NCBI RefSeq assembly: GCF_025028335.1
Contig: NZ_JAFEUW010000001.1
Location: forward strand, 372,001 to 436,000
Origin: Brachybacterium sillae
GTDB lineage: Bacteria > Actinomycetota > Actinomycetes > Actinomycetales > Dermabacteraceae
Reading direction: 5' to 3'
Length of the DNA: 64,000 nt
Positions within the stretch are counted from its first letter, which is position 1. The number at the start of each line of letters is the position of its first letter. The notes below the pieces were generated by a model. The model worked only from the letters and a program-made list of their open reading frames with translations. It was not told the DNA's origin and did not search any database. Positions 1-64,000 of the stretch are shown piece after piece. Both the position numbers and the translations under genes were made by a program.

Positions 1-367
1 GTCGCAGTTCCTCCGGCCCGAGCAGATCGACCAGCTGTTCCTGGTCGCGAAGGTCGATGACATCTCCGTGATCTGCTACGGCCTGCGCACCGACTTCCTC
101 ACCCGCCAGTTCCCGGGGTCGAGCCGTCTGTTCCAGTTGGCCGACAACTTCGAGAAGCTCCCGACGATGTGCCGTTGCGGCCGCCAGGCGGAGTTCAACT
201 GCCGCGTGGTGGACGGGCGTCACGTGTTCCATGGGGACCAGGTGGCGATCGACGGCGCGGGCAGTGTGACGTACGAGTCGCTGTGCGGGCAGTGCTTCAT
301 GCAGGAGCAGAGCGCGGCGGGTGCCGCGGTCATCGGACCACCACACCCGCCGCGAGCGTCCGCCTGA
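1..367 (+). CDS. tdk: thymidine kinase, TK1 type (3' part only)
   Basis: This is the C-terminal part of a TK1/Tdk-type thymidine kinase, which phosphorylates thymidine with ATP in the cytoplasmic salvage pathway. The reading frame is open from base 2 and the gene starts before the window. The segment ICYGLRTDF with LTRQFPGS and the phrase LADNFEKLPT are typical of the lasso and substrate-binding part of the family. It is followed by the structural zinc ligands CRCG and, about 50 residues on, CGQC. The tail after the last cysteine pair is short and rich in Ala and Pro. The gene converges on the next gene across a GC-rich hairpin. I am confident of the family; only the N-terminal half, including the P-loop, is out of sight. 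Confidence 0.9.
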   Translation, partial: SQFLRPEQIDQLFLVAKVDDISVICYGLRTDFLTRQFPGSSRLFQLADNFEKLPTMCRCGRQAEFNCRVVDGRHVFHGDQVAIDGAGSVTYESLCGQCFMQEQSAAGAAVIGPPHPPRASA

Positions 368-414
368 CCGGCGGACGGAAAGGGGATCGGGCGCGCTGCG
401 GCGCGCGCCGCCGG
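368..414. terminator. bidirectional hairpin between convergent genes
   Basis: An outer arm ccggcgg (368-374) pairs with ccgccgg (408-414), and an inner gcgcgc/gcgcgc hairpin sits at 391-406 with loop tgcg. It fills the whole gap between the stop of the thymidine kinase and the stop of the opposing gene, so it could end transcription in both directions. There is no T-tract, which is usual in high-GC actinobacteria. Confidence 0.5.
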
Positions 415-415
415 A

Positions 416-790
416 TCAGGCGCCGAGCGGCTTGTCCCCCACCTGGGCGTCGCCGCCGGCCACGCCGTCGACGTCACCGGTGGGCAGGTCCGCACCGGTG
501 GAGGTGTCGGAGGAGCCGCCGGAGACCTTGTCCTTGACGGCGGAGGTGCCCTGGGCCACGGTGGCCTTCACCTGATCGGCGACGCCGGGGGCCTTCTCCT
601 TGGCGGTGGCAGCGGCGTCCTGCGCCAGCTGCGTGGCCTTCTGCTTGGCCTCGTCGGCCTTGGCGCGGACGGTCGGGTCCTCGGCGACACCGCGGACGGC
701 GGACTCGATCTTCTCGTAGGGTTCACGGCCCATCTTCGAGCCGAGCACGAACCCGACGGCGAGACCGATGAACAGGATGACCTTCTTCAT
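416..790 (-). CDS. YtxH-like membrane-anchored protein
   Basis: A 124-residue protein with one N-terminal hydrophobic segment (about residues 4-18, ILFIGLAVGFVLGSKMG). A long Ala/Lys/Glu/Asp-rich helix-forming stretch follows, and the tail is Gly/Ser/Asp rich. The pattern of a short membrane helix ending in GSKMGR and then an amphipathic region matches the YtxH family (general-stress proteins of Gram-positive bacteria); the function is unknown. The start is supported by GGAAGGA seven bases before the ATG. It is transcribed away from putA. Confidence 0.65.
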   Translation of the reverse strand: MKKVILFIGLAVGFVLGSKMGREPYEKIESAVRGVAEDPTVRAKADEAKQKATQLAQDAAATAKEKAPGVADQVKATVAQGTSAVKDKVSGGSSDTSTGADLPTGDVDGVAGGDAQVGDKPLGA

Positions 791-1121
791 GGTGGTGTCC
801 TTCCCAGGGATGAGAGGGGGCTGGACCGAGGGCCGACCGGGCCCCGGCCCCGCAGATGCACGTCGATCGTGTCACATCGGGACTGGGGCTGTCTCGGATC
901 ACGCACGGAAGGCGAGGCCCCGCGGCCGTTCGATGGGGTCGATCGCCACCTCCGGTCCCATCCGATACCCGGTGGTCTCCGCCGCGGACGTAGTGTGATC
1001 GAGATCGGGCCCACGGGCCCGGTCGTGGGCTCCGGCCGACTCATAGGATGAGCGCCGTCCCACCGGACGACCCCACCGCGCGCCGGGACCCCCGTCGCGC
1101 CCACTGTCGAAGGAGACACCC
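791..1121. promoter_or_regulatory. divergent intergenic region, promoters of the YtxH-like gene and putA
   Basis: This 331-base gap separates two divergent genes and holds no convincing coding sequence. On the plus strand, TAGGAT at 1044-1049 is a possible -10 box for putA, and the ribosome-binding site AGGAGA lies at 1111-1116, just before the TTG start. TAGTGT near 990 is a second candidate. A GGGCCC-rich inverted repeat lies at about 1005-1020. No clear operator motif was recognised. Confidence 0.35.
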
Positions 1122-4100
1122 TTGACGCAGGCACAGCCGGCCCTGGCCACCACCGTCACCCCGGAACAGGTCACGGAGCAGGTGCGCACCTGGGTGCAGG
1201 CCGCATCCCACCGCCCCACGCCCGCCGCGGCGACGATGCTGGCGGAGCTGCTGAAGGACCCGAAGGGCCTGGAGTTCACCGTGGCGTTCGTGGATCGCGT
1301 GATCCGCACGGAGGACCCCCGCGCCGCCGCCGCGGAGCTGCGCCGCCTCGCCGCCGATCCGCCGTCGTTCCTGCCCGCGCCCCTGCGCCGCATCGTCGGT
1401 CTCGGCGGTACCGCCTCCCACGTCGCCCCCGACGTGGTGGTCCGCACCGCCGCCGCGGTCATGCGCGGCATGGTCGGCCACCTGGTGCTGGACTCCCGAG
1501 ACCCCATGCTGGCCCGCTCGATCGCCCGTCTGCGCGCCCAGGGCACCGAGCTGAACATCAACCTGCTCGGCGAGGCCGTCCTCGGCGCCCGCGAGGCGAA
1601 CCGTCGCCTGGAGGGTGTGCGCACCCTGGTGCAGCGCGAGGACGTCGACTACGTCTCCATCAAGGTCTCCTCGATCGTTGACCACCTGTCGCTGTGGGGG
1701 GCGCAGGAGACCGTCGACCACATCGTCGAGACGCTGCTGCCGCTGTACCTCGACGCGGCCCGCACCTCCCCCACCACGTTCATCAACATGGACATGGAGG
1801 AGTACCGCGATCTGGAGCTGACTCTCGAGGTGTTCGAGAAGCTGCTGGATCGTCCGGAGCTGATGTCCCTGCCCGCCGGCATCGTGCTGCAGGCGTACCT
1901 GCCGGACTCCTCCGCCGCGATGGCGCGTCTGCTGCGTTTCGCGCAGGACCGCGTGGCCCGCGGCGGCGCCCCGATCAAGGTGCGCGTGGTGAAGGGCGCC
2001 AACCTCGCCATGGAGCGTGTCGATGCGTCCCTGAAGGGTCTGCCGCTGGCGACCTTCGGCTCCAAGGAGGAGTCCGACGCCCAGTACAAGCGGGTGCTGC
2101 TGGACGCCATCGACCCGGAGAAGCTGAAGGCCGTGCACCTGGGCATCGCCGGGCACAACCTGTTCGACGCCGCCTTCGCCTACCTGCTCATGACGGAGCG
2201 GGGCATCGCGCCGACCCCGGACAGCGGCATCGAGTTCGAGATGCTCGCCGGGATGGCTCCCGGCCAGCAGGCCGTGGTCCGCGAGACCGTCGGCTCCATG
2301 CGCCTGTATGTGCCGGTGGTCTCCCCCGCGAGTTCGACGTCGCCGTGTCGTACCTGGTGCGGCGCCTGGAGGAGAACGCCTCCCCGGAGAACTTCATGTC
2401 GGCGGTGTTCGAACTCGACTCCAGCGAGGAGCTGTTCCGCCGCGAGGAGGGTCGTTTCCGCCGCGCGCTGGAGCGGGCGCTGACCGAGACCGCGGAGCCG
2501 ACGCACCGCGTGCAGAACCGTGCGGAGGAGCGGGCGGCCGGTCTGCCGGAGCTGGGTTCCGCCGCGCTGCCGGCGCGCCCGGGCGCGTTCCGCTCCACCC
2601 CCGACACCGACATGTCCGTGGCCGCGAACCAGCAGTGGGGTGAGCAGATCACGCGTCGGATCCGCACCTCCACCCTCGGTACCGCCACCATCGACGCAGC
2701 GCGCATCGAGCGAACCGACGAGGTCGAGGCCGTGTTCCAGCGGGCGATCGAGGCGCAGCGCCGCTGGGGCGCCCTGTCGGCGTCCGAGCGGGCGGCGGCG
2801 GTGCGCCGGGTCGGGCAGGTGCTCGCGCATCGGCGGGCCGAGCTGCTGGAGGTCATGGCCTCTGAGACCGGCAAGACCCTGGAGCAGGGCGACCCGGAGG
2901 TCAGTGAGGCCATCGACTTCGCCCTGTACTACGCGGAGCAGGCGGAGCGCCTCGCCGCGGAACCGGGCCTGAGCATCACTCCGCGCCGGATCACCCTGGT
3001 GACGCCGCCGTGGAACTTCCCGATCGCGATCCCCGTCGGCGGTGTGCTGTCGGCGGCGGTCACCGGCAGCGCCGTCATCATGAAGCCTGCCCCGCAGGCG
3101 CGGCGATGCGGCGGCATGATCGCCGACATCCTCGCTGAGGCCGGTCTGCCGGCGGACGTGGTGCAGATCGTGGACGTGCCGGAGAACGAGGTCGGCCGGG
3201 CGCTGATCTCCGACGAGCGCGTGGATCAGCTGATCCTCACCGGCGCCTACGACACGGCGGCGCTGTTCGCGTCGTGGCGGCCGCAGCTGCGCATCAAGGC
3301 GGAGACCAGCGGCAAGAACGCGATCGTGGTGACCCCGCATGCGGACCTCGACCTGGCCGCGAAGGATGTCGCCTACAGCGCCTTCGGCCACGCCGGCCAG
3401 AAGTGCTCGGCGGCGAGCCTCGTGATCACCGTCGGGTCCGTGTCACGGTCGCGGCGCTTCCAGGCGCAGCTCGCCGATGCGGTGCTGTCGCTGCACGTGG
3501 GCATGCCCACCGATCCGACCGCGACGGTCGGCCCGATCATCGAACCGGCCGCCGGAAAGCTCGGCTCGGGCCTGACGACGCTCGGTCCGGGTGAGACCTG
3601 GTTGGCGCGGCCCCGGCAGCTGGATGACTCCGGTCGCCTGTGGTCCCCGGGTGTGCGCGACGGTGTCACGGAGGGGTCGGAGTACCACCAGACGGAGTAC
3701 TTCGGACCGATCCTCGGCATCATGCATGCGGACACCCTGGAGGAGGCGCTGGAGCTGCAGAACGGCACCAGCTACGGACTCACCGCGGGTCTGCACTCCC
3801 TGGACCCGGCGGAGATCGCCCAGTGGGTGCAGGGGGTCGAGGCCGGCAACCTGTACGTGAACCGCGGCATCACCGGGGCGATCGTGGAGCGTCAGCCGTT
3901 CGGCGGGTGGAAGCGCTCGGCGATCGGGCAGACCGCCAAGGCCGGTGGACCGAACTACCTGGTGCACCTGGTGGACATCACCGACGAGGACACCTCCCGG
4001 GACGAGGCGACGTGGCTGGCCGATGCCCGCCACAGCGACCGTGAGCACCTGGCGACGACCTTCGCGCCGCGCGACGTGCAGGCCCTCCACGGGGAGATCA

Positions 4101-4558
4101 ACGTGCTGCGGTACCTGCCGATCCCGACGGTGGTGCGGGCCGCCGCCGGCACCACCCCGGTGCAGCTGGAGCGTGTGCTGTCCGCCGCTGCGCTCGTGGG
4201 TGCGGACGTCGAGGTGTCCGTGCACGACGCCGCGCTGACCGAGGTCGTGGGCCGCTCCGGGGTCGGCGAGGTCACGGTGCAGGTCGAGACCGCGGAGCAG
4301 TTCGCGGCGCGAGTGGGCACCCTCACCCGACTGCGGGTGCGTCTGCTCGGCGAGGCCGACGACGCCCTGCTGCGGGCGATCGCCCAGCGACCCGAGGTGG
4401 CGCTGTTCACCGGTGGTCCGACCGCCAGCGGCCGCGTGGAGCTGCTGGCGTTCCTGCACGAGCAGGCGGTGTCGGCGACGAACCACCGGTACGGAAACCC
4501 GCTGCCGGAGGCGCTGGACGTCACCGGCGGTCAGGGGTACGCCCTCGGTCGGGAGTGA
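1122..4558 (+). pseudogene. putA: bifunctional proline dehydrogenase / L-glutamate-gamma-semialdehyde dehydrogenase PutA, frameshifted
   Basis: PutA oxidises proline to glutamate: an FAD proline dehydrogenase domain makes P5C and an NAD-dependent aldehyde dehydrogenase domain finishes the job. The first reading frame (from the TTG at 1122, with AGGAGA upstream) encodes the proline dehydrogenase barrel (NMDMEEYRDLELT, KVRVVKGAN). The second frame carries the rest of the barrel end (REFDVAVSYLVRRLEE) and the aldehyde dehydrogenase, with TPPWNFPIAIP, the catalytic-cysteine region HAGQKCSAAS and the typical PFGGWKRS. The switch falls at the C5 run 2323-2327; one extra C would give VVSPREFDV and a single protein of about 1,145 residues. 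This is either a real one-base deletion that kills the second domain or a sequencing error. Otherwise both halves look well conserved and full length, so decay, if real, is recent. The gene ends at a strong hairpin facing the next gene. Confidence 0.88.
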
Positions 4559-4573
4559 CCTGAGCTGAGAGAA

Positions 4574-4607
4574 GGCGGGGCGGGGCCGGTGATGGCCCCG
4601 CCCCGCC
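4574..4607. terminator. perfect 14-bp hairpin, bidirectional terminator
   Basis: Arms 4574-4587 and 4594-4607 are perfectly complementary over 14 base pairs (GGCGGGGCGGGGCC), with the six-base loop ggtgat. It lies just after the putA stop and before the end of the convergent uridylyltransferase gene, so it can serve both. Confidence 0.75.
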
Positions 4608-4682
4608 TCGTCGTCGGGGTCGTCGTCGCGCCGGGGGTCGAGCTCGCGGGCACTCCGGCGTGAGAGCGCCGACGGTCTCGGG

Positions 4683-6059
4683 TCAGCTCTCGACGACGGT
4701 CCCGTCGGGCACGGTCCCGCCCTCCTCGCCGAGGACGGCGTCGCCGCGCACGGTGACGTCGGCCCCGAAGGTCCAGTCGCCCCGGATGTCGAGCGAGCGG
4801 GCCTCACGCAGCGACGGAACACCCTGCGGGAAGCGGCGGTCGAAGTCACCCACCAGCTTGTACGGCTCGGAGGCCAGGGTGATCAGCGGCGCGGCCTCGA
4901 CGTCCCGCACGAGGGCGAAGTCGTCGGTGAGGCGGTAGGCGTCGGACCGCACGAGCATCAGGTCGCTGGTGGCCTTCACCGGGAGGAACCGGGAGCGGTC
5001 GACGACGATCGCGCTCGCTCCCTCGAACACCTCGATCGCGGCGCCCATCGCGGATTCGATCTGGTACACCGGCGTGGAGGTCTTGTCGGAGGGATCGACC
5101 GTTTTCTCGTTGCGGATGAGCGGGAGCCCGAGCACCCCATCGCGTTCCTCGAGCACCCGGGCGAGCTGCTCGAGGTCGAACCACAGGTTGTTGGTGTGGA
5201 AGTACGGGTGGCGGTGCTCGTCGGTGAAGAAGTCCATCTCGTCCGCGGGCGTCTGTGCAGTGTCCCGCAGGATCAGCCGGCCGTCTGCCTTGCGGATCGC
5301 GAGGTGACCGCCCTTGCGGTCGGCGGCGGTGCGGCGGCACAGCTCGGCGGCGTACGGGGCGCCGCTGGAGGCGAACCAACCGGCGATCTCCGGGCTGGGG
5401 ACAGTCCCGAGGTTGTCGGAGTTGGAGACGCTGGCGTAGCGGAAGCCCGCGTCGAGCAGCTTCTGCAGCACCCCGGAGGCGAGCAGAGCGGTGTAGATGT
5501 CGCCGTGGCCGGGCGGACACCACTCCAGGTCGGGATCGGCAGGCCATTCGACGGGGGTGAGGTCGTCGGTGCGGAGCTTCGGCTCCTTGTTCTGCAGGAA
5601 GTCCAACGGCAGGTCGCCGACGGGCAGGTCGGGATACTTCGCAAGCACCTCGAGGGTGTCGGCCTGGGTGCGGAACGAGTTCATGAACAGCAGCGGCAGC
5701 CGGGCCCCGGTGGCCCGGCGCGCGGCGAGAACCTGCTCGACGATGATGTCGAGGAAGCTCTTGCCGTCCCGGACGGGAAGCAGGGACTTCGCGGCGTCGA
5801 GACCCATCGAGGTGCCGAGACCGCCGTTGAGGTTGATGACCACGAGCTTGTCGAAGGCGTCCTGCGCGACCTGCGGGTCGACGGTCAGGTCGGCGAGCTT
5901 CGGCGGATCGAGGTACGGCTCGATGGTGTCCTCCGGGATCGTGCCGGTGACGCCGTCGGCGAGCTGGCCGTAGTAGTGCGTGAACGTGTTGATCGCGGCG
6001 TCGGCGACGCCTGCGGCGCGCATCTTCTGCTGGGCAGCGGTCAGACCATCTGTGCTCAT
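4683..6059 (-). CDS. UTP--glucose-1-phosphate uridylyltransferase (UDPGP family)
   Basis: A 458-residue cytoplasmic enzyme that makes UDP-glucose from UTP and glucose-1-phosphate. It belongs to the eukaryote-like UDPGP family, not the bacterial GalU fold. The nucleotide-binding loop is INLNGGLGTSMG at residues 75-86, followed by the lysine in AAKSLLPVRDG. WCPPGHGDIYTAL and SVSNSDNLG are sugar-phosphate and metal-site segments. The C-terminal beta-helix-like part (LDIRGDWTFGADVTV) is present, so it is full length. The start is fixed by a TAGGCT box six bases upstream, which implies a leaderless message. UDP-glucose feeds trehalose, glycogen-type and cell-surface glycan synthesis; the neighbours do not say which. 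Confidence 0.88.
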   Translation of the reverse strand: MSTDGLTAAQQKMRAAGVADAAINTFTHYYGQLADGVTGTIPEDTIEPYLDPPKLADLTVDPQVAQDAFDKLVVINLNGGLGTSMGLDAAKSLLPVRDGKSFLDIIVEQVLAARRATGARLPLLFMNSFRTQADTLEVLAKYPDLPVGDLPLDFLQNKEPKLRTDDLTPVEWPADPDLEWCPPGHGDIYTALLASGVLQKLLDAGFRYASVSNSDNLGTVPSPEIAGWFASSGAPYAAELCRRTAADRKGGHLAIRKADGRLILRDTAQTPADEMDFFTDEHRHPYFHTNNLWFDLEQLARVLEERDGVLGLPLIRNEKTVDPSDKTSTPVYQIESAMGAAIEVFEGASAIVVDRSRFLPVKATSDLMLVRSDAYRLTDDFALVRDVEAAPLITLASEPYKLVGDFDRRFPQGVPSLREARSLDIRGDWTFGADVTVRGDAVLGEEGGTVPDGTVVES

Positions 6060-6065
6060 GCCGCC

Positions 6066-6071
6066 AGCCTA
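6066..6071 (-). promoter_or_regulatory. -10 box TAGGCT for a leaderless uridylyltransferase mRNA
   Basis: TAGGCT on the minus strand is followed by six bases and then the ATG at 6059. With the usual -10 to start-site distance, transcription would begin on or next to the A of the start codon, and no Shine-Dalgarno is visible. The same spacing recurs before proA and the CrtI-like gene. Confidence 0.5.
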
Positions 6072-6163
6072 GTGGTGCTCCCCACGCAGACCTCTCCGCG
6101 CCCGCCGGCCGCCACGGCCGTGATCGTCGCTCGACCGCGAACCGGGCTCCCTCGCCGCGTGAC

Positions 6164-8107
6164 CTACCGCCCTGCGGCGTACCCCTGGGCACCCCGGGGG
6201 TTGGCCGTCGCCTGCAGGATCCCGGTGTCGGGGTCGCGTGTGACCACGCTGAGCCGCCCGAGGGACCAGTCACCGGCCCGGGTCACGCGGTGGCCGCGTG
6301 CCTCCAGCTCCGCGATGACCTCCTCCCCGAGTCGGTTCTCCACGACGACGCCGTACGGTTCCTGCTGCCGGGGTGCGAAGGAGCCGACGCACGCGGTGGT
6401 GTGGAGCATCGGGGCGTCGATCGCCTGCTGAGGTGGCACGCCCTGCACGAGCAGGCGCAGCAGCAGCGGCAGCTGCCACTGGTCCTGTTGGTCACCCCCG
6501 GGGGTGCCCATCGCTATGATGGTGCGGCCGTCGCGCTGCACCAGAGTGGGGCTGAGCGTGGTGCGGGGCCGGGCGCCCGGCCGCAGCGCCGAGGGGGACG
6601 CCTCATCGAGCCAGCACATCTGCAGGCGCGTCCCCAGGCAGAACCCCAGACCCGGGATCGTCGGAGAGGACTGCAGCCATCCCCCGGAGGGCGTGATCGC
6701 CACGACGTTCCCCCACCGATCCACGACATCCAGATGGCAGGTGTCGCCCCGTTCCGCCCGCGGCATCGGCGGCTCGGGAGCGTCGGTCGGGACTGCCCGG
6801 CTCTCGGCCGTCGCCGGCGTCGGGGGTTCGGGGGTGTCGGCGGTGCGGGATACCCCACCGGGCGTGCCGTCTGCGCGGGACACCCGCACGGTCGGTTCTC
6901 CCGACAGCGGGGCGGATGACTCCGCCGCCCGGATCGTCGGCGTCCACGGCGCGCGCCCCGCCGCATCGCCCGGTTCCCCACCGGCCCGGGCGGTCCGTCC
7001 GATCAGCTGCCGGCGCTCCTCGATCCGCTGGGTCTCCAGGAGTACCGACGCGTCGGGCCCGTCCTCGCCGTACCAGGCGTCGCGGTCGGCGAGAGCGAGT
7101 TTCAGAGCTTCGAGGACATGGTGGGCGCCGTCGGCGGTGGGCGGGTCGAGGTGATCATCCGGCAGCGGGTCGAGCAGTGCGAGAGCCTCCAGCAGCACCG
7201 GACCCTGCGTCCAGGTGCCGGCTTTGAGGATCTCCACGTCGCGGAAACGGCCCCGCACGGGGGCCTCGAACCTCGCGACCGGGGCGGCCAGATCCTCGAC
7301 GGTCAGCACACCCGCGTGGTCGCGGCCGTCGCCGTGCCGGTGCGGGCGGGTCACGAACCGAGCGATCTCCTGGGCGACGCGCCCGGTGCGCCAGCAGACG
7401 CGGGCCGCCTCGATCCGCGCCACCCTCTCCGGAGTCGTCGCCGCCTCCCCCGCTGCCACGAGTTCCCGCAGCACCTGGGCGTACTCCGGATTCCGGATCA
7501 GCTCGCCCGGGCGCGGCACCTGCCCCTGGGGGCACCACAGCGCCTCGCTGCTGGGCCAGTGCTCGTGGAAGTACGCCGCCATCGCCTCGATCGTGGTGCA
7601 CACGCGCTCCAGCACCGGGTGCCCGTTCTCCGCGAGGTCGATCGCGTACTCGAGGACGTCGGCGAGGTCCCAGGTGCCGTGCTGCGCGAGCAGCAGCAGC
7701 CAGGCGTCGACCGCTCCCGGCACGGCGGCCGCCAGCGCGCCGGAGCCGGGGATGTCGACCAGGCCCTCCTCGTCGCGGTACCGGGTGATCGTCGCCCGGT
7801 GCGGCGCCGGACCCTGCCCCATCAGCACCCGCGCCCCTTCGGGGTCACCGGCCATGTGCACCAGGCCGACCAGGTCGCCCCCGGGGCCGTTCAGGTGGGG
7901 CTCCACCACGTGCAGGACGAACCCCGCCGCCACCGCGGCGTCGGCCGCGTTGCCTCCGCGTTCCAGCACCGACTGGGCGGTGGCGGTCGCCAGCCAGTGC
8001 GTCGAGGCGCTCATCCCGAAGCGTCCCTGCAGCGTGGGCCGGGTGGGCTGCGTGGGCCGGGGAGCGGCAGGGCCGCCCGTCACGTGCGGCTGTCGATCCG
8101 AGGGCAT
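6164..8107 (-). CDS. gamma-glutamyltransferase family protein (Ntn hydrolase)
   Basis: A 647-residue gamma-glutamyltranspeptidase-family enzyme. These autoprocess at a threonine and transfer or hydrolyse gamma-glutamyl groups, as in glutathione-like compounds. Family signs are GGNAADAAVAAGFVLHVVEP (residues 51-70), LNGPGGD, the processing and catalytic threonine in GDTCHLDVVDRWGN (about Thr456), and RPRTTLSPTLV with GTPGGDQQ in the small subunit. The start at 8107 is chosen because AGGAGGT lies five bases upstream; an upstream in-frame ATG at 8290 has no such site and would add a low-complexity extension. There is no signal peptide, unlike classical periplasmic or secreted GGT. A Pro/Thr/Glu/Arg-rich stretch of about 70 residues just before the catalytic Thr is unusual. 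The exact substrate is unknown. Confidence 0.82.
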   Translation of the reverse strand: MPSDRQPHVTGGPAAPRPTQPTRPTLQGRFGMSASTHWLATATAQSVLERGGNAADAAVAAGFVLHVVEPHLNGPGGDLVGLVHMAGDPEGARVLMGQGPAPHRATITRYRDEEGLVDIPGSGALAAAVPGAVDAWLLLLAQHGTWDLADVLEYAIDLAENGHPVLERVCTTIEAMAAYFHEHWPSSEALWCPQGQVPRPGELIRNPEYAQVLRELVAAGEAATTPERVARIEAARVCWRTGRVAQEIARFVTRPHRHGDGRDHAGVLTVEDLAAPVARFEAPVRGRFRDVEILKAGTWTQGPVLLEALALLDPLPDDHLDPPTADGAHHVLEALKLALADRDAWYGEDGPDASVLLETQRIEERRQLIGRTARAGGEPGDAAGRAPWTPTIRAAESSAPLSGEPTVRVSRADGTPGGVSRTADTPEPPTPATAESRAVPTDAPEPPMPRAERGDTCHLDVVDRWGNVVAITPSGGWLQSSPTIPGLGFCLGTRLQMCWLDEASPSALRPGARPRTTLSPTLVQRDGRTIIAMGTPGGDQQDQWQLPLLLRLLVQGVPPQQAIDAPMLHTTACVGSFAPRQQEPYGVVVENRLGEEVIAELEARGHRVTRAGDWSLGRLSVVTRDPDTGILQATANPRGAQGYAAGR

Positions 8108-8464
8108 GTCCGACCTCCTCATGGTCGGTGGGCAGATGCTCGGCACTCCGAGGTGTCGCACGGGAGCGGTGCGGGCATCGCGCCGGTGCGGTGCGACACG
8201 CGGTGACACCGGGGTGCCGGATCGCCAGGCTATCGGGCGGGCCCGCTCAGGAGGCTGAGGCCCACCGTGACCCTGACGAGTGGCGGACACCCCGTGTCCT
8301 CATCGACCGGTCCCGCCACCCGCAATCCGGGCAGGGAATGCCCGCCATTCGCGAGTCTCCACACCGCGCGGTCCGAAGCCGCCGACGGTGCCCGCGCGCA
8401 CGACATCCCCTGTGCCACACCCCTGCGCCACCGCCACCCTCGCGCGTCCGTAGACTTGGTCGAC
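8108..8464. promoter_or_regulatory. divergent intergenic region upstream of the GGT-like gene and metG
   Basis: This 357-base gap has no supported gene. It contains the ribosome-binding site of the GGT-like gene (around 8112-8118), a possible minus-strand -10 box TAGCCT at 8227-8232, and the metG -10 box near its right end. Many short GC-rich inverted repeats are present. I could not recognise a SAM-type or T-box riboswitch by eye. Confidence 0.35.
8451..8456 (+). promoter_or_regulatory. -10 box TAGACT for a probably leaderless metG mRNA
   Basis: TAGACT is followed by eight bases (tggtcgac) and the metG ATG at 8465. No Shine-Dalgarno precedes the ATG, so the message probably starts at or next to the start codon. 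Confidence 0.5.
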
Positions 8465-10267
8465 ATGAGCACTGTGCTGTCCGCGGTCGCCTGGCCGTAT
8501 GCCAATGGTCCCCGCCACATCGGTCACGTCGCCGGCTTCGGCGTCCCCTCCGACGTCTTCTCCCGGTACATGCGCATGGCCGGGCACGACGTGCTCATGG
8601 TCTCCGGCACTGACGAGCACGGCACACCGATCCTGGTGGCCGCCGACGCCGAGGGCATCACCGCCAAGGAGCTCGCCGACCGCAACAACCGCCTGATCGT
8701 CGAGGACCTCGTCGCCCTCGGCCTGTCGTACGACCTGTTCACCCGCACCACCACCCGCAACCACTACGACGTGGTGCAGCGCATGTTCGTGGCGGTCCGG
8801 GACAACGGGTACCTGGTGCAGCAGACCACCATGGCGGCGATCTCCCCCTCCACCGGTCGCACCCTGCCCGACCGGTACATCGAGGGCACCTGCCCGATCT
8901 GCGGCACCCCCGGCGCCCGCGGTGACCAGTGCGACGCCTGCGGCAACCAGCTCGATCCGACGGATCTCATCGACCCCGTCTCCCGCATCAACGGCGAGAT
9001 CCCGAAGTTTGTCGAGACCACCCACTGGTTCCTGGACCTGCCCTCCCTCGCCTCGGAGCTCGGCCGCTGGCTCGACGAGCGTGAGGCCACCGGTCTGTGG
9101 CGCCCGAACGTGATCCGCTTCAGCCAGAACATCCTCGAGGACATCAAGCCCCGCGCGATGACCCGTGACATCGACTGGGGCATCCCCGTGCCCGGCTGGG
9201 AGGACCAGCCCACCAAGCGCCTCTACGTCTGGTTCGACGCCGTCATCGGCTACCTGTCGGCGTCCATCGAGTGGGCGCGCCGACTGGGCGATCCGGACCG
9301 CTGGCGCCGCTGGTGGAACGACCCCGAGGCCCTCAGCTACTACTTCATGGGCAAGGACAACATCGTCTTCCACTCCCAGATCTGGCCGGCCGAGCTGCTG
9401 GCCCAGAACGGTGCGGGCGATCACGGCGGCACCCCCGGAGAGTTCGGGCAGCTCAACCTGCCCACCGAGGTCGTCTCCAGTGAGTTCCTGACCATGGAGG
9501 GCAAGAAGTTCTCCTCCTCCAAGGGCGTCGTGATCTACGTGCGCGATGTGCTGGAGCGGTACCAGGCCGATGCGCTGAGGTACTTCATCTCCGCTGCCGG
9601 CCCCGAGAACCAGGACGCCGACTTCACCTGGTCAGAGTTCGTCTCCCGGACCAACAACGAGCTGGTGGCGGGTTGGGGGAACCTGGTCAACCGCACCGCC
9701 GCGATGATCGCCAAGAACGTCGGTGAGATCCCCGCCGCCGGGGAGTTCGAGCAGATCGACCGTGACCTCCTCGACCAGATCGAGGCCGGTTTCGTCACTG
9801 TCGGCGGTCTCATCGAGGCTCACCGCCAGCGCGCCGCGATCGCCGAGATCATGCGCCTGGTCGGCGAGGCCAACCGGTACGTCTCCGAGACCGAGCCGTT
9901 CAAGATGACGACCGAGGACCAGCGGCCGCGCCTGCTGACTGTGCTGCACGTCCTCGCGCAGACCGTTACCGACCTCAACACGATGCTGGCGCCGTTCCTG
10001 CCGCACTCCGCCAATGAGGTGGAGAAGGCTCTGGGTGGCAGCCTCGTCATCGCGCCGATGCCGCAGATGCAGGAGGTCGAGGACCTCGACGGCGGTGACC
10101 CCTACCCGATCATCACCGGCGAGTACTCCGACACCCCCGCCTGGGCGCACCGCGAGGTGCAGGTCGGGGCCCCGGTCGCGAAGCCGACCCCGATCTTCCA
10201 GAAGCTCGATCCGAGCATCATCGAGGAGGAGCTCGCCCGCCTGGGCGCTGAGCCTGCGGAGGCCTGA
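8465..10267 (+). CDS. metG: methionine--tRNA ligase
   Basis: A 600-residue cytoplasmic class I aminoacyl-tRNA synthetase that charges tRNA-Met. The HIGH signature is HIGH at residues 18-21 after WPYANGPR, and the KMSKS-type loop is KFSSSKG from residue 348. A zinc knuckle with two CxxC pairs, CPIC and CDAC, lies around residues 143-160. The anticodon-binding helical domain follows ([11 protein letters not shown]). The protein ends without the dimerising C-terminal tRNA-binding domain of longer MetG forms. The start is the ATG at 8465, where the family homology begins ([15 protein letters not shown]); the frame is open further upstream but that part has no family character. Confidence 0.96.
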
Positions 10268-10318
10268 CGGGTGGTGGCCCGCGCTCGCCCGCCTGGGCGC
10301 TGAGGCCGCGCGGGCCCG

Positions 10319-10362
10319 CCGCCCTTACTTCCACTTTCCACGCAAGTGAAAGTACAGGGCGG
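10319..10362. terminator. imperfect hairpin after metG
   Basis: Arms starting ccgccct (10319-10325) and ending agggcgg (10356-10362) continue inward through tactt/aagta and cactt/aagtg with one mismatch and one bulge, about 17 pairs around a short loop. It is the first strong hairpin after the metG stop and is unusually A/T-containing for this region. Confidence 0.5.
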
Positions 10363-10379
10363 TCATGGTTCCACGTCCT

Positions 10380-10430
10380 CCACCGGAGGCCACAGCCATC
10401 ACCCTCCCGGTGCCTCCGGTGGGAGGGTGA
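10380..10430. terminator. two overlapping, mutually exclusive hairpins between convergent genes
   Basis: ccaccggaggc (10380-10390) is perfectly complementary to gcctccggtgg (10412-10422). tcaccctccc (10399-10408) is perfectly complementary to gggagggtga (10421-10430). The second left arm lies in the loop of the first hairpin and the right arms overlap by two bases, so only one can form fully, unless they make a pseudoknot. The likely role is termination for the sulfhydrylase gene that ends at 10473. Confidence 0.45.
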
Positions 10431-10472
10431 ATCGGGCGATGGACCGTCCCGGACGACGGGGTGGCCTCGCGG

Positions 10473-11765
10473 TCAGCGCGTCGCGGCGACCGCCTGCTCC
10501 AGGTCCGCCCGCAGGTCGGACTCATCCTCCAGCCCGATCGACAGCCGCACCGTGGCGGGGCCGACCCCGGCGGCGCGCTGTTGCTCCGGTGTCAGATGCG
10601 AGTGGGTGGTCGAGGCGGGATGCACCACCAGTGAGCGCACATCGCCGAGGTTCACCGCGAGGGTGAACAGCCGCAGGGCGTCACAGAACCGTGCCGCGGC
10701 ACTCTCCCCCGTCGGGTCGTCGGCGGTGGGGGCGAGGTCGATCGCGAACACGCCGCCGCAGCCGGCCGGGAAGTCCCGCGTCAGCAGCTCGGCGTCGGGG
10801 CGACCGGGACTGGACGGGTGATGCACCGCCGCGACCCCGGGCAGGCCCCGCAGATGGGCGGCGAGCGCCGCAGCGGTGCGGGAGATGCGCTCCATGCGCA
10901 GGTCGAGGGTCTCGATGCCAAGCAGCACGGTGTGGGCGGACTGCGCCGGCAGGGTGGCGCCGAAGTCGGTCATGAGTTTCGCCCGTGCGAAGGCGAGCAG
11001 GCCGGAGCCGCCGCGGGCGTACTCGTCGGCGAAGGTCACACCGAAGCGACGGTTCGGCGTGGTCAGACGCTCCCAGCGCTCGGGGTGGCGGCGGGGGTCG
11101 AAGCGACCGGTGTCGACGATCAGCCCGGCGAGGGTGGTGCCGTGGCCGGCGAGGTACTTGGTGGCGGAGTGGACGACGACGTCGGCGCCATGCTCCCCCG
11201 GCCGGTACAGCGCCGGGGAAGCGAGGGTCGAGTCGACGACGACGGGCACGTCAGCGCCGTGCGCGATACGGCTGATGGCGTCGAGGTCGACCAGGTGCGC
11301 CCCGGGGTTCGCCACGGATTCCACGAGGATCGCACGCGTGGTCGGCCGTAGCGCGTCCCGCCAGGCGCCGAGATCCCACGGGGAGACATAGGTGGTGGTG
11401 ACACCGAGGTCGACGAGGGTGTCGTCGAGGAACTCCCGGGTGCCGCCGTACAGCAGCTCGGAGGCGACGAGGTGGGTACCGGGCGCCAGCAGGGCGGTGA
11501 GGGCGATGGTGGTCGCGGCCTGGCCGGAGGCGACGGCGATCGCCCCGATGCCGCCCTCCAGGGCGGTGATGCGCCGTTCGAGCACAGCGGTGGTGGGGTT
11601 GCCGGAGCGGGCGTAGGCGAAGCCCTCGCGGCGGCGGGCGAAGAGGTCGGCGAGGGAGGCGTGATCCGGGTGGGCGTACGCGCTGGTGGCGTAGATGGGG
11701 GCGACGACGGCCCCGTGCGGGTCGTCACTGGGGCGATGTCCCGCGTGGATCTGGGCGGTTCCCAT
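10473..11765 (-). CDS. O-acetylhomoserine/O-succinylhomoserine sulfhydrylase-type PLP enzyme
   Basis: A 430-residue Cys/Met-metabolism PLP enzyme of the MetY/MetB class, acting in the cytoplasm in methionine or cysteine synthesis. It has the family opening (QIHAGHRPSDDPHGAVVAPIYATSAY shortened here), the tyrosine-arginine region YARSGNPTTAVLERRI, the serine-glycine loop VASGQAA and the PLP lysine in HSATKYLAGHG (about Lys203). The C-terminal substrate arginine region reads VRLSIGLEDESDLRADL. The length and the SGNPT-loop spacing fit O-acetylhomoserine aminocarboxypropyltransferase better than cystathionine beta-lyase, but sequence alone does not settle the acyl donor. AGGAGG lies four bases before the ATG. 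It is monocistronic and converges on metG. Confidence 0.82.
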   Translation of the reverse strand: MGTAQIHAGHRPSDDPHGAVVAPIYATSAYAHPDHASLADLFARRREGFAYARSGNPTTAVLERRITALEGGIGAIAVASGQAATTIALTALLAPGTHLVASELLYGGTREFLDDTLVDLGVTTTYVSPWDLGAWRDALRPTTRAILVESVANPGAHLVDLDAISRIAHGADVPVVVDSTLASPALYRPGEHGADVVVHSATKYLAGHGTTLAGLIVDTGRFDPRRHPERWERLTTPNRRFGVTFADEYARGGSGLLAFARAKLMTDFGATLPAQSAHTVLLGIETLDLRMERISRTAAALAAHLRGLPGVAAVHHPSSPGRPDAELLTRDFPAGCGGVFAIDLAPTADDPTGESAAARFCDALRLFTLAVNLGDVRSLVVHPASTTHSHLTPEQQRAAGVGPATVRLSIGLEDESDLRADLEQAVAATR

Positions 11766-11840
11766 GGCACCTCCTCGGTTCGGATGCCTCCCAGGGTCGG
11801 GCCGGTGACCCGTCGGTCGCGAGGGGTGTGACGGTGTGTG

Positions 11841-12497
11841 TCAGGCGGGGGCGCCGTCGGGCTGCCAGAGGCCGGAGCATCCGCGCCGGTGGGAGCCGAC
11901 CAGGTGGGTGTCGATGATCCCGATCGCCTCCATCAGCGCGAACATCGTCGTCGGCCCGACGAAGCGGAACCCGCGGGCCTTCAGTTCCCCCGCCAGAGCG
12001 TGGGACTCCGGGCTCGTGGTGGGGATCTCCGCCGCAGAGTGCGGCGAGGGGGTGCGGGCGGGCCGGTAGGACCACACGAGGTCGGCGAGGGTGCTGCCGA
12101 CGGGCAGGTCGCCGGTGGCACCGAGTCCGGCGGTGGTGCGCAGCGTCACGGTGGCGCGGGCGTTGGTGAGGGTCGCGGTGATCTTGCCGCGGTGGCGGAT
12201 GATCCGCTCATCGTGCAGGAGCGCCTCCACCTGTGTCTCTCCCCAGGTGGCGAGGGTGTCGGGGTCGAATCCGGCGAAGGCGGCCCGGAATCCGTCGCGG
12301 CGGCGCAGGATCGTCGCCCACGACAGGCCCGATTGGAAGCCCTCCAGGCAGACGCGTTCCAGGACGCCCCGCTCGTCGGTGACGGGCATGCCCCATTCGG
12401 TGTCGTAGTAGCGGCGCAGGTCGGGGTGGCTGCTCGCCCAGGCGGGGCGGGCGAGTCCGTCGGTGCCGACGATGAGGCCCGTGTCGGGGGTGCTCAC
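11841..12497 (-). CDS. tag: DNA-3-methyladenine glycosylase I
   Basis: A 218-residue base-excision repair glycosylase that removes 3-methyladenine from alkylated DNA. The Tag signature is clear: YYDTEWGMPVTDERGVLERV, then LEGFQSGLSWATILRRRDGF and KARGFRFVGPTTMFALMEAIG near the end, with zinc-ligand candidates among Cys and His (CSGLW). The GTG start overlaps the stop of the upstream monooxygenase gene as GTGA, so translation is probably coupled. It is the last gene of a five-gene minus-strand operon. Confidence 0.93.
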   Translation of the reverse strand: MSTPDTGLIVGTDGLARPAWASSHPDLRRYYDTEWGMPVTDERGVLERVCLEGFQSGLSWATILRRRDGFRAAFAGFDPDTLATWGETQVEALLHDERIIRHRGKITATLTNARATVTLRTTAGLGATGDLPVGSTLADLVWSYRPARTPSPHSAAEIPTTSPESHALAGELKARGFRFVGPTTMFALMEAIGIIDTHLVGSHRRGCSGLWQPDGAPA

Positions 12498-13864
12498 CCG
12501 GGCACCTCGTGCAGCGTGTCGACGGTCGGCGGCAGCGCGGGGTCGTCCTCCCGCTGCTCATCGCCCTGCCGGAGGTGACGCAGAAGGGTGCGGACGGCGC
12601 GCCGCCCGGCACGATTCGCACCGATGGTGGAGGCACTGGGTCCGTAGCCGACGAGGTGGATGCGCGGGTCCGCCGCCACCTGGGTGCCGTCCATGCGGAT
12701 GCCGCCACCGGGGGTGCGCAGGTGCAGCGGCGCCAGGTGGTCCAGGGCCGCGCGGAACCCGGTGGCCCACAGGATCACGTCCACCGGGGTGACTGTTCCG
12801 TCGGCTTCCACCAGGCCCTCCGGGACGATGTTGGTGGGCATGGGTCGGCGCTGCAGGGCGCCGCGGTCGCGGGCGGCACGCAGCTCGGGGGTCCAGCGCA
12901 GCCCGGTCACCGACACCACGGATTCGGGCGGCAGTCCCCGGGCGATACGCTGTTCGACGCGGGCGACAGCCGCCCGTCCCTGCACCTCCGGCTCGAACGG
13001 GCCGTCGCGGAACACGGGGGTGCGGCGGGTGTACCAGACGGTGTCGACCCCGGCGGCGGACAGCTCGGCGAGGAACCCGGTGGCGCTGATCCCGGCGTCG
13101 ACGACGGCGACCCTCCGTCCGCGCAGCTCTTCGGGACCGCGGTAGTCGACAGTGCGCATCTGGCGACCCCGGAAGCTGTGGATGCCGGGCACGAAGGGGA
13201 CGTGGGGACGGGTCCAGGTGCCGGTGGCGTTGATCAGAGCACGGGTGCGGATGGTGGGCAGGGGGGTGCCGTCCGGTCGCGCGACCCGGACCAGGAGCGG
13301 GGAGTCGGTACCGGCGTGGGGGTCCTCATTCTCGACCCGCAGCACCCGCACGGGTCGTTCGATCGGCAGTGCGCGACGCTGCTCGAACTCCGCGAAGTAG
13401 GCGGGGACGGCCTCCCGGGCCGGGGTCTGCGGGGGAATGTCCCGCAGCGGCATGTCGGGCAGGTCGGCGATGCGGTTGACGGTCGCCATGGTCAGGGAGG
13501 GCCAGCGGTGACGCCACGCCCCGCCGGGCCCGTCCTCGGCGTCGAGGAGGATCACGCGGCGGGCCGGTCCGATGAGCTCATGGCGGCGCGCGGTCGGGGT
13601 GCCGTGCGGTCGCGACGGCGGGGTGGCGGCATGGGCGAGATCGTCGGCGGGCACGGCACCCAGGCGCAGCAGGTGGTGGGCGGCGGAGATCCCGGCCTGT
13701 CCCCCGCCGATCACCAGCACATCGGTCTCCCGCAGCGGGCTGCCCGGAGCCGGGGATTCCCGCAGCGGGCTGCCCGGAGCCGGGGATTCCCGCAGCGGGC
13801 TGCCCGGGTTCGCGGTCTCCCCCCTCGAGGGGGCCGTGTCGGAGAACCGTGGTGGGGTGGTCAC
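12494..13864 (-). CDS. flavin-containing monooxygenase-like oxidoreductase
   Basis: A 456-residue FAD/NAD(P)-dependent oxidoreductase. The Rossmann motif is DVLVIGGGQAGISAAHHLL. The mid-protein segment INATGTWTRPHVPFVPG matches the ATG-type motif of flavin monooxygenases, and RRVAVVDAGISATGFLAEL is a second, degenerate nucleotide-binding site. GYGPSASTIGANRAGRRAV closes the FAD domain. The GTG start at 13864 forms a GTGA overlap with the upstream gene. The N-terminal tail before the FAD domain is built from a 10-residue repeat (GSPLRESPAP), present two and a half times. The substrate is unknown; related proteins act on small hydrophobic or sulfur/nitrogen compounds. Confidence 0.8.
   Translation of the reverse strand: MTTPPRFSDTAPSRGETANPGSPLRESPAPGSPLRESPAPGSPLRETDVLVIGGGQAGISAAHHLLRLGAVPADDLAHAATPPSRPHGTPTARRHELIGPARRVILLDAEDGPGGAWRHRWPSLTMATVNRIADLPDMPLRDIPPQTPAREAVPAYFAEFEQRRALPIERPVRVLRVENEDPHAGTDSPLLVRVARPDGTPLPTIRTRALINATGTWTRPHVPFVPGIHSFRGRQMRTVDYRGPEELRGRRVAVVDAGISATGFLAELSAAGVDTVWYTRRTPVFRDGPFEPEVQGRAAVARVEQRIARGLPPESVVSVTGLRWTPELRAARDRGALQRRPMPTNIVPEGLVEADGTVTPVDVILWATGFRAALDHLAPLHLRTPGGGIRMDGTQVAADPRIHLVGYGPSASTIGANRAGRRAVRTLLRHLRQGDEQREDDPALPPTVDTLHEVPG
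13728..13808 (-). repeat. 30-bp in-frame tandem repeat in the monooxygenase N-terminus
   Basis: A 30-base unit beginning tcccgcagcgggctgcccgg on the plus strand is repeated exactly at 13728-13757 and 13758-13787 and partly at 13788-13808. It encodes GSPLRESPAP in the minus-strand protein, so copy-number changes keep the frame. Confidence 0.85.
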
Positions 13865-14936
13865 GGGAGGTGAACGCCGCTGGCCGCAGGGGGATTCCCC
13901 CGTCCCCGCAGGGGCCTCACCAGCAGTTCGATGACCCCTTCGACGGGGCCACGGCGCCACGGCGAGCGCGGCGCGGTGACGCGACGGGTGATCTCAGCCC
14001 ACACGATCGGTACCCCGAGGCCGATCACCAACAGCAGCGCGAGCATCCCCCAGGAGTCATCGCGGGCGCCGCCGGTGACGATGCCGTGGACGTGCAGCAC
14101 CAGGATCTGCAGGCAGTAGGCGGTCAGGGCCGTCGCCCCGGGGGTGGCGAGCACGCGCAGGGCTGTGCCGACCCCGCCGGTCCGGGGAAGCAGCGTTGTC
14201 GCAGTCCAGCAGGCGAGCACCACCGCCGTGGCACCGGCGAGGTCACCAAGGGTCTCCGACCAGGTGCCGTCGTAGGCATGGACCTCCCACAGACCCAGCA
14301 GGTTCGGCGCGATGAGCAACCCGCCCATCACCGCCGCAGCCCCCACACCGGCCAGGCCGGTGAGAGCTGGCGAGGGGCGGCCCCGCAGCCACCGCACCAG
14401 CAGGATCCCGGCGATGGCGTACAGCGTGAACGCGGAGAGACGGTAGGGCCCGGCACCGCCCATCAGGGCGACCAGCTGGGTGAGAAGCGGCCGCGGCGGT
14501 TCAGCGGTGCGCAGACCCGGCATCACCAGGGGCAGAGTCATGGCGAGAGCGGCGACCGGCACAGCGAGAGCTCCGAGCCACGCGGTGCGCGTCCTCACCA
14601 GGGCTTCGGACACGAGCATGAGCACTCCGAGCGGTACCAGCACGATCACCACCTGGGCGCGGCTGAGGGCGAGCAGCATCCCGAGAGCGATGACACACAC
14701 CGCCCGCACGGCGGTGACCAGCACATGCCGGGGTCCGGGGCGCGGTCGTGCGCCAGCTGCGCGGCGGCACCGACGAGCAAGGCGAACAGCGGGGCGGTGA
14801 GGAATTCCGTGGCGAGGAGGATGCGGGCGGGCCCGTCGGACGGGGCGACGTGCGCGGTGAACATCATCGCGATCGCGAGGGTGCGGGCGAGGTCGATGGA
14901 GACCAAGCGGGCGGTGTCGGTGGAGCGCGACGTCAC
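13861..14936 (-). pseudogene. multi-pass membrane acyltransferase-like protein, frameshifted
   Basis: Two reading frames together make one membrane protein of about 358 residues. The first part contains VSIDLARTLAIAMMFTAH, the typical first helix of the DUF418/DUF1624 (heparan-alpha-glucosaminide acetyltransferase-like) families, then LLATEFLTAPLFALLVGAAA. The second part continues with at least seven hydrophobic helices. The frame change lies near 14730-14740, in two G4 runs; one extra base gives DRAPDPRHVLVTAVRAV and joins the two. This is either a real one-base loss or a sequencing error in a homopolymer. The GTG start at 14936 is four bases after the stop of the previous gene, and the end overlaps the monooxygenase start as GTGA. 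The family is likely to move acyl groups across or at the membrane; the substrate is unknown. Confidence 0.65.
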
Positions 14937-14940
14937 GGTG

Positions 14941-15828
14941 TCAGTCTTCAGCGGGGGTCTCTTCCGGGGAGGTCTGGGAGCGTCGGCGGAGTGTCGGCAC
15001 ACGGAGGTGTTCCAGCGGCAGGAACGCCGCCCAGCACACGACGGTGGGCAGGAAGTGGATGCCGAGGGTGAGGAGGGTGCCGAGATGGAACAGCAGCACG
15101 ATCCCGATCAGGGTGTACAGGGCACGGCCGCGCAGCACCAGCGCGAGGACGGTGCCCAGTTCCATCAGGAGCACCGCCCATTGTGCGGGGACGAACAGCC
15201 AGGGCAGCTGGAGCGTCCACTCCACCCACGGGGCGCCGCGGCGGATGAACGCCCAGGTGAAGATGGCGCTGTTCGCCCACGCCGCGGGCGAGCCGGAGTA
15301 GAGGGTCTTCGCCAGCACCGACAGCACGTAGGTGGCGACCACGGCCAGCTGGATGCTGCGCAGAGCCCACCCGGCGGCGCGACTGACCCTCTCGGATCTG
15401 CTGGTGAGGGCGGGGACGGTCGGCAGCACGGCGACGGCGACCATCAGCGCCATCTGGTCGTGGGAGACGTACCCGTAGCTCTGCGACCACAGCATCCACA
15501 CCCAGAACGACACCGCCAGGACCGCGCCGGCGATGCGCTGGGTGCGCCCCGCGATGACCATCGCCGCGGCGGTGAGGATCACCACGAGGAGGATCCCGGC
15601 GAGGGTCGGGGTGACGGCCGGGAGGTGCAGCAGCCGGGCCAGCAGCAGGGGCCGGTAGAACTCGGGGCTGCGGGCGTGGGCCGGCACATCATCGGCGAAC
15701 AGCAGGACGTCGAGCACCACGACCACGGCGACCAGACGGTGCAGTCGGGCGGCGCGGGCGACGGGCAGCGGCGGCATCAGCCAGCGCAGCACCGGCAGGT
15801 CGGCGGCATCGGCCCGGGTGGCGGTCAC
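14941..15828 (-). CDS. HTTM-domain-like membrane protein
   Basis: A 295-residue integral membrane protein with about seven to eight hydrophobic helices. WVWMLWSQSYGYVSHDQMALMV and WTLQLPWLFVPAQWAVLL resemble the HTTM domain (horizontally transferred transmembrane domain, related to vitamin-K gamma-carboxylase membrane parts). The expected carboxylase catalytic domain is absent, as in most bacterial HTTM proteins. The GTG start at 15828 overlaps the upstream stop as GTGA. It sits between a small anchored protein and an acyltransferase-like protein, so all three may act together at the membrane. The function is unknown. Confidence 0.65.
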   Translation of the reverse strand: MTATRADAADLPVLRWLMPPLPVARAARLHRLVAVVVVLDVLLFADDVPAHARSPEFYRPLLLARLLHLPAVTPTLAGILLVVILTAAAMVIAGRTQRIAGAVLAVSFWVWMLWSQSYGYVSHDQMALMVAVAVLPTVPALTSRSERVSRAAGWALRSIQLAVVATYVLSVLAKTLYSGSPAAWANSAIFTWAFIRRGAPWVEWTLQLPWLFVPAQWAVLLMELGTVLALVLRGRALYTLIGIVLLFHLGTLLTLGIHFLPTVVCWAAFLPLEHLRVPTLRRRSQTSPEETPAED

Positions 15829-16292
15829 GGCGCCTCCCACACCGCGACGGTCACCCGCTGCGGCGGCCCGGCGGGGGCGCCGTCGTGCAGGGTCGTGACC
15901 TCTTCGCACAGTTCGAGCCGGGTGAGGGGGTCCTCCGGGTGCGCTCGCGCATAGGCGGCGGCCAGCGGGGCGAGCTGCTCCGGTCCCGTGCCGCCGGCAC
16001 GCAGTCGCCGCTCCACGTCGGCGCGCTCCGTCCCGACCTGCCGGCCGAAGGGGATCTCGAACGGCAACGGGCGGCTGGCGGTGACCCCGAGCAGGCAGGC
16101 CTCGCGCACCTCACCGTTCGGATCGATGCCCTTCGCGTACTGCTCCAGCACCCCGAAGGGGAAGGGATCGTTGGTCAGTCGCAGGTTCGCTCCGACCAGC
16201 ACCGTCACGCACAGGAGCACCGCGGCCAGCCGCCACAGCGTCCCGAGGGGCCGCAGACCGTCGCCGGTCGCGGGTGCTGGTCGTGACGTCAT
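15825..16292 (-). CDS. small membrane-anchored protein, unknown function
   Basis: A 155-residue protein with one hydrophobic segment near the N-terminus (LAAVLLCVTVLVGANLRL, about residues 22-39) and a soluble, probably extracytoplasmic part with two cysteines, one in ACLLG and one in ELCEEV. I do not recognise the family. The start at 16292 is chosen for AGGAGG eight bases upstream; a longer frame to 16361 lacks such a site. It is the first gene of the five-gene operon, and a GATACT box at about 16313-16318 could be its -10 element. The close link to an HTTM-like protein suggests a partner or substrate role, which is inference. Confidence 0.6.
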   Translation of the reverse strand: MTSRPAPATGDGLRPLGTLWRLAAVLLCVTVLVGANLRLTNDPFPFGVLEQYAKGIDPNGEVREACLLGVTASRPLPFEIPFGRQVGTERADVERRLRAGGTGPEQLAPLAAAYARAHPEDPLTRLELCEEVTTLHDGAPAGPPQRVTVAVWEAP

Positions 16293-16383
16293 GCGGGGAA
16301 CCTCCTGACCCGAGTATCCCCGGGGTGCGGGCCGTGCCGCGAACCGGCGCGTCCCCGTCACCGGGTGTCCCTCCCGGGCTCCG

Positions 16384-16389
16384 TAGACT
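16384..16389 (+). promoter_or_regulatory. -10 box TAGACT for a leaderless CrtI-like mRNA
   Basis: TAGACT is followed by exactly six bases (caccgg) and the GTG at 16396. No Shine-Dalgarno is present, which points to a leaderless message. Confidence 0.5.
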
Positions 16390-16395
16390 CACCGG

Positions 16396-18009
16396 GTGGA
16401 CACCGCCCCTGAACCGTCGACGTCGACCCCGCTCGCCGTGCCCGCGGGCACTCCGGAAGCGCACGCTCCCCAGGCCGCTGCCGCCTCACCCTCCCCCGGA
16501 GGCACCGCCCCCGAGGCTGGCTGCGAGGACGCCCTTGCACCCACCGACGCTGTCATCGTCGGTTCCGGCCCGAACGGTCTGGCCGCGGCGGTGACTCTCG
16601 CCCGGGCGGGCTTGCAGGTGACCGTCCTGGAGGCAGAGGACACCCTCGGCGGCGGGGCGCGCACCCTGGATCTGGGGCTGGTACCGGGCCTCGCCCACGA
16701 CGTGTGCTCGGCGGTGCATCCGATGGCCCTCGCGAGCCCCTTCCTGCGGGAGTTCGACCTCGCGGCCCGAGGTGTCGACCTGCGGGTGCCGGAGGTCTCC
16801 TATGCGCAAGCTCTCGAGGGCCGACCCGCTGCGATCGCCTGGCGCGACCTGGAGCGGACGGTGGACGGCCTCGGGCCCGACGGTGCCACGTGGCGCCGCC
16901 TGTTCGGGCCGCTCGTCGCCCACTGGCCCGACCTGGTGGAGCTGATCCTCTCCGACAAACGCAGCCTCCCCCGGACGGCCCGCACCCGGGAGGGGATGGT
17001 CCTCGCCGCGCGACTGGTCGCCGCGGTCGCCCGCCACGGCACGGCCCTGTGGGATCGCCCGTGGAAGTCGGAAGCCGCCCCCGCACTGCTCACGGGTGTC
17101 GCGGCACATGCGATCGTCGATCTCCCCAGCCCGGCCGCCGCCGGAACGGTGATGCTGCTGGGAACCCTTGCCCACGCCGGAGGGTGGCCGATCCCCGTCG
17201 GCGGATCCCAGGCGATCGTCGACGCCCTCGTGACGGACCTGCACACCCATGGGGCGCGGCTGGTCACCGGCCACCCGGTACACGGACACGCGGACCTGCC
17301 GCCCGCCCGAGCGGTGCTGCTGGACACCGACGCCGCCCAGGCAGCCCGGATCCTCGGTGACCGGATCCCTGCGCGCACCCATCGGGCGCTGCGGCGCTAC
17401 CCGCATGGGGACGGGGCCGCGACCGTGGACTTCGTACTGTCGGGCCCGGTGCCGTGGCGTGACGGTGACGTGGGGCGCGCCGGAACCGTGCACATCGGGG
17501 GCAGCCGCGCTGAGATTGCCGCGGCCGAGCATGCCGTGTCACGGGGGCGGATGCCGCAGCGGCCGGTGGTGCTCGCCTCGGATCCGACGATCCTCGACCC
17601 GTCGCGGGCGGTCGGGGCGCTGCGGCCCCTGTGGACGTATGCGCACGTCCCGGCGGGGGAACCGCGGGACCCGTCGGACGCGGTGATCGCGCAGATCGAG
17701 CGCTTCGCGCCGGGGTTCCGCGACGTCATCGTCGCCGCCCATGCGGTGCCGGCGGCGCGCCTGCACGAGCACAACCGCAACCTGGTCGCGGGGGACATCG
17801 CCCTGGGCCGGGTGAGTCTGGCACGGATGATCGCGCGCCCGAGCGCCGCGCCCGATCCGTTCCATCTGGGCGGCGGGGCCTATCTGTGCTCGGCGGCCAC
17901 ACCCCCGGGACCGGGGGTGCATGGGCTCAGCGGATGGTATGCGGCGCGGCGTGCTCTTGCCCGCGAGTTCGGGATCCACCGCGCGCCGTCACTCCGGCCA
18001 GAGCTGTAG
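16396..18009 (+). CDS. phytoene-desaturase-like FAD-dependent oxidoreductase
   Basis: A 537-residue protein of the CrtI/amine-oxidase-like flavoprotein family. After a Pro/Ala/Ser-rich leader of about 45 residues comes the FAD-binding motif DAVIVGSGPNGLAAAVTLAR and then VTVLEAEDTLGGGARTLDL. The C-terminus carries the closing FAD segment (HLGGGAYLCSAATPPGPGVHGLSGWYAARRAL). GWPIPVGGSQAIVDALV is typical of the carotenoid-retinol oxidoreductase branch often annotated in actinobacteria as NAD(P)/FAD-dependent oxidoreductase. No carotenoid genes flank it, so a carotenoid substrate cannot be claimed. The GTG start fits the leaderless promoter just upstream. Confidence 0.82.
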   Translation: MDTAPEPSTSTPLAVPAGTPEAHAPQAAAASPSPGGTAPEAGCEDALAPTDAVIVGSGPNGLAAAVTLARAGLQVTVLEAEDTLGGGARTLDLGLVPGLAHDVCSAVHPMALASPFLREFDLAARGVDLRVPEVSYAQALEGRPAAIAWRDLERTVDGLGPDGATWRRLFGPLVAHWPDLVELILSDKRSLPRTARTREGMVLAARLVAAVARHGTALWDRPWKSEAAPALLTGVAAHAIVDLPSPAAAGTVMLLGTLAHAGGWPIPVGGSQAIVDALVTDLHTHGARLVTGHPVHGHADLPPARAVLLDTDAAQAARILGDRIPARTHRALRRYPHGDGAATVDFVLSGPVPWRDGDVGRAGTVHIGGSRAEIAAAEHAVSRGRMPQRPVVLASDPTILDPSRAVGALRPLWTYAHVPAGEPRDPSDAVIAQIERFAPGFRDVIVAAHAVPAARLHEHNRNLVAGDIALGRVSLARMIARPSAAPDPFHLGGGAYLCSAATPPGPGVHGLSGWYAARRALAREFGIHRAPSLRPEL

Positions 18010-18120
18010 GAGGCGCGGCGTCATCTTGCGGTGTCGACGCTGACGCGGCCACCCGCACCGTACCCTTGGCGCCGCCGCCCACTCACCGGGTGCTGACGCC
18101 CCGCTGGCAGAGGGCTCGGC

Positions 18121-18615
18121 TCAGGCGACCAGCAACGGGCTGATCTCCCGGGCCCACGCGGCGACAGCCGGAAGGTCGCGGAAGTCACCGAGTGGTGTCC
18201 GCAGCGTGCGCATGAGCGCGCGCTCGTGCAGGGCCATCTTGTCGAGGATGACCCACCCGGGGAAGTTCCTGACGGCCACGGGGGTGAAGCCCGCGCGGGC
18301 CAGGAAATGATCGGTGCCCTTCTGTTTGCCCTCCTTGCGGGGATCCGCGGCGGACCCGGAGCAGGTGAACAGCGCGACGGGGCGGCCGGCGAGCTGCTCC
18401 CGGTGCTGATCGGCCCATGCGATGGCGCTCTTCTCGAGAGCGTCCATGCGGATACCGGAGCCCAGGATGACGGCCTCATGAGCACCGGGGTCGGGGTCGT
18501 TGGCGATGTCCGCGAGTGCCACTTCGCAGCCCTGCGCAGTGAGCGTCTCGGCGATGGTCTCGGCGAGGGTGCGGGTGGCACCGGTGTGCGTGGCATAGGC
18601 GACGAGGATGCTCAT
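18121..18615 (-). CDS. flavodoxin-domain protein (HemG/protoporphyrinogen-dehydrogenase-like)
   Basis: A 164-residue flavodoxin-fold protein. The FMN phosphate loop is AYATHTGATRTLAETIA at residues 6-22, and VILGSGIRMDALEKSAIAW and GRPVALFTCSGSAADP are the second and third FMN-binding loops. This pattern matches the short flavodoxin-domain proteins that include HemG, the menaquinone-dependent protoporphyrinogen IX dehydrogenase. No other heme gene is nearby, so I leave the function as flavodoxin-like. The ATG at 18615 starts the FMN fold exactly; GAGACT six bases upstream suggests a leaderless start. It is transcribed divergently from the ribokinase gene and converges on the CrtI-like gene. 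Confidence 0.72.
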   Translation of the reverse strand: MSILVAYATHTGATRTLAETIAETLTAQGCEVALADIANDPDPGAHEAVILGSGIRMDALEKSAIAWADQHREQLAGRPVALFTCSGSAADPRKEGKQKGTDHFLARAGFTPVAVRNFPGWVILDKMALHERALMRTLRTPLGDFRDLPAVAAWAREISPLLVA

Positions 18616-18724
18616 GCTCCCAGTCTCGTCGGCTCCGTAGCCGGTCGGCCGGGACCGTCGGCCCCCGCCCCGGCAACCGCCCTTCCCGCAACGCCACCAT
18701 CCGCCCCGCGGCACAATCGACATC

Positions 18725-20104
18725 ATGCGCATCGCCGTCATCGGGTCGAGCATGGTCGACCTCATCACGTACATCGACCGCATGCCGGTCGAGGGCGAGA
18801 CCCTCGAGGCACCGGATTTCGCCCTGGGTTGCGGAGGCAAGGGGGCGAATCAGGCGGTGGCGGCGTCACGGTGCGGAGCCGAGGTGGTGATGGTCGCGCG
18901 GGTCGGTGACGATGCCTTCGCGGACATGACCCTCGCCAACTTCCGTGACCAGGGCATCGACACCACCCACGTGCTGCGCACCGACGGCGCGAGCTCCGGG
19001 GTCGCCCCGATCTTCGTCGATCCGCAGTCACGCAACTCGATCCTCATCGTGAAGGGTGCGAACGCCCACCTCTCCCCCGAGGACGTCCTCGCCGCGCGAA
19101 AGCGGATCACCACCTGCGACCTGATCGTCCTGCAGCTGGAGATCCCCCTCGCCACAGTGCACGCCGCCATCCGCCTCGGCAGCGAGCTCGGCATCCCCGT
19201 GCTGCTCAATCCCGCTCCGGCCGACCCCCACCTCGACGTCTCGCAGCTGCGAGGGGTGGAGTTCCTGGTGCCGAACGAAACCGAACTGGCGCTGCTCACC
19301 GGCCGTGACGTCGCCGACCTCTCCACGATCGACCAGGTCACCGAGGCCGCGTCCGAGGTGCTGTCAGAGGGCGTCGCTCAGATGATCGTGACACTCGGCG
19401 CCCGCGGGGCGCTGTGGGTGCATCCGTCGGGCTCCGAACTCATCGAGGCGCCGCGGGTCACGCCGGTCGACACCACCGGAGCGGGCGACGCGTTCATCGG
19501 AGCCTTCGCCGAGCACTGGACGCGCACCCGCGACATCCGGGCCGCGATCACCGCGGGGGTGCACTACGCCGCCGATTCCGTCACGCGACGCGGAACCCAG
19601 ACCTCGTACGCCACCAACACCCCGCGCACCGACCAGTCCACACACTTCTCCGACGCGGGCCTCGATCCTCAGGGGGCAGAGAAACCTCCCCTGGACGTGG
19701 TGGCTGCTGTCATCGTCGACCCTGCGGCCCACCCCTCGCGGGTCTTCGCCGCACGCCGCGCCCCCGAGCGGTCCGCCGGTGGCCTGTGGGAGTTTCCCGG
19801 CGGGAAGGTGGAACCCGGGGAGACCCCGCAGCAGGCGCTGCAGCGGGAACTGCGTGAGGAGCTCGGCGTGCAGGTGCGTATCGGGGAGCATGTGGCGACC
19901 TCCCGCACCGAGCAGAACGGTCGGACCATCCGCCTCGCCTGCTACCTCGCGACGCTCACCGGGCCCGCGCCGACCGGGAGCACCGACCACGACGCCCTCG
20001 AATGGATCCCCACAGAGTCCTTCGAGGACTACGCGTGGGCACCCGGTGATGTGCCCGTGCTGAACGCGATTTGCACTCGCCTGCAGCACAATCCAAGAGG
20101 TTGA
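18725..20104 (+). CDS. ribokinase fused to a C-terminal NUDIX hydrolase domain
   Basis: A 459-residue protein with two full domains. Residues 1 to about 295 are a PfkB-family ribokinase: GCGGKGANQAVAASRCGA sugar-binding site, LVPNETELALLTG, and the catalytic anion hole with base DTTGAGDAFIGAF. It should make ribose-5-phosphate from ribose and ATP. After a linker, residues 320-455 form a NUDIX domain with the metal motif GKVEPGETPQQALQRELREE completed by LGV; the opening VAAVIVDP and tail DHDALEWIPTES resemble MutT-type nucleotide pyrophosphohydrolases. The fusion is unusual. It is not obviously a readthrough product, because the linker is in frame and has no internal start with a binding site. 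The last codons lie at the edge of A/T-rich foreign DNA, so the very C-terminus may have been altered by the insertion that follows. Confidence 0.85.
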   Translation: MRIAVIGSSMVDLITYIDRMPVEGETLEAPDFALGCGGKGANQAVAASRCGAEVVMVARVGDDAFADMTLANFRDQGIDTTHVLRTDGASSGVAPIFVDPQSRNSILIVKGANAHLSPEDVLAARKRITTCDLIVLQLEIPLATVHAAIRLGSELGIPVLLNPAPADPHLDVSQLRGVEFLVPNETELALLTGRDVADLSTIDQVTEAASEVLSEGVAQMIVTLGARGALWVHPSGSELIEAPRVTPVDTTGAGDAFIGAFAEHWTRTRDIRAAITAGVHYAADSVTRRGTQTSYATNTPRTDQSTHFSDAGLDPQGAEKPPLDVVAAVIVDPAAHPSRVFAARRAPERSAGGLWEFPGGKVEPGETPQQALQRELREELGVQVRIGEHVATSRTEQNGRTIRLACYLATLTGPAPTGSTDHDALEWIPTESFEDYAWAPGDVPVLNAICTRLQHNPRG

Positions 20105-20159
20105 CCGAAGCCAGGTATATACCGATACCCCGAAAGAACAAAGCGAGAGAAGCAAGCGA

Positions 20160-21086
20160 ATGTACGACCTCGGATTTTACATACCGGGAGAAAACGTCGA
20201 CGTGGCACTTTCAGATGTGGTCACACGCATTCACGAGATAGATCCGGATGGATTGCGCACCGCGCGGACGTTTCGTGCAACCTTCGACCAACTTTATGAT
20301 GGACAACGTACGGGCCGCTATCGAGTAGACCAACTATTTAAGACGGAAAAAACCCATTTTGGCACTCTGATTGAAATCAACCTTCAGCGAGAATTCAATT
20401 TCGAGAGTGGAACACTCCTAGACTACCGAATCGCGGGACACGAGGTGGACTGCAAGTTTTCCTTGACGTCCGCCTGGATGCTCCCACCAGAGTCGTTCGA
20501 GCAACTAGTCCTCGTCTGCACGGCCGATGACTCAACGTCAAGATGGAGCATGGGCATAGTGCGAGTTCGCAAAGAGTTCAGGCGAACGGGGGCAAATCGC
20601 GACCGAAAGACCGGACTCAACAAAGAAGGTCGCGACAACATCACATGGATATTTCGCAACAACTCAATGCCCCCAAACATTCTACTCCAACTCCCGGACC
20701 AGACCACGAGAGCAATCTTGTCACACGGCAGCGGACAGAAGCGAGTCAATGAACTGTTCCGCAGGGCTCTGAATCGACGTATCACCCGCAATGTCGTTGC
20801 GACAGTTGCTCGACAAGAGGATTACATGAAACGAGTCCGAAACAACGGCGGAGCACGGAGTACCCTGAGAAGTGAGGGGATTATTATCCTCTCGGGCGAC
20901 TATTCGTATCAGGTAAAGCTCGCCGAGTCCCTAAGGGCGCAAGTTCCTCGACCCGGCGAGTTCGTGAGCATCAGGGTATCCCCCAGTTCAGAGTCGGAGG
21001 GCGTTCAGATCGACGGGTCTTACTGGAAAATGGAAAATGCAACGGACGCATCCCCCGTTATGGCACCGTTGATTAGAGGGCAATAG
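20160..21086 (+). CDS. NaeI-family type IIE restriction endonuclease
   Basis: A 308-residue protein that matches the NaeI endonuclease family, which cuts GCCGGC and needs a second, effector copy of the site. The active-site layout is D88-x8-D97-C98-K99 (LDYRIAGHEVDCKFS), with E72 upstream. This is the NaeI pattern (E70, D86, D95, K97) shifted by two. The ligase-like motif LYDGQRTGRY starts at Leu45; in NaeI the equivalent leucine (L43) sits where DNA ligase has its lysine. The C-terminal half should be the DNA-binding (CAP-like) effector domain. Codon use is far more A/T-rich than the neighbours, with ATA, TTT and AAA codons, so the gene is probably acquired. It converges tail to tail on its methyltransferase 68 bases away. 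GCCGGC as target is inferred from the family. Confidence 0.85.
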   Translation: MYDLGFYIPGENVDVALSDVVTRIHEIDPDGLRTARTFRATFDQLYDGQRTGRYRVDQLFKTEKTHFGTLIEINLQREFNFESGTLLDYRIAGHEVDCKFSLTSAWMLPPESFEQLVLVCTADDSTSRWSMGIVRVRKEFRRTGANRDRKTGLNKEGRDNITWIFRNNSMPPNILLQLPDQTTRAILSHGSGQKRVNELFRRALNRRITRNVVATVARQEDYMKRVRNNGGARSTLRSEGIIILSGDYSYQVKLAESLRAQVPRPGEFVSIRVSPSSESEGVQIDGSYWKMENATDASPVMAPLIRGQ

Positions 21087-21154
21087 GAGCGTATCCAGCT
21101 GCCCCCGTGCGCCCTAAAGGCGTTCGTTCATTCATCGAGGGGTGGATCATAGCG

Positions 21155-22198
21155 TCAGAGCTGGAATACGATCTGCTCACTTGTGCCGCCAGAAACGAGG
21201 ACCGCGTTCTGCGCGCGCCCACTGGTCCGAGCTGCCCGAACGGTCGACGAATTTGCATTCCGATCTGTCGCCTCAAATGCCATCCTGATAGCTCGACCCA
21301 CCGCCTCAGCCACCGGTGGCGGGAACGCATTGCCGACCTGCCTATAGGCAGAAGTCTTCCGCCCAACAAAAGACCAGCTGTCAGGAAAGCCTTGAATTCG
21401 TGCGGCCATGCGGACGGTTAGGCGCGGCGATCCCTCAAAACCCTGCGCTGGGGCTTCGTTAGCAACACCTCGGGCGTCAACCCCCAATGCCTCCCAGGCT
21501 TTTTTAGCGCGCGTCGGGCCAAGGTCTGGACCGCCATGCTTCTTGCTTCCGCCGACGAGAGTGGGCGCGATCCGATCAGCGCCCATCGCCCAGCTACTTG
21601 CACCTTCCCAACCGTTGGACGCCATGAGATCGATAAGTGCTCCACCTACGGTCGTTGGCTCCCCGCCCCCCGCGGGCCATTGAAAATTGGCAAAATCCTG
21701 CGATTGGAGTGCAATCAAAATGGAACGTGGTCGCAGTTGCGGTACGCCATAGTCAGACGCGTTCAGCAAACGCCATTCGGCCACGTAGCCCGCTCCCTCC
21801 AGGCGGGACATTATCTTCTGGCGGTAGGCATCAAACTTAGGGTCCAGAAGCCCGCGAACGTTTTCAATCATGACCCCTCTTGGGCTCACGGTTTCCACGA
21901 TTTCCAGTGCGCGATCAAAAAGATTGCGTTCGTCCGCTTCGCCCAGTTGGAGCCCGGCATGCGAAAATGGAGGGCACGGAACTCCACCGGCCAGCAAATC
22001 TACACCCTTCAAATCGCAAGGCGCCTCCCATGTGAAGAGGTCGGCCTGAATCACTTTCCACTCGGGACGATTCAGACGAAGAGTCTGGACGGCATGTTCG
22101 TCAAGTTCCACTAGCGCCGAATGCTCGAAGCCGGCCTCCTCGAGCCCCAGCGCCTGCCCACCTGCCCCGGCGCATAGCTCCAGCGAGTTGTAGGTCAT
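21155..22198 (-). CDS. DNA (cytosine-5-)-methyltransferase, partner of the NaeI-like enzyme
   Basis: A 347-residue C5-cytosine methyltransferase that should protect the host at the endonuclease site. Conserved motifs in order: I LELCAGAGGQALG (residues 6-18), IV GGVPCPPFS with catalytic Cys75, VI MIENVRGLL (Glu112), VIII QLRPRSILIA, IX/X RMAARIQGFPDSW and QVGNAFPPPVAEAVGRAI. The start at 22198 is chosen because GGAGG lies six bases before the ATG; the frame is open for another 30 codons upstream without family similarity. It is A/T-richer than the core genome. Its opposite orientation to the endonuclease gives each gene its own promoter, a common arrangement in type II systems. Confidence 0.93.
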   Translation of the reverse strand: MTYNSLELCAGAGGQALGLEEAGFEHSALVELDEHAVQTLRLNRPEWKVIQADLFTWEAPCDLKGVDLLAGGVPCPPFSHAGLQLGEADERNLFDRALEIVETVSPRGVMIENVRGLLDPKFDAYRQKIMSRLEGAGYVAEWRLLNASDYGVPQLRPRSILIALQSQDFANFQWPAGGGEPTTVGGALIDLMASNGWEGASSWAMGADRIAPTLVGGSKKHGGPDLGPTRAKKAWEALGVDARGVANEAPAQGFEGSPRLTVRMAARIQGFPDSWSFVGRKTSAYRQVGNAFPPPVAEAVGRAIRMAFEATDRNANSSTVRAARTSGRAQNAVLVSGGTSEQIVFQL

Positions 22199-22357
22199 GA
22201 GCGGCCTCCAATCAGACAAGACATGATGCCTCAAGCGCACCCTCCAAGGCGCGCTCGGCAGCCGTGGCGTCCGTGACATCGGACCCACGGCGCGCCAGAT
22301 CGACTCCCGTTGAGCCTAGGAGGAGGGTCCGACAGACGAACCATGTCCGAGCGCTAG

Positions 22358-22627
22358 GTCAGCAGCCCTCACCCCTGGGAGTCGCAGAGCACCACCTCGG
22401 TGGACAGCCCCACCGGTCGTCGCTATCGCGAGCATCGCCTGCGCGGCAGTCAGGTGGTGCTGTTCGTCCGCCGCGCCAAGAACGGGGACCTCGGCACCGA
22501 GCCGTTCACCTGCCTGGGAACCGCCAGCTTCGTGAACGCCGAGGGGTCCCGTCCGATGCGGATCGTGTGGGAGCTCGATCGACCTATGCCCGCCGATCTG
22601 ATGGTGGATGCACGCGCAGCCGCCTGA
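22358..22627 (+). pseudogene. C-terminal remnant of a DUF3427 helicase gene
   Basis: About 89 codons, open from just after a TAG at 22355 to a TGA at 22627, match the very C-terminal end of DUF3427 proteins (superfamily II helicases with a PLD-like domain). The visible family features are WESQSTTSVDSPTGRRY, HRLRGSQVVLFVRRAKN, FTCLGTASFVNAEGSRPM and the ending PMPADL. The helicase and nuclease parts are missing; the DNA just upstream is the A/T-rich restriction-modification insert. GC content and codon use of the stub are those of the host. The restriction-modification cassette therefore probably replaced most of this gene. No usable start with a binding site exists, so it is not expected to make a protein. 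Confidence 0.72.
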
Positions 22628-22794
22628 GAGCTATCGCGTCGGGCCGCGCCCGCCGGATCGAACGGTCAGTCATCGTCCGGGGAGGTGACGTACGTTCAGG
22701 GCCGCCACACAATGGTGGCGACGGACCGGCTCACCGGTGATGCGGCCTCGCGCCGCGACACTCCGGGCCGACCGCCTCAGCGAAGGAGAGACGC

Positions 22795-23328
22795 ATGGCG
22801 CACGAGCACGACCGCACGGACAACCTCGGCCTGACCGACGACGGCATCACCCACGACGGCGGTTCGCTGACCGTCCACGAGGAGCACCTGCGTGTCGGCA
22901 CCGAGCGTGTCGTCTCCGGACGCGTCCGCGTCCGCAAGCGCATCGTCGAGGAGGAGCGCACCCTGCAGGTGACGGTCCGCCGCGAGGAGATCGAGATCAT
23001 CGAGGAGGACGCCGACGGCGTCGTCGGCGACACCCCGGCCCCCACCGCCACCGCCGATTCGGCCGAGGGTCGTGGGGAGCGCGGCGGCCTCGGCGGCGAC
23101 ATCATCGATGCCCAGGACGACGACACCCTCGAGATCGTCCTGTCGGAGGAGCGCCCGGTGGTGACCATGGAGGTGGTCCCGGTGGAGCGCGTGATCGTGC
23201 GCAAGGTGAGGAAGACCGGCACCCAGATCGTCTCCGGCGAGGTGCAGCGGGAGGTCGTCGAGGTCATCGACGAGTCCGGCACGGCCATCCGCGACACCGA
23301 TCGGGATGGCGACCGCGGGGTTCGCTGA
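22795..23328 (+). CDS. DUF2382 (YsnF/AvaK) domain protein
   Basis: A 177-residue soluble acidic protein with two DUF2382-type repeats: LTVHEEHLRVGTERVVSGRV with RVRKRIVEEERTLQVTVRRE, and later VEIIEE-like and VEVIDESG segments with VVPVERVIVRKVRK. The family is widespread in actinobacteria and cyanobacteria and is linked to general stress, but its biochemical role is unknown. The N-terminal PRC-barrel domain often fused to it is absent. GGAGAG lies about seven bases before the ATG. It precedes the NERD helicase gene by 27 bases. Confidence 0.8.
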   Translation: MAHEHDRTDNLGLTDDGITHDGGSLTVHEEHLRVGTERVVSGRVRVRKRIVEEERTLQVTVRREEIEIIEEDADGVVGDTPAPTATADSAEGRGERGGLGGDIIDAQDDDTLEIVLSEERPVVTMEVVPVERVIVRKVRKTGTQIVSGEVQREVVEVIDESGTAIRDTDRDGDRGVR

Positions 23329-23355
23329 CCCGGCTGGCGCTGGCAGACTCCTGCC

Positions 23356-25062
23356 ATGCCCCGCCTCATCCCGCCGATCCCGGACTTCATCACCGACTCC
23401 GAGCGCACCGTCTGGGAGCACCTACGCTCCCAGCTGCCCGCGAACGCGACGCTGATCGCCGGTCAACGGCTCACCGACGGCACCGACGAGGTGGAGATCG
23501 ACCTGCTGGTCCTGTGGCCGGGGGTCGGGGTCGCCGTGATCGAGGTGAAGGGCGGGGCCGTTACGGTGCGCGCGGGCGAGTGGGAGCTGTCCGCGCAGGG
23601 CACCACCCGCGTTCTGCGCCCGTCACCGCCGGATCAGGCCCAGACGGCCAAACACACCCTCCTGCGGTGGGTGAACCACCGGTCCTCCCGGCCCCTCGGC
23701 CGGATCGTGCACCTGGTGGCGGTGCCGTTCTCCACTCTGCCGGGTGGATGGTCCGTACCGAACGCCCCGCGGTCGATCATGCTCGACTCCTCAGATCTCC
23801 CGCGCCTGGCAGGTCGGATCACGCGGGCGCTGACCCTGCACGGGTCCGACCACCACGACCCGCTCGACGAGGCGCAGGCCGACGCCGTGGTGAAGATGCT
23901 GCGCGGCACGCACCGCGCTGTCGAGAACCACCGGGTGCTGTCGCAGCGGATCGAAGCGGTCGGCAATGACCTCACCCGCGAGCAGGAACGAATGATCGCC
24001 CTGCTGCGCTACCAGAACCGAGCGCAGATCGTCGGCGGCGCCGGCTCGGGGAAGACGCACCTGGCGATGATCAAGGCGCGGCATCTGACGCGGGAGGGTC
24101 ACCGGACCGCACTGTTGTGCTACTCCCGCGGGCTCGCTCGTCACTTCCAACTGCTGGCGGCGCAGTGGCCCCTGAATGAACGACCCGCCTACGTCGGCCT
24201 GTTCCACGACCTCCCGGTGCATTGGGGCGCGGACGACGAGCAGGCCCACCTGCTGGCCCGGGGTGGGGACGCGCTCTCACCCCAGGAACAGCGGGAGACG
24301 ATCGCCGCCTTCTACGAGGAGCATCTGCCGCGGGCGCTGCCGGAGGTGGCGGCCGCCCAGCCCCCGGAGGAGCTGTTCGACGCGATCGTGGTGGACGAGG
24401 CTCAGGACTTCGCGGACCTGTGGTGGGACGGGCTGCGTGTGTGCCTGCGGGATCCGGACGAGGGAGTGCTGTTCGTGTTCACCGACGCGCACCAGACGGT
24501 GTTCGATCGGACGGGTAGCGCCCCGATCACCCTCAGCCCCTTCCCCCTGGACGAGAACCTCCGCTCCACCGCGACCATCGCCCGGGCGTTCGCCCCACTG
24601 GCGGGAGCCCCTCAGACCCCCCGCCTGGACGAGGGATCCCCGGTGCGGTTCATCGCCTGTCCGACAGAGTCTGCGGTCTCCACCGCGGATGACTGCGTGG
24701 ACCTGCTGATCGAGGACGGATGGGAACCCGGAGAAATCGCGCTATTGACGACGGGACGTCGCCACCCGGAGCAGCGCGCCGCCGTGGAGCTGATGGGGTA
24801 TGACGGCTACTGGGATGACTTCTTCGCCAACGAGGACGTGTTCTACGGTCACGTCCTGAACTTCAAAGGCCTGGAGCGCAGCGTCGTGGTGCTGGCGGTC
24901 AACGGTTTCCAGAGTCCGGAACGAGCGGCGCACATGCTGTATGTGGGGCTCTCGCGGGCCCGATCCCTCCTGGTCGTCGTGGGTGACCCGCAGGAGATCG
25001 CCCGCGCCGCCGGCGCTGCCGCGCCCGAGGTCCTGAAGGGCCTGGGGGTCGACGGGGCCTGA
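23356..25062 (+). CDS. NERD-domain nuclease fused to a UvrD-like helicase
   Basis: A 568-residue protein. Residues about 15-120 are a NERD domain, a nuclease-related fold of the PD-(D/E)xK type: EVEIDLLVLWPGVGVAVIEVKGG keeps the acidic residue and the ExK pair. A superfamily I helicase follows: Walker A GGAGSGKTH at 227-235, Walker B VVDEAQDF at 345-352, LDENLRSTATIARAF (motif IV-like) and MLYVGLSRARSLLVVVG (motif VI). NERD-helicases of this kind are found in mobile elements and defence islands, and single-protein anti-phage nuclease-helicases are known. CAGACT six bases before the ATG suggests a leaderless start. Whether it belongs to a defence function or housekeeping repair is not shown by the sequence. 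Confidence 0.82.
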   Translation: MPRLIPPIPDFITDSERTVWEHLRSQLPANATLIAGQRLTDGTDEVEIDLLVLWPGVGVAVIEVKGGAVTVRAGEWELSAQGTTRVLRPSPPDQAQTAKHTLLRWVNHRSSRPLGRIVHLVAVPFSTLPGGWSVPNAPRSIMLDSSDLPRLAGRITRALTLHGSDHHDPLDEAQADAVVKMLRGTHRAVENHRVLSQRIEAVGNDLTREQERMIALLRYQNRAQIVGGAGSGKTHLAMIKARHLTREGHRTALLCYSRGLARHFQLLAAQWPLNERPAYVGLFHDLPVHWGADDEQAHLLARGGDALSPQEQRETIAAFYEEHLPRALPEVAAAQPPEELFDAIVVDEAQDFADLWWDGLRVCLRDPDEGVLFVFTDAHQTVFDRTGSAPITLSPFPLDENLRSTATIARAFAPLAGAPQTPRLDEGSPVRFIACPTESAVSTADDCVDLLIEDGWEPGEIALLTTGRRHPEQRAAVELMGYDGYWDDFFANEDVFYGHVLNFKGLERSVVVLAVNGFQSPERAAHMLYVGLSRARSLLVVVGDPQEIARAAGAAAPEVLKGLGVDGA

Positions 25063-25252
25063 CGCAGGGCTCTGCGGTTCCCAGCCGAAGCCGACGGGGG
25101 CGCGAGAACCGGAGCGGCGCGGAACGCGCCGCAGGGTGACGCCACACCGGGGTGGGCCGTGGTTGTCCACAGGGCACCTTCGACCGATGTGCCGGGGGTC
25201 ACGTCTGGCTAGGGTGCTGAGCGGACCCGTCGCCGATCTCGAGGACTTCGTG

Positions 25253-26008
25253 ATGCCCCCGCTGAGCGTTGAAACGACCACCGCCGCTGTCTCTGCCCAG
25301 GAGACGCCTCTCCCGACGTGGGCCGACCGACGTCGGCCCGGTGGGGTGCGCCGTCTGGGGGCTGTTGCCCTGGCGGGGGTCGTGATGCTGGGTGTCGCGG
25401 CCTGTGGTGGGGAGGGCTCGAGGGACGCAGCCACGTTTCCCCCGACGGTGGTCTCGGACTTCCCGGTCACCTCTGACGGCGGCGGGGAGACGACCCCGGG
25501 CGCACCGAGCGATGGCGGCGGCACTACCGACGGTGGCGCATCCGATGGCGGCGGAACCGTGGTCGCGAACATCCCCAAGCCCGACCCCAAGGACTACCCG
25601 GGCATGGACCAACACACTCAGGAAGGCGCGGAACAGGCGTTCAGGTTCTACGTCGACGCCATGTCGTGGACCCGACGTACCGGGGATGGTTCTCTAATGC
25701 GAGACATGTCAGCCGCCGACTGCACCGGATGCCATGACCTCATTGAGCGTTTTGAATCGATGAGAAGTGAGGCGGCGGTCAGCGCAACCGTCGACCTAGA
25801 GGTGGTCAACGTCGATACTCAAGAGAGTGACGTCGCTGAGTACATTGTTTCGGGCACCCTACGGCCGAAAGAAGGTGCCGATTCGGCAACCTCTGGGAGC
25901 GCGGACGATGACAGCTCAGAGGCGGCCGCTGCTCTTGAATGGATCGACGGCGAGTGGGTCGTCGGCGAGTTGGGAATCCAGAGCAACGATCCACTTCAGG
26001 GGGACTGA
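25253..26008 (+). CDS. exported lipoprotein, DUF6318-like
   Basis: A 251-residue predicted lipoprotein. The long N-region is followed by the hydrophobic segment LGAVALAGVVMLGVAAC, with lipobox VAAC and lipidated Cys51. A Gly/Asp/Thr-rich linker then leads to the conserved part (PKDYPGMDQHTQEGAEQAF, YVDAMSWTRRTGD, and a CTGC pair) that resembles the DUF6318 family of actinobacterial lipoproteins. The start at 25253 follows GAGGA by seven bases. A TAGGGT box at 25210-25215 may be the promoter. It ends four bases before the next gene and so forms an operon with it. It probably sits on the outer face of the membrane; the function is unknown. Confidence 0.68.
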   Translation: MPPLSVETTTAAVSAQETPLPTWADRRRPGGVRRLGAVALAGVVMLGVAACGGEGSRDAATFPPTVVSDFPVTSDGGGETTPGAPSDGGGTTDGGASDGGGTVVANIPKPDPKDYPGMDQHTQEGAEQAFRFYVDAMSWTRRTGDGSLMRDMSAADCTGCHDLIERFESMRSEAAVSATVDLEVVNVDTQESDVAEYIVSGTLRPKEGADSATSGSADDDSSEAAAALEWIDGEWVVGELGIQSNDPLQGD

Positions 26009-26012
26009 CCTC

Positions 26013-27215
26013 ATGGCACTCAAAGTCTGCTCAGGGCATTCGAGACTTCACCCTCCGGCCCCTGCTCTATGTTTGGTCTGGATCGTACTCTTCGGAGCAA
26101 TCTTCAGCGTCTACGCCGATGAAAGTCGGGCGTTGGATCCGACTGCCTCTCACTCGTCGAATCTTTCCCTGGCCCCGTGGGTCGCTCTCGAGAATCTAGC
26201 CCCTCTCTCTCCCGGCGACTCAACGATTGGAGAGTACGACACGACGCCCACCGGAGACCCTGACAAGAGGAACGCGATTCTGGTTACTCTGCGAGACAGG
26301 GCGACAGCAAATAGGGAAGGCAAAAAGCCGGGTAGTGGTGATTCCACGGTGCGGCCAGCATCCGCGGGCGGCGCTTCTCGTCGTCTTCCGGCGTTTACGA
26401 CGTGGTGGGAGCGTGAGGAGGCGGTGACTCCGGAGTGTTCGGAGGCCGGTGAGTGTGGTTTCGCGGCGGGGAGTTGTGAGGCGCAGGGTCAGGCCCGGTG
26501 GCGGCTGACCGGGTCGGATGTCGTGGGTATCCCGCAGCCTGGTGCCTCGGGGGCCGCGGCCGATGCCTACTCGCAGCGTGGGACGCGGACGGAGGTCGCG
26601 ACCGGCGCGACCAGCGACCTGGGGTTCCGGTGTGTCACCCCCGGACAACCCGGCAGCACTGGCGGTGTGGCGGGGGCGGGGGCGCCGGTGGTGATCACGG
26701 TGACACGGGAGGACTTCGCTCGCCTGCCCGTCGAACCGTTGGTGCCGCATGCGGGCCCGGAGGCCGGGTGGATCCCGGTCAACTCCCCCACCGTCCTGTA
26801 TGTCGAGCCCACCGATCAGATTCTCGACACCACGCTGCTGGGCACTCCCGTCCAGGTCCGAGCGATCCCGGTCTCCTACACCTGGTCGATGGGTGATGGC
26901 GCCACCATCACCACCACCAAACGCGGCAAGCCGTATCCGTCTGAAGAGGTCGCTTACTACTACGAGACCGAGGGCTGGTATGACATCACCCTGACCACCA
27001 CGTTCGCCGGACAGTTCTCCGTCAACGGTGGCCCCTGGCAGGACATCGACGGCACCATCACCATCGACTCCGACCCCGTGCCGCTGTACTCCAATTCCCT
27101 CGAATCCCGCTTGGTGAACCCGAACTCCACCCAGCCCCCCGAACCCATCGTTCCTGACCGCACCCCCGACACCGAAGGCCACCCCAACCCCCGAGCCGGA
27201 CACGAAACCCGATAA
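26013..27215 (+). CDS. exported PKD-like domain protein
   Basis: A 400-residue protein with an N-terminal hydrophobic segment (APALCLVWIVLFGAIFSVYA, residues about 14-33) acting as signal or anchor. Its C-terminal part resembles a PKD/Ig-like fold: SYTWSMGDGATITTTKRG and VAYYYETEGWYDITLTTTF. Four cysteines cluster in the middle (CSEAGECGF, GSCEAQG). It lies four bases downstream of the lipoprotein gene, so the two are probably made together and act at the cell surface. The 5' part (26013-26330) is visibly less GC-rich than the rest, suggesting a mosaic gene. The function is unknown. Confidence 0.65.
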   Translation: MALKVCSGHSRLHPPAPALCLVWIVLFGAIFSVYADESRALDPTASHSSNLSLAPWVALENLAPLSPGDSTIGEYDTTPTGDPDKRNAILVTLRDRATANREGKKPGSGDSTVRPASAGGASRRLPAFTTWWEREEAVTPECSEAGECGFAAGSCEAQGQARWRLTGSDVVGIPQPGASGAAADAYSQRGTRTEVATGATSDLGFRCVTPGQPGSTGGVAGAGAPVVITVTREDFARLPVEPLVPHAGPEAGWIPVNSPTVLYVEPTDQILDTTLLGTPVQVRAIPVSYTWSMGDGATITTTKRGKPYPSEEVAYYYETEGWYDITLTTTFAGQFSVNGGPWQDIDGTITIDSDPVPLYSNSLESRLVNPNSTQPPEPIVPDRTPDTEGHPNPRAGHETR

Positions 27216-27264
27216 CCACACCGACCCCACGCACACCGCCCGGCAGCGATCGATGAACAGAACG

Positions 27265-27302
27265 GGCCGCCGACCCCGATCCGTGGATCCGGGCCGGCGG
27301 CC
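27265..27302. terminator. hairpin between convergent genes
   Basis: ggccgccg (27265-27272) pairs with cggcggcc (27295-27302), and an inner ccgatcc/ggatccgg pairing extends the stem. It lies between the convergent PKD-like and isochorismatase genes. Confidence 0.6.
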
Positions 27303-27343
27303 GTCCATACGTGGCCGACATGTGCTTCGGCAGCTTTGACCGG

Positions 27344-27979
27344 TCAGGCTTTGGCGGCAGCCTTCGCCTGAGCCTCCTGGGAGGCCATGAGGTTCTTGTA
27401 GTCCGGAATGTGGTCCGCGAACAGCTGGCCAAGTCCCTCGGCGTCACGGCGCCAGTCGCGGTGCAGTTCGCTCGCGGCGGCGAACCAGGTCATGAGCTGG
27501 ACTCCGGCGGCGCTCATGCGCTCCCAGGCCGCGTCGCGGGTGATCTGGTTGAACGTCCCGGACGCGTCGGCGATGACGAACACGTCGTATCCCGCCTCGA
27601 TCGCCGACAGAGCGGGGAAGGCGACGCGCACCTCCGTGACGATGCCGGCGATGATCAGCTGCTTCTTGCCGGTGGCTTCGATGGCCTTGACGAAGTCCTC
27701 GTTGTCCCAGGCATTGATCTGCCCCGGTCGGGCGATGTACGGCGCGTTCGGGAACTTCTCCACGATCTCCGGCAGGAGCGGGCCGTTCGGGCCCTCCTCG
27801 AAGGATGTCGTGAGAATGGTGGGGAGCTCGAAGTAGTCGGCGAGATCCGCGAGGGCCAGCACGTTGTTCTTGAACTGGTCGGGCTGCTGATCCTTCACCA
27901 GCGAGAACAGCCCGGTCTGATGATCCACCAGCAGGACGGCGGCGTTGTCCCGATCCAGACGCGTGTACTCGGCAGCCAT
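27344..27979 (-). CDS. YcaC-type isochorismatase-family hydrolase lacking the usual catalytic Cys
   Basis: A 211-residue protein of the isochorismatase fold, closest to YcaC. Asp19 in LVDHQTGLF is the expected first catalytic residue. NAWDNEDFVKAI, DASGTFNQITRDAAWERM and AASELHRDWRRDAEGL are YcaC-like all along the chain. The family nucleophile motif should read TEVCVAFPALS; here it is TEVRVAFPALS, with Arg118 encoded by CGC (27626-27628). One T-to-C change from TGC would explain this. Without the cysteine, ordinary hydrolysis is unlikely. Start at 27979: AAGGAGG six bases upstream. YcaC has no settled substrate even when intact. Confidence 0.82.
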   Translation of the reverse strand: MAAEYTRLDRDNAAVLLVDHQTGLFSLVKDQQPDQFKNNVLALADLADYFELPTILTTSFEEGPNGPLLPEIVEKFPNAPYIARPGQINAWDNEDFVKAIEATGKKQLIIAGIVTEVRVAFPALSAIEAGYDVFVIADASGTFNQITRDAAWERMSAAGVQLMTWFAAASELHRDWRRDAEGLGQLFADHIPDYKNLMASQEAQAKAAAKA

Positions 27980-28219
27980 GAGGATTCCTCCTTGGTCTCG
28001 GACCGAGGGCCTCTCCCCCGGGTCCGCTCCAGGCGTGTGTCTGCACGCTAACCACCCTCCCCTGGTAGTTGCCATATCAACTATCGGGGAGTGTGAGGCA
28101 CGGATCCTCGGTCGCTCCCCCGGCGTGGCCGCGCAACCCGCCCTACTCGCCGGTCCCCCGGGAGTCCCGGCCGACGCCGATTAGGCTGGTCATACCCGTC
28201 CGCACCGAAGGAGGACCGC

Positions 28220-28510
28220 ATGTCCACGGATGTCGTCGTCAACCACAACCCGCAGGAGCACCGCTTCGAGGCGCATGTCGCCGGGGAGCTCGCGGGGTTC
28301 ACGGAGACCACACCGCAGGGTGAGGACCTGATCGTCATGGCCCACACCGTGGTCGATCCCGAGTACGGAGGTCGCGGCATCGCCTCCACCCTGGTGCGGA
28401 CGGCCCTCGATGCCATCCGCGAGGCGGGCAAGACCGTCGACCCGCAGTGCAGCTACGTCCGCAACTGGATCGACAAGCATCCTGACTATCAGGACCTCGT
28501 CACCCAGTAG
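28220..28510 (+). CDS. small GNAT-type N-acetyltransferase
   Basis: A 96-residue stand-alone acetyltransferase of the short YjdJ/Gtn-like GNAT group. The acetyl-CoA loop is VDPEYGGRGIASTLVRTALD (residues 45-64), followed by CSYVRNWIDKHPDYQDLV, the standard C-terminus of this group. AGGAGG precedes the ATG. An insertion sequence begins directly after its TAG stop, so the coding sequence is intact but its natural downstream DNA is gone. Confidence 0.85.
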   Translation: MSTDVVVNHNPQEHRFEAHVAGELAGFTETTPQGEDLIVMAHTVVDPEYGGRGIASTLVRTALDAIREAGKTVDPQCSYVRNWIDKHPDYQDLVTQ

Positions 28511-28557
28511 CCTCGAGTTTTCATAGCGGTGTGGTCTCGATGGGTGGAAGGCATAGA

Positions 28558-28629
28558 GAAAGGTGCTCCTGGCCTGGGATGATACGGGGTGTTGAGTCTC
28601 GTAGCCATCCGCTGGAAGGAGCACCTTTC
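28558..28629 (+). promoter_or_regulatory. 13-bp inverted repeat over the transposase ribosome-binding site
   Basis: gaaaggtgctcct (28558-28570) is perfectly complementary to aggagcacctttc (28617-28629), with 46 bases between. The right arm contains the AAGGAG ribosome-binding site of the transposase and ends two bases before its GTG. In messages that read in from outside, this would hide the site and keep transposase low. Confidence 0.65.
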
Positions 28630-28631
28630 AG

Positions 28632-30044
28632 GTGTCCCACCCTACCTTGTTCTTCTACCCCCGTCCGCGCGTGGACATCGCTGAGGTCCCCGCGGTCTCA
28701 CACGCCGGCGCGGTGCTGCTGACCGACACGATCCACGCCACCGGCCTCGCCTCTTCGCTGCGTGAAGCACTGGCTCCTTGGACGAAACCGCTGGCCGAGC
28801 ACCACGCGGCGAAGGTCCTGCTGGACCTCGCACTCACTCTCGCAATCGGCGGCGAGCACGCTTCGGATACTGATCTGCTGCGTTGCGAGCCGGGCCTGTT
28901 CGGTGATGTCGCCTCGACCCCCACGATCTCCCGCACGCTCACCACCCTCGCCCAGGACGCGCCCACCGTGATCGAGGCGATCTCGAAAGCCCGCCGGGCC
29001 GCGCGGGAAAGAGCCTGGACCCTCGCCGGAGCGCATTCCCCGGCTGCGGGGGTCAGTGCGAAGAACCCGCTGGTCATCGACCTCGATGCCACCCTGATCA
29101 ACGTCCACAGTGAGAAGGAGCAGGCCGCACCGACGTTCAAACGCGGGTTCGGATACCACCCGCTGTGTGCGTTCCTGGACCACGGCAGCGAAGGGACCGG
29201 GGAACCACTGGCGATCCAGCTGCGCCCCGGCAACGCCGGCTCGAACACCGCCGCTGATCACATCACCGTCACCCGGCAGGCTCTCGCGCAGCTGCCTGCG
29301 GGCCTGCTGGCCCGGGGCGGGCGGGGGTCGAAGAAGATCCTGATCCGCACCGACGGGGCCGGCGGCACCAAGGACTTCCTGGCCTGGCTCCAGCGGCAGC
29401 GTCTGGCCTACTCAGTCGGGTTCACCCTCCCCGCAAACACTCCCGACCTGCTGAAACGCCTCGACGAGGCGGAGGCGTGGACTCCCGCCTACGACACCGA
29501 GGACGAGGGGATCCGCGACGGGGCGTGGGTGGCGGAGCTGACCGGACTGCTGGACCTGTCCGGGTGGCCTGCCGGGATGCGGGTGATCGTGCGGAAGGAA
29601 CGTCCTCATCCTGGGGCGCAGCTGCGGATCACCGATCACGAGGGGATGCGCATCACCGCGTTCGCCACCAACTCCCCGCGCGGCCAGCTCCCGGTCTTGG
29701 AGCTGCGTCACCGTCGCCGTGCACGCTGCGAAGACCGGATCCGCAACGCCAAGGACCTGGGCTTGATGAAGTTCCCGCTGCAGGGCTTCGCGCAGAACCA
29801 GATCTGGTGCCAGATCATCCAACTCGCCCCCGAGCTCGTCGCCTGGATGCAGACCATCGCGCTGACCGGCCATGACGCGAGGAAGTGGGAACCCAAACGG
29901 CTCCGCGCACGCTTGTTCGAGATCCCCGCGACTCTCGTGCGCCGCGCCCGGCACAACCTCCTCCACCTCGCCGAACATGCACCCGAAGCCGTGAGGGTCC
30001 TGACCGGCGTCAACCGGCTCCGCACCGCCGTCGCGCAGACCTGA
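28632..30044 (+). CDS. IS1380-family transposase
   Basis: A 470-residue DDE transposase. The first catalytic aspartate lies in LVIDLDATLINVHSEKEQA. The second region reads ILIRTDGAGGTKDFLAWLQ and the glutamate region LELRHRRRARCEDRIRNAKDLG, all as in IS1380 transposases. KFPLQGFAQNQIWCQI follows, as is usual. The frame is uninterrupted, so it may be active. The start is a GTG at 28632 with AAGGAG about ten bases upstream, inside a hairpin arm. Confidence 0.92.
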   Translation: MSHPTLFFYPRPRVDIAEVPAVSHAGAVLLTDTIHATGLASSLREALAPWTKPLAEHHAAKVLLDLALTLAIGGEHASDTDLLRCEPGLFGDVASTPTISRTLTTLAQDAPTVIEAISKARRAARERAWTLAGAHSPAAGVSAKNPLVIDLDATLINVHSEKEQAAPTFKRGFGYHPLCAFLDHGSEGTGEPLAIQLRPGNAGSNTAADHITVTRQALAQLPAGLLARGGRGSKKILIRTDGAGGTKDFLAWLQRQRLAYSVGFTLPANTPDLLKRLDEAEAWTPAYDTEDEGIRDGAWVAELTGLLDLSGWPAGMRVIVRKERPHPGAQLRITDHEGMRITAFATNSPRGQLPVLELRHRRRARCEDRIRNAKDLGLMKFPLQGFAQNQIWCQIIQLAPELVAWMQTIALTGHDARKWEPKRLRARLFEIPATLVRRARHNLLHLAEHAPEAVRVLTGVNRLRTAVAQT

Positions 30045-30216
30045 CCAGGCGGCTCCACCCGCCCCACCGACCAGCAGCATCTCTTCTCGGGAGTGGAACC
30101 CGACCGCCCGCAACGGACACTGCGACGATCTGTCACACCCGAATGCCAGAATCAGCAGCTGAACACCGGCAACGACGCCGACCCACCCCGCTCACCAGCC
30201 CCATGAAACATCGAGG

Positions 30217-30370
30217 CTAGCGCCTTCTGCTTGTCCTGCGCTGCCGGATATAACCCCTCGTGGAGGTGTTTCTCGAACTCGCTGTCCCGAACCCGATTGA
30301 CCATGTCAGTATATCCCGCTTCTTCAGCTGTTAACACCTTCCCGGAGCGCGGGAACTTGATTTCGCGCAT
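30217..30370 (-). pseudogene. fifth gene of the defence operon, cut by the IS
   Basis: The first 51 codons remain, starting MREIKFPRSGKVLTAEEAGY after a good GAAGAGAAGG site. The frame then runs into the right end of the IS1380 element at 30216, after which the translation is only IS sequence. The remaining part is hydrophilic and charged (RVRDSEFEKHLHEG). I do not recognise the family. It begins 27 bases after the OLD-like gene, so it was the last known member of that operon. The missing 3' part is not found on the other side of the IS. Confidence 0.6.
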
Positions 30371-30397
30371 GATGCTGGCCTTCTCTTCGGACTTTTG

Positions 30398-32092
30398 CTA
30401 CGACGCAGTCGCGAGGTTCACAAACTCCTGCTTGAGGGCATCAATCTTTGCTTGTTCAACTAGCCCGGACTCGAGGTTGTAGAGCACATACTGCGGCTTC
30501 CGACTCGACTCGGGCTGTTTCCTGGGGAGCGGAACGATGCCAAGTTCAGTTTCGAGGTCTTGTGCGAACCGAGTGATCCGCTTCGTAAACGTAGTCTTTG
30601 CCTCGCTGATGGCCTCCGTAACCTCGGTGTCGTGAGCGCTGCCATTGTCACCGTCGTAGAGCACCGAGTGATCAATGCCGAAGGCACTCAAAATCGCGAC
30701 AAAGCGGTGGATATTGAACTTGCCCATGCAGTCGATGACAGCGAGACCGCGAACCGGCGGCTCCATGTGCCCGCGCGTCGTGAGATACCTGTAGAGCGCA
30801 GTCTCGCTCGGCCCCTCGACAAGGATGACCCGCTGACTGAAGAATGCGGTGGTCCGAGTCGACTGCATCCAAAGTTCGGTCTTCAACGACGCCATCATCG
30901 CCGCCTTGTTGACACCGACTGCACTATTGCCGTGCGGCACGATGCTATCGTCAGCGACGAGTGCGTCGGCAAAGAGCTGATCAAGTTGTGACTGGGATAG
31001 CTGATACGAGGTGGTCACACCTGCATCTCGACGGAGACGGATCAGCCTCGTCAAGTCGTCCATCGATTGGCTCACGAACCGTGAACTATGCGTCGTTAGC
31101 AACACCTGCGTTTTGCCGTCCTGTACGAGCTTCAGCAGGCTGTCGTGCAGTACTTCTTCCTGCGACGGGTGCAGAAAGGCTTCCGGTTCCTCAAAGAGAA
31201 TCCAGGTGAGCTGCGGCGTGAACTCCTTCTTCTCGCTGGACGACGCCTTCGGCGGGTTTGCGTGCTTCGCGGCTAGCTTGATGAGCGTGTAGATCAGATG
31301 CCGCTGGAACCCCGCGCCGAATCCCGACTGATCAATTTCTCCGCCGTGCGTCTCATCAATGAGCTGGGGCTTGATCAGGGTCTTCAGGATTTCTTCAGGC
31401 TGAATACTCTGAACTGCCAACGAGAACGAGGCTTCCCAGCTCGATATCTCATCAGTTATTTCCTCCTCGAGCGACTCGAGAGACCGACCATCAGCGCTTG
31501 CCTGCGTCTTAATTGAGCCCTCGAAGGTGCCGAATGCTTCCGTCAGGTGCTTGTATGCGGGGCTGTCGGCCACAACCTTGTTGAGCACTTCGGCTACAAG
31601 CTCACGCAGCGCTGACAGGCCGGTCAGCTTGGTGTTCTCATCGATCTTGCTCACCGCAGGGATGTAAACGATGTGACCAACTTTGCCGGAGCCGACGTTC
31701 TTCGCGCCGTAGAAGAGGTTGTTAGAGAGGTTGCCGTTTTCGTAGGCGTAGTAGCCCGAGCGGGCTTTTCCGTCGGCGCCCGTTGACGGACTGACGTAGT
31801 TGCGAACCCGGAATGTGCCGTCGGCACTCTTGTAGTCATCCTTCAGTTGCGCCAGTTCATCTTCGGTCGGCTTGAACTCCACCTCAACCCATGCCTCGGG
31901 GTCGCCCGAGGCAACCTTCGGTTTGTCGCGAGCGTCATCCCACTTCAGGTCGCCATAGAACAAGCGGATCGCATCAATCATGTTGCTCTTGCCCGCATTG
32001 TTGGCACCGGCGATCAGTGAGAGCGGCTCGAGCCGAATCCTCGCATCGTGGATACTGCGGAAGTTGTGGATCTGGACTTCAACTGCACGCAT
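30398..32092 (-). CDS. OLD-family ATPase with TOPRIM nuclease domain
   Basis: A 564-residue protein. The ABC-like ATPase opens with IHNFRSIHDARIRLEPLSL and Walker A GANNAGKS at residues 29-36; ABC-like Walker B is ILFEEPEAFLHPSQ and the switch is LTTHSSRFV. A TOPRIM domain follows with VILVEGPSETAL, VIDCMGKFN and LYDGDNGSAHD, the E...DxD metal set of OLD-family nucleases. GajA of the Gabija system and phage P2 OLD belong to this class, but the usual Gabija partner is absent here. The ATG at 32092 shares its A with the stop of the upstream Res gene (TAATG), so translation is coupled. It probably acts as an ATP-controlled nuclease within the system. Confidence 0.85.
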   Translation of the reverse strand: MRAVEVQIHNFRSIHDARIRLEPLSLIAGANNAGKSNMIDAIRLFYGDLKWDDARDKPKVASGDPEAWVEVEFKPTEDELAQLKDDYKSADGTFRVRNYVSPSTGADGKARSGYYAYENGNLSNNLFYGAKNVGSGKVGHIVYIPAVSKIDENTKLTGLSALRELVAEVLNKVVADSPAYKHLTEAFGTFEGSIKTQASADGRSLESLEEEITDEISSWEASFSLAVQSIQPEEILKTLIKPQLIDETHGGEIDQSGFGAGFQRHLIYTLIKLAAKHANPPKASSSEKKEFTPQLTWILFEEPEAFLHPSQEEVLHDSLLKLVQDGKTQVLLTTHSSRFVSQSMDDLTRLIRLRRDAGVTTSYQLSQSQLDQLFADALVADDSIVPHGNSAVGVNKAAMMASLKTELWMQSTRTTAFFSQRVILVEGPSETALYRYLTTRGHMEPPVRGLAVIDCMGKFNIHRFVAILSAFGIDHSVLYDGDNGSAHDTEVTEAISEAKTTFTKRITRFAQDLETELGIVPLPRKQPESSRKPQYVLYNLESGLVEQAKIDALKQEFVNLATAS

Positions 32093-35070
32093 TAGAGGTT
32101 CCATTTCTCCGGTACTGCCCGCGCGTAGTCGTCGATGCCGATGGCTTCGAAGTGGCGCTTGGCGGACTTGATCTTGGCGAGCTCTGTCGGGCGGAGCTTC
32201 GAGTCGTCGAGCGTGCTCTTCGTCTCTCGGATCATGTAGATCCGGTCCTCGCCGTCCTCCTGCTTGATGATCGCCCAGTCGGGGTTGTACGGGCCGACCG
32301 GGGTGTCGATCTTGAACTTGGCGGGCAGCTTCATGAACAGCTTGATGTCCTCGCGGGAATCGAGCAGCTCCGCGAACTGGCGCTCCACGTCCGAGTCAAA
32401 GACGACGTAGTCGAAGTCGGTCTTCTGAGTGTGCTGCACCTTGTACATCTGGTCGAGGAAGCGCTCCTTCTCCTCCTCACCGTCCTTCTGCAGCTCGCGC
32501 AGCTCGTATACCGAGCCCGCGATCCGCTCGTACTGGACGCCATCGACAAGGAGCGCGCCGAGTTCCGCTTTGAGCACGCGCTTGACCATCGTGATGAAGT
32601 CGTTCGGGTTGCTGATGAACTCGCCCAGCCGGCCGCTGCCGATCAGGATGTCGACGATGGTCTTGCGGGTGAGGGAGGTGGCTTCCTGAAGCTCCGTGAT
32701 GATGTCTGGCAGGTCGTAGCTGCCCTTGAGATCGGCCGAGCGGGTGCCGAGTTCTTCGCCCTTGGCACCGCCTCGCAACACCTTGACTCCGGCGCGGGTG
32801 ACCTGGATGCGCAGCGCGTCGATCTTCGGCGCTTCACGGATCGCCTGGATGGCGTTCTCAATCAGCTGCTTACGCTCGACCTTGACGCGGTAGGTGGTCT
32901 TCTGGCTGATCGTCTCCCAGAACTCCTCGAACTCCGGTGTCGAGTAGAGCTGCTTGTTGAGCACGCGTGGCTGACGCTTGCTGACCGGCTTGACGTACTT
33001 GCCGATGTTCGCGCGCTCGACCAGCTCGATGATGATCGGCTCAGCCCAGACGAAGTCGACGGGCAGGCCGAGGTCGAAGCCGAGTTGGTTCGGCTGGAAC
33101 TTCGGAGTGACAACGCCGTCCTTGTCGATGAAGCCCTTGTCTTTGAGGTGCTCCCAGACGAGGACGGAGCGCTGGTAGCCGAACTGGTCGTCGGTGAGCG
33201 TACCGTTCTCGTCCTGCAGCGGGATCTTCGAGAACTCGGCCCGGCGCACCCGCCCGATCTCGACACCGGCGTCCTTGTACTCGCGCTGGAGCGCGTCTGC
33301 GAACTTCGTGTACGACTCGTTCGCCACGACCGTCAGCGTCGCAACACCACGGTCAGCAACACGGGTGTAGCCGTCAGCGGTCTTGGCGACGGGGAGGCGC
33401 AGGCCACGTCCGAGCGTCTGGCGGCGTTCAACTTCTTTGCCCATTTCACGCAGGGTGCAGATCTGGAAGACGTTCGGGTTGTCCCAGCCCTCGCGCAGGG
33501 CAGAGTGGCTGAAGATGAACCGCACGGGCTCGTTCTCGTCGAGCAGCCGCTGCTTGTCTTGCATGATCAGTTCATAGGCGTCGTCATCGGCCTTAGTGGT
33601 GCCGGACGAGTCCTGGAAGGTGGTCGTCTTGCCGCGTTTGATCTGGGAGAAGTAGGCCCGGCGCAGTTCGCTCGGCGCCTGCGGCAGCAGCTCCTGGTAG
33701 CGCGCGGACTTCGCGCGTTCCTCGACGAAGACCTCGTCGAACCACTGCACGAAGTCGCCGTTGGCATCGTCGTTGTTCGTGCCGTCGCCCAGGTAGCTGG
33801 CGACCTTGTCGACGAAGAAGAGGCTGAGCACCTTGATGCCCTTGGCTCGCAGCTTCGATTCCTTGCGCAGGTGCTCACGGACGGTCTCGCGGATCATCTC
33901 CTTGTAGATCGCGCCGGCCGAGGCGCCGATGCTCTCGCCCTCGTAGAGGAAGCCGTGGGTGGTGAGGTCGACGTAGGCAGGCTCGATGCTCATCTCGTTG
34001 ATGCGCCAGCCCTCGTAGATCGGGTTGTTCGTCAGGCGTGCATCCGACAGCTCCTGGTGCTGCCTCACGCTCACGACCCGGCGCTCAAGCGAGCCATCGG
34101 CCTTGCGGCAGGACAGCTCCAGCCGGGCCGACCACGACGGCTCACGCCGCACCTCAACCAGCTTGATATACGGCGTCGCATCGGCACCCTGCTGGGCGAC
34201 CTCTGCCACAACGATCTGCTTCACCAGCCCGAGATCGTGGGCGTCGACGGGATCGAGGCGGTAGACGACGTTGCGCTGCTTCTTGTGCGTCGCGCTGTAG
34301 CGCAGTGTGAAGACGGGATCGAGTTCGCCGACCGCCGACTGTGAGAGCTGTGACTCCATGTTCTGCGGCTCGTCCATGATCACGACCGGGTGGGTCGCCT
34401 TCAGGTAGTCGATCGGGCGCAGGCCGTTCAGCTTGTCGCGCGTCTGGTGGATGATGCGCGTGTTCGCGTTGCCACGGATCGAGTCGATCGTCATGATCAG
34501 GATCTGCACGTTCGTGGACGTCGCGAATGACTGCACCTCCTCGGCGCTCTTGCCGCTATAGATGGAGGCATCGAAGGTGATGCCGTGCGGCTTGTAGAGG
34601 TTCTCGAAGTGCTCGCGCATGAGCCGGATGCTCGTGCTGACGCCCTCGCGGATCGCCACGCTGGGCACGAGGATCACGAACTTCGTGAAGTTGTACCGGA
34701 CGGCCAGATCAAAGATCGTGCGCAGGTAGACGTAGGTCTTACCCGTACCGGTCTCCATCTCGATATCGAAGTCGAGCGCGTCGCCCGCGAGCGACGGCGC
34801 GACCTCGAGGCCGTTGCGATCCTGCACACGTTGCAGGTTCGCGAGGATCAGGTCGCGGTCGAGCACGAGGCTGTTACCGACCGCACCGACCTCCTGCGTG
34901 AGATCGATATCGAGTGCGGCCTGATCCGAGTCGGGCAGTACCGCTGCACCACGCAGGGTGGTGACCAGCTTCTCTGCGTCCTTCGGCTGCCCGTCGAACA
35001 GGTCGACCACGGACGCGATTGCATCCAGCTGATACGGCTGACTGGCGTCGAACTTGAACCCGCTGCTCAT
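32092..35070 (-). CDS. type III restriction enzyme Res-like helicase-nuclease
   Basis: A 992-residue protein. The superfamily II helicase core has Walker A METGTGKTY (residues 105-113), VVIMDEPQN as motif II, TLRYSATHK as motif III and LREMGKEVERRQTLGRGLRLP as motifs V-VI. The C-terminus carries a PD-(D/E)xK nuclease: NPDWAII and RETKST. This is the layout of type III Res subunits (R.EcoP1I class). The start ATG at 35070 overlaps the stop of the methyltransferase as TGATG; a GTG one codon earlier is equally possible. With the methyltransferase it should form a type III-like complex that cuts DNA lacking the host mark. Confidence 0.9.
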   Translation of the reverse strand: MSSGFKFDASQPYQLDAIASVVDLFDGQPKDAEKLVTTLRGAAVLPDSDQAALDIDLTQEVGAVGNSLVLDRDLILANLQRVQDRNGLEVAPSLAGDALDFDIEMETGTGKTYVYLRTIFDLAVRYNFTKFVILVPSVAIREGVSTSIRLMREHFENLYKPHGITFDASIYSGKSAEEVQSFATSTNVQILIMTIDSIRGNANTRIIHQTRDKLNGLRPIDYLKATHPVVIMDEPQNMESQLSQSAVGELDPVFTLRYSATHKKQRNVVYRLDPVDAHDLGLVKQIVVAEVAQQGADATPYIKLVEVRREPSWSARLELSCRKADGSLERRVVSVRQHQELSDARLTNNPIYEGWRINEMSIEPAYVDLTTHGFLYEGESIGASAGAIYKEMIRETVREHLRKESKLRAKGIKVLSLFFVDKVASYLGDGTNNDDANGDFVQWFDEVFVEERAKSARYQELLPQAPSELRRAYFSQIKRGKTTTFQDSSGTTKADDDAYELIMQDKQRLLDENEPVRFIFSHSALREGWDNPNVFQICTLREMGKEVERRQTLGRGLRLPVAKTADGYTRVADRGVATLTVVANESYTKFADALQREYKDAGVEIGRVRRAEFSKIPLQDENGTLTDDQFGYQRSVLVWEHLKDKGFIDKDGVVTPKFQPNQLGFDLGLPVDFVWAEPIIIELVERANIGKYVKPVSKRQPRVLNKQLYSTPEFEEFWETISQKTTYRVKVERKQLIENAIQAIREAPKIDALRIQVTRAGVKVLRGGAKGEELGTRSADLKGSYDLPDIITELQEATSLTRKTIVDILIGSGRLGEFISNPNDFITMVKRVLKAELGALLVDGVQYERIAGSVYELRELQKDGEEEKERFLDQMYKVQHTQKTDFDYVVFDSDVERQFAELLDSREDIKLFMKLPAKFKIDTPVGPYNPDWAIIKQEDGEDRIYMIRETKSTLDDSKLRPTELAKIKSAKRHFEAIGIDDYARAVPEKWNL

Positions 35071-37034
35071 CACGCCGTCCAGAGCTCAATGCCCTTGCTC
35101 TTGCAGAGCTGGGCCAGGTTGGTCTTGAGTTCGTCATCGCCCTGGAATGCGTCCTCGAGCACGATGATCCGCGTCGGAGACTCATCAACAAGCGCACGGA
35201 GCTGCTCGAGCGTCGGCTTCACGTGCTCGTTCAGGTACGCCAGCACGGCGACATCTCCGTCACGGTCACGCACAAGCCGGACGTCTAGGCCACCGACCTC
35301 AGCAGGCGAGATGTCCTCGGACAGCGAGTAGCCCTGCTTGAGCAGGATCTCAGTGAGCAGCTCATCGGCCGACGCATCGTCAGTCGCACTGTCACGAAGA
35401 CTGAGCAGGTGCTGCTGAAGCGCGTCTTCCTCGACATCGCTCGAGAGCCTCCACTTCGAGAAGTTCGTATCGGCCAGACGAAACGCGCGGAATCCAGTAT
35501 CGAGTGCCTCATCGCGCGCCTTGATGTACAGCGCGAAGTCCTTCGCGACCTTCTCTCCCGCCAGTTCGATTCGTCGCCTGGAGATTGCTGCGATGGAGTC
35601 GAAGCCCGCACCGCGCGCCTCCGACCCAACGGGCGTGGGCTCGGGCAGCTGTACCTGAATGAAACGGCGAGAACCACCGTCGCGAGCGTTTTGCTCCATC
35701 ACTGCGTGTGCGCTTGTCCCCGAGCCCGCAAAGAAGTCAAGAACGATCGAGTCCTTAGAGGTCGTCCCGATCTGAACGAGGTCAGCCAGGAAAGGAACCG
35801 GCTTGGGGCCATCGAAGTAGCGGCCGCCGAGAAGCTCCTTGAGTTGCTTAGTCGCAGTGCTCGTGCTGTAAGCAGGCTTGAAGAAGATGGACTTCGGCTT
35901 GCTGCTGGGGAGATCGCCAAGATCAGGGCGCTGCTTCTTATAGAACTGCCAGCCGTTACTTGTGTGCTTCAGGATCAGGTTGTGCTTCTCAGCATTCAGC
36001 TTGGCCTTGCTCCAGTACCAGCTGAGTTCATCGCCCGCCGGGTTAAGTGGCCACAAAGTGTCGTGTGCCGGGTCCTTCGGCTCATCGTCTTCAGTGACGT
36101 AGAAGTCACCGGTCTCCGGATCGATGAAAATCGGGTACCAGAGCTTCGGCCGCTTGCTTCGCGGAGCGTTGACGCCAGTGGCGCGAAGGTTGTCTGCTTC
36201 CTTGAACAGGCCGTGATCGTCCTCTTGCCACTCAGCGAGGACCTTCTCCTCGTCGACGGGGAACTTGTTCAGCACACAGGCCGCCTTGTTGCGAGCGCAT
36301 GCGATGACGAACTCATGGGTTTCAGCGAAGCCGAAGGCATCCTGATTGCCCTTGAGATTCATGATCACGGGGAAGGCGCCGAGGACATTGTCGGACCCGA
36401 AGATCTCCTCGCAGAGACGGACGAGGTGGGCGAGTTCGTTCTCGTCGATCGAGATGAACATGATACCGTCCTGTGTCAGTAGGTTCCGCGCGAGCTTCAG
36501 GCGCGGGTACATCATGTTGAGCCAGTTGGAGTGGTAGCGGCCCTCGGTCTCGGCGTTCGTCGTGACCTTCTTGCCCTCCTCGTTGACCTGACGTGTCCAC
36601 TCGAGGTAGGTGTCGAGACCTTCCTTGTAGTTGTCCGGGTAGACGAAGTCCTTGCCGGTGTTGTACGGAGGGTCGATGTAGATCATCTTGATCTTCGCGT
36701 GGTAGTGCTTCTGCAGAATCTTGAGCACTTCGAGGTTGTCACCCTCGATGAAGACGTTCTTCGTCGTGTCCCAGTCCTTCGAGTTCTCGAAGTCCGGCTT
36801 CAGCGTCGCCGTGGTCGGCTCCTGCGCTGCTCGCAGGGCGCGCTTCTTGCCGGGCCAGAACAGTCCGAAACGCTCGGTGCTATCGGCTACGTCGCCGTCG
36901 AGCAGTTCCTTGAGTTTCTCGACATCCACCTTGCCGTCGGCGATAGCCTCGGGAATCAGATCGGCAAGCTGCGCCGCCAGCTCGGTCCGGAAGTTCGGAG
37001 TAGTGGATGGTGTTTCGTAGATCTCGTCAGTCAT
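35070..37034 (-). CDS. type III-like site-specific DNA (adenine) methyltransferase, Mod-like
   Basis: A 654-residue beta-class N6-adenine methyltransferase. Motif IV DPPYNTG is at residues 121-127 and comes before the AdoMet site DFFAGSGTSAHAV at residue 433, the beta-class order typical of type III Mod. NVFIEGDNLEVLKIL precedes motif IV, and MFISIDENELAHLVRLCEEIFG is standard. The 300 residues between the two catalytic motifs hold the target-recognition part. It should methylate one strand of an asymmetric site and give the Res subunit its specificity. The gene lies between a SNF2-type helicase and Res, with overlap to Res and a 60-base gap to the helicase. Confidence 0.9.
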   Translation of the reverse strand: MTDEIYETPSTTPNFRTELAAQLADLIPEAIADGKVDVEKLKELLDGDVADSTERFGLFWPGKKRALRAAQEPTTATLKPDFENSKDWDTTKNVFIEGDNLEVLKILQKHYHAKIKMIYIDPPYNTGKDFVYPDNYKEGLDTYLEWTRQVNEEGKKVTTNAETEGRYHSNWLNMMYPRLKLARNLLTQDGIMFISIDENELAHLVRLCEEIFGSDNVLGAFPVIMNLKGNQDAFGFAETHEFVIACARNKAACVLNKFPVDEEKVLAEWQEDDHGLFKEADNLRATGVNAPRSKRPKLWYPIFIDPETGDFYVTEDDEPKDPAHDTLWPLNPAGDELSWYWSKAKLNAEKHNLILKHTSNGWQFYKKQRPDLGDLPSSKPKSIFFKPAYSTSTATKQLKELLGGRYFDGPKPVPFLADLVQIGTTSKDSIVLDFFAGSGTSAHAVMEQNARDGGSRRFIQVQLPEPTPVGSEARGAGFDSIAAISRRRIELAGEKVAKDFALYIKARDEALDTGFRAFRLADTNFSKWRLSSDVEEDALQQHLLSLRDSATDDASADELLTEILLKQGYSLSEDISPAEVGGLDVRLVRDRDGDVAVLAYLNEHVKPTLEQLRALVDESPTRIIVLEDAFQGDDELKTNLAQLCKSKGIELWTA

Positions 37035-37094
37035 TCGGGTGATTCTCTTTCATGATTTTAACAATTTGCGTCGGGTTTGTGAATGATCCGTGGT

Positions 37095-39995
37095 CTATGT
37101 GACAACCCGCCAGCGAATCGTGAACAGGTGCTCGGTCTCCTGGGTGCCCTGGAGAGCCTGCTCGATCAGCTCGAGGTATTTGTCGGCCTCGGCGCGGAGC
37201 TTCTTGCGCGCGTCCCGGAAGTCCTCGTCGGCCTCCTCGGCACGCTGCTCCCACTTCCGGGCCTCTTTCTTGAGTCGTAGCTGCTCCATCGGGTCGTCGG
37301 CCTGCCGGGCGAGCTTGCGGGCTTCCTTCTCCTTGGCCCGGTACTCACGGATCTTGCCTTCGTGCTCGGCCTTGCGATCCTGCTGATTGCGGTAGAGCAG
37401 TTCCTCCTGCTGGTCGTAGTAGCGGGAGTTGCGGCCCTGGACTTCCTTCTCCAGCTCCGCCCGTCGAGTGTCCAGGTGCGGCGTGAAGCGTGCCGCGTCG
37501 ATCGCCACCGGCTGCGTCCCAACATCAATACAGGCCAGGTCGAGGATGTCTGCGACGTATTCCTCGTCGAGCCACCGGCCGTCGTCGGTCAGCGCGCCGG
37601 CGAGCATGTAGGACTCGGAGATGTCCTCATCGCGTGCCTTCATGCGGAAGGTCGCAACGCTCACCGTCAGCTCACCGCTCGCGCCCTCCAGCGCCCGGAT
37701 CGCGCTGCTCACACGCTCCGACTGGCTCAGCGAGAACGTCAGCTCCCGCGCTGGCGTGTCATGGGTCTTCGAGGCCTCGTTCACGTGCTGGGCCAGCGGG
37801 CTCGCGTAGCGGTACTGGTGGGCGTTCTCCAGCGGCTGTGACTTGAAGAAGTAGCGCCCGGTCGGCGCGTCCTTCACCGGCGAATGGTTCAACACGAAGG
37901 TGCGCCCATCGCCCTCGAAGGTCGCGTACTCGTCCAGCTCGTGCCGGGTCACCGCGAGCAGGAGGCGCTCGAACTTGTTGAGCACCTCGCCGGACTGTGT
38001 GTCATACGCCTTGAGGCGATCCTGGACATGGGGGTCGAGGTTGTCGAAGACCTTCGCCTTGGCGCTGGCCATCTCACGTGAGATCTCGCCCGCGTACTGT
38101 TCCTCCAGCTCCCTGAACGCCGAGTCCAACTCCTCGGCGGTCCTGCAGCGGGTGAGGATGTCGCTGATCGTCTTCTCGAAGTCCAGGCCATCCTCGATCG
38201 CTCCGAGCACCTCGTCGCTCGCGCCGAAGACGCTGGAGAACAGCTGGAACTTGTTCGTCAGCAACTCCAGGATGCGCTGCTCGGCGATGTTGCCCTTGTT
38301 CGAGAAGTTCACGACGACGACGTTGTGCTTCTGTCCGAAGCGGTGCACGCGTCCGATGCGCTGCTCAACCCGCTGCGGGTTCCAGGGCAGGTCATAGTTG
38401 ACGAGCATCGAGCAGAACTGCAGGTTGATGCCCTCCGCCGCCGCCTCGGTCGCAATCATGATCGTGCCCTCGGTGCGGAAGTAATCCACGAGCGCCTTGC
38501 GGCGATCCACTGCGGCGATGCCGGTGATCAGGTCACCGTCCTTGTTCTTCTCCAGCCACGCCTGGTAGATCGCAGTCTGCTCAGGCCCGTTATTCGAGCC
38601 GTTGAACAAGACGAGTCCCTCGCCACGACCGGCTTCACGCAACGAGCGGGCGATGTACTCCTGCGTCTTGGTCGAGTCCGTGAAGATGATGGCCTTCTCA
38701 GGAGCACCCAGCTCACGCAGCCGCTCGAAGCCAAGGTCGAGCGCCTCACCAAGCTTGACCGCCTTCTGGTTCTCCGTGATCGAACGAGCAAGCGCCGCGT
38801 ACTCGCGCAGCTCGGCAACCTCAGCACGCATCGCCTCCAGCAGCGACGCGTCCAGCGGCAACGACGACGAGCGGGAACCGTTGGCGGTGCCGTCGATCTC
38901 CTCGGCTTCCTCCAACTCCTCGCTGGTGATCTCATCGTCGACGGCGAAGTCGGCTGCCACGAGGCCACCGCGACCATCGCGGCGCCGCCCGGCCGCAACC
39001 TCGTCCGCCAGGCGGTTCGCAATGTTCTCCAGCGTGCTCGCGACCGCATAGGTCGACGATCCGAGGCGCTTACGGATGATCAGGGCAGAGAGGTGACGCT
39101 GGCTGCCCGCGAAGGCGAACAGCTCGTCGCGCTGCAGGTAGTCGTTCACCAGGTCGTAGAGCCGCACCTCATCCGGCGACGGGGTGAACTCGACCGTCAG
39201 CGGCAGGCGCTTGGTGAAGTGGATGTACTTGTCGACGTCACGCCGCAGCGTGCGCTTCGAAACCGCCGCGACCCGCTCCACCAGGTCGTCGTCACCGCCA
39301 AGGTCGCGATTCTTGACATACCGCTCACGGAACGCATCAAGCGAGTAAAAGTAGTCCGGGTCAAAGATCGACACCAGCCCGTACAGCTCCTCGAGCTTGT
39401 TCTGCAGCGGCGTCGCCGTCAGCAGCACCGTCTTGTGGGCGCCCTTGACGATGTGCGCCACCGCCTCGGCAGCCTTCGTCTTACCCGTCCAGTAGTTCCG
39501 TAGCCTGTGTGCTTCGTCCGCGACTACGAGATCCCATGCCTTGAGCAGTGAGGTCTCGTGCCGGAGCGCGAACTCGTAGGAGCAGATCAGCACCTGCGCC
39601 GAGCGACCGCCCGCAGCAGCAAGCAGCGCGTCCTTCGACTTCGGGTCGAGGATGGCAGACGGGATCAGGAACTTCTCGTACAGCTCCTGCTGCCACTGCT
39701 GCCGCAGGCTCGACGGGGCAACGATCAGGAGGCTGCGGCGGCGCTCGGCCCAGTACTGCGATATGACGATGCCCGCCTCGATCGTCTTACCGAGACCCAC
39801 CTCGTCAGCGAGGATCACGCCCGGCAGGAACGGTGTCTGCAACGCGAACAACGCCGCATCGATCTGATGCGGCTTCGGCTCCACCTGGGCATCGAACAGC
39901 AGGCCGGCGAGCTTGCCGACGTGATCGTTCGCGTAGCTGCGCTGCAGCTCGTGGGCGTAGTACTTCGCCTGGTAGTCAGTCAGCTGGGAGGTCAT
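37095..39995 (-). CDS. SNF2-family helicase (DrmD/RapA-like)
   Basis: A 966-residue SNF2/Swi2 ATPase. Walker A is ADEVGLGKT (residues 63-71), motif II DEAH at 160-163, motif III LLTATPLQN, and motifs V-VI NYDLPWNPQRVEQRIGRVHR with FGQ after it. The C-terminal 150 residues are a charged coiled coil rich in Glu, Arg and Lys. The overall layout resembles DrmD, the SNF2 protein that precedes the methyltransferase in class 1 DISARM, and the RNA polymerase recycler RapA. The position before a DNA methyltransferase favours the DISARM-like reading, but DrmA, DrmB and DrmC are absent. GGAGG lies eight bases before the ATG. Confidence 0.88.
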   Translation of the reverse strand: MTSQLTDYQAKYYAHELQRSYANDHVGKLAGLLFDAQVEPKPHQIDAALFALQTPFLPGVILADEVGLGKTIEAGIVISQYWAERRRSLLIVAPSSLRQQWQQELYEKFLIPSAILDPKSKDALLAAAGGRSAQVLICSYEFALRHETSLLKAWDLVVADEAHRLRNYWTGKTKAAEAVAHIVKGAHKTVLLTATPLQNKLEELYGLVSIFDPDYFYSLDAFRERYVKNRDLGGDDDLVERVAAVSKRTLRRDVDKYIHFTKRLPLTVEFTPSPDEVRLYDLVNDYLQRDELFAFAGSQRHLSALIIRKRLGSSTYAVASTLENIANRLADEVAAGRRRDGRGGLVAADFAVDDEITSEELEEAEEIDGTANGSRSSSLPLDASLLEAMRAEVAELREYAALARSITENQKAVKLGEALDLGFERLRELGAPEKAIIFTDSTKTQEYIARSLREAGRGEGLVLFNGSNNGPEQTAIYQAWLEKNKDGDLITGIAAVDRRKALVDYFRTEGTIMIATEAAAEGINLQFCSMLVNYDLPWNPQRVEQRIGRVHRFGQKHNVVVVNFSNKGNIAEQRILELLTNKFQLFSSVFGASDEVLGAIEDGLDFEKTISDILTRCRTAEELDSAFRELEEQYAGEISREMASAKAKVFDNLDPHVQDRLKAYDTQSGEVLNKFERLLLAVTRHELDEYATFEGDGRTFVLNHSPVKDAPTGRYFFKSQPLENAHQYRYASPLAQHVNEASKTHDTPARELTFSLSQSERVSSAIRALEGASGELTVSVATFRMKARDEDISESYMLAGALTDDGRWLDEEYVADILDLACIDVGTQPVAIDAARFTPHLDTRRAELEKEVQGRNSRYYDQQEELLYRNQQDRKAEHEGKIREYRAKEKEARKLARQADDPMEQLRLKKEARKWEQRAEEADEDFRDARKKLRAEADKYLELIEQALQGTQETEHLFTIRWRVVT

Positions 39996-40150
39996 CAGCG
40001 TGCCCTCCGAGCAGGCCTTCGCGAGCGCAACGAAACCGCGGCGGCTCGGTGGCAGCCGCAGCGGGATGGTCGTGCCACTCTGCGCTTCATCGGGTTGTGC
40101 TCCTCCGCGCCGAGGGCGCGTCTGAAGTTGTGCTCATAGTGCCGTGTCCT
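39996..40150 (-). promoter_or_regulatory. 155-base leader of the defence operon
   Basis: Between the promoter at 40151-40178 and the SNF2 gene. A minus-strand ATG near 40133 opens a 16-codon frame (MSTTSDAPSARRSTTR), and another at about 40090 opens a 31-codon frame rich in Arg whose TGA overlaps the SNF2 ATG. These could be leader peptides or chance. No family was recognised. Confidence 0.3.
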
Positions 40151-40178
40151 ACGCTACTGGCGGTCACTGACAGATCAA
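40151..40178 (-). promoter_or_regulatory. candidate promoter of the defence operon
   Basis: On the minus strand, TTGATC (40178-40173) and TAGCGT (40156-40151) are separated by 16 bases, matching a -35/-10 pair. It is the only good pair upstream of the SNF2 gene and lies next to the integrase remnant. Confidence 0.45.
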
Positions 40179-40567
40179 GCGAGAGCTCGAGGGCGCTACC
40201 GCCGACCACGACAGCGTCCTGACCAACCTCTCCGACGCACTCACCCTGGCGGAGGACTGCGACCAGCTCTACAAGTCAGCACCAGAGCACATCAAGCGAC
40301 AGCTCAACCAGGTCTTCTACGAGGTCGTGCGCATCAACCCCGACGAGCACGGACAGCTCCGCACCCAGGGCGAACTGGCCGAGCCGTTCAACCAGCTCCT
40401 CAACCCCGCACTGCGCCTCCACGCCGCACATGCCGCCAGCCAGCGCACCATTCCCGCCAACGCGAAGAGGCCCGCCCCGAAGGGCGAGCCTCTCGCTCAC
40501 GAACCCGAGAACCGGGAGCCAACCCTCACCGGCATTTTCCATGCCAGAGGTTTCACTCCGGGATCAA
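40171..40567 (+). pseudogene. C-terminal remnant of a large serine recombinase (integrase)
   Basis: The frame is open after a TGA at 40168 and encodes IKRELEGATADHDSVLTNLS, DALTLAEDCDQLYKSAPEHI and KRQLNQVFYEVVRIN, then AEPFNQLLNP. This is the coiled-coil/C-terminal part of large serine recombinases found in actinobacterial phages and integrative elements. The catalytic resolvase domain and zinc ribbon are gone. The frame runs straight into the 3' end of the tRNA-Ala gene without its own stop. The piece shows that an integrative element once used, or rearranged next to, this tRNA gene, and it probably brought the defence genes beside it. Confidence 0.72.
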
Positions 40568-40643
40568 TGGTGGAGCTAAGGGGATTCGAACCCCTGACCT
40601 CTTCCATGCCATGGAAGCGCGCTACCAACTGCGCCATAGCCCC
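40568..40643 (-). tRNA. tRNA-Ala (anticodon GGC)
   Basis: A complete cloverleaf on the minus strand. The acceptor stem GGGGCTA pairs with TAGCTCC (one G-U), and the D arm GCGCAGTTGGTAGCGC is standard. The anticodon stem CTTCC/GGAAG holds the loop ATGGCAT with anticodon GGC, and the T arm is AGGGGTTCGAATCCCCT. The CCA end is encoded. It reads GCC alanine codons. The serine-integrase remnant touches its 3' end. Confidence 0.95.
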
Positions 40644-40714
40644 GTGGGTGTTGCCTCGGTCCGGAGACTCGCTCCTCGCCGCGGCGACCGTTCAAGCTTA
40701 GCGCCGATCCGCCG

Positions 40715-41407
40715 TCACGCGAAATCGGGAGCTTGGTTGTGTGACAGCAGCCTCATCAGGCGGCCTTCGGGGTCCCGCTGCAGCCACTCCAGCTCGCTGC
40801 GATGGCAGTTGCCCAGGCCCGAGAGCCCGCGGAACGCGTACGGGTCCAGTCCCAGCAGGTCCACGATCCCCAGTGTGATCGCGGCACCGTGCGCCACCAC
40901 CAGGATCCGACGGCCGGGGTGCTCACCCAGCAACTGTCGGCACCGCTCCCCCACGCGTCGCGCCACCGCGGGGCGGTCCTCGATGCCCAGCTGCGGCAAC
41001 TGCACGGCATCGTCCTCGCGCCAGGAGGCATATTCCTCGGGCCACCGCTGATCGATCTCGTCGTAGGTCAGGCCCTCCCACTGGCCGAAGCCCCGTTCCA
41101 AGAACGCGGCGTCCACCTGCACGGGTGCTCCGGTGGCGTCGCCCACCGCCTGCGCGGTCTCCTGGGCCCGCCCCAGCGGACTCGTGATGATCAGATCGGG
41201 GGGCGCCGCAGCCAGGCTGCGGCCGAGTGCCACCGCCTGCTCACGTCCGCGCGCGTTGAGCGGAATGTCGATCTGTCCCTGCAGGCGCCGCGCCACATTG
41301 TGATCCGTCTGCCCGTGCCGGGCGAGGATCAGCAGGCTGCGGCCCGCGCTCTCGGGGCCGGGTGCGACACCCGTGCCGGCGGAGGGGGCGGGCCCGCGTC
41401 CCGTCAC
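40715..41407 (-). CDS. histidine phosphatase family protein
   Basis: A 230-residue phosphoglycerate-mutase-like phosphatase. The phosphohistidine motif is LARHGQTDHNVARRLQG (His31), then SPLGRAQETAQ, the acid residue in FLERGFGQWEGLTYDEI and the second histidine in VVAHGAAITL. The GTG at 41407 overlaps the stop of rsfS as GTGA, so this start was chosen over an open frame reaching 41458. It is placed directly after nadD-rsfS in many actinobacteria. The true substrate is not known; related proteins dephosphorylate sugar phosphates and glucosyl-3-phosphoglycerate. Confidence 0.85.
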   Translation of the reverse strand: MTGRGPAPSAGTGVAPGPESAGRSLLILARHGQTDHNVARRLQGQIDIPLNARGREQAVALGRSLAAAPPDLIITSPLGRAQETAQAVGDATGAPVQVDAAFLERGFGQWEGLTYDEIDQRWPEEYASWREDDAVQLPQLGIEDRPAVARRVGERCRQLLGEHPGRRILVVAHGAAITLGIVDLLGLDPYAFRGLSGLGNCHRSELEWLQRDPEGRLMRLLSHNQAPDFA

Positions 41408-41781
41408 GCGGGCTGTCCGGTGTCGAGCTGCAGGTCGATCACGGGCGCGTCGCGCCACAGCCGCTCGAGGGCGTAGAAGGCCCGGTCCTCGGCGTGCTGC
41501 ACATGCACCACGATGTCGGTGTAGTCCAGCAGCACCCAGCGTGCATCCCGCTCCCCCTCGCGGCGCACGGGCTTGCGGCGCAGCGTCTTCAGCAGCTCCT
41601 CCTCGATGCCGTCGACGATGGCGTTGACCTGGCGCTCACTGGAGCCGGAGCACACCAGGAAGATGTCGGTGATGACGAGCTGCTCGGAGACGTCGAGAGC
41701 GATGACCTCGGTGGCGAGCTTGTCGGCGGCGGCCTGGCCGGCGACGCGGGCGAGGTCGATGGACTCCTGGGGGGCGGTCAC
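41404..41781 (-). CDS. rsfS: ribosome silencing factor
   Basis: A 125-residue RsfS/Iojap protein, which binds ribosomal protein L14 and blocks subunit joining when nutrients are scarce. The family core reads DVSEQLVITDIFLVCSGSSE, then RQVNAIVDGIEEEL and WVLLDYTDIVVHVQ with FYALERLW. Both ends overlap neighbours by GTGA (the membrane protein before, the phosphatase after), so the start at 41781 is well fixed. Confidence 0.95.
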   Translation of the reverse strand: MTAPQESIDLARVAGQAAADKLATEVIALDVSEQLVITDIFLVCSGSSERQVNAIVDGIEEELLKTLRRKPVRREGERDARWVLLDYTDIVVHVQHAEDRAFYALERLWRDAPVIDLQLDTGQPA

Positions 41782-42527
41782 TGCGTGGGAACCTCTTCGA
41801 TCATCGGGGTCAGGATGGCCTGGGCGAGGGCCTCGGCGGAGGTCTGGGACCCGCCGAGCACACCGGTCAGCAGCAGCACGATGAGGGCGAGCACCGCCAA
41901 CGCGACGAGCGCCCACACGATCCACAGCATCGAGCGGCCGCCGGCGGACTCCGGGCGGTGCAGCACGCGCCCGTCGAACCGGGGTGAGGGCTTCGGGCTC
42001 GGGGCCTCGGACCCGCTCAGCTCGCCGAGCTCCACCCCGTCCTCATCGCGCGCGATCTGCACGGGCGGTTCAGCCGTCGCGGTCGCGGTGGACACCGCCG
42101 TCACCGGTTCGGCCGACACGGTCGGGGACACAGTCGGCGCCGACGCCTCCGGTGCGCCCGTCGTGGCCGCATCAGAGTGGGGACCGGCGGAGGTGTCGGC
42201 ACCAGCGGCGTGATGCTCCGCTTCCGGCTCCCCCGTCACCACGGTCTCGGCAGCATGTCGGTCCTCGGGACGCGGCTCCTCGTCGATCTCGATGACGCGC
42301 GCACGGCGGCCGCTGCGCCGGACGGTCGGCAGCGGGGTGTCGGACGTCGGCGGCGCGACGACCCCGCGCAGGCTGATCGTTTCCGTGGCGGTGCCGGGCT
42401 CCGCCGCGGCGTCCTTCTCGGCGGCGAGCAGCTCGTCCCGTCGCGCCTGCTCCTCCGGGGTCAGGGCGCGGGCGCGGCGGCCGTGGCGGCGGGGCGTGCC
42501 CGTCTCCGTGGTGGGGTCAGAGGTCAC
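41778..42527 (-). CDS. membrane protein with long disordered cytoplasmic domain
   Basis: A 249-residue protein. The first 200 residues are disordered, rich in Ala, Thr, Pro and Glu, with basic patches [11 protein letters not shown] and [10 protein letters not shown]. One transmembrane helix ([21 protein letters not shown]) lies near the C-terminus, leaving about 30 residues outside. It begins with a GTG inside the end of nadD (11-base overlap) and ends in a GTGA overlap with rsfS. I do not recognise a family; the position between nadD and rsfS is common for such proteins in actinobacteria. Confidence 0.65.
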
Positions 42528-43134
42528 GATGGCTCTCCCCGCTTCCTGTGTAGAGGTGGTACTTGGTGATGTACTGCACGACGCCGTCGGGCACGAGGTA
42601 CCAGACCGGCGCGCCACTGGCGACGCGCTCCCGGCACGCCGTCGAGCTGATCGCCATGGCCGGCACCTCGATGAGGGTCACCCGGTCGGCGGGCAGGCCG
42701 CCCGTGTCGAGCTCGTGCCCGGGCCGGGTGACACCCACGAAATGGGCCATCTCGAACATCTCCTGGCTGTCCTTCCACGTGAGGATGGACTGCAGGGCGT
42801 CGGCACCGGTGATGAAGAACAGGTCGGCGTCGGGATGCTGACGGGTGAGGTCGCGCAGCGTGTCGATGGTGTACGTGGCGCCGGGTCGGTCGACGTCCAC
42901 GCGGGACACGGTGAACACCGGGTTCGCAGCGGTCGCGATCACCGTCATCAGGTACCGATGCTCGGGGTCGGAGATCGCACGCCCCTCCTTCTGCCACGGG
43001 CGTCCCGTGGGCACGAAGATCACCTCATCCAGACCGAAGACGCTCTGGACCTCACTGGCGGCGACGAGGTGCCCGTGATGGATCGGGTCGAAGGTGCCGC
43101 CCATCACGCCGATGCGGCGCCGCTGGGACTCCAT
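42517..43134 (-). CDS. nadD: nicotinate-nucleotide adenylyltransferase
   Basis: A 205-residue NaMN adenylyltransferase of NAD synthesis. It has the nucleotidyltransferase signature [15 protein letters not shown], then [26 protein letters not shown] and the [20 protein letters not shown] region (ISST-R motif). The ATG at 43134 was chosen as the nearest methionine to the family core; a TTG at 43179 inside the preceding gene is possible. The preceding gene ends 19 bases upstream and the next gene overlaps by 11 bases. Confidence 0.93.
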
Positions 43135-43153
43135 CCGTGTCAGTGACGGGGGG

Positions 43154-43384
43154 TCAGTGACGCGGACCCTGGTCGGCAACGCCGGGGATGCGCTCGTGCT
43201 CGGAACGGGCGGTCGGGGCGGTGGAACCGGAACCGCGGCGGGTCTGGTTCAGGCCGCTGAACAGGTAGGTGATGCCCAGCAGGCACAGCAGGACGACCAG
43301 CATCGCCAGCCCCACGAGGTAGGGGTTGATCCCTCCGGCCTCATGGGAGCCGGCCTCGGCGAGGATCACGATGTTCTCGAGCAT
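43154..43384 (-). CDS. small single-pass membrane protein
   Basis: A 76-residue protein with one membrane helix ([21 protein letters not shown], about residues 22-42) and a hydrophilic tail. AAGGTG precedes the ATG at 43384. Short membrane proteins like this are usual between proA and nadD in Micrococcales; no function is known to me. Confidence 0.6.
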
Positions 43385-43445
43385 GGTGCACCTTTCACAC
43401 GTCGGAAGCGGCCCCATCATCCCACAGGGCGTCCCCACCTCGCCC

Positions 43446-44786
43446 TCAGGCGCGCACGTGCCCCTGGCCGATGACGATCCACTTCGTGGTGGTCAGCTCG
43501 GGCAGGCCCATCGGCCCGCGGGCGTGGAGCTTCTGGGTGGAGATACCGATCTCCGCGCCGAAGCCGAACTCGCCGCCGTCGCTGAACCGGGTGGACGCGT
43601 TGGCCATCACCACCGCGGAATCCACCTCCGCCAGGAACCGCCGCTCGGAAGTCAGGTCCCGGGTGAGGATCGACTCGGTGTGGCCGGAGGAATGCGCACG
43701 GATGTGCTCCAGCGCGGCATCGAGGTCGTCCACCACGGCCACCGCCAGATCGAGGTCCAGGTATTCGGTGTCCCAGTCGGACTCCTGCGCCGGGACCACC
43801 CGCAGCGACGTCGCTCCCGCCTGACCGTCGGTCCCCGACGTGAGCACCGCGCGGGCGGCCTCATCGGCGTGCAGTGTCACCCCGTGCGGGGCGAGACGCC
43901 GGGCGATCCGCGGCAGCGCCCGCGCCGCCACATCGCGATGCACGAGGAGAGTCTCCAGGGCGTTGCACACGCCGATGCGCTGTGTCTTCGCGTTCTCGAT
44001 GATCGCCTCGGCCTGGTCGAGGTCCGCGCTCGCGTCGACGAAGACGTGGGTGTTGCCGGTGCCGGTCTCGATCACGGGGACCGTCGAGTTCTCCACCACC
44101 CGGCGGATGAGCCCGGCGCCGCCGCGCGGGATGAGCACGTCCACCAGGCCGCGGGCCCGCATGAGCACGTCCACGCCGTCGCGACCGAAGGCGTCGATGC
44201 CGACGATCAGATCCTCCGGCAGGCCCTGCTCCCCGAGCACCCGCCGCAGCACACCGATGAGGGCGGTGTTGGAGTGCACCGCCGCGGAACCGCCGCGCAG
44301 GACCACCGCGTTCCCGGACTTCAGCGCCAGACCGGCGGCGTCCACCGTGACATTCGGTCGCGCTTCGTAGACCATGCCGACCACGCCGAGCGGCACCCGC
44401 ACCTGCCGCAGCTCCAACCCGTTGGCGAGGACGGAACCGCGCACCACCTCTCCGACGGGGTCCGGCAGCGCGGCGGCGTCCCGCAGCTGTTGGGCGATGG
44501 CGGTGACCCGCTGCGGGTCCAGTGCCAGGCGGTCCCGCAGCCCCGCCTCTATCCCGGAGCGGTCCGCCGCCTCGAGGTCTTCGGCGTTGGCCGTGACGAT
44601 CTCGTGGGCAGCCTCCACCAGGGCGTCGGCCATGGCCCGCAGCACCTGGTCCTTACGGTCCCGGTGCAGACGCGCAAGGGCCGGTTGGGCGGCCCGAGCG
44701 GACCGGGCGGCGGCGAGCACTCCCTCGCGGGTGGCGTCGGCGGAGTCGGCCGCGGGCGAGGGGTCCGGACTGGGGGTGGTGTTCAT
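43446..44786 (-). CDS. proA: glutamate-5-semialdehyde dehydrogenase
   Basis: A 446-residue gamma-glutamyl phosphate reductase, second step of proline synthesis. Family segments are [52 protein letters not shown], the catalytic cysteine in [12 protein letters not shown] and [20 protein letters not shown] near the end. A 14-residue Asp/Pro/Ala tail precedes the core. TAGGGT lies six bases before the ATG, so the message is probably leaderless. ProB is encoded just upstream, with an FMN reductase gene in between. Confidence 0.96.
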
Positions 44787-44792
44787 GCGCCC

Positions 44793-44798
44793 ACCCTA
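44793..44798 (-). promoter_or_regulatory. -10 box TAGGGT for a leaderless proA mRNA
   Basis: TAGGGT on the minus strand is followed by six bases and the proA ATG at 44786, with no Shine-Dalgarno. Transcription is predicted to start at or near the ATG. Confidence 0.5.
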
Positions 44799-44814
44799 CG
44801 GTGGTGTCGCCGCG

Positions 44815-45486
44815 TCAGCGGCGCTCGTCCACGGGGTGCGGCTCGTCGGACTCGGAGGGGTTGCCGGCCTCGTCGGCCGACTGTTCCTGCGCCTCCTCCT
44901 GCGTCTGCACCGGCACGTCGATGGTCAGCGGAGCGAGGGCCCGCTGCAGCTGTGCCAGGTCGGTGAGCATCCGCTCGGTGCCCGCCGCCTGCTGATCGGT
45001 GGGCTCGAAACGCCCGTCGACGATCTGCGCGTGGACCATGGGCACGACCAGTGCCTCGGCAGAGACCACCATCCGCAGGAACACCGCGGTGAGCTTCAGC
45101 TGCGCCACCGCCCGCAGGCCCCCGGAGATGCCGCCGTAGGAGGCGAAACCCAGCGGCTTGTAGGCCCATTCGCGACCCAGGCTGTCCAGGGCGAGCTTCA
45201 GCTGCGCCGGGTACCCGTGGTTGTACTCGGGGGTGACGATGATGATCGCGTCGAGTCGGTTCACCCGGCGGCTCCACCGCTTGGTGTGCTCCTGCGTGTA
45301 GTTCCCGGCCATGGGGGACTTCGGCTCTCCGGTCTGCAGTGGCAGATCCACCTCAGCCAGGTCGATGAGGTCGACCTCCCACTCCCCCGTGGAGTCAGCG
45401 AGCTCCGCGATCCAGCGGGCGACCTTGTCGCCCACGCGCTGCGGGCGGATGCTGGCGATGATGATGCCGAGAACGGGACGTGGCAT
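44815..45486 (-). CDS. NADPH-dependent FMN reductase family protein
   Basis: A 223-residue flavodoxin-like reductase. The FMN-binding start is VLGIIIASIRPQRVGDKVARW, PEYNHGYPAQLKLALD is the conserved second loop, and FASYGGISGGLRAVAQLK the third. A 35-residue acidic tail (Glu/Asp/Ser) follows the fold. GGGGAG lies eight bases before the ATG. It is inserted between proB and proA, which are usually next to each other; no link to proline synthesis is known. A role in flavin or quinone reduction is likely. Confidence 0.85.
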   Translation of the reverse strand: MPRPVLGIIIASIRPQRVGDKVARWIAELADSTGEWEVDLIDLAEVDLPLQTGEPKSPMAGNYTQEHTKRWSRRVNRLDAIIIVTPEYNHGYPAQLKLALDSLGREWAYKPLGFASYGGISGGLRAVAQLKLTAVFLRMVVSAEALVVPMVHAQIVDGRFEPTDQQAAGTERMLTDLAQLQRALAPLTIDVPVQTQEEAQEQSADEAGNPSESDEPHPVDERR

Positions 45487-45543
45487 GAAGAGAACTCCCC
45501 GGTGGTGGATGGAGAGGGAACCGGTGAGCCCGGCCCCCAGGGG

Positions 45544-46713
45544 TCACAGCAGCACCAGGTCGTCCCGGTGCAGGACGGGGCGGGCGTAGCCCTCCCCCAT
45601 CTCGCGGCGCAGCTGGGCGGTGCTGCGGCCGCACATGGATCGCAGGTCATCACTGCCGTAGGCGACGAGTCCCCGGGCGATCGGGGAGCCGTCGGCGGAG
45701 ATCACGTCCACCGGGACCCCGGGCCCGAAGACGCCCTCGACGCCGGTGACGCCGACAGCCAGCAGGGAGCGGCGTCCGCTGCGCAGCGCCTCGGCGGCGC
45801 CCGCATCGACGTGCAGCAGCCCGGCTCCGCGCGCCGCGAACCGCAGCCACATCAGCCGGGAGCGGCGCCGGCCCTCCTGCGCCGGGAAGAAGGTGCCCAC
45901 GTCCTCACCCGCGGCGGCCTCGGCGAACCTCTGCGCGGCGGTGAGAAGGGTGGCGGTTCCGGTGCTGACGGCGTGCTGCGCCGCAGCGAGCTTCGTGACC
46001 ATGCCACCGGTGCCGACGCGGGACCCGACGGATCCGATCTCCACCCCCTGCAGAGCGTGGGGATCCTCCACCGTCGCGAGGCGCCGCGCCCCGGGTCTGC
46101 TCGGCGGGGCGGTGTACAGGGCGTCGACGTCGGTGAGCAGCACCAGCAGGTCGGCTCCGATCAGCTGCGCGACCAGCGCCGCCAGGCGGTCGTTGTCCCC
46201 GAACCGGACTTCATGCGTGGCGGTGGTGTCGTTCTCGTTGATGATCGGCACCACCCCGAGCCGCAGCATCTCCTCCAGGGCGGTGCGGACGTGGCGGTAC
46301 GTCACCGGGCGGATCACATCGCTCTCGGTGAGCAGCACCTGCCCGGTCACCACTCCGTGCCGGACGAAGGCCTGGGACCAGGCGGTGGCGAGGATCGACT
46401 GTCCAACCGCGGCGGCGGCCTGCTGGGCACCGATCTCGGAGGGCCGGTGCTCCAGCCCGAGCACCCCGAGGGCCGCGGCGATCGCCCCCGAGGACACCAG
46501 CAGCACCTCGGTGCCTCGCGCCCGCCAGGCCGCCGCCGTGTCCGTCAGCTCCTGCACGCGCGCCGCATCGAGATGCCCGGTGGCATCGGTGAGGCTGGAG
46601 GAGCCGATCTTCACCACCACGCGACGGGCACCACCGACGTCACCGCGGCCACGCAATCGCGCGGGTTGGCGCGTGTCGGCGGGGGCGTGGATCTCGGGGT
46701 CACGACGCGGCAC
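45544..46713 (-). CDS. proB: glutamate 5-kinase
   Basis: A 389-residue kinase for the first step of proline synthesis. The amino-acid-kinase fold begins with VVVKIGSSSLTD and continues with VSSGAIAAALGVLG, PIINENDTTATHEVRFGDND and LLTDVDALYTAPP; RVGTGGMVTKLAAAQHAV is the catalytic loop. A C-terminal PUA domain follows (GLLHVDAGAAEALRSG, VDVISADGSPIARGL). A 30-residue extension precedes the core. The start is a GTG three bases after the obg stop, so the two are co-transcribed. Confidence 0.95.
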   Translation of the reverse strand: MPRRDPEIHAPADTRQPARLRGRGDVGGARRVVVKIGSSSLTDATGHLDAARVQELTDTAAAWRARGTEVLLVSSGAIAAALGVLGLEHRPSEIGAQQAAAAVGQSILATAWSQAFVRHGVVTGQVLLTESDVIRPVTYRHVRTALEEMLRLGVVPIINENDTTATHEVRFGDNDRLAALVAQLIGADLLVLLTDVDALYTAPPSRPGARRLATVEDPHALQGVEIGSVGSRVGTGGMVTKLAAAQHAVSTGTATLLTAAQRFAEAAAGEDVGTFFPAQEGRRRSRLMWLRFAARGAGLLHVDAGAAEALRSGRRSLLAVGVTGVEGVFGPGVPVDVISADGSPIARGLVAYGSDDLRSMCGRSTAQLRREMGEGYARPVLHRDDLVLL

Positions 46714-46716
46714 GGG

Positions 46717-48294
46717 TCAGCCCTCGCGCCCCTCGAGTCCGGTCGGGTCGTCGACGCGGGAGGGATCGGACCAGTGGCCAGCCCGACGTTCCTCCTCCAT
46801 CGCAGCGATCCGCTCCATGCGGGCTGCGGTGCGGGCCTTCTGCTCGGCGCGCTTGGCCTCTCGGGTGGGTCGCGAACGATCCTCCAGCCGCACGTCGGTC
46901 CCGCGGGCGCCGAGCAGCTCGGCCCCGCCGACCATCGTCGGCTCCCAGTCGAAGACGACCGCGTCCTCCCCGGGGCCGATCACCACGGTGTCCCCGGCGC
47001 GGGCGCCGACCTCGTACAGCTTCTCCTCCACCCCGAGCTTCGCGAGGCGATCCGCGAGGTAGCCGACGGCCTCGTCGTTGCGGAAGTCGGTCTGCCGCAC
47101 CCAGCGCTCCGGCTTGTCGCCGATCACGCGGTACGCGACGTCCCCCTCGTACTGCTCCTTCTCCACCCGGAACGGCACCTCGTCCACGGCACGGGGAGTG
47201 AGCACGATCGGGGCGCGGGTCGGTTCGGGCAGGGCGGCGCGGGCCTGCTCCACCAACCGCCCCAGGGTGAACGACAGCTCCCGCAGGCCCTTGTGGGAGA
47301 CAGCGCTGACCTCGAGCACCGGCACCCCGCGGTCGGCCAGATGATCGCGGACCATCTCGGCCATGTCGGCGCCGTCGGGCAGGTCGGTCTTGTTGAGCAC
47401 GACCACGGTCGGCCGTTCCATCAGTGGCATGCGCGCGGTGCCCACCGGGTCATCCCCCGCGCGGACCTCCGCGTCGAGCCGCTCCGCATAGGCCGCCAGC
47501 TCCCCCTCGATGACCTCGAGATCGTGCAGCGGGTCGCGGTCCGACTCGGGGGTGGCGGCGTCGAGCACATGCACGATCACGTGGCAGCGCTCGATGTGCC
47601 GCAGGAAGTCCAGACCCAGGCCCTTGCCCTGGCTGGCACCGGGAATGAGGCCGGGGACGTCGGCGATGGTGTAGCGGTACTCCCCCGCCTCGACCACCCC
47701 GAGGTTCGGCACCAGGGTGGTGAAGGGGTAGTCGGCGATCTTCGGACGGGCGGCGCTCATCGCGGCGATGAGGGAGCTCTTCCCGGCGCTGGGGTAGCCG
47801 ACGAGGGCGACGTCCGCGACGGACTTGAGCTCCAGCACCAGGCTGCGCTCCTCACCGGGCTCACCGAGCAGGGCGAAACCGGGAGCCTTGCGCTTCGGGG
47901 AGGCGAGGGCGGCGTTGCCGAGGCCGCCCTGCCCGCCGCGAGCGGCGACGAAGCGGGTACCGACGCCGACCATGTCCGCGAGGACACGACCGTCCTGGGT
48001 GGTCACGACAGTGCCGTCGGGCACCGGCAGCACCAGGTCCTCGCCGTTGGCGCCGGCGCGCATGTCCCCCTTGCCGAAGTCCCCGGAGGTGGCGCGCTGG
48101 TGCGGCTTGTGGTGGTACGCCAGCAGGGTGGTCGTGGAGGGGTCGACCTCGAGGATCACGTCCCCACCGCGGCCGCCGTTGGCGCCGTCGGGCCCCGCCA
48201 GGGGCTTGAACTTCTCACGGCGGATGGAGGCGGCACCGTGTCCGCCATTGCCGCCGGCGACGTGCAGCACCACGCGATCGACGAAGGTGGCCAT
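46717..48294 (-). CDS. obg: GTPase Obg/CgtA
   Basis: A 525-residue essential GTPase of ribosome assembly and stress control. The N-terminal glycine-rich Obg domain starts [20 protein letters not shown]. The G domain has GYPSAGKSS (G1), [20 protein letters not shown] (G3) and [11 protein letters not shown] (G4). The Obg-type C-terminal (OCT) domain has VADE-like [21 protein letters not shown] further basic/acidic tail of about 100 residues is present. The ATG at 48294 follows GGAAGGA by six bases. It follows rplU-rpmA as in most bacteria. Confidence 0.96.
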
Positions 48295-48361
48295 GGGTGT
48301 TCCTTCCACGGGAAGCCTGCTCGGGGCGGGCGGCGCGGGTGACGAGGTGGGGAGGGACGAC

Positions 48362-48390
48362 GAGGGGCGGAGCTGCTCGCTCCGCCCCTC
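48362..48390 (-). terminator. 11-bp hairpin between rpmA and obg
   Basis: Arms 48362-48372 (gaggggcggag) and 48380-48390 are perfectly complementary with a seven-base loop. It lies between rpmA and obg, so it may reduce readthrough from the ribosomal protein genes into obg. Confidence 0.65.
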
Positions 48391-48429
48391 TTCAGGTCAT
48401 GGGGTCCGGGCAGTGCGCCCGGGCCGGGA

Positions 48430-48684
48430 TCACGCGTCGGCGACGACACTGACCACCTTGCGGTCACGCTTGCGACCGAACTCGACGGTGCCCGCCACGA
48501 GGGCGAACAGGGTGTCGTCGGAGCCACGGCCCACGCCGTCACCCGGGTGGATGCTGGTGCCGCGCTGACGCACAAGGATCTCGCCCGCGCCGACGACCTG
48601 GCCGCCGAAACGCTTCACGCCGAGACGCTGCGCGTTCGAGTCGCGACCGTTCTTCGAGGAGCTCGCGCCCTTCTTATGTGCCAT
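48430..48684 (-). CDS. rpmA: 50S ribosomal protein L27
   Basis: An 84-residue ribosomal protein, near the peptidyl-transferase centre. It starts [20 protein letters not shown], then [20 protein letters not shown] and [20 protein letters not shown], the standard L27 sequence. The N-terminal cleaved extension of Firmicutes is absent. It follows rplU by 39 bases. Confidence 0.98.
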
Positions 48685-48723
48685 GTCGAACCTTCTCTCG
48701 TTCTGGTCCCGTAGCCTCGCCGC

Positions 48724-49032
48724 TCAGGCGATGCCGGTGATCTTCAGGCGGGTGAGCTCCTGGCGATGGCCCTGGCGCCGCTTGTAACCCGTCTTGTTCT
48801 TGTACTTGAGGATGCGGATCTTCGGACCGCGCAGGTCCTCGACCTTCTCCGCGGAGACCGTCACCTTGGCGAGGTCGTCCTTGCCGGAGGTGACCTTGTC
48901 GCCGTCGACGACCAGCACCGGGGTGAGCTCGACGCTCGCGCCCGCCTCGCCGGCCACGCGGTTGATCACGATGGTGTCGCCGACCGACACCTTCTCCTGA
49001 CGACCGCCTGCGCGGACGATTGCGTACACCAC
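48724..49032 (-). CDS. rplU: 50S ribosomal protein L21
   Basis: A 102-residue ribosomal protein. [20 protein letters not shown] opens the protein and [20 protein letters not shown] near the end is the L21 signature. It is the first gene of the rplU-rpmA unit and has a long leader upstream. Confidence 0.98.
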
Positions 49033-49292
49033 GTCACTGCTCCATCTTCATCGGAAACCTGTTGCGATCCCGCCGTGGTCGTCGCCGACCGTCGACCGTC
49101 GAACCGCACCCCCTCACGGCATCCACCGTTCGGGTTCCTGGCGCAGGACGCGCGGTCGCGCGAAACCCTGAGGGCGGGCACGACTCGGCGCGGAAAAGCG
49201 CCAGGGGATAGCTTACGGCGGCGGTTCCGCTCAGGTCAACCATGAACCGGCCCGCGACCTGCACGGATACCGCCCGTCAGCTGTGGAACTGG
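49033..49292 (-). promoter_or_regulatory. long leader and promoter of rplU-rpmA
   Basis: The gap between rplU and the end of the RNase E gene. On the minus strand TTGACC (49239-49234) and TAAGCT (49215-49210), 18 bases apart, form a good promoter, giving a leader of about 170 bases before rplU. Such leaders can carry ribosomal-protein autoregulation. I see GC-rich inverted repeats (for example around the doubled GTCGAC at about 49085-49100) but no known L21 leader pattern that I can name. Confidence 0.5.
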
Positions 49293-52200
49293 TCACCCTT
49301 CGGGCGAGTGCTCCTGCTCACCGGTCGAGGGTTCCGCCGACGTCGCAGCCTGCGAAGCGTCGGCAGTCGACTCCTCCGGGCTCTCGGCGCGGGACTCCTC
49401 CGAGGTGTCGGAGTCCGACACCTGCGCGTCATCGACCCTGACCACCTCGCCGTCGACCACGACCTCCGGCGCGGACCGCGCGGTGGTGGTGGCCCGGGCG
49501 ATCGAGGCGATGGTCGCGCGCGCCAGCTCGCGGGACTTCTCGTCCTGCTCCAGCCGGTGCACGTCGGCGCTGCGGCCCTCGAGCAGGTCGTTCACCGCGT
49601 CCTTGGCAGACCCGTTGGTGGACTTCCCGCGGTTCTTGCCCCGCCGACGACGGGAGCCGCCGGAGGACTCCTCGTCCGTGCCGTGGGAGTGCTCCACCGG
49701 GGTGCCGTCGAGGTCGATCACCAGACCGCGGCCGTTGCAGGTCTCGCACCTGTGGGAGAAGGTCTCCACCAGCCCCTGGCCGACGCGCTTACGGGTCATC
49801 TGCACCAGACCCAGCGAGGTCACCTCCGCCACCTGATGCTTGGTGCGGTCGCGGCCGAGGCACTCGACCAGTCGCCGCAGCACCAGGTCGCGGTTGGACT
49901 CGAGCACCATGTCGATGAAGTCGATGACGATGATGCCGCCGATGTCGCGCAGTCGCAGCTGGCGGACGATCTCCTCCGCCGCCTCGAGGTTGTTGCGGGT
50001 GACCGTCTCCTCGAGCGACCCGCCGGAACCGGTGAACTTGCCGGTGTTGACGTCGATGACGGTCATGGCTTCGGTGCGGTCGATCACCAGCGAGCCGCCG
50101 GAGGGCAGATACACCTTGCGGTCCATCGCCTTGAGCAGCTGCTCGTCGATCCGGTGCTTGGCGAACACGTCCTTGTCACCCACGTGGCGGGTGACCCGCT
50201 CCAGCAGGTCCGGCGCGACGGCGGAGACGTACTCGTGGACGTCCTGGTAGACGCCCTCCCCCTCGACGATCAGCGAGGTGAAGTCCTCGTTGAAGACGTC
50301 ACGCACCACCTTGATGGCGATGTCGGGCTCCTGGGAGAGCGCCACCGGGGCGCTCTTGGACTTCTGGGCCTTCTGGATCTTCTCCCACTGCGCCTGCAGA
50401 CGCTCGACATCCCGCGCCAGCTCCTCCTCACTGGCGCCCTCCGCGGCGGTGCGCACGATGACACCGGCGTCCTCGGGGATCACCTGCCGCATGATCTTCT
50501 TCAGGCGATTGCGCTCGGTATCGGGCAGCTTGCGGGAGATGCCGGTCATGGATCCGCCCGGCACATACACCAGGTAACGACCCGGCAGAGAGATCTGGCT
50601 GGTCAGGCGGGCGCCCTTGTGGCCGATGGGGTCCTTGGTGACCTGCACCAGGACGGAGTCGCCGCTCTTGAGCGCCAGCTCGATGCGACGCGGCTGGCCG
50701 TCGAGACCCGTAGCATCCCAGTTGACCTCGCCGGCGTAGAGCACGGCGTTGCGGCCCTTCCCGATGTCGACGAAGGCCGCCTCCATGCTGGGCAGCACGT
50801 TCTGCACCTTGCCCAGGTACACGTTGCCGACCATCGAGGTCTGGGTCTTCTGCGCGACGTAGTGCTCGACGAGCACATCGTCCTCGAGCACCGCGATCTG
50901 GGTACGCCCGGTCATCTCGCGCACCACCATGGAGCGTTTGACGCTCTCACGGCGGGCGAGGAACTCGGCCTCGGTGATGACGCTGCGGCGGCGGCCCGAC
51001 TCGCGGCCCTCCCGGCGGCGCTGCTTCTTGGCCTCCAGGCGGGTGGAGCCCTTGACGGCCTTGACCTCGTCGCGGCCCTCGCGGACCTTCACGACGGTGT
51101 TCGGCGGATCATCCGGCGAGGCGTCCTCCCCCTGGGAGGAGCCGGAGCGGCGGCGCCGACGCCGACGCCGGGAGCTGGAGGAGCCACCTGAACCCTCCCC
51201 GCCGGAGGAATCCTCACCGGTGGTGTCGTCCTCGGAGACCTCGCGGCCCTCCCCCTCGGACTCACCGTCCTCGGGATCCCGGTCCGCTCGGTCCGCGTCC
51301 CGGCCCTCACCGGAAGCATCATCGGAGGCGGAATCGTCCTCGGAGGTGGCGGCGTCCTCCCCACGGCCACGGCCGCGACGGCCACGCCCCCCGCGGCGTC
51401 GGCGGCGACGGCCACCGCCCTCCCCGGAACGCTCATCCTGGTCGGTGGCGGTGTCGGTCTCCCCCTCGGCCTCCCCTTCAGTCGAGGTCTCCGTCGAGGT
51501 CTCCGTCGAGGTCTCATCAAAGGCGGCGTTCCGGTCGTCCTCGTCCTGCGGATCGCCCTCACTGCGCGGTGCACCAGCGGGGGCACCTGCCCGGCGGGAG
51601 TGGCGACGCGACCGGCGCGCTCCCTCCCCGGAGTCGAAGGCGACCTCGGTGGTCGGGGTCTCATCCGCGGCAGCGTCGTCCTCGTCGCCCGTCCCGGTGT
51701 CGTCACCCGCAGCGCGGGCGGTCGGCGCGACGGGCGCCTGGAAGAGAAGCGAAGCGAAGTCCATCTGCGCCTGCTCCCGCTCGGCAGCGGTGCGGGCCGG
51801 AGCCTCCGGGCTCGGATGCGAGGCCGCCAGGGCGCGCAGATCATCGGCGATGCCACCCGGCGTCGGCGTGGGAGCCTCCTCCTGAGGGGACTGCGGAGCC
51901 TCGACCTGCTCCATCGCATCGACCCGGTCCGCGCCCTCCACCGTCTCGGGCGCCTCGGGGACCTCCACCGTCTCGGGCGCCTCGGGGACCTCCACCGTCT
52001 CGGGCGTCTCGGGGGCCGCGGGGGCGTCGGCGGACTCCACCGACGCGGTCCCCTCGACCGACGTCGCGGTCTCCGCCGGGATCACCGGTGCCCCGGCCGG
52101 GGATCCGGCGCGCCGACGCGGGCGACGAGCGCGGGGCGCCGACTCGGTGCTCTCCGCGGCCGCATGCTGCTCGGGAACGCTGGTGCGCCGCGTCGGGGCC

Positions 52201-52352
52201 TGGCCCTCGGAGCCGGCCGGGGCCTCCGGGACCGTCACGGTCGGCGCCCCGGCGGGCGCTCCGGCGCGTCGCCGACGGCGCGGTGCGGAGGCGGTGGAGG
52301 ATTCGGGCGTCGAGTCCGACGAGTCCGAGGGCGTGCGGTCGGTATCGGCCAT
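49293..52352 (-). CDS. ribonuclease E/G family protein with long disordered N-terminus
   Basis: A 1,019-residue endoribonuclease, the main mRNA decay and rRNA processing nuclease. The catalytic core occupies the C-terminal half: an S1 domain (TSMVGNVYLGKVQNVLPSM), the RNase H-like domain with VIDVNTGKFTGSG and IIVIDFIDM (metal aspartates) and the zinc link CETCNGRG. The first 430 residues are low complexity: several copies of RRRAGAPAGAP-like blocks, VEVPEAPET repeats, STET repeats and long Arg and Asp/Glu tracts. In actinobacteria such extensions bind RNA and partner enzymes, a family fact. The start at 52352 follows GAGGAG by seven bases. Confidence 0.93.
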   Translation of the reverse strand: MADTDRTPSDSSDSTPESSTASAPRRRRRAGAPAGAPTVTVPEAPAGSEGQAPTRRTSVPEQHAAAESTESAPRARRPRRRAGSPAGAPVIPAETATSVEGTASVESADAPAAPETPETVEVPEAPETVEVPEAPETVEGADRVDAMEQVEAPQSPQEEAPTPTPGGIADDLRALAASHPSPEAPARTAAEREQAQMDFASLLFQAPVAPTARAAGDDTGTGDEDDAAADETPTTEVAFDSGEGARRSRRHSRRAGAPAGAPRSEGDPQDEDDRNAAFDETSTETSTETSTEGEAEGETDTATDQDERSGEGGGRRRRRRGGRGRRGRGRGEDAATSEDDSASDDASGEGRDADRADRDPEDGESEGEGREVSEDDTTGEDSSGGEGSGGSSSSRRRRRRRRSGSSQGEDASPDDPPNTVVKVREGRDEVKAVKGSTRLEAKKQRRREGRESGRRRSVITEAEFLARRESVKRSMVVREMTGRTQIAVLEDDVLVEHYVAQKTQTSMVGNVYLGKVQNVLPSMEAAFVDIGKGRNAVLYAGEVNWDATGLDGQPRRIELALKSGDSVLVQVTKDPIGHKGARLTSQISLPGRYLVYVPGGSMTGISRKLPDTERNRLKKIMRQVIPEDAGVIVRTAAEGASEEELARDVERLQAQWEKIQKAQKSKSAPVALSQEPDIAIKVVRDVFNEDFTSLIVEGEGVYQDVHEYVSAVAPDLLERVTRHVGDKDVFAKHRIDEQLLKAMDRKVYLPSGGSLVIDRTEAMTVIDVNTGKFTGSGGSLEETVTRNNLEAAEEIVRQLRLRDIGGIIVIDFIDMVLESNRDLVLRRLVECLGRDRTKHQVAEVTSLGLVQMTRKRVGQGLVETFSHRCETCNGRGLVIDLDGTPVEHSHGTDEESSGGSRRRRGKNRGKSTNGSAKDAVNDLLEGRSADVHRLEQDEKSRELARATIASIARATTTARSAPEVVVDGEVVRVDDAQVSDSDTSEESRAESPEESTADASQAATSAEPSTGEQEHSPEG
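51481..51515 (-). repeat. 12-bp tandem repeat in the RNase E gene
   Basis: The unit gtcgaggtctcc is repeated three times on the plus strand (51481-51492, 51493-51504 and 51505-51515, the last one base short). It encodes STET repeats in the disordered N-terminal part of the nuclease. Confidence 0.7.
51937..52013 (-). repeat. 27-bp tandem repeat in the RNase E gene
   Basis: The unit starting tccaccgtctcgggcgcctc occurs at 51937-51963 and 51964-51990, then partly at 51991-52013. It encodes VEVPEAPET repeats in the disordered N-terminal part of the nuclease. Confidence 0.75.
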
Positions 52353-52657
52353 GGGAAGGCTCCTCACGGGTCACCAGCGCACCCTGGGCCCTGCGTGTCA
52401 TCGTCCCGGAGGACGGAAGTCGTGTCTCCTCGCCGTCGCGCAGCTCGACAGAGCGCAGCGATGTCGATCGACGATGCATCACGGTCGCGAGCTCTCGCGG
52501 ACCCGGTGCGGCGGATCGACGCCGGGAGGCCGCCCTCACCCGGTACGGGGCGACGACGGATCCGAGCCAGTATGGCACAGAGCGGTGGCACGACCGGGGA
52601 GAACCCTGGTCGCGCCGCCGCCGTAGGACCATCGGCCGGCCGGGCCGGTGACCGGTC
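52353..52657 (-). promoter_or_regulatory. 305-base leader and promoter of the RNase E gene
   Basis: The gap between the RNase E start and the end of the PspA gene. A minus-strand CATACT at 52574-52569 is a possible -10 box, giving a leader of about 210 bases. RNase E messages often have long leaders that the enzyme itself cuts (family knowledge), so this one may be regulatory. No coding sequence is supported. Confidence 0.35.
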
Positions 52658-53398
52658 TCAGGACTCGATCGCGTCGGCCGGTCGGGTCCCGGCCTTCAGG
52701 GCCTTGAGGCGCTCATCGACATCCACCCGACGCGCTTCGACCTCGAGTGCCTCGAACTGGTTGTCGATGCTGCTGGCGGCGAGCTCCTCGCGGCCGATGA
52801 CGCGCGCCTCCTCGCGGCGCACCTTCTCCTCGAAGCGGGAGAGTTCACTGGTGGGATCGAGCACGTCGATGGCGCCCATGGCGTCGGCCATGCGGTTCTG
52901 CGCCTGCGCCGCGCGGGAGCGGGCCACCAGCTGATCCCGACGCGAACGCAGCTCGTTGAGCTTGCCGTGCATGATGTCCAGCCCGGACTTCAGCTTGCCC
53001 ACGACCTCGTTCTGTGAGTCGATCGACGGCTGCACCGCCCGGATCTCCTCCTCGGCCTGCATCTGACGCTCGATGGCGACGCGGGCGAGCGCGTCGAAAC
53101 GGTCAGCCTCCGAGGTGTTCCCCTGGGCGCGCAGCTCATCACCGCGCTGGGAGGCCACGAGCGCCTTGCGCCCCCACTCCTCGGCGGCGCGGCGATCCTC
53201 CTCCTGGTCCTGCTCCATGAGACGCAGGTTCCCGATGGTCTGCGCGACCGCGGTCTCGGCCTCTCGGATGGAATCGGTGTAGTCACGGATCATCTGATCC
53301 AGCATCTTCTCCGGATCCCCGGCCTGGTCCAACAGGGCGTGGATGTTGGCTCGGGTCAGCTGGGCGATGCGGCCGAGGATGGACTGCTTGGCGGTCAT
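52658..53398 (-). CDS. phage shock protein A (PspA/IM30 family)
   Basis: A 246-residue peripheral membrane protein that polymerises on stressed membranes (ESCRT-III-like fold). The start MTAKQSILGRIAQLTRANIH is the amphipathic helix region. DPEKMLDQMIRDYTDSIREA and VAQTIGNLRLMEQ are the core coiled coil, and GKLKSGLDIMHGKLNELRSR continues it. The whole chain is helical with heptads. The ATG at 53398 follows GGAGG by four bases. It is divergent from cydA. In actinobacteria the protein usually acts with partners encoded elsewhere; none is visible here. Confidence 0.9.
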   Translation of the reverse strand: MTAKQSILGRIAQLTRANIHALLDQAGDPEKMLDQMIRDYTDSIREAETAVAQTIGNLRLMEQDQEEDRRAAEEWGRKALVASQRGDELRAQGNTSEADRFDALARVAIERQMQAEEEIRAVQPSIDSQNEVVGKLKSGLDIMHGKLNELRSRRDQLVARSRAAQAQNRMADAMGAIDVLDPTSELSRFEEKVRREEARVIGREELAASSIDNQFEALEVEARRVDVDERLKALKAGTRPADAIES

Positions 53399-53548
53399 GG
53401 TTCCTCCAGTCGGCGGGGACGGTCGGACCCGACGGGTCGCTGTCCCGGCGAGTCTACGGGGAGAGATCCGCGTCACCTGAGTCCCCTCTCACGGTCAGGC
53501 GGCACGCTGGGGGACCATCGTCCCGGTGCACGCGCGCGTACGCGGGAG

Positions 53549-53554
53549 TAGGTT
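53549..53554 (+). promoter_or_regulatory. candidate -10 box of the cyd operon
   Basis: TAGGTT is placed so that transcription would start about 30 bases before the cydA ATG at 53592. I do not see a clear Rex or FNR-type palindrome in the 190-base gap to pspA. Confidence 0.3.
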
Positions 53555-53591
53555 AAGAGCGCACTACCCCATCCCTGTTCCCGGAGACACC

Positions 53592-55151
53592 ATGGACGCC
53601 CTCGATCTGGCCCGATGGCAGTTCGGCATCACGACCGTCTACCACTTCATCTTCGTGCCGCTCACGATCGGTCTGTCGCTGCTCGTGGCGATCATGCAGA
53701 CGATCGCCCACACCTCCCGTGACGCGGTCCGCCGCGACGCCTGGACCCGCCTGACGAAGTTCTTCGGGTCGATGCTCATCGTCAACTTCGGCATCGGAAT
53801 CGCCACCGGCATCGTGCAGGAGTTCCAGTTCGGCATGAACTGGTCGGAGTACTCCCGCTTCGTCGGTGACATCTTCGGCGCCCCGCTGGCCCTCGAGGGC
53901 CTCGCCGCCTTCTTCCTCGAGTCCGTGTTCCTGGGCCTGTGGATCTTCGGCTGGAACCGCCTGCCGGAGAAGCTGCACCTGCTCACCATCTGGTGCGTCG
54001 CCATCGGCACCATGCTCTCGGCGTACTTCATCCTCGCCGCGAACTCCTTCATGCAGCACCCGGTCGGCGCCCACTTCAACCCGGAGACCGGTCGCGCCGA
54101 ACTCGATCCGGCCCAGGGCGGGATCATCTCCGTCCTCACCAACGTCACCACCCTGGTGGCCTTCCCCCATGTGATCTCGGGGGCCTGGCTCACCGCCGGT
54201 GCGTTCGTCACCGGTGTCGCGGCGTGGCACATGGTCCGTCATCACCGGATGGCCGAGGCGGCCCCGGTCGGCTCACGCGAGGCCGAGAGCCACTGGCACA
54301 TGGCGCGGGAGATCTTCCGCCCCGCCACCCGTTTCGGTGTCATCGTCATGCTGATCTCCGCCGTCGTCCTCGTCGTCTCCGGTGATGCGCAGGCGAAGAT
54401 CATGTTCCAGCAGCAGCCGATGAAGATGGCCTCGGCCGAGGCGCTGTGCGAGACGCAGGAGGGTGCCCCCTTCTCCATCCTCACCATCGGCGGGCCGGAC
54501 GCGTTCACGGCCGACTGCTCGAGCGTGACCCACCTGATCGAGATCCCGAACCTCACCTCGTTCCTCGCCACCAACGATCCGAACGCTGAGCTGAAGGGCG
54601 TGGACGCCCTGCAGGAGGAGTACGCCGCCCAGTTCGGCGCCACCGCCACCGACATCGAGGGCACCGAGCAGGCCGTCGACTACCGGCCGAACCTGTTCGT
54701 GACCTACTGGAGCTTCCGCCTCATGATCGGCCTGGCCGCGTTCAGCGGCATCCTGGCCCTCTGGGCACTGCTGGCCACCCGCGGCAAGGGCGAGGCCGCC
54801 CGCACCACCGGCTCCCAGGCCTTCGCCTGGTTCGCGGTGCTCGCGATCGCCATGCCGTTCCTGGCCAACACCGCCGGCTGGGTGTTCACCGAGATGGGCC
54901 GCCAGCCGTGGGTCGTCGCGCCCAACCCGATGGGTGACCCGACCATCAGCCTGCTGACCATGCAGGGTGTCTCCAACCATCCGGCCTGGATGGTCGTGAC
55001 CTCCCTGGCCGTCTTCACCCTCCTGTACGGGGTGCTCGCGGTGGTGTGGTTCCACCTGATGCGCAGCACCGCGCGCAAGGGCATCCCCACCCCGCGTCGT
55101 GAACGCTCCACGGGCGAGGTCGACACCCCCGTGCTGTCCTTCGGCTACTGA
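53592..55151 (+). CDS. cydA: cytochrome bd ubiquinol/menaquinol oxidase subunit I
   Basis: A 519-residue integral membrane subunit that binds three hemes and oxidises quinol with O2. His18 in FGITTVYHFIFVPLTIG is the heme b595 ligand, the second histidine is in NVTTLVAFPHVISGAW and the axial methionine in GWVFTEMGRQPW. The Q-loop is of the short type: the region from DAQAKIMFQQQPMKMASAEA to VDYRPNLFVTYW lacks the long insert of E. coli. About nine helices are present. GGAG precedes the ATG at 53592. It is the first gene of cydABDC. Confidence 0.96.
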   Translation: MDALDLARWQFGITTVYHFIFVPLTIGLSLLVAIMQTIAHTSRDAVRRDAWTRLTKFFGSMLIVNFGIGIATGIVQEFQFGMNWSEYSRFVGDIFGAPLALEGLAAFFLESVFLGLWIFGWNRLPEKLHLLTIWCVAIGTMLSAYFILAANSFMQHPVGAHFNPETGRAELDPAQGGIISVLTNVTTLVAFPHVISGAWLTAGAFVTGVAAWHMVRHHRMAEAAPVGSREAESHWHMAREIFRPATRFGVIVMLISAVVLVVSGDAQAKIMFQQQPMKMASAEALCETQEGAPFSILTIGGPDAFTADCSSVTHLIEIPNLTSFLATNDPNAELKGVDALQEEYAAQFGATATDIEGTEQAVDYRPNLFVTYWSFRLMIGLAAFSGILALWALLATRGKGEAARTTGSQAFAWFAVLAIAMPFLANTAGWVFTEMGRQPWVVAPNPMGDPTISLLTMQGVSNHPAWMVVTSLAVFTLLYGVLAVVWFHLMRSTARKGIPTPRRERSTGEVDTPVLSFGY

Positions 55152-55168
55152 GAGGAACGGTCTCGATC

Positions 55169-56239
55169 ATGGACACCACCGCGCTCCAGACCCTCTGGTT
55201 CATCCTGCTGACGGTCCTGTTCCTGGGCTACTTCGTGCTCGAGGGCTTCGACTTCGGCGTCGGCATGAACGTCGCCGCCATCGGCAAGGGTGACGACACC
55301 CGCACCCGCCAGGTGCTGCGGACCATCGCCCCGGTGTGGGACGGCAACCAGGTGTGGCTGATCGTCGCCGGCGGCGCGATGTTCGCCGCCTTCCCGGAGA
55401 TGTACGCGACGCTCTTCTCGGGCTTCTACCTGGCCCTGCTGCTGATCCTCGTGGCACTGATCGTGCGCGTGTGCGCCTTCAAGTACCGCGACAAGATCGA
55501 CAACCCGACCTGGCACCGCACCTGGGACATCATGCACGTCATCGGCGGGCTGCTCCCGGCGCTGCTGTGGGGCGTGGCCTTCGCCAACATCGTCCAGGGC
55601 GTCGGCATCGACGAGAACCGCTGGATCACCACCTCGCTGCTCGGGCTGCTCAACCCCTTCGGCCTGCTCGGCGGTCTGGTCTTCGTGCTGCTGTTCTGGC
55701 TGCACGGCACCCTGTACCTGGCACTGCGCACCACCGGCGAGGTTCGCGAGCGGGCACACTCTCTGGCCGGGAAGCTGATCATCCCCACCATCGTGGGTGG
55801 CGCGATCTTCCTCATCTGGGCCCAGCTGGCCTACTCCCGCAGCGTGCTGACCTGGCTTCCGCTGCTGGTGGCGGCCCTCGCCTTGGTGGCGGTGATCCCG
55901 CTGAACCGGGCCCGCAAGGAGGGCCTCGCCTTCGCGGCGAGCAGCCTGGCGATCGCCGCGGCGACGATCCAGCTGTTCGGCGGCCTGTTCCCCTACCTGC
56001 TGCCGGCCCGCGGTGACGACGCGCTCTCCCTGACCGTGGCGAACGCCTCCAGCTCGGAGCACACCCTGATGGTCATGACCATTGCCACTGTGATCCTGCT
56101 GCCGATCGTCCTGGCCTACCAGGTGTGGACCTACTGGGTGTTCCGCCGTCGCGTGACGGAGGACGAGGTCGAGACCCCCGCCGGCGGCATGTGGGCCATG
56201 GTCCGCTCCCGCTACCGCGAGGCCTTCGATCAGGGCTGA
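55169..56239 (+). CDS. cydB: cytochrome bd oxidase subunit II
   Basis: A 356-residue membrane subunit that pairs with CydA. The opening LQTLWFILLTVLFLGYFVLE with GFDFGVGM is the CydB signature. TIAPVWDGNQVWLIVAGGAM and FPEMYATLFSGFYLALLLIL follow, with eight to nine helices in all. It starts 17 bases after cydA behind GAGAGGAA. Together they form a high-affinity terminal oxidase for low oxygen or when the cytochrome c branch is blocked. Confidence 0.96.
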   Translation: MDTTALQTLWFILLTVLFLGYFVLEGFDFGVGMNVAAIGKGDDTRTRQVLRTIAPVWDGNQVWLIVAGGAMFAAFPEMYATLFSGFYLALLLILVALIVRVCAFKYRDKIDNPTWHRTWDIMHVIGGLLPALLWGVAFANIVQGVGIDENRWITTSLLGLLNPFGLLGGLVFVLLFWLHGTLYLALRTTGEVRERAHSLAGKLIIPTIVGGAIFLIWAQLAYSRSVLTWLPLLVAALALVAVIPLNRARKEGLAFAASSLAIAAATIQLFGGLFPYLLPARGDDALSLTVANASSSEHTLMVMTIATVILLPIVLAYQVWTYWVFRRRVTEDEVETPAGGMWAMVRSRYREAFDQG

Positions 56240-56257
56240 CGCCCGCTCCACCACCGC

Positions 56258-57940
56258 ATGACCGACACCCCCGTCACGAGCCGCGGTCGACGGCGCCCCG
56301 CGCCGATCGATCCGCGGCTCGTGCGGCATGTCCGGGCGGCCCGTGGGCACCTCGCACTGACCGTCGGTCTCGGACTGCTGCAGGCGGTGTGCGTGATCCT
56401 CACCGCCGTGCTGCTCGCTCGGATCGGTGCGGATCTGCTGGTCGACGGTGTGCTCCCGAGCGCGCAGCCAGCTGTGCTGCTGGCCCTGCTGGGGGTGCTG
56501 ATGGTGCGCGCCGGCGCGGTGTTCCTCCAGCAGCGCACGGGGCATCGGGCCGCCACCGCGGCCGTCGCCGAGCTGCGCCGTGATGTGGTGGAGCATGCCG
56601 CGCTGCTCGGCCCTCGCGCTGGGGCCGGGCGCGGCGGTGACCTGGCGACCCTCGCCACCACCGGCCTGGAGCTGCTGCGTCCCTACCTGGTGGGGTATGT
56701 GCCGCAGCTGGTGCTCGCCGCGACCGTGACCCCGCTGGCCCTCGTGGCGATCACCCTGCTGGATCTCACCAGCGGGCTCATCGTCCTGGGCACCCTTCCC
56801 CTGGTGCCGATCTTCATGATCCTCATCGGCCTGCTCACCCAGGGTCGTTCCGAGCGGCTGCTGGCGGATCAGCGCCGTCTGTGGGCACAGACCCTCGACC
56901 TGGTCGACGGTCTGCCGACGCTGCGAGCCCTGGGACGCGAACGCGGCCCGGAGCGCACCGTCCACGACCTCGGGGACCGGCACCGCCGCTCCACGATGGA
57001 CACCTTGAGGGTGGCGTTCCTGTCCTCGACCGTGTTGGAACTCCTGGCGACGCTGTGCGTGGCTCTGGTGGCGGTCGCCATCGGCATGCGCCTGGTGTAC
57101 GGGCAGATGGAGCTGTTCCCGGCCCTCGCGGTGTTGGTGCTCGCCCCCGAGGCGTACCTGCCGCTGCGGCAGGTCGGGCAGCAGTTCCATGCCTCCACCG
57201 ACGGTCTCGCCGCGCTCGATGCCGTCTTCACCGTCCTGGAGGAACCCGCCCCCGCCGACGGAACCCTCCCCGCCCCGGACCTGCGCCGGTGCACCCTGCG
57301 GTTGCGGGGCGTGGGGGTCCGCTCGCGCGATGGGGGCCACGCACCCGACCGGCTCGACCTCGAGGTGCCTCCCGGCCACAGCCTCGCGCTGATCGGCCCC
57401 AGTGGCGCGGGGAAGACCACCGCCGTCCACGTGCTCCTGGGGCTGCTGCAGCCCGACGAGGGTCACGCCGAGGTGATCCCCGCCGGCGGGGACGCCGTGG
57501 ACGTGACCGCCCTGCAGCGCCGGACGTACTGGGATCAGATCGTGCACCTGCCGCAGCGTCCGGTGCTGCCCCCCGGGCCCCTGCGCGACGTCCTGCGAGA
57601 GGCCCGGCCCGAGGCCTCCGACGCCGAGCTGGACGAGGCACTGTCCGCGGTCGGTCTGGACACGATGCTGGCCGCTCGCGAGGAGGAACCCGTGCTGGGC
57701 CGGGACGGATCCGGGGCCTCCCTCGGGGAGCGACAGCGCCTGGCTCTGGCGCGAGCCGTGCTGAGCTCCGCCCCGGTAGTGATCCTGGATGAGCCGACAG
57801 CGCACCTGGACGGCGCCAGTGAGGAGCTGGTCGTCGGGCTGATGCGGCGATGGTCCGCCGAGGGTCGGACGGTGCTCGTCGTCACCCACCGTGGCCGCAC
57901 CGCCGCTGCCGCCCGGACGATCGTGGAGGTGACCCGATGA
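56258..57940 (+). CDS. cydD: thiol-reductant ABC exporter subunit CydD
   Basis: A 560-residue half-transporter of the CydDC exporter (cysteine/glutathione-type thiols or heme cofactor balance), needed for cytochrome bd assembly. A six-helix membrane domain spans residues about 25-320 (LDLTSGLIVLGTLPLVPIFM among them). The ATPase has Walker A IGPSGAGKTTAVHVLLGL, signature GASLGERQRLALARAVL and Walker B VVILDEPTAHLDG, with the switch VTHRG. It overlaps cydC by four bases (ATGA) and starts 18 bases after cydB. Confidence 0.94.
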   Translation: MTDTPVTSRGRRRPAPIDPRLVRHVRAARGHLALTVGLGLLQAVCVILTAVLLARIGADLLVDGVLPSAQPAVLLALLGVLMVRAGAVFLQQRTGHRAATAAVAELRRDVVEHAALLGPRAGAGRGGDLATLATTGLELLRPYLVGYVPQLVLAATVTPLALVAITLLDLTSGLIVLGTLPLVPIFMILIGLLTQGRSERLLADQRRLWAQTLDLVDGLPTLRALGRERGPERTVHDLGDRHRRSTMDTLRVAFLSSTVLELLATLCVALVAVAIGMRLVYGQMELFPALAVLVLAPEAYLPLRQVGQQFHASTDGLAALDAVFTVLEEPAPADGTLPAPDLRRCTLRLRGVGVRSRDGGHAPDRLDLEVPPGHSLALIGPSGAGKTTAVHVLLGLLQPDEGHAEVIPAGGDAVDVTALQRRTYWDQIVHLPQRPVLPPGPLRDVLREARPEASDAELDEALSAVGLDTMLAAREEEPVLGRDGSGASLGERQRLALARAVLSSAPVVILDEPTAHLDGASEELVVGLMRRWSAEGRTVLVVTHRGRTAAAARTIVEVTR

Positions 57941-59757
57941 GCCGCCGCGCGTCCCACGCTCTCGCCCGGGTGATGCCCCTGCTGCAGCTGGAGCGTCCGC
58001 GACTGCTCGCAGCCATCGGCGCGGGCTCCGCGACCCTCGGGGCCGCCTTCGCCCTGGCCGCGGTCTCCGCCCATCTGGTGACCCGCGCCTGGACGATGCC
58101 ACCGGTGCTCGATCTCACCGTCGCGGTCGTGGCGGTGCGCGCCCTCGGGGTGTCCCGCGGTGCCTTCCGCTGGCTGGAGCGGATGCTCACCCATGATGTG
58201 GCGCTGCGCGGGGTGGTGGATCTCCGGGCGAACCTCTTCGCACGGGTGGCGGCCCACGGCACCCCGCTCGCCCGCGTGCGTCGCGGTGAGCTGCTGGCCC
58301 GATTCGGCGATGACGCCCAGGAGCTCGGGGATCATGTGATCCGGGCCGTGGTGCCGGCTGCCGTCGCCGTGGTGCTGGGGGTCGCGGCCCTCGTCACCTT
58401 CGCCGCGATCTCCCTGCCGGCGACGCTGGCGGTCGGGGCCTCCCTGCTGCTGGCCTACGTGGTCGCTCCCTGGGCGGCACTGCGCGCCGCCGAGGCACCC
58501 GGGCAGGAGATGGTCACTGCCCGCGGCGCCGTGACCGCCGGGGTGCTGCACGTGCTGGATGATGCCTCCGCCCTGCGCCTGGAGGACCGCCTCGACGCCG
58601 CCCTGGACCGTCTGGACGAGGATCAGCGCACCCAGGATCGTGCCGTCGATGCCGCCGCGCTCCCCAGTGCCGTCGCGGCCGCGGCCTCTCCCGCCGCGAT
58701 GGTCCTGGCAGTCGCCGGGTCGCTGCTCGCCGCCGGACCCGCCTGGGCCGGTGGCACCGCGAGCGCCGGGGTGATCGGCATGCTGGTGCTGCTGCCGCTG
58801 TCGTCCTTCGAGGCGGCGCAGACCCTTCCCGCGGCGGCGACCCAATACGCCCGCTCCCGAGCTGCCGCTCGCCGCCTCGCGGAAGTGATGGAGACGGACG
58901 GGCCTTCCGCTGCGACGTCCGACGCCACGAGCTCGGGGTCCGACGCCACGGGCACGGAGTCCGACGCCACGGGCACGGGCGCGCCGGCCGCTCCCCCGCA
59001 CCCCTCGCCGGTCCCCGTCCCCGCCGCCCGCCTGACAGCCCACGCGCTGCGGGTCGGCTGGATTCGGGGCCGCCCCCTCACGGAGCCGGTGCACCTCGAC
59101 CTCCCCTCGGGGTCACGGCTGGCGATCGTCGGCCCCTCCGGGGCGGGGAAGTCGACGCTGCTGCAGACCCTCGCCGGTCTGCTGCCGCCGCTCGACGGAG
59201 AGGTTCTCCTCGACGGCCGCCCGGTGGGTGATCTGTCCGCGACGGAGGTGCGCAGCACGATCGTCTGCTACGCGGAGGACGCCCATGTCTTCGGGACGAC
59301 CGTGCGGGAGAACCTTCGGGTGGCGCGGGGTGATGCCTCCGACGAGGAGATCCTCGCTGCACTCACCGACGTGGAGCTCGACGACTGGGTGCGGTCGCTT
59401 CCCGAGGGTCTGGACACCCTGCTCGGCGCGGCCGGGACCACTGTCTCCGGTGGGGAGCGGCGGCGTCTGCTGCTGGCGCGCGCGGTGCTGCGCCGCAGCC
59501 CCCTCACCCTGCTGGACGAGCCGACGGAGCACCTCGATCCGGAGCGCGCCCGGCGCCTGCTGCACCGGATCCTCGATCCCGGCCCCGACGGCCTCTTTCC
59601 TCCGGAGGGCACCGTCGTGGTGGTCACGCACCAGCGTGACGCCCTGCCGGCGGCCGTGCCGCTCCTGCCGTTGCGGCCCCTGCCGATGCCGGCGCACCCC
59701 GGTGCCACCCCGCCTCTCCCCCCGTCCCCGTCTCCCGAACCGGAGGTCCCCTCATGA
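57937..59757 (+). CDS. cydC: thiol-reductant ABC exporter subunit CydC
   Basis: A 606-residue partner of CydD. Membrane helices lie in the first 320 residues. The ATPase has Walker A VGPSGAGKSTLLQTLAGLLP, signature TVSGGERRRLLLARAVL and Walker B LTLLDEPTEHLD. Between them is a Ser/Asp/Ala/Thr-Gly linker with repeated SDATGT units (58919-58980), and the C-terminus is a Pro-rich tail. The start is the ATGA overlap with cydD. It ends in an ATGA overlap with the sensor kinase gene, so five genes appear to be one unit. Confidence 0.93.
   Translation: MSRRASHALARVMPLLQLERPRLLAAIGAGSATLGAAFALAAVSAHLVTRAWTMPPVLDLTVAVVAVRALGVSRGAFRWLERMLTHDVALRGVVDLRANLFARVAAHGTPLARVRRGELLARFGDDAQELGDHVIRAVVPAAVAVVLGVAALVTFAAISLPATLAVGASLLLAYVVAPWAALRAAEAPGQEMVTARGAVTAGVLHVLDDASALRLEDRLDAALDRLDEDQRTQDRAVDAAALPSAVAAAASPAAMVLAVAGSLLAAGPAWAGGTASAGVIGMLVLLPLSSFEAAQTLPAAATQYARSRAAARRLAEVMETDGPSAATSDATSSGSDATGTESDATGTGAPAAPPHPSPVPVPAARLTAHALRVGWIRGRPLTEPVHLDLPSGSRLAIVGPSGAGKSTLLQTLAGLLPPLDGEVLLDGRPVGDLSATEVRSTIVCYAEDAHVFGTTVRENLRVARGDASDEEILAALTDVELDDWVRSLPEGLDTLLGAAGTTVSGGERRRLLLARAVLRRSPLTLLDEPTEHLDPERARRLLHRILDPGPDGLFPPEGTVVVVTHQRDALPAAVPLLPLRPLPMPAHPGATPPLPPSPSPEPEVPS
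58919..58980 (+). repeat. about 21-bp repeats in the cydC linker
   Basis: Units starting tccgacgccacg occur three times (58919, 58940, 58961), the last two nearly identical over 21 bases. They encode SDAT-rich linker between the membrane and ATPase domains. Confidence 0.7.
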
Positions 59758-60854
59758 GTCGGCGCCCCTCGATGAGTGAGCTGCTCGACGCCGTCCTGGC
59801 CAGTGATGATCTCGAAGAGGTGCTCGGGCGACTGGTGGCGATGGCGTCGGCGGAATCCGGGCCCCACACCACCGTGGCCCTGGTGCTGCCGCTGGGGCCC
59901 GGCTGCTGGACGGTGGAACTGGCCGATGGTCCGGCCAGCGCGGATCTGCTGGGACAGGAGCTGCACGAGAACCAGATCCTGTGCGCCGCCATCCACAGCG
60001 GGGAGACCGCGCGTCTGTCGGCCCTGAACGGCCGCACCGACGCCGTCCCTGGTACCGACCTCCCCCTGCGGCGCCAGTCCGGCCTGCGCGGTCCCGACGG
60101 CCCCGGGGCGCTGCTGGTGGTCGCGGAGAGCGAACCCTGGATCACGGCCGACCGGGTCGACGGCATCGCCGCGCTGGTCTCCCTCGCCCTGCGCGACGTC
60201 ACCCATCAGCCGGCTCAGGATGCCGAGGACGAACGCGCGCGGATCGCCCGCGATCTGCATGACCTGGCGATCCAGGAACTGTTCGCGGTCGGGATGGAAC
60301 TCGAATCACTGGTGGCGGAGGCCGAATCAGGAGCCTCCACGCCGCAGACGGTCGTCCGCCGCCTGGGATCCAGCACCCGCGGCGTGGAGAACGCCGTCGC
60401 GCAGATCCGTCAGATCGTGCAGTCCCTGCGACGCGTCCGCCCCGAGGCGACGCTGACGGAGCGGCTGCGCCATGAGGCCGGGCTGGCGACCGCCGGGCTG
60501 GGTTTCGCCCCGAGCCTGCGTCTGCCGTCACCGCCGGAGTCGCTGGACCGAGAGATCCCGGAGGACATCGCGGAGGACGTCGTCGCGGTGGTCCGGGAAT
60601 GTCTGGCCAATGCCGCACGGCACGCGCACGCCAGCGCGGTGGCGGTCGCGATCGGGGTGATCGATGAGGGCGTGGACCGGGTGGTGCAGGTGAACGTGTC
60701 GGACAACGGCCGCGGGATCGACCCGTCGGTGACGCGCCGCAGCGGCCTGGCGAACATGGCCAGCCGCGCCCGCCGTCACTCCGGCTGGGTCGACGCGATC
60801 CCGTTGGATCCCGGCACGATGATCTCCTGGCGGGTCACACTGCCGCCGGTGTGA
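59754..60854 (+). CDS. sensor histidine kinase (GAF + HisKA_3 + HATPase)
   Basis: A 366-residue cytoplasmic kinase. An N-terminal GAF-like domain (residues about 15-150) lacks an obvious heme or cysteine motif. The HisKA_3 box ERARIARDLHDLAIQELFA places the phospho-histidine at His169. The HATPase has ECLANAARHAHA (N box), VSDNGRGIDP (G1) and SGLANMASRA (G2). The closest family is the DevS/DosT/NarX-type kinases that pair with NarL-type regulators; such a regulator lies right after it on the other strand. The four-base overlap with cydC means it is made with cytochrome bd, so it may sense redox or oxygen (inference). Confidence 0.88.
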   Translation: MSRRPSMSELLDAVLASDDLEEVLGRLVAMASAESGPHTTVALVLPLGPGCWTVELADGPASADLLGQELHENQILCAAIHSGETARLSALNGRTDAVPGTDLPLRRQSGLRGPDGPGALLVVAESEPWITADRVDGIAALVSLALRDVTHQPAQDAEDERARIARDLHDLAIQELFAVGMELESLVAEAESGASTPQTVVRRLGSSTRGVENAVAQIRQIVQSLRRVRPEATLTERLRHEAGLATAGLGFAPSLRLPSPPESLDREIPEDIAEDVVAVVRECLANAARHAHASAVAVAIGVIDEGVDRVVQVNVSDNGRGIDPSVTRRSGLANMASRARRHSGWVDAIPLDPGTMISWRVTLPPV

Positions 60855-60873
60855 GCGGGGCGGCCGCGCGGGA

Positions 60874-61488
60874 TCAGCGCCAGTCGGCCCGACGCCGCGC
60901 CGCCTCCCGGGCCGCCACCTGCGTGCGGCGCTGCAGACCGAGGGTGTGCAGGATGGAGGTGAGACGGTTCTTCACGGTCTTCTCGGCGATGCCGAGCTCC
61001 TCGGCGATCTCCCGATTGGAGAGCCCGTCGCCGATGAGCGAGACGATCCGCTGATCGGTCTCCGGCAGCTCCGGCTCGTCGTGCGCGGCCTGGGCGGGCC
61101 AGATCTCCTCACCACGCGCCACAGACCGCACCGCCTGCACGATCTCGAGGGACCGGGAGGACTTCAGCAGCAGTCCGCGGGCACCGGCGGCCTTGGACTC
61201 ACGCAGTGCCGCGTCATCGTCGAAGGAGGTGAGCACCAGCATCACCTGCTCGGGATCCAGATCACGTGCGGCCTTCATGACGTCGATGCCGGTGCCGTCG
61301 GGCAGCTGAAGGTCGACGACCAGGACCTGGGGCCGCACCGCCGGGAGGCGGCGCAGCGCCTCGGTCACCGATCCCGCCTCCCCGACCACCTCGAGGTCCC
61401 GGGCCGCGTCGATCACACCGATGATGCCTCGTCGCACGATCTCGTGGTCGTCGACGATCATCACGCGCAGGGTCGACTCCTCGGACAC
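60874..61488 (-). CDS. NarL/DevR-type response regulator
   Basis: A 204-residue regulator. The receiver domain has VMIVDDHEIVRRG and the phospho-aspartate in VLVVDLQLPDGTG, then LTSFDDDAALRES and the lysine in LLLKSS. The LuxR-type helix-turn-helix is LSNREIAEELGIAEKTVKNR with LTSILHTLGLQRRTQ. The GTG at 61488 follows GAGGAG by four bases. It ends 19 bases from the convergent sensor kinase gene, so the two probably form one two-component system, though they are not co-transcribed. Confidence 0.92.
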   Translation of the reverse strand: MSEESTLRVMIVDDHEIVRRGIIGVIDAARDLEVVGEAGSVTEALRRLPAVRPQVLVVDLQLPDGTGIDVMKAARDLDPEQVMLVLTSFDDDAALRESKAAGARGLLLKSSRSLEIVQAVRSVARGEEIWPAQAAHDEPELPETDQRIVSLIGDGLSNREIAEELGIAEKTVKNRLTSILHTLGLQRRTQVAAREAARRRADWR

Positions 61489-61572
61489 GGTTCTCCTCAC
61501 TCAGCAGATGGTCTCAACGGGTCAAGGCTACTGTCCCCCGGGCCGGATCCCGTCCACCGGGGTCCAGAGGTG

Positions 61573-62583
61573 TCATCGCCCCGACGCCGCCACCCGTGCC
61601 GCACCGCCCGATGAACGCAGTCGTTGACAGCGCGGGCACAGGTGGCTGGAGCGCTGCGCGACCACCGTGCGCACCAGCGGTGTCCCGCACCGCCGGCACG
61701 GTTCTCCCTCCCGGCCGTAGGCATCGAGGGAGCGCGCGAAGTACCCCGAGCGACCATCGACGTTGACGTACAGCGCGTCGAAACTGGTACCCCCGACCTC
61801 GAGAGCCCGTTGCATCACCTCGCGGCCGGTGCGGAGAATCCGCAGCGCTCGGATCTGCGACAGGTCCCGACCGGGCTGGGCGGGATGCGCCCGGGCCGCC
61901 CACAGGGCCTCGTCGGCGTAGATGTTGCCGATGCCCGAGACGATCTGCTGAGACAGCAGCAGGCTCTTCACGCCGGCACTGCGTCCCCGCAGGACGCGGG
62001 CGATGCCCGGGAGGTCGGCGTGCTCATCGAGCAGGTCCCGGGCGATGTGGGAGGCGTCCACGGGCAGCTGCTCATCGGTGCTGCCCCATCCGGCGGGGAG
62101 ACCATCGGGGGCGGCGACCAGCGGGGAGAGCCACAGTCCACCGAAGAGTCGCTGGTCGAGGAAGTCGACGGTGACACCGCCTTCCAGGGTGAGGCGCACC
62201 CGGAGGTGCCGCACCGGATCGGACGCGGGTCCCTCCTGCGCCACCGTTTCCTGCGCCACAGGTTCCTGCGCCACCGGCTCCTGCGCCGTGCCGTCGGCGC
62301 CACCTCGCACTCTCAACTGGCCGCTCATCCCCAGGTGCACCATGAGCGCGTCCGCACACGGTCGCCCGGTCCGGGCGTCGGCCAGCCGCCACCAGAGGAA
62401 CTTCCCGCGCCGGGCCAGAGCGGTGACGCGCGTGCCGGGCAGGCGGTCGAGGAGCTCCCGGGGACCCCCACTCTGGCGGCGCACGGACCGTTCGTCGCCG
62501 ATGCGCACCGCGGTGATCTCCCGGCCGAGCACATGCGGCAGCAGACCGCGTCGCACCACCTCGACCTCGGGCAGCTCGGGCAT
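61573..62583 (-). CDS. mutM: formamidopyrimidine-DNA glycosylase
   Basis: A 336-residue base-excision glycosylase/AP lyase that removes 8-oxoguanine. MPELPEVEVVRRGL gives the catalytic Pro-1 (after Met removal) and Glu-2. RRGKFLWW contains the key lysine, GVKSLLLSQQIVSGIGNIYA with DEALW is the helix-two-turn-helix, and CRRCGTPLV with CPRCQ is the zinc finger. A 20-residue repeat-rich insertion (AQEPVAQEPVAQETVAQEG) is placed in the N-terminal domain after LRVRGGADG. It lies seven bases from rnc in the same orientation. Confidence 0.95.
   Translation of the reverse strand: MPELPEVEVVRRGLLPHVLGREITAVRIGDERSVRRQSGGPRELLDRLPGTRVTALARRGKFLWWRLADARTGRPCADALMVHLGMSGQLRVRGGADGTAQEPVAQEPVAQETVAQEGPASDPVRHLRVRLTLEGGVTVDFLDQRLFGGLWLSPLVAAPDGLPAGWGSTDEQLPVDASHIARDLLDEHADLPGIARVLRGRSAGVKSLLLSQQIVSGIGNIYADEALWAARAHPAQPGRDLSQIRALRILRTGREVMQRALEVGGTSFDALYVNVDGRSGYFARSLDAYGREGEPCRRCGTPLVRTVVAQRSSHLCPRCQRLRSSGGAARVAASGR
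62234..62287 (-). repeat. 15-bp tandem repeats in mutM
   Basis: Units tcctgcgccaccgtt, tcctgcgccacaggt and tcctgcgccaccggc follow one another at 62234-62278, with a partial fourth to 62287. They encode the (V/P)AQEx repeats inserted into the glycosylase. Confidence 0.8.
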
Positions 62584-62589
62584 CGTCGA

Positions 62590-63342
62590 TCAGGCCCGGG
62601 GGAACAGCGACTCGCCGCGTTCCGTGAGCACCGCGCGGACGGCTTGCTGCGCGGCGGCGAGCTCGGCCTCCTTCTTGGAGGGACCGGTGCCCTCCGCAGT
62701 CACCACTCCCTGCACGGTCGCGACCGCGGTGAACACCGGGGAGTGCTCCGGGCCGGATCCGGTGACGGTGTAGACGGGAACCGTACCGACCTCGGCGGCG
62801 ATCTCCTGCAGACGGGTCTTGAAGTCGAACCCGGCCTCGAGCATCTCGTCGGAGTCGAGCAGCGGGGCCAGCACCTCCAGCACGACGCGGCGTGAGACGT
62901 CGGGACCGCAGGCCAGGTGGACCGCTCCGAACACCGCCTCCAGGGTGTCTGCGAGGATCGACGGCTTCTCCCGTCCGCCCGAGAGGTCCTCCCCGCGGCC
63001 CAGGCGCACGTAGTCCCCGAGGTGCAGGCGGCGGGCGAGGATCGCGAGCGCCCGCATCGACACGATCGCGGCGCGCCGCTTCGCCAGGACTCCCTCGGGG
63101 ACGGTCGGGTAGGTCGTGTAGAGGTGCTCGGTGGTGGCGAGTCCGAGCACGGAATCGCCGAGGAACTCGAGGCGCTCGTTGTGCGGGGTGGCCTCGTGCT
63201 CGAAGGCGTAGGACCGGTGGGTCAGCGCCAGCTCCAACAGGCCGGATTCGCGCAGGTCGGCGGCCTGGGCGCCATCGAGCGGGAGTGCCTGCACCAGCCC
63301 CTCGGGATCCGCCGCGGGGCGCAGCTTCCGGGCTCGGGCCAT
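62590..63342 (-). CDS. rnc: ribonuclease III
   Basis: A 250-residue double-strand RNA endonuclease for rRNA and mRNA processing. The signature HNERLEFLGDSVLGLATTEH holds the first metal residues, and ILADTLEAVFGAVHLACG the second set. A C-terminal double-stranded RNA-binding domain follows (KTRLQEIAAE, GTGPSKKEAELAAAQQAV). The ATG at 63342 overlaps the stop of the YceD gene as TGATG. In many bacteria rpmF lies between these two genes; here it does not. Confidence 0.96.
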   Translation of the reverse strand: MARARKLRPAADPEGLVQALPLDGAQAADLRESGLLELALTHRSYAFEHEATPHNERLEFLGDSVLGLATTEHLYTTYPTVPEGVLAKRRAAIVSMRALAILARRLHLGDYVRLGRGEDLSGGREKPSILADTLEAVFGAVHLACGPDVSRRVVLEVLAPLLDSDEMLEAGFDFKTRLQEIAAEVGTVPVYTVTGSGPEHSPVFTAVATVQGVVTAEGTGPSKKEAELAAAQQAVRAVLTERGESLFPRA

Positions 63343-63923
63343 CAGTGGGCGGCCCCCTCAGGGCCGCGGTCGCCGCGCTCATCCCCCTCGTCGAGCAGCT
63401 GCTGCAGGAGGGCGAACCGGGGGTCGATCACCTCATGGTGGTGGTCGGGGTCATCCTCCAGGCGCAGACCGCACTGGGCGCACAGCCCCGGGCAGTCGGG
63501 CCGGCACAGCGGGCGGTCGTCGGCGGCGACGGCCAGGGCGTCATGCACCAGTGGCGCCAGGTCGACGGCATCGCCCTCGAGGATCACGACTTCGTCGGGG
63601 TCGACGTCGGAGGGCACCTTCTCGGGGTAGCTGAACAGCTCATCGAGGCGGGCGTCGATGTGCTGCTCGACCGGGTCCAGGCACCGGGAGCACTCCCCTG
63701 TGAGACGGGCCTCGACGGTCCCGCTGACGAAGATGCCCTCGACCACGGATTCCAGGTGCGCCTGGACGTGCAGGGGGTCACCGACGGGAACCCGCATGGC
63801 CAACCCGCCCTCGGTGTCGTCCGTGGCGCGGACGGTCGCCTCCACGTGCCGGTGGGCGCCCGGGCGGGAGATGAGGTCGACGACGTCGAAGCGCAGGTCA
63901 CCTGGGGTGGTCGGGCTGGTCAC
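63342..63923 (-). CDS. YceD family (DUF177) metal-binding protein
   Basis: A 193-residue protein of the YceD/DUF177 family, which is tied to 23S rRNA maturation and usually encoded next to rpmF. RLTGECSRCLDPVEQHIDA and CRPDCPGLCAQCG contain the two cysteine clusters expected to bind zinc; LDELFSYPEK is also family typical. The GTG at 63923 follows GAGGAG by five bases and overlaps the previous stop as GTGA. Confidence 0.9.
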   Translation of the reverse strand: MTSPTTPGDLRFDVVDLISRPGAHRHVEATVRATDDTEGGLAMRVPVGDPLHVQAHLESVVEGIFVSGTVEARLTGECSRCLDPVEQHIDARLDELFSYPEKVPSDVDPDEVVILEGDAVDLAPLVHDALAVAADDRPLCRPDCPGLCAQCGLRLEDDPDHHHEVIDPRFALLQQLLDEGDERGDRGPEGAAH

Positions 63924-64000
63924 GGTGTCTCCTCGGTGCGCTGATGCAGGTGCCCGCAGCGGTGGCCGCGGGCGTCGTCCAGGATACGGCGGACCGCCTG
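63920..64000 (-). CDS. 3' end of an unrecognised gene
   Basis: The last 26 codons of a minus-strand gene that begins outside the window, reading QAVRRILDDARGHRCGHLHQ and then RTEETP before the TGA. The stop overlaps the YceD start as GTGA, so they are co-transcribed. Too little is visible to name the product. Confidence 0.5.
   Translation of the reverse strand, partial: QAVRRILDDARGHRCGHLHQRTEETP

Follow-up and report, generated by a model that had tools for sequence, protein, structure and literature searches.

Enzymes that cut methylated DNA risk self-harm, because the bases that they release could re-enter host DNA. SauUSI-type enzymes combine a PLD nuclease, an SF2 ATPase, and a DUF3427/SRA target-recognition part, and SauUSI itself is described as requiring S5mCNGS with 5-methyl- or 5-hydroxymethylcytosine (PMC7913695; PMC3874153). 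NudG (Orf135) and mycobacterial MutT2 are cytidine-triphosphate NUDIX hydrolases, and tabulated kcat/Km values for NudG are 1,300 for 5-methyl-dCTP and 47 for CTP in the same units, a difference of ~28-fold between values that come from different studies (PMC5158307). Meetings of methylating enzymes with methylation-dependent nucleases have also been described. Acquisition of a methyltransferase is lethal to hosts that carry E. coli McrBC, while in the same study five McrBC homologs besides that of E. coli did not kill E. coli with four methyltransferases (PMC2614495). In Pectobacterium, the mobile restriction-modification (R-M) system PcaRCI silences the methylation-dependent nuclease PcaRCII (PMC8989522).

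The locus analyzed here lies in a 64,000-nucleotide stretch of Brachybacterium sillae DNA, the whole of which we call the window. As read from the nucleotide sequence, a sugar kinase and a NudG-like NUDIX domain were fused in one frame, and a NaeI-type R-M pair lay between the NUDIX and a type IV restriction remnant; in relatives, the NUDIX gene was paired with putative modification-dependent nucleases. As in the McrBC and PcaRCI/PcaRCII cases, a methylating R-M system would have met a methylation-dependent nuclease; the outcome in those cases is host death or silencing of the nuclease, whereas in the window the nuclease appears to have been physically replaced, its NUDIX partner remaining (PMC2614495; PMC8989522). 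The window NUDIX shares the Nudix box and an aligned Asp with NudG and MutT2, its first and fourth PDB match, but differs from them in being fused to a kinase, in scoring below the NudG equivalog cut-off, and in having relatives that often stand in a restriction operon. All three SauUSI-type parts were present in the NUDIX partner of another genome of the genus (G008), whereas the window keeps only the last 83 codons. The kinase was a relative, at 55-60% identity, of the kinases of deoxyribose operons (annotated rbsK in the records), from which it differed in having no such operon partners beside it.

We consider it probable, though well short of certain, that a methyl-dependent nuclease was exchanged here for a methylating R-M system, and that the NUDIX partner of the lost nuclease survives by reading from the sugar-kinase gene. 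Each enzyme is of a known family, and the genome searches gave a single instance of the fusion, which is probably incidental, the pairing of NUDIX with m5C nucleases being the notable part. The key to the identity of the fusion ORF is the set of genes directly downstream, namely NaeI, the C5 methyltransferase, and the restriction-gene remnant.

The fused frame, its joint, and the genes downstream

A single open frame ran from ATG to TGA at 18725-20104 on the + strand and encoded 459 aa, in which Pfam detected PfkB at residues 2-295 (whole-protein E 2.1e-66) and NUDIX at residues 325-446 (3e-21). Its three parts, all on the + strand, were a PfkB/ribokinase-type domain, possibly a deoxyribokinase (residues 1-297, 18725..19615; from TIGR02152, orthologs, and the operons of relatives), a linker (residues 298-322, 19616..19690; from the ends of orthologous kinases and the AlphaFold model), and a NudG-like NUDIX domain of the PADLOC family PDC-S07 (19691..20104; from Pfam, NCBIfam, PADLOC, PDB 2rrk, the alignment, and the Nudix box). 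The first-pass annotation had described two complete domains with intact motifs, and this held: the catalytic motif DTTGAGDAF occupied residues 249-257, and the Nudix box GX5EX7REUXEEXGU was complete at residues 360-382. An AlphaFold model of the fusion was of modest quality (pLDDT 68) and fell below 50 across residues 289-324, such that the linker was predicted to be disordered; its PDB fold matches were PfkB-type kinases, nearly all of them ribokinases, and say nothing on the NUDIX half.

At the joint, stop codons were absent from every frame between 19561 and 19800, and the only starts upstream of 19779 in that interval were a pair of GTGs in the frame of the ORF (19697 and 19700). The sole purine-rich stretch nearby (19671-19676) ended ~20 nt upstream of them. 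With no stops and badly placed GTGs, the joint offers the NUDIX no convincing start for separate translation, and the frame reads as a fusion. An origin of the fusion in a single-base error was rejected, as there was no alternative NUDIX start near the joint in any frame of the assembled sequence, the basis of this judgment rather than reads. Promoter and terminator scans returned counts like those in shuffled sequences.

Directly downstream was a gene for a NaeI-type type II restriction endonuclease (20160..21086, +; PF09126 1e-110, PDB 1ev7 2e-75) with a GC content of 0.53, followed by a convergent gene for a cytosine-C5 DNA methyltransferase (21155..22288, -; PF00145 1.4e-62) with a GC content of 0.60, which scored 161.1 bits against the TIGR00675 cut-off of 100.65. 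The make-up of a NaeI R-M system was thus present, with PF09126 at 370 bits and the adjacent C5 methyltransferase at 212.5 bits to PF00145. The insert, at 0.53-0.60, contrasted in GC with both flanks, at 0.68-0.70, and with the NUDIX, at 0.70. A transposon insertion was rejected, there being no framing repeat of 10 nt or longer; shorter target-site duplications fall below this detection limit.

Beyond the insert, at 22376..22627 on the + strand, lay a SauUSI-like type IV remnant, consisting of the last 83 codons (22376-22624) and the stop of such a gene, and assigned from its identity to the G008 protein, from its DUF3427 end, and from mREase_IV, the PADLOC profile for type IV methyl-directed restriction enzymes. 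It shared 73% identity with the G008 partner over residues 965-1047 of the latter (E 5e-34) and matched DUF3427 (5e-8) as well as positions 860-938 of the 945 in the mREase_IV profile (2.7e-20); as a whole, the window copy was without the set of PLD nuclease, ATPase, and DUF3427 by which a SauUSI-like enzyme is recognized. Elsewhere in the window genome there was no other mREase_IV match (E up to 1e-15) and no SRA-HNH homolog (E up to 1e-25), in a search limited to these two families.

In a NUDIX tree that omitted five of 32 rows (four without the anchor motif and one fragment), the window and G008 sequences formed a pair with support of 98/96. Their end branches were 0.46 and 0.46, which gives no hint of accelerated evolution of the window NUDIX.

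Under the exchange that we favor, the C-terminal half of the frame would be the first gene of a NUDIX plus SauUSI-like type IV restriction operon, the restriction gene of which would have been displaced by the NaeI-type R-M pair, leaving 83 terminal codons. The NUDIX would have lost its own start and would then have come to read from the (deoxy)ribokinase gene, the order of these events being assumed. The kinase half would be an ordinary sugar kinase, and the fusion would mainly provide expression, with no joint reaction. The main rival holds that the NUDIX was left over from a dead restriction operon and is open by chance, in a functionless fusion that will decay, which we regard as unlikely, if still a serious contender. 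It agrees with the partner gene being a remnant, with the fusion being found in one genome, and with the want of a good NUDIX start near the joint; against it, the Nudix box and Asp442 (see below) are intact, the end branch is not longer than that of the G008 copy, and both the kinase and the NUDIX parts retain the GC content of the genome and a coding signal. The intact box and equal branches argue for constraint through most of the history of the NUDIX, as far as sequences can reveal it, and would be compatible with a recent loss of function.

The NUDIX domain and its nuclease partners

Among NCBIfam models, the NUDIX half was best matched by the NudG-type pyrimidine triphosphate diphosphatase (NF007834), an equivalog against which it scored 101.9 bits, below the cut-off of 156; the window protein may hence work like NudG, although it is not filed as a member of the equivalog. 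Matches to MutT models were also below cut-off. The PADLOC candidate defence family PDC-S07, which is without a curated cut-off, was matched at 7e-39 over profile positions 7-130 of 135. In the PDB ranking by sequence, NudG (2rrk, 2.4e-24) came first, followed by 5x1x (named a mutator MutT protein), 3r03, and MutT2 (5zrc), with E. coli MutT tenth. In the alignment, Asp442 of WAPGDVP stood opposite the Asp of APADIP in NudG and of WVPAD in MutT2, a position that we take to be a determinant of base choice. From these likenesses we infer that the NUDIX would hydrolyse 5-methyl-dCTP or 5-hydroxymethyl-dCTP, although these residues would equally be expected of an enzyme that cleans the nucleotide pool in general. 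No support was found for the proposed link of the fusion to ADP-ribose, PRPP, or 8-oxo-dGTP.

In 11 of the 31 NUDIX loci that were opened in the genus, a SauUSI-like gene of ~1040 aa, where complete, came directly next in the same order and on the same strand. In all 10 pairs that were read, an ATG or GTG in frame with the nuclease gene shared bases with the NUDIX stop (as ATGA or GTGA); the 11th pair runs into a contig end. At least two further NUDIX matches in the genus (G058, G059) lie outside these 31 loci. Specifically, in G008 a 1047-aa protein came right after the NUDIX and contained PLDc_2, ResIII/Helicase_C, and DUF3427, with a score of 1052 bits to PADLOC mREase_IV; by analogy to SauUSI, it would cleave in an m5C-dependent manner.

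Outside the genus, the stretches fetched around 78 NUDIX loci from across bacteria contained a SauUSI-like match in eight cases, two of them weak or partial. Among the neighbors of these loci, mREase_IV was the commonest PADLOC family (6 members), while the Pfam families were DUF3427 (5), SAD_SRA (2), HNH_2 (2), and C5 methylase (2); this survey scanned 134 of 138 ORFs, four having been dropped by length, and took the nearest ORF mechanically, such that some are perhaps not genes. From the nuclease side the link was looser, with a NUDIX in 3 of 25 mREase_IV loci in the phylum (flanks to ~1.5 kb), and the NUDIX is accordingly an optional partner of type IV enzymes. No description of a NUDIX partner for SauUSI-type enzymes was found in the part of the literature searched.

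Variations on these arrangements were also seen in the genus. The type IV gene of G027 was split, with ~1.5 kb between its parts (L130:9645-14456), and in G033 the NUDIX was followed instead by what appeared, by eye, to be an IS21-type transposase pair (L128:10005-12310). A second NUDIX group (L138, L156, L161-L168) had a cysteine-containing N-terminal extension, by eye a possible zinc ribbon, and neither type IV nor SRA-HNH matches in the stretches around it; the window genome seems to be without this group.

In four of the 31 genus loci, the NUDIX was located tail to tail with a gene for a ~320-aa protein. The representative from locus L131 matched HNH_2 above cut-off (5.6e-9) and no other Pfam family, SAD_SRA being absent by Pfam sequence search. 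In structural comparisons, Foldseek among them, the N-terminal half of a model of this protein (pLDDT 84) resembled SRA-m5C complexes (SUVH5 3q0d, Z 11.3, rmsd 3.0 over 125) while its C-terminal half resembled the HNH half of VcaM4I (Z 11.3, rmsd 2.8 over 112). TagI was matched with Z 13.5, but with an rmsd of 15.7 over 220, indicating that the domains are set differently. The protein, an alternative NUDIX partner, is thus a predicted SRA-HNH modification-dependent nuclease, the SRA part by predicted fold only, its closest known counterparts being SRA-HNH enzymes such as TagI, VcaM4I, and ScoMcrA. Conversely, a NUDIX was present within ~1.5 kb in 7 of 30 SRA-HNH loci (four from the genus and three from one other genus), these 30 coming from 53 genomes with an SRA-HNH match. 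In G019, SRA-HNH, SauUSI-like, and NUDIX genes all adjoined one another (L160:5065-9847).

Given the repeated pairing in 11 and 4 of the 31 loci, this NUDIX type pairs with two unrelated types of modification-dependent nuclease. Among the papers searched, there was no report of NudG-like NUDIX proteins paired with SauUSI-like and SRA-HNH enzymes. We put forward, tentatively and as a possibility to which we do not quite incline, that type IV restriction has a true second component in the NudG-like NUDIX, which would be paired with two or more unrelated types of nuclease. The NUDIX would act as a pool guard that destroys 5-methyl- or 5-hydroxymethyl-dCTP, whether set free by the breakdown of invading DNA or synthesized by phage, thereby preventing incorporation and cutting of the host, and the window would hold a fossil of this module after displacement by an R-M system. 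If this is true, such nucleases would have a simple safeguard against self-harm in a NUDIX that clears methylated dCTP, and the PADLOC candidate PDC-S07 would gain a function.

Alternatively, the NUDIX could be a general MutT-like housekeeping enzyme, acting on 8-oxo-dGTP or other damaged dNTPs, that came to lie beside nucleases by chance or as island cargo. The matches to MutT models, albeit below cut-off, and the second PDB rank of 5x1x fit this idea, as does the presence of neither a type IV nor an SRA-HNH partner at 16 of the 31 opened genus loci; moreover, the next NUDIX match in the window genome was only 35% identical, such that the window copy may do general work. We nevertheless consider this improbable, given that the nearest structure was NudG, with E. 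coli MutT far down the ranking, and that the pairing with two unrelated m5C-linked nuclease types is recurrent.

The kinase half and the distribution of the fusion

The window kinase scored 337.7 bits to the ribokinase equivalog TIGR02152, above its cut-off of 299.65. The loci of orthologs with 62-74% identity were opened in seven genomes of the genus and in one further genome of the order. In the two whose genes were examined, the kinase presumably adjoins rplQ-rpoA and purL, as named by eye from the sequences, and in one of the two it was located directly behind a FucP-type permease. Among the 982 plasmid records with a match, neighborhoods were opened for five, with kinases 55-60% identical to that of the window; an aldose 1-epimerase family gene adjoined the kinase in all five, deoC in three, and fucP in two. 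This operon context suggests that the kinase substrate is 2-deoxyribose instead of ribose, while annotations and TIGR02152 say ribokinase; both of the two plasmid relatives from deoxyribose-type operons that were tested also exceeded the ribokinase cut-off. Met10 was rejected as a mark of deoxyribokinases, since human ribokinase has Met there as well.

A match across both halves was found in one of 47 family genomes, that of the window itself, with up to 35 candidates scored per genome, and the fusion was absent from the other 46. No second fusion was present among the matches listed for 58 relatives, nor among those listed for 396 genomes of the order, for which mostly four candidates were scored per genome. 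None of the 982 plasmid records covered 80% of the query, and in a short-peptide-pattern scan that omitted near records, none of 80 rows spanned both halves. The unusual domain order to which the first-pass annotation had drawn attention was therefore confirmed by the search for it elsewhere that the annotation had proposed, the fusion being confined to one of the 47 family genomes.

The orthologous kinases stopped 2-15 residues past GTQ(T/S)SYA, whereas the window frame continued via the linker. No NUDIX match was found in the eight opened kinase stretches, one of which was only 4.9 kb long. Of the earlier suggestion that two neighbors had recently fused by stop-codon loss, a recent fusion still stands as possible, but the two genes were not adjacent, as judged from the eight kinase loci. 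The finding that the first-pass annotation had named as refuting, two separate genes with a stop between them in close relatives as a mark of a strain-specific fusion, was borne out in substance: the genes were separate in relatives, although in the loci opened they did not adjoin across a stop. On balance, and jointly with the exchange of restriction systems as a whole, we regard the ORF as two genes, unlinked in the relatives opened, that were joined specifically in this lineage.

A true bifunctional enzyme, whose two activities would have connected nucleotide or deoxyribose metabolites as substrates, appears quite improbable. Both active-site motifs are complete and both halves may touch products of DNA breakdown (deoxyribose and methylated dNTPs), yet the domain order occurred in a single family genome and in none of the plasmid records at 80% coverage, the halves were at separate loci in the relatives opened, and the linker is predicted to be disordered. 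As a conserved bifunctional enzyme, the fusion was rejected on its restriction to one of 47 family genomes and on the separate loci of its halves in the relatives opened.

NaeI systems, a possible methylation conflict, and other defence genes

NaeI itself recognizes GCCGGC. A NaeI-type enzyme was present in one of 38 genus genomes and in four of 396 phylum genomes, a count that includes the genome of the window. At all four NaeI loci opened elsewhere, a C5 methyltransferase adjoined the NaeI homolog and no NUDIX was seen, a count that leaves out two further plasmid matches (H17 and H18). The Rhodococcus opacus plasmid pROB02 (L240) carried NaeI with C5 methyltransferase, HNH, and Vsr genes, from which it follows that NaeI systems travel on plasmids. 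No joint treatment of NaeI and Nudix was found in a literature search. That the NUDIX arrived as a gene of the NaeI R-M island, as their adjacency in the window might imply, is scarcely credible, and the NUDIX was rejected as part of the NaeI system, given a GC content of 0.70 against 0.53 for NaeI, the lack of a NUDIX at the four NaeI loci elsewhere, and the grouping of the NUDIX with the type IV operon of G008, a type IV remnant being located on the far side of the insert.

Returning to the proposed exchange of restriction systems, the original job of the NUDIX would have been to keep modified cytosine out of new host DNA, sparing the host from the partner m5C nuclease. One would not expect such a nuclease to coexist with a methylating R-M system, such that replacement would end the conflict. 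Since DNA turnover would yield 5-methyl-dCMP through the action of the new C5 methyltransferase, the NUDIX might still be of use, or at least do no harm. We infer both this resolution of a conflict and the rescue of NUDIX expression by fusion, as well as the substrate on which they turn. The locus looks like a direct swap of a nuclease for an R-M system, and thus like an epigenetic conflict possibly solved by gene replacement.

Across the genus, a C5 methyltransferase (E up to 1e-20) was present in 3 of 13 genomes with a type IV gene versus 14 of 25 without (one-sided Fisher p 0.054, with kinship ignored and some of the type IV genes split or partial). These counts are at most suggestive of a conflict; the three genomes that carry both are G021, G022, and G034.

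Other defence genes were located further along the window. A gene at 23356-25062 combined NERD with a UvrD-type helicase (PADLOC RTasNERD-Hel, 9.4e-29), and homologs of this NERD/UvrD-type helicase with 64-66% identity were present in 10 other genomes of the genus, in several of them within ~2-21 kb of a NUDIX gene. Additionally, the region 30398-39995 looks like a defence island, all on the - strand, with an OLD/GajA-like ATPase (30398-32092; Old 3e-54), a type III restriction subunit (32092-35073; REase_III 1.8e-268), and, both named by eye, a mod-like gene (35070-37034) and an SNF2-type helicase (37095-39995).
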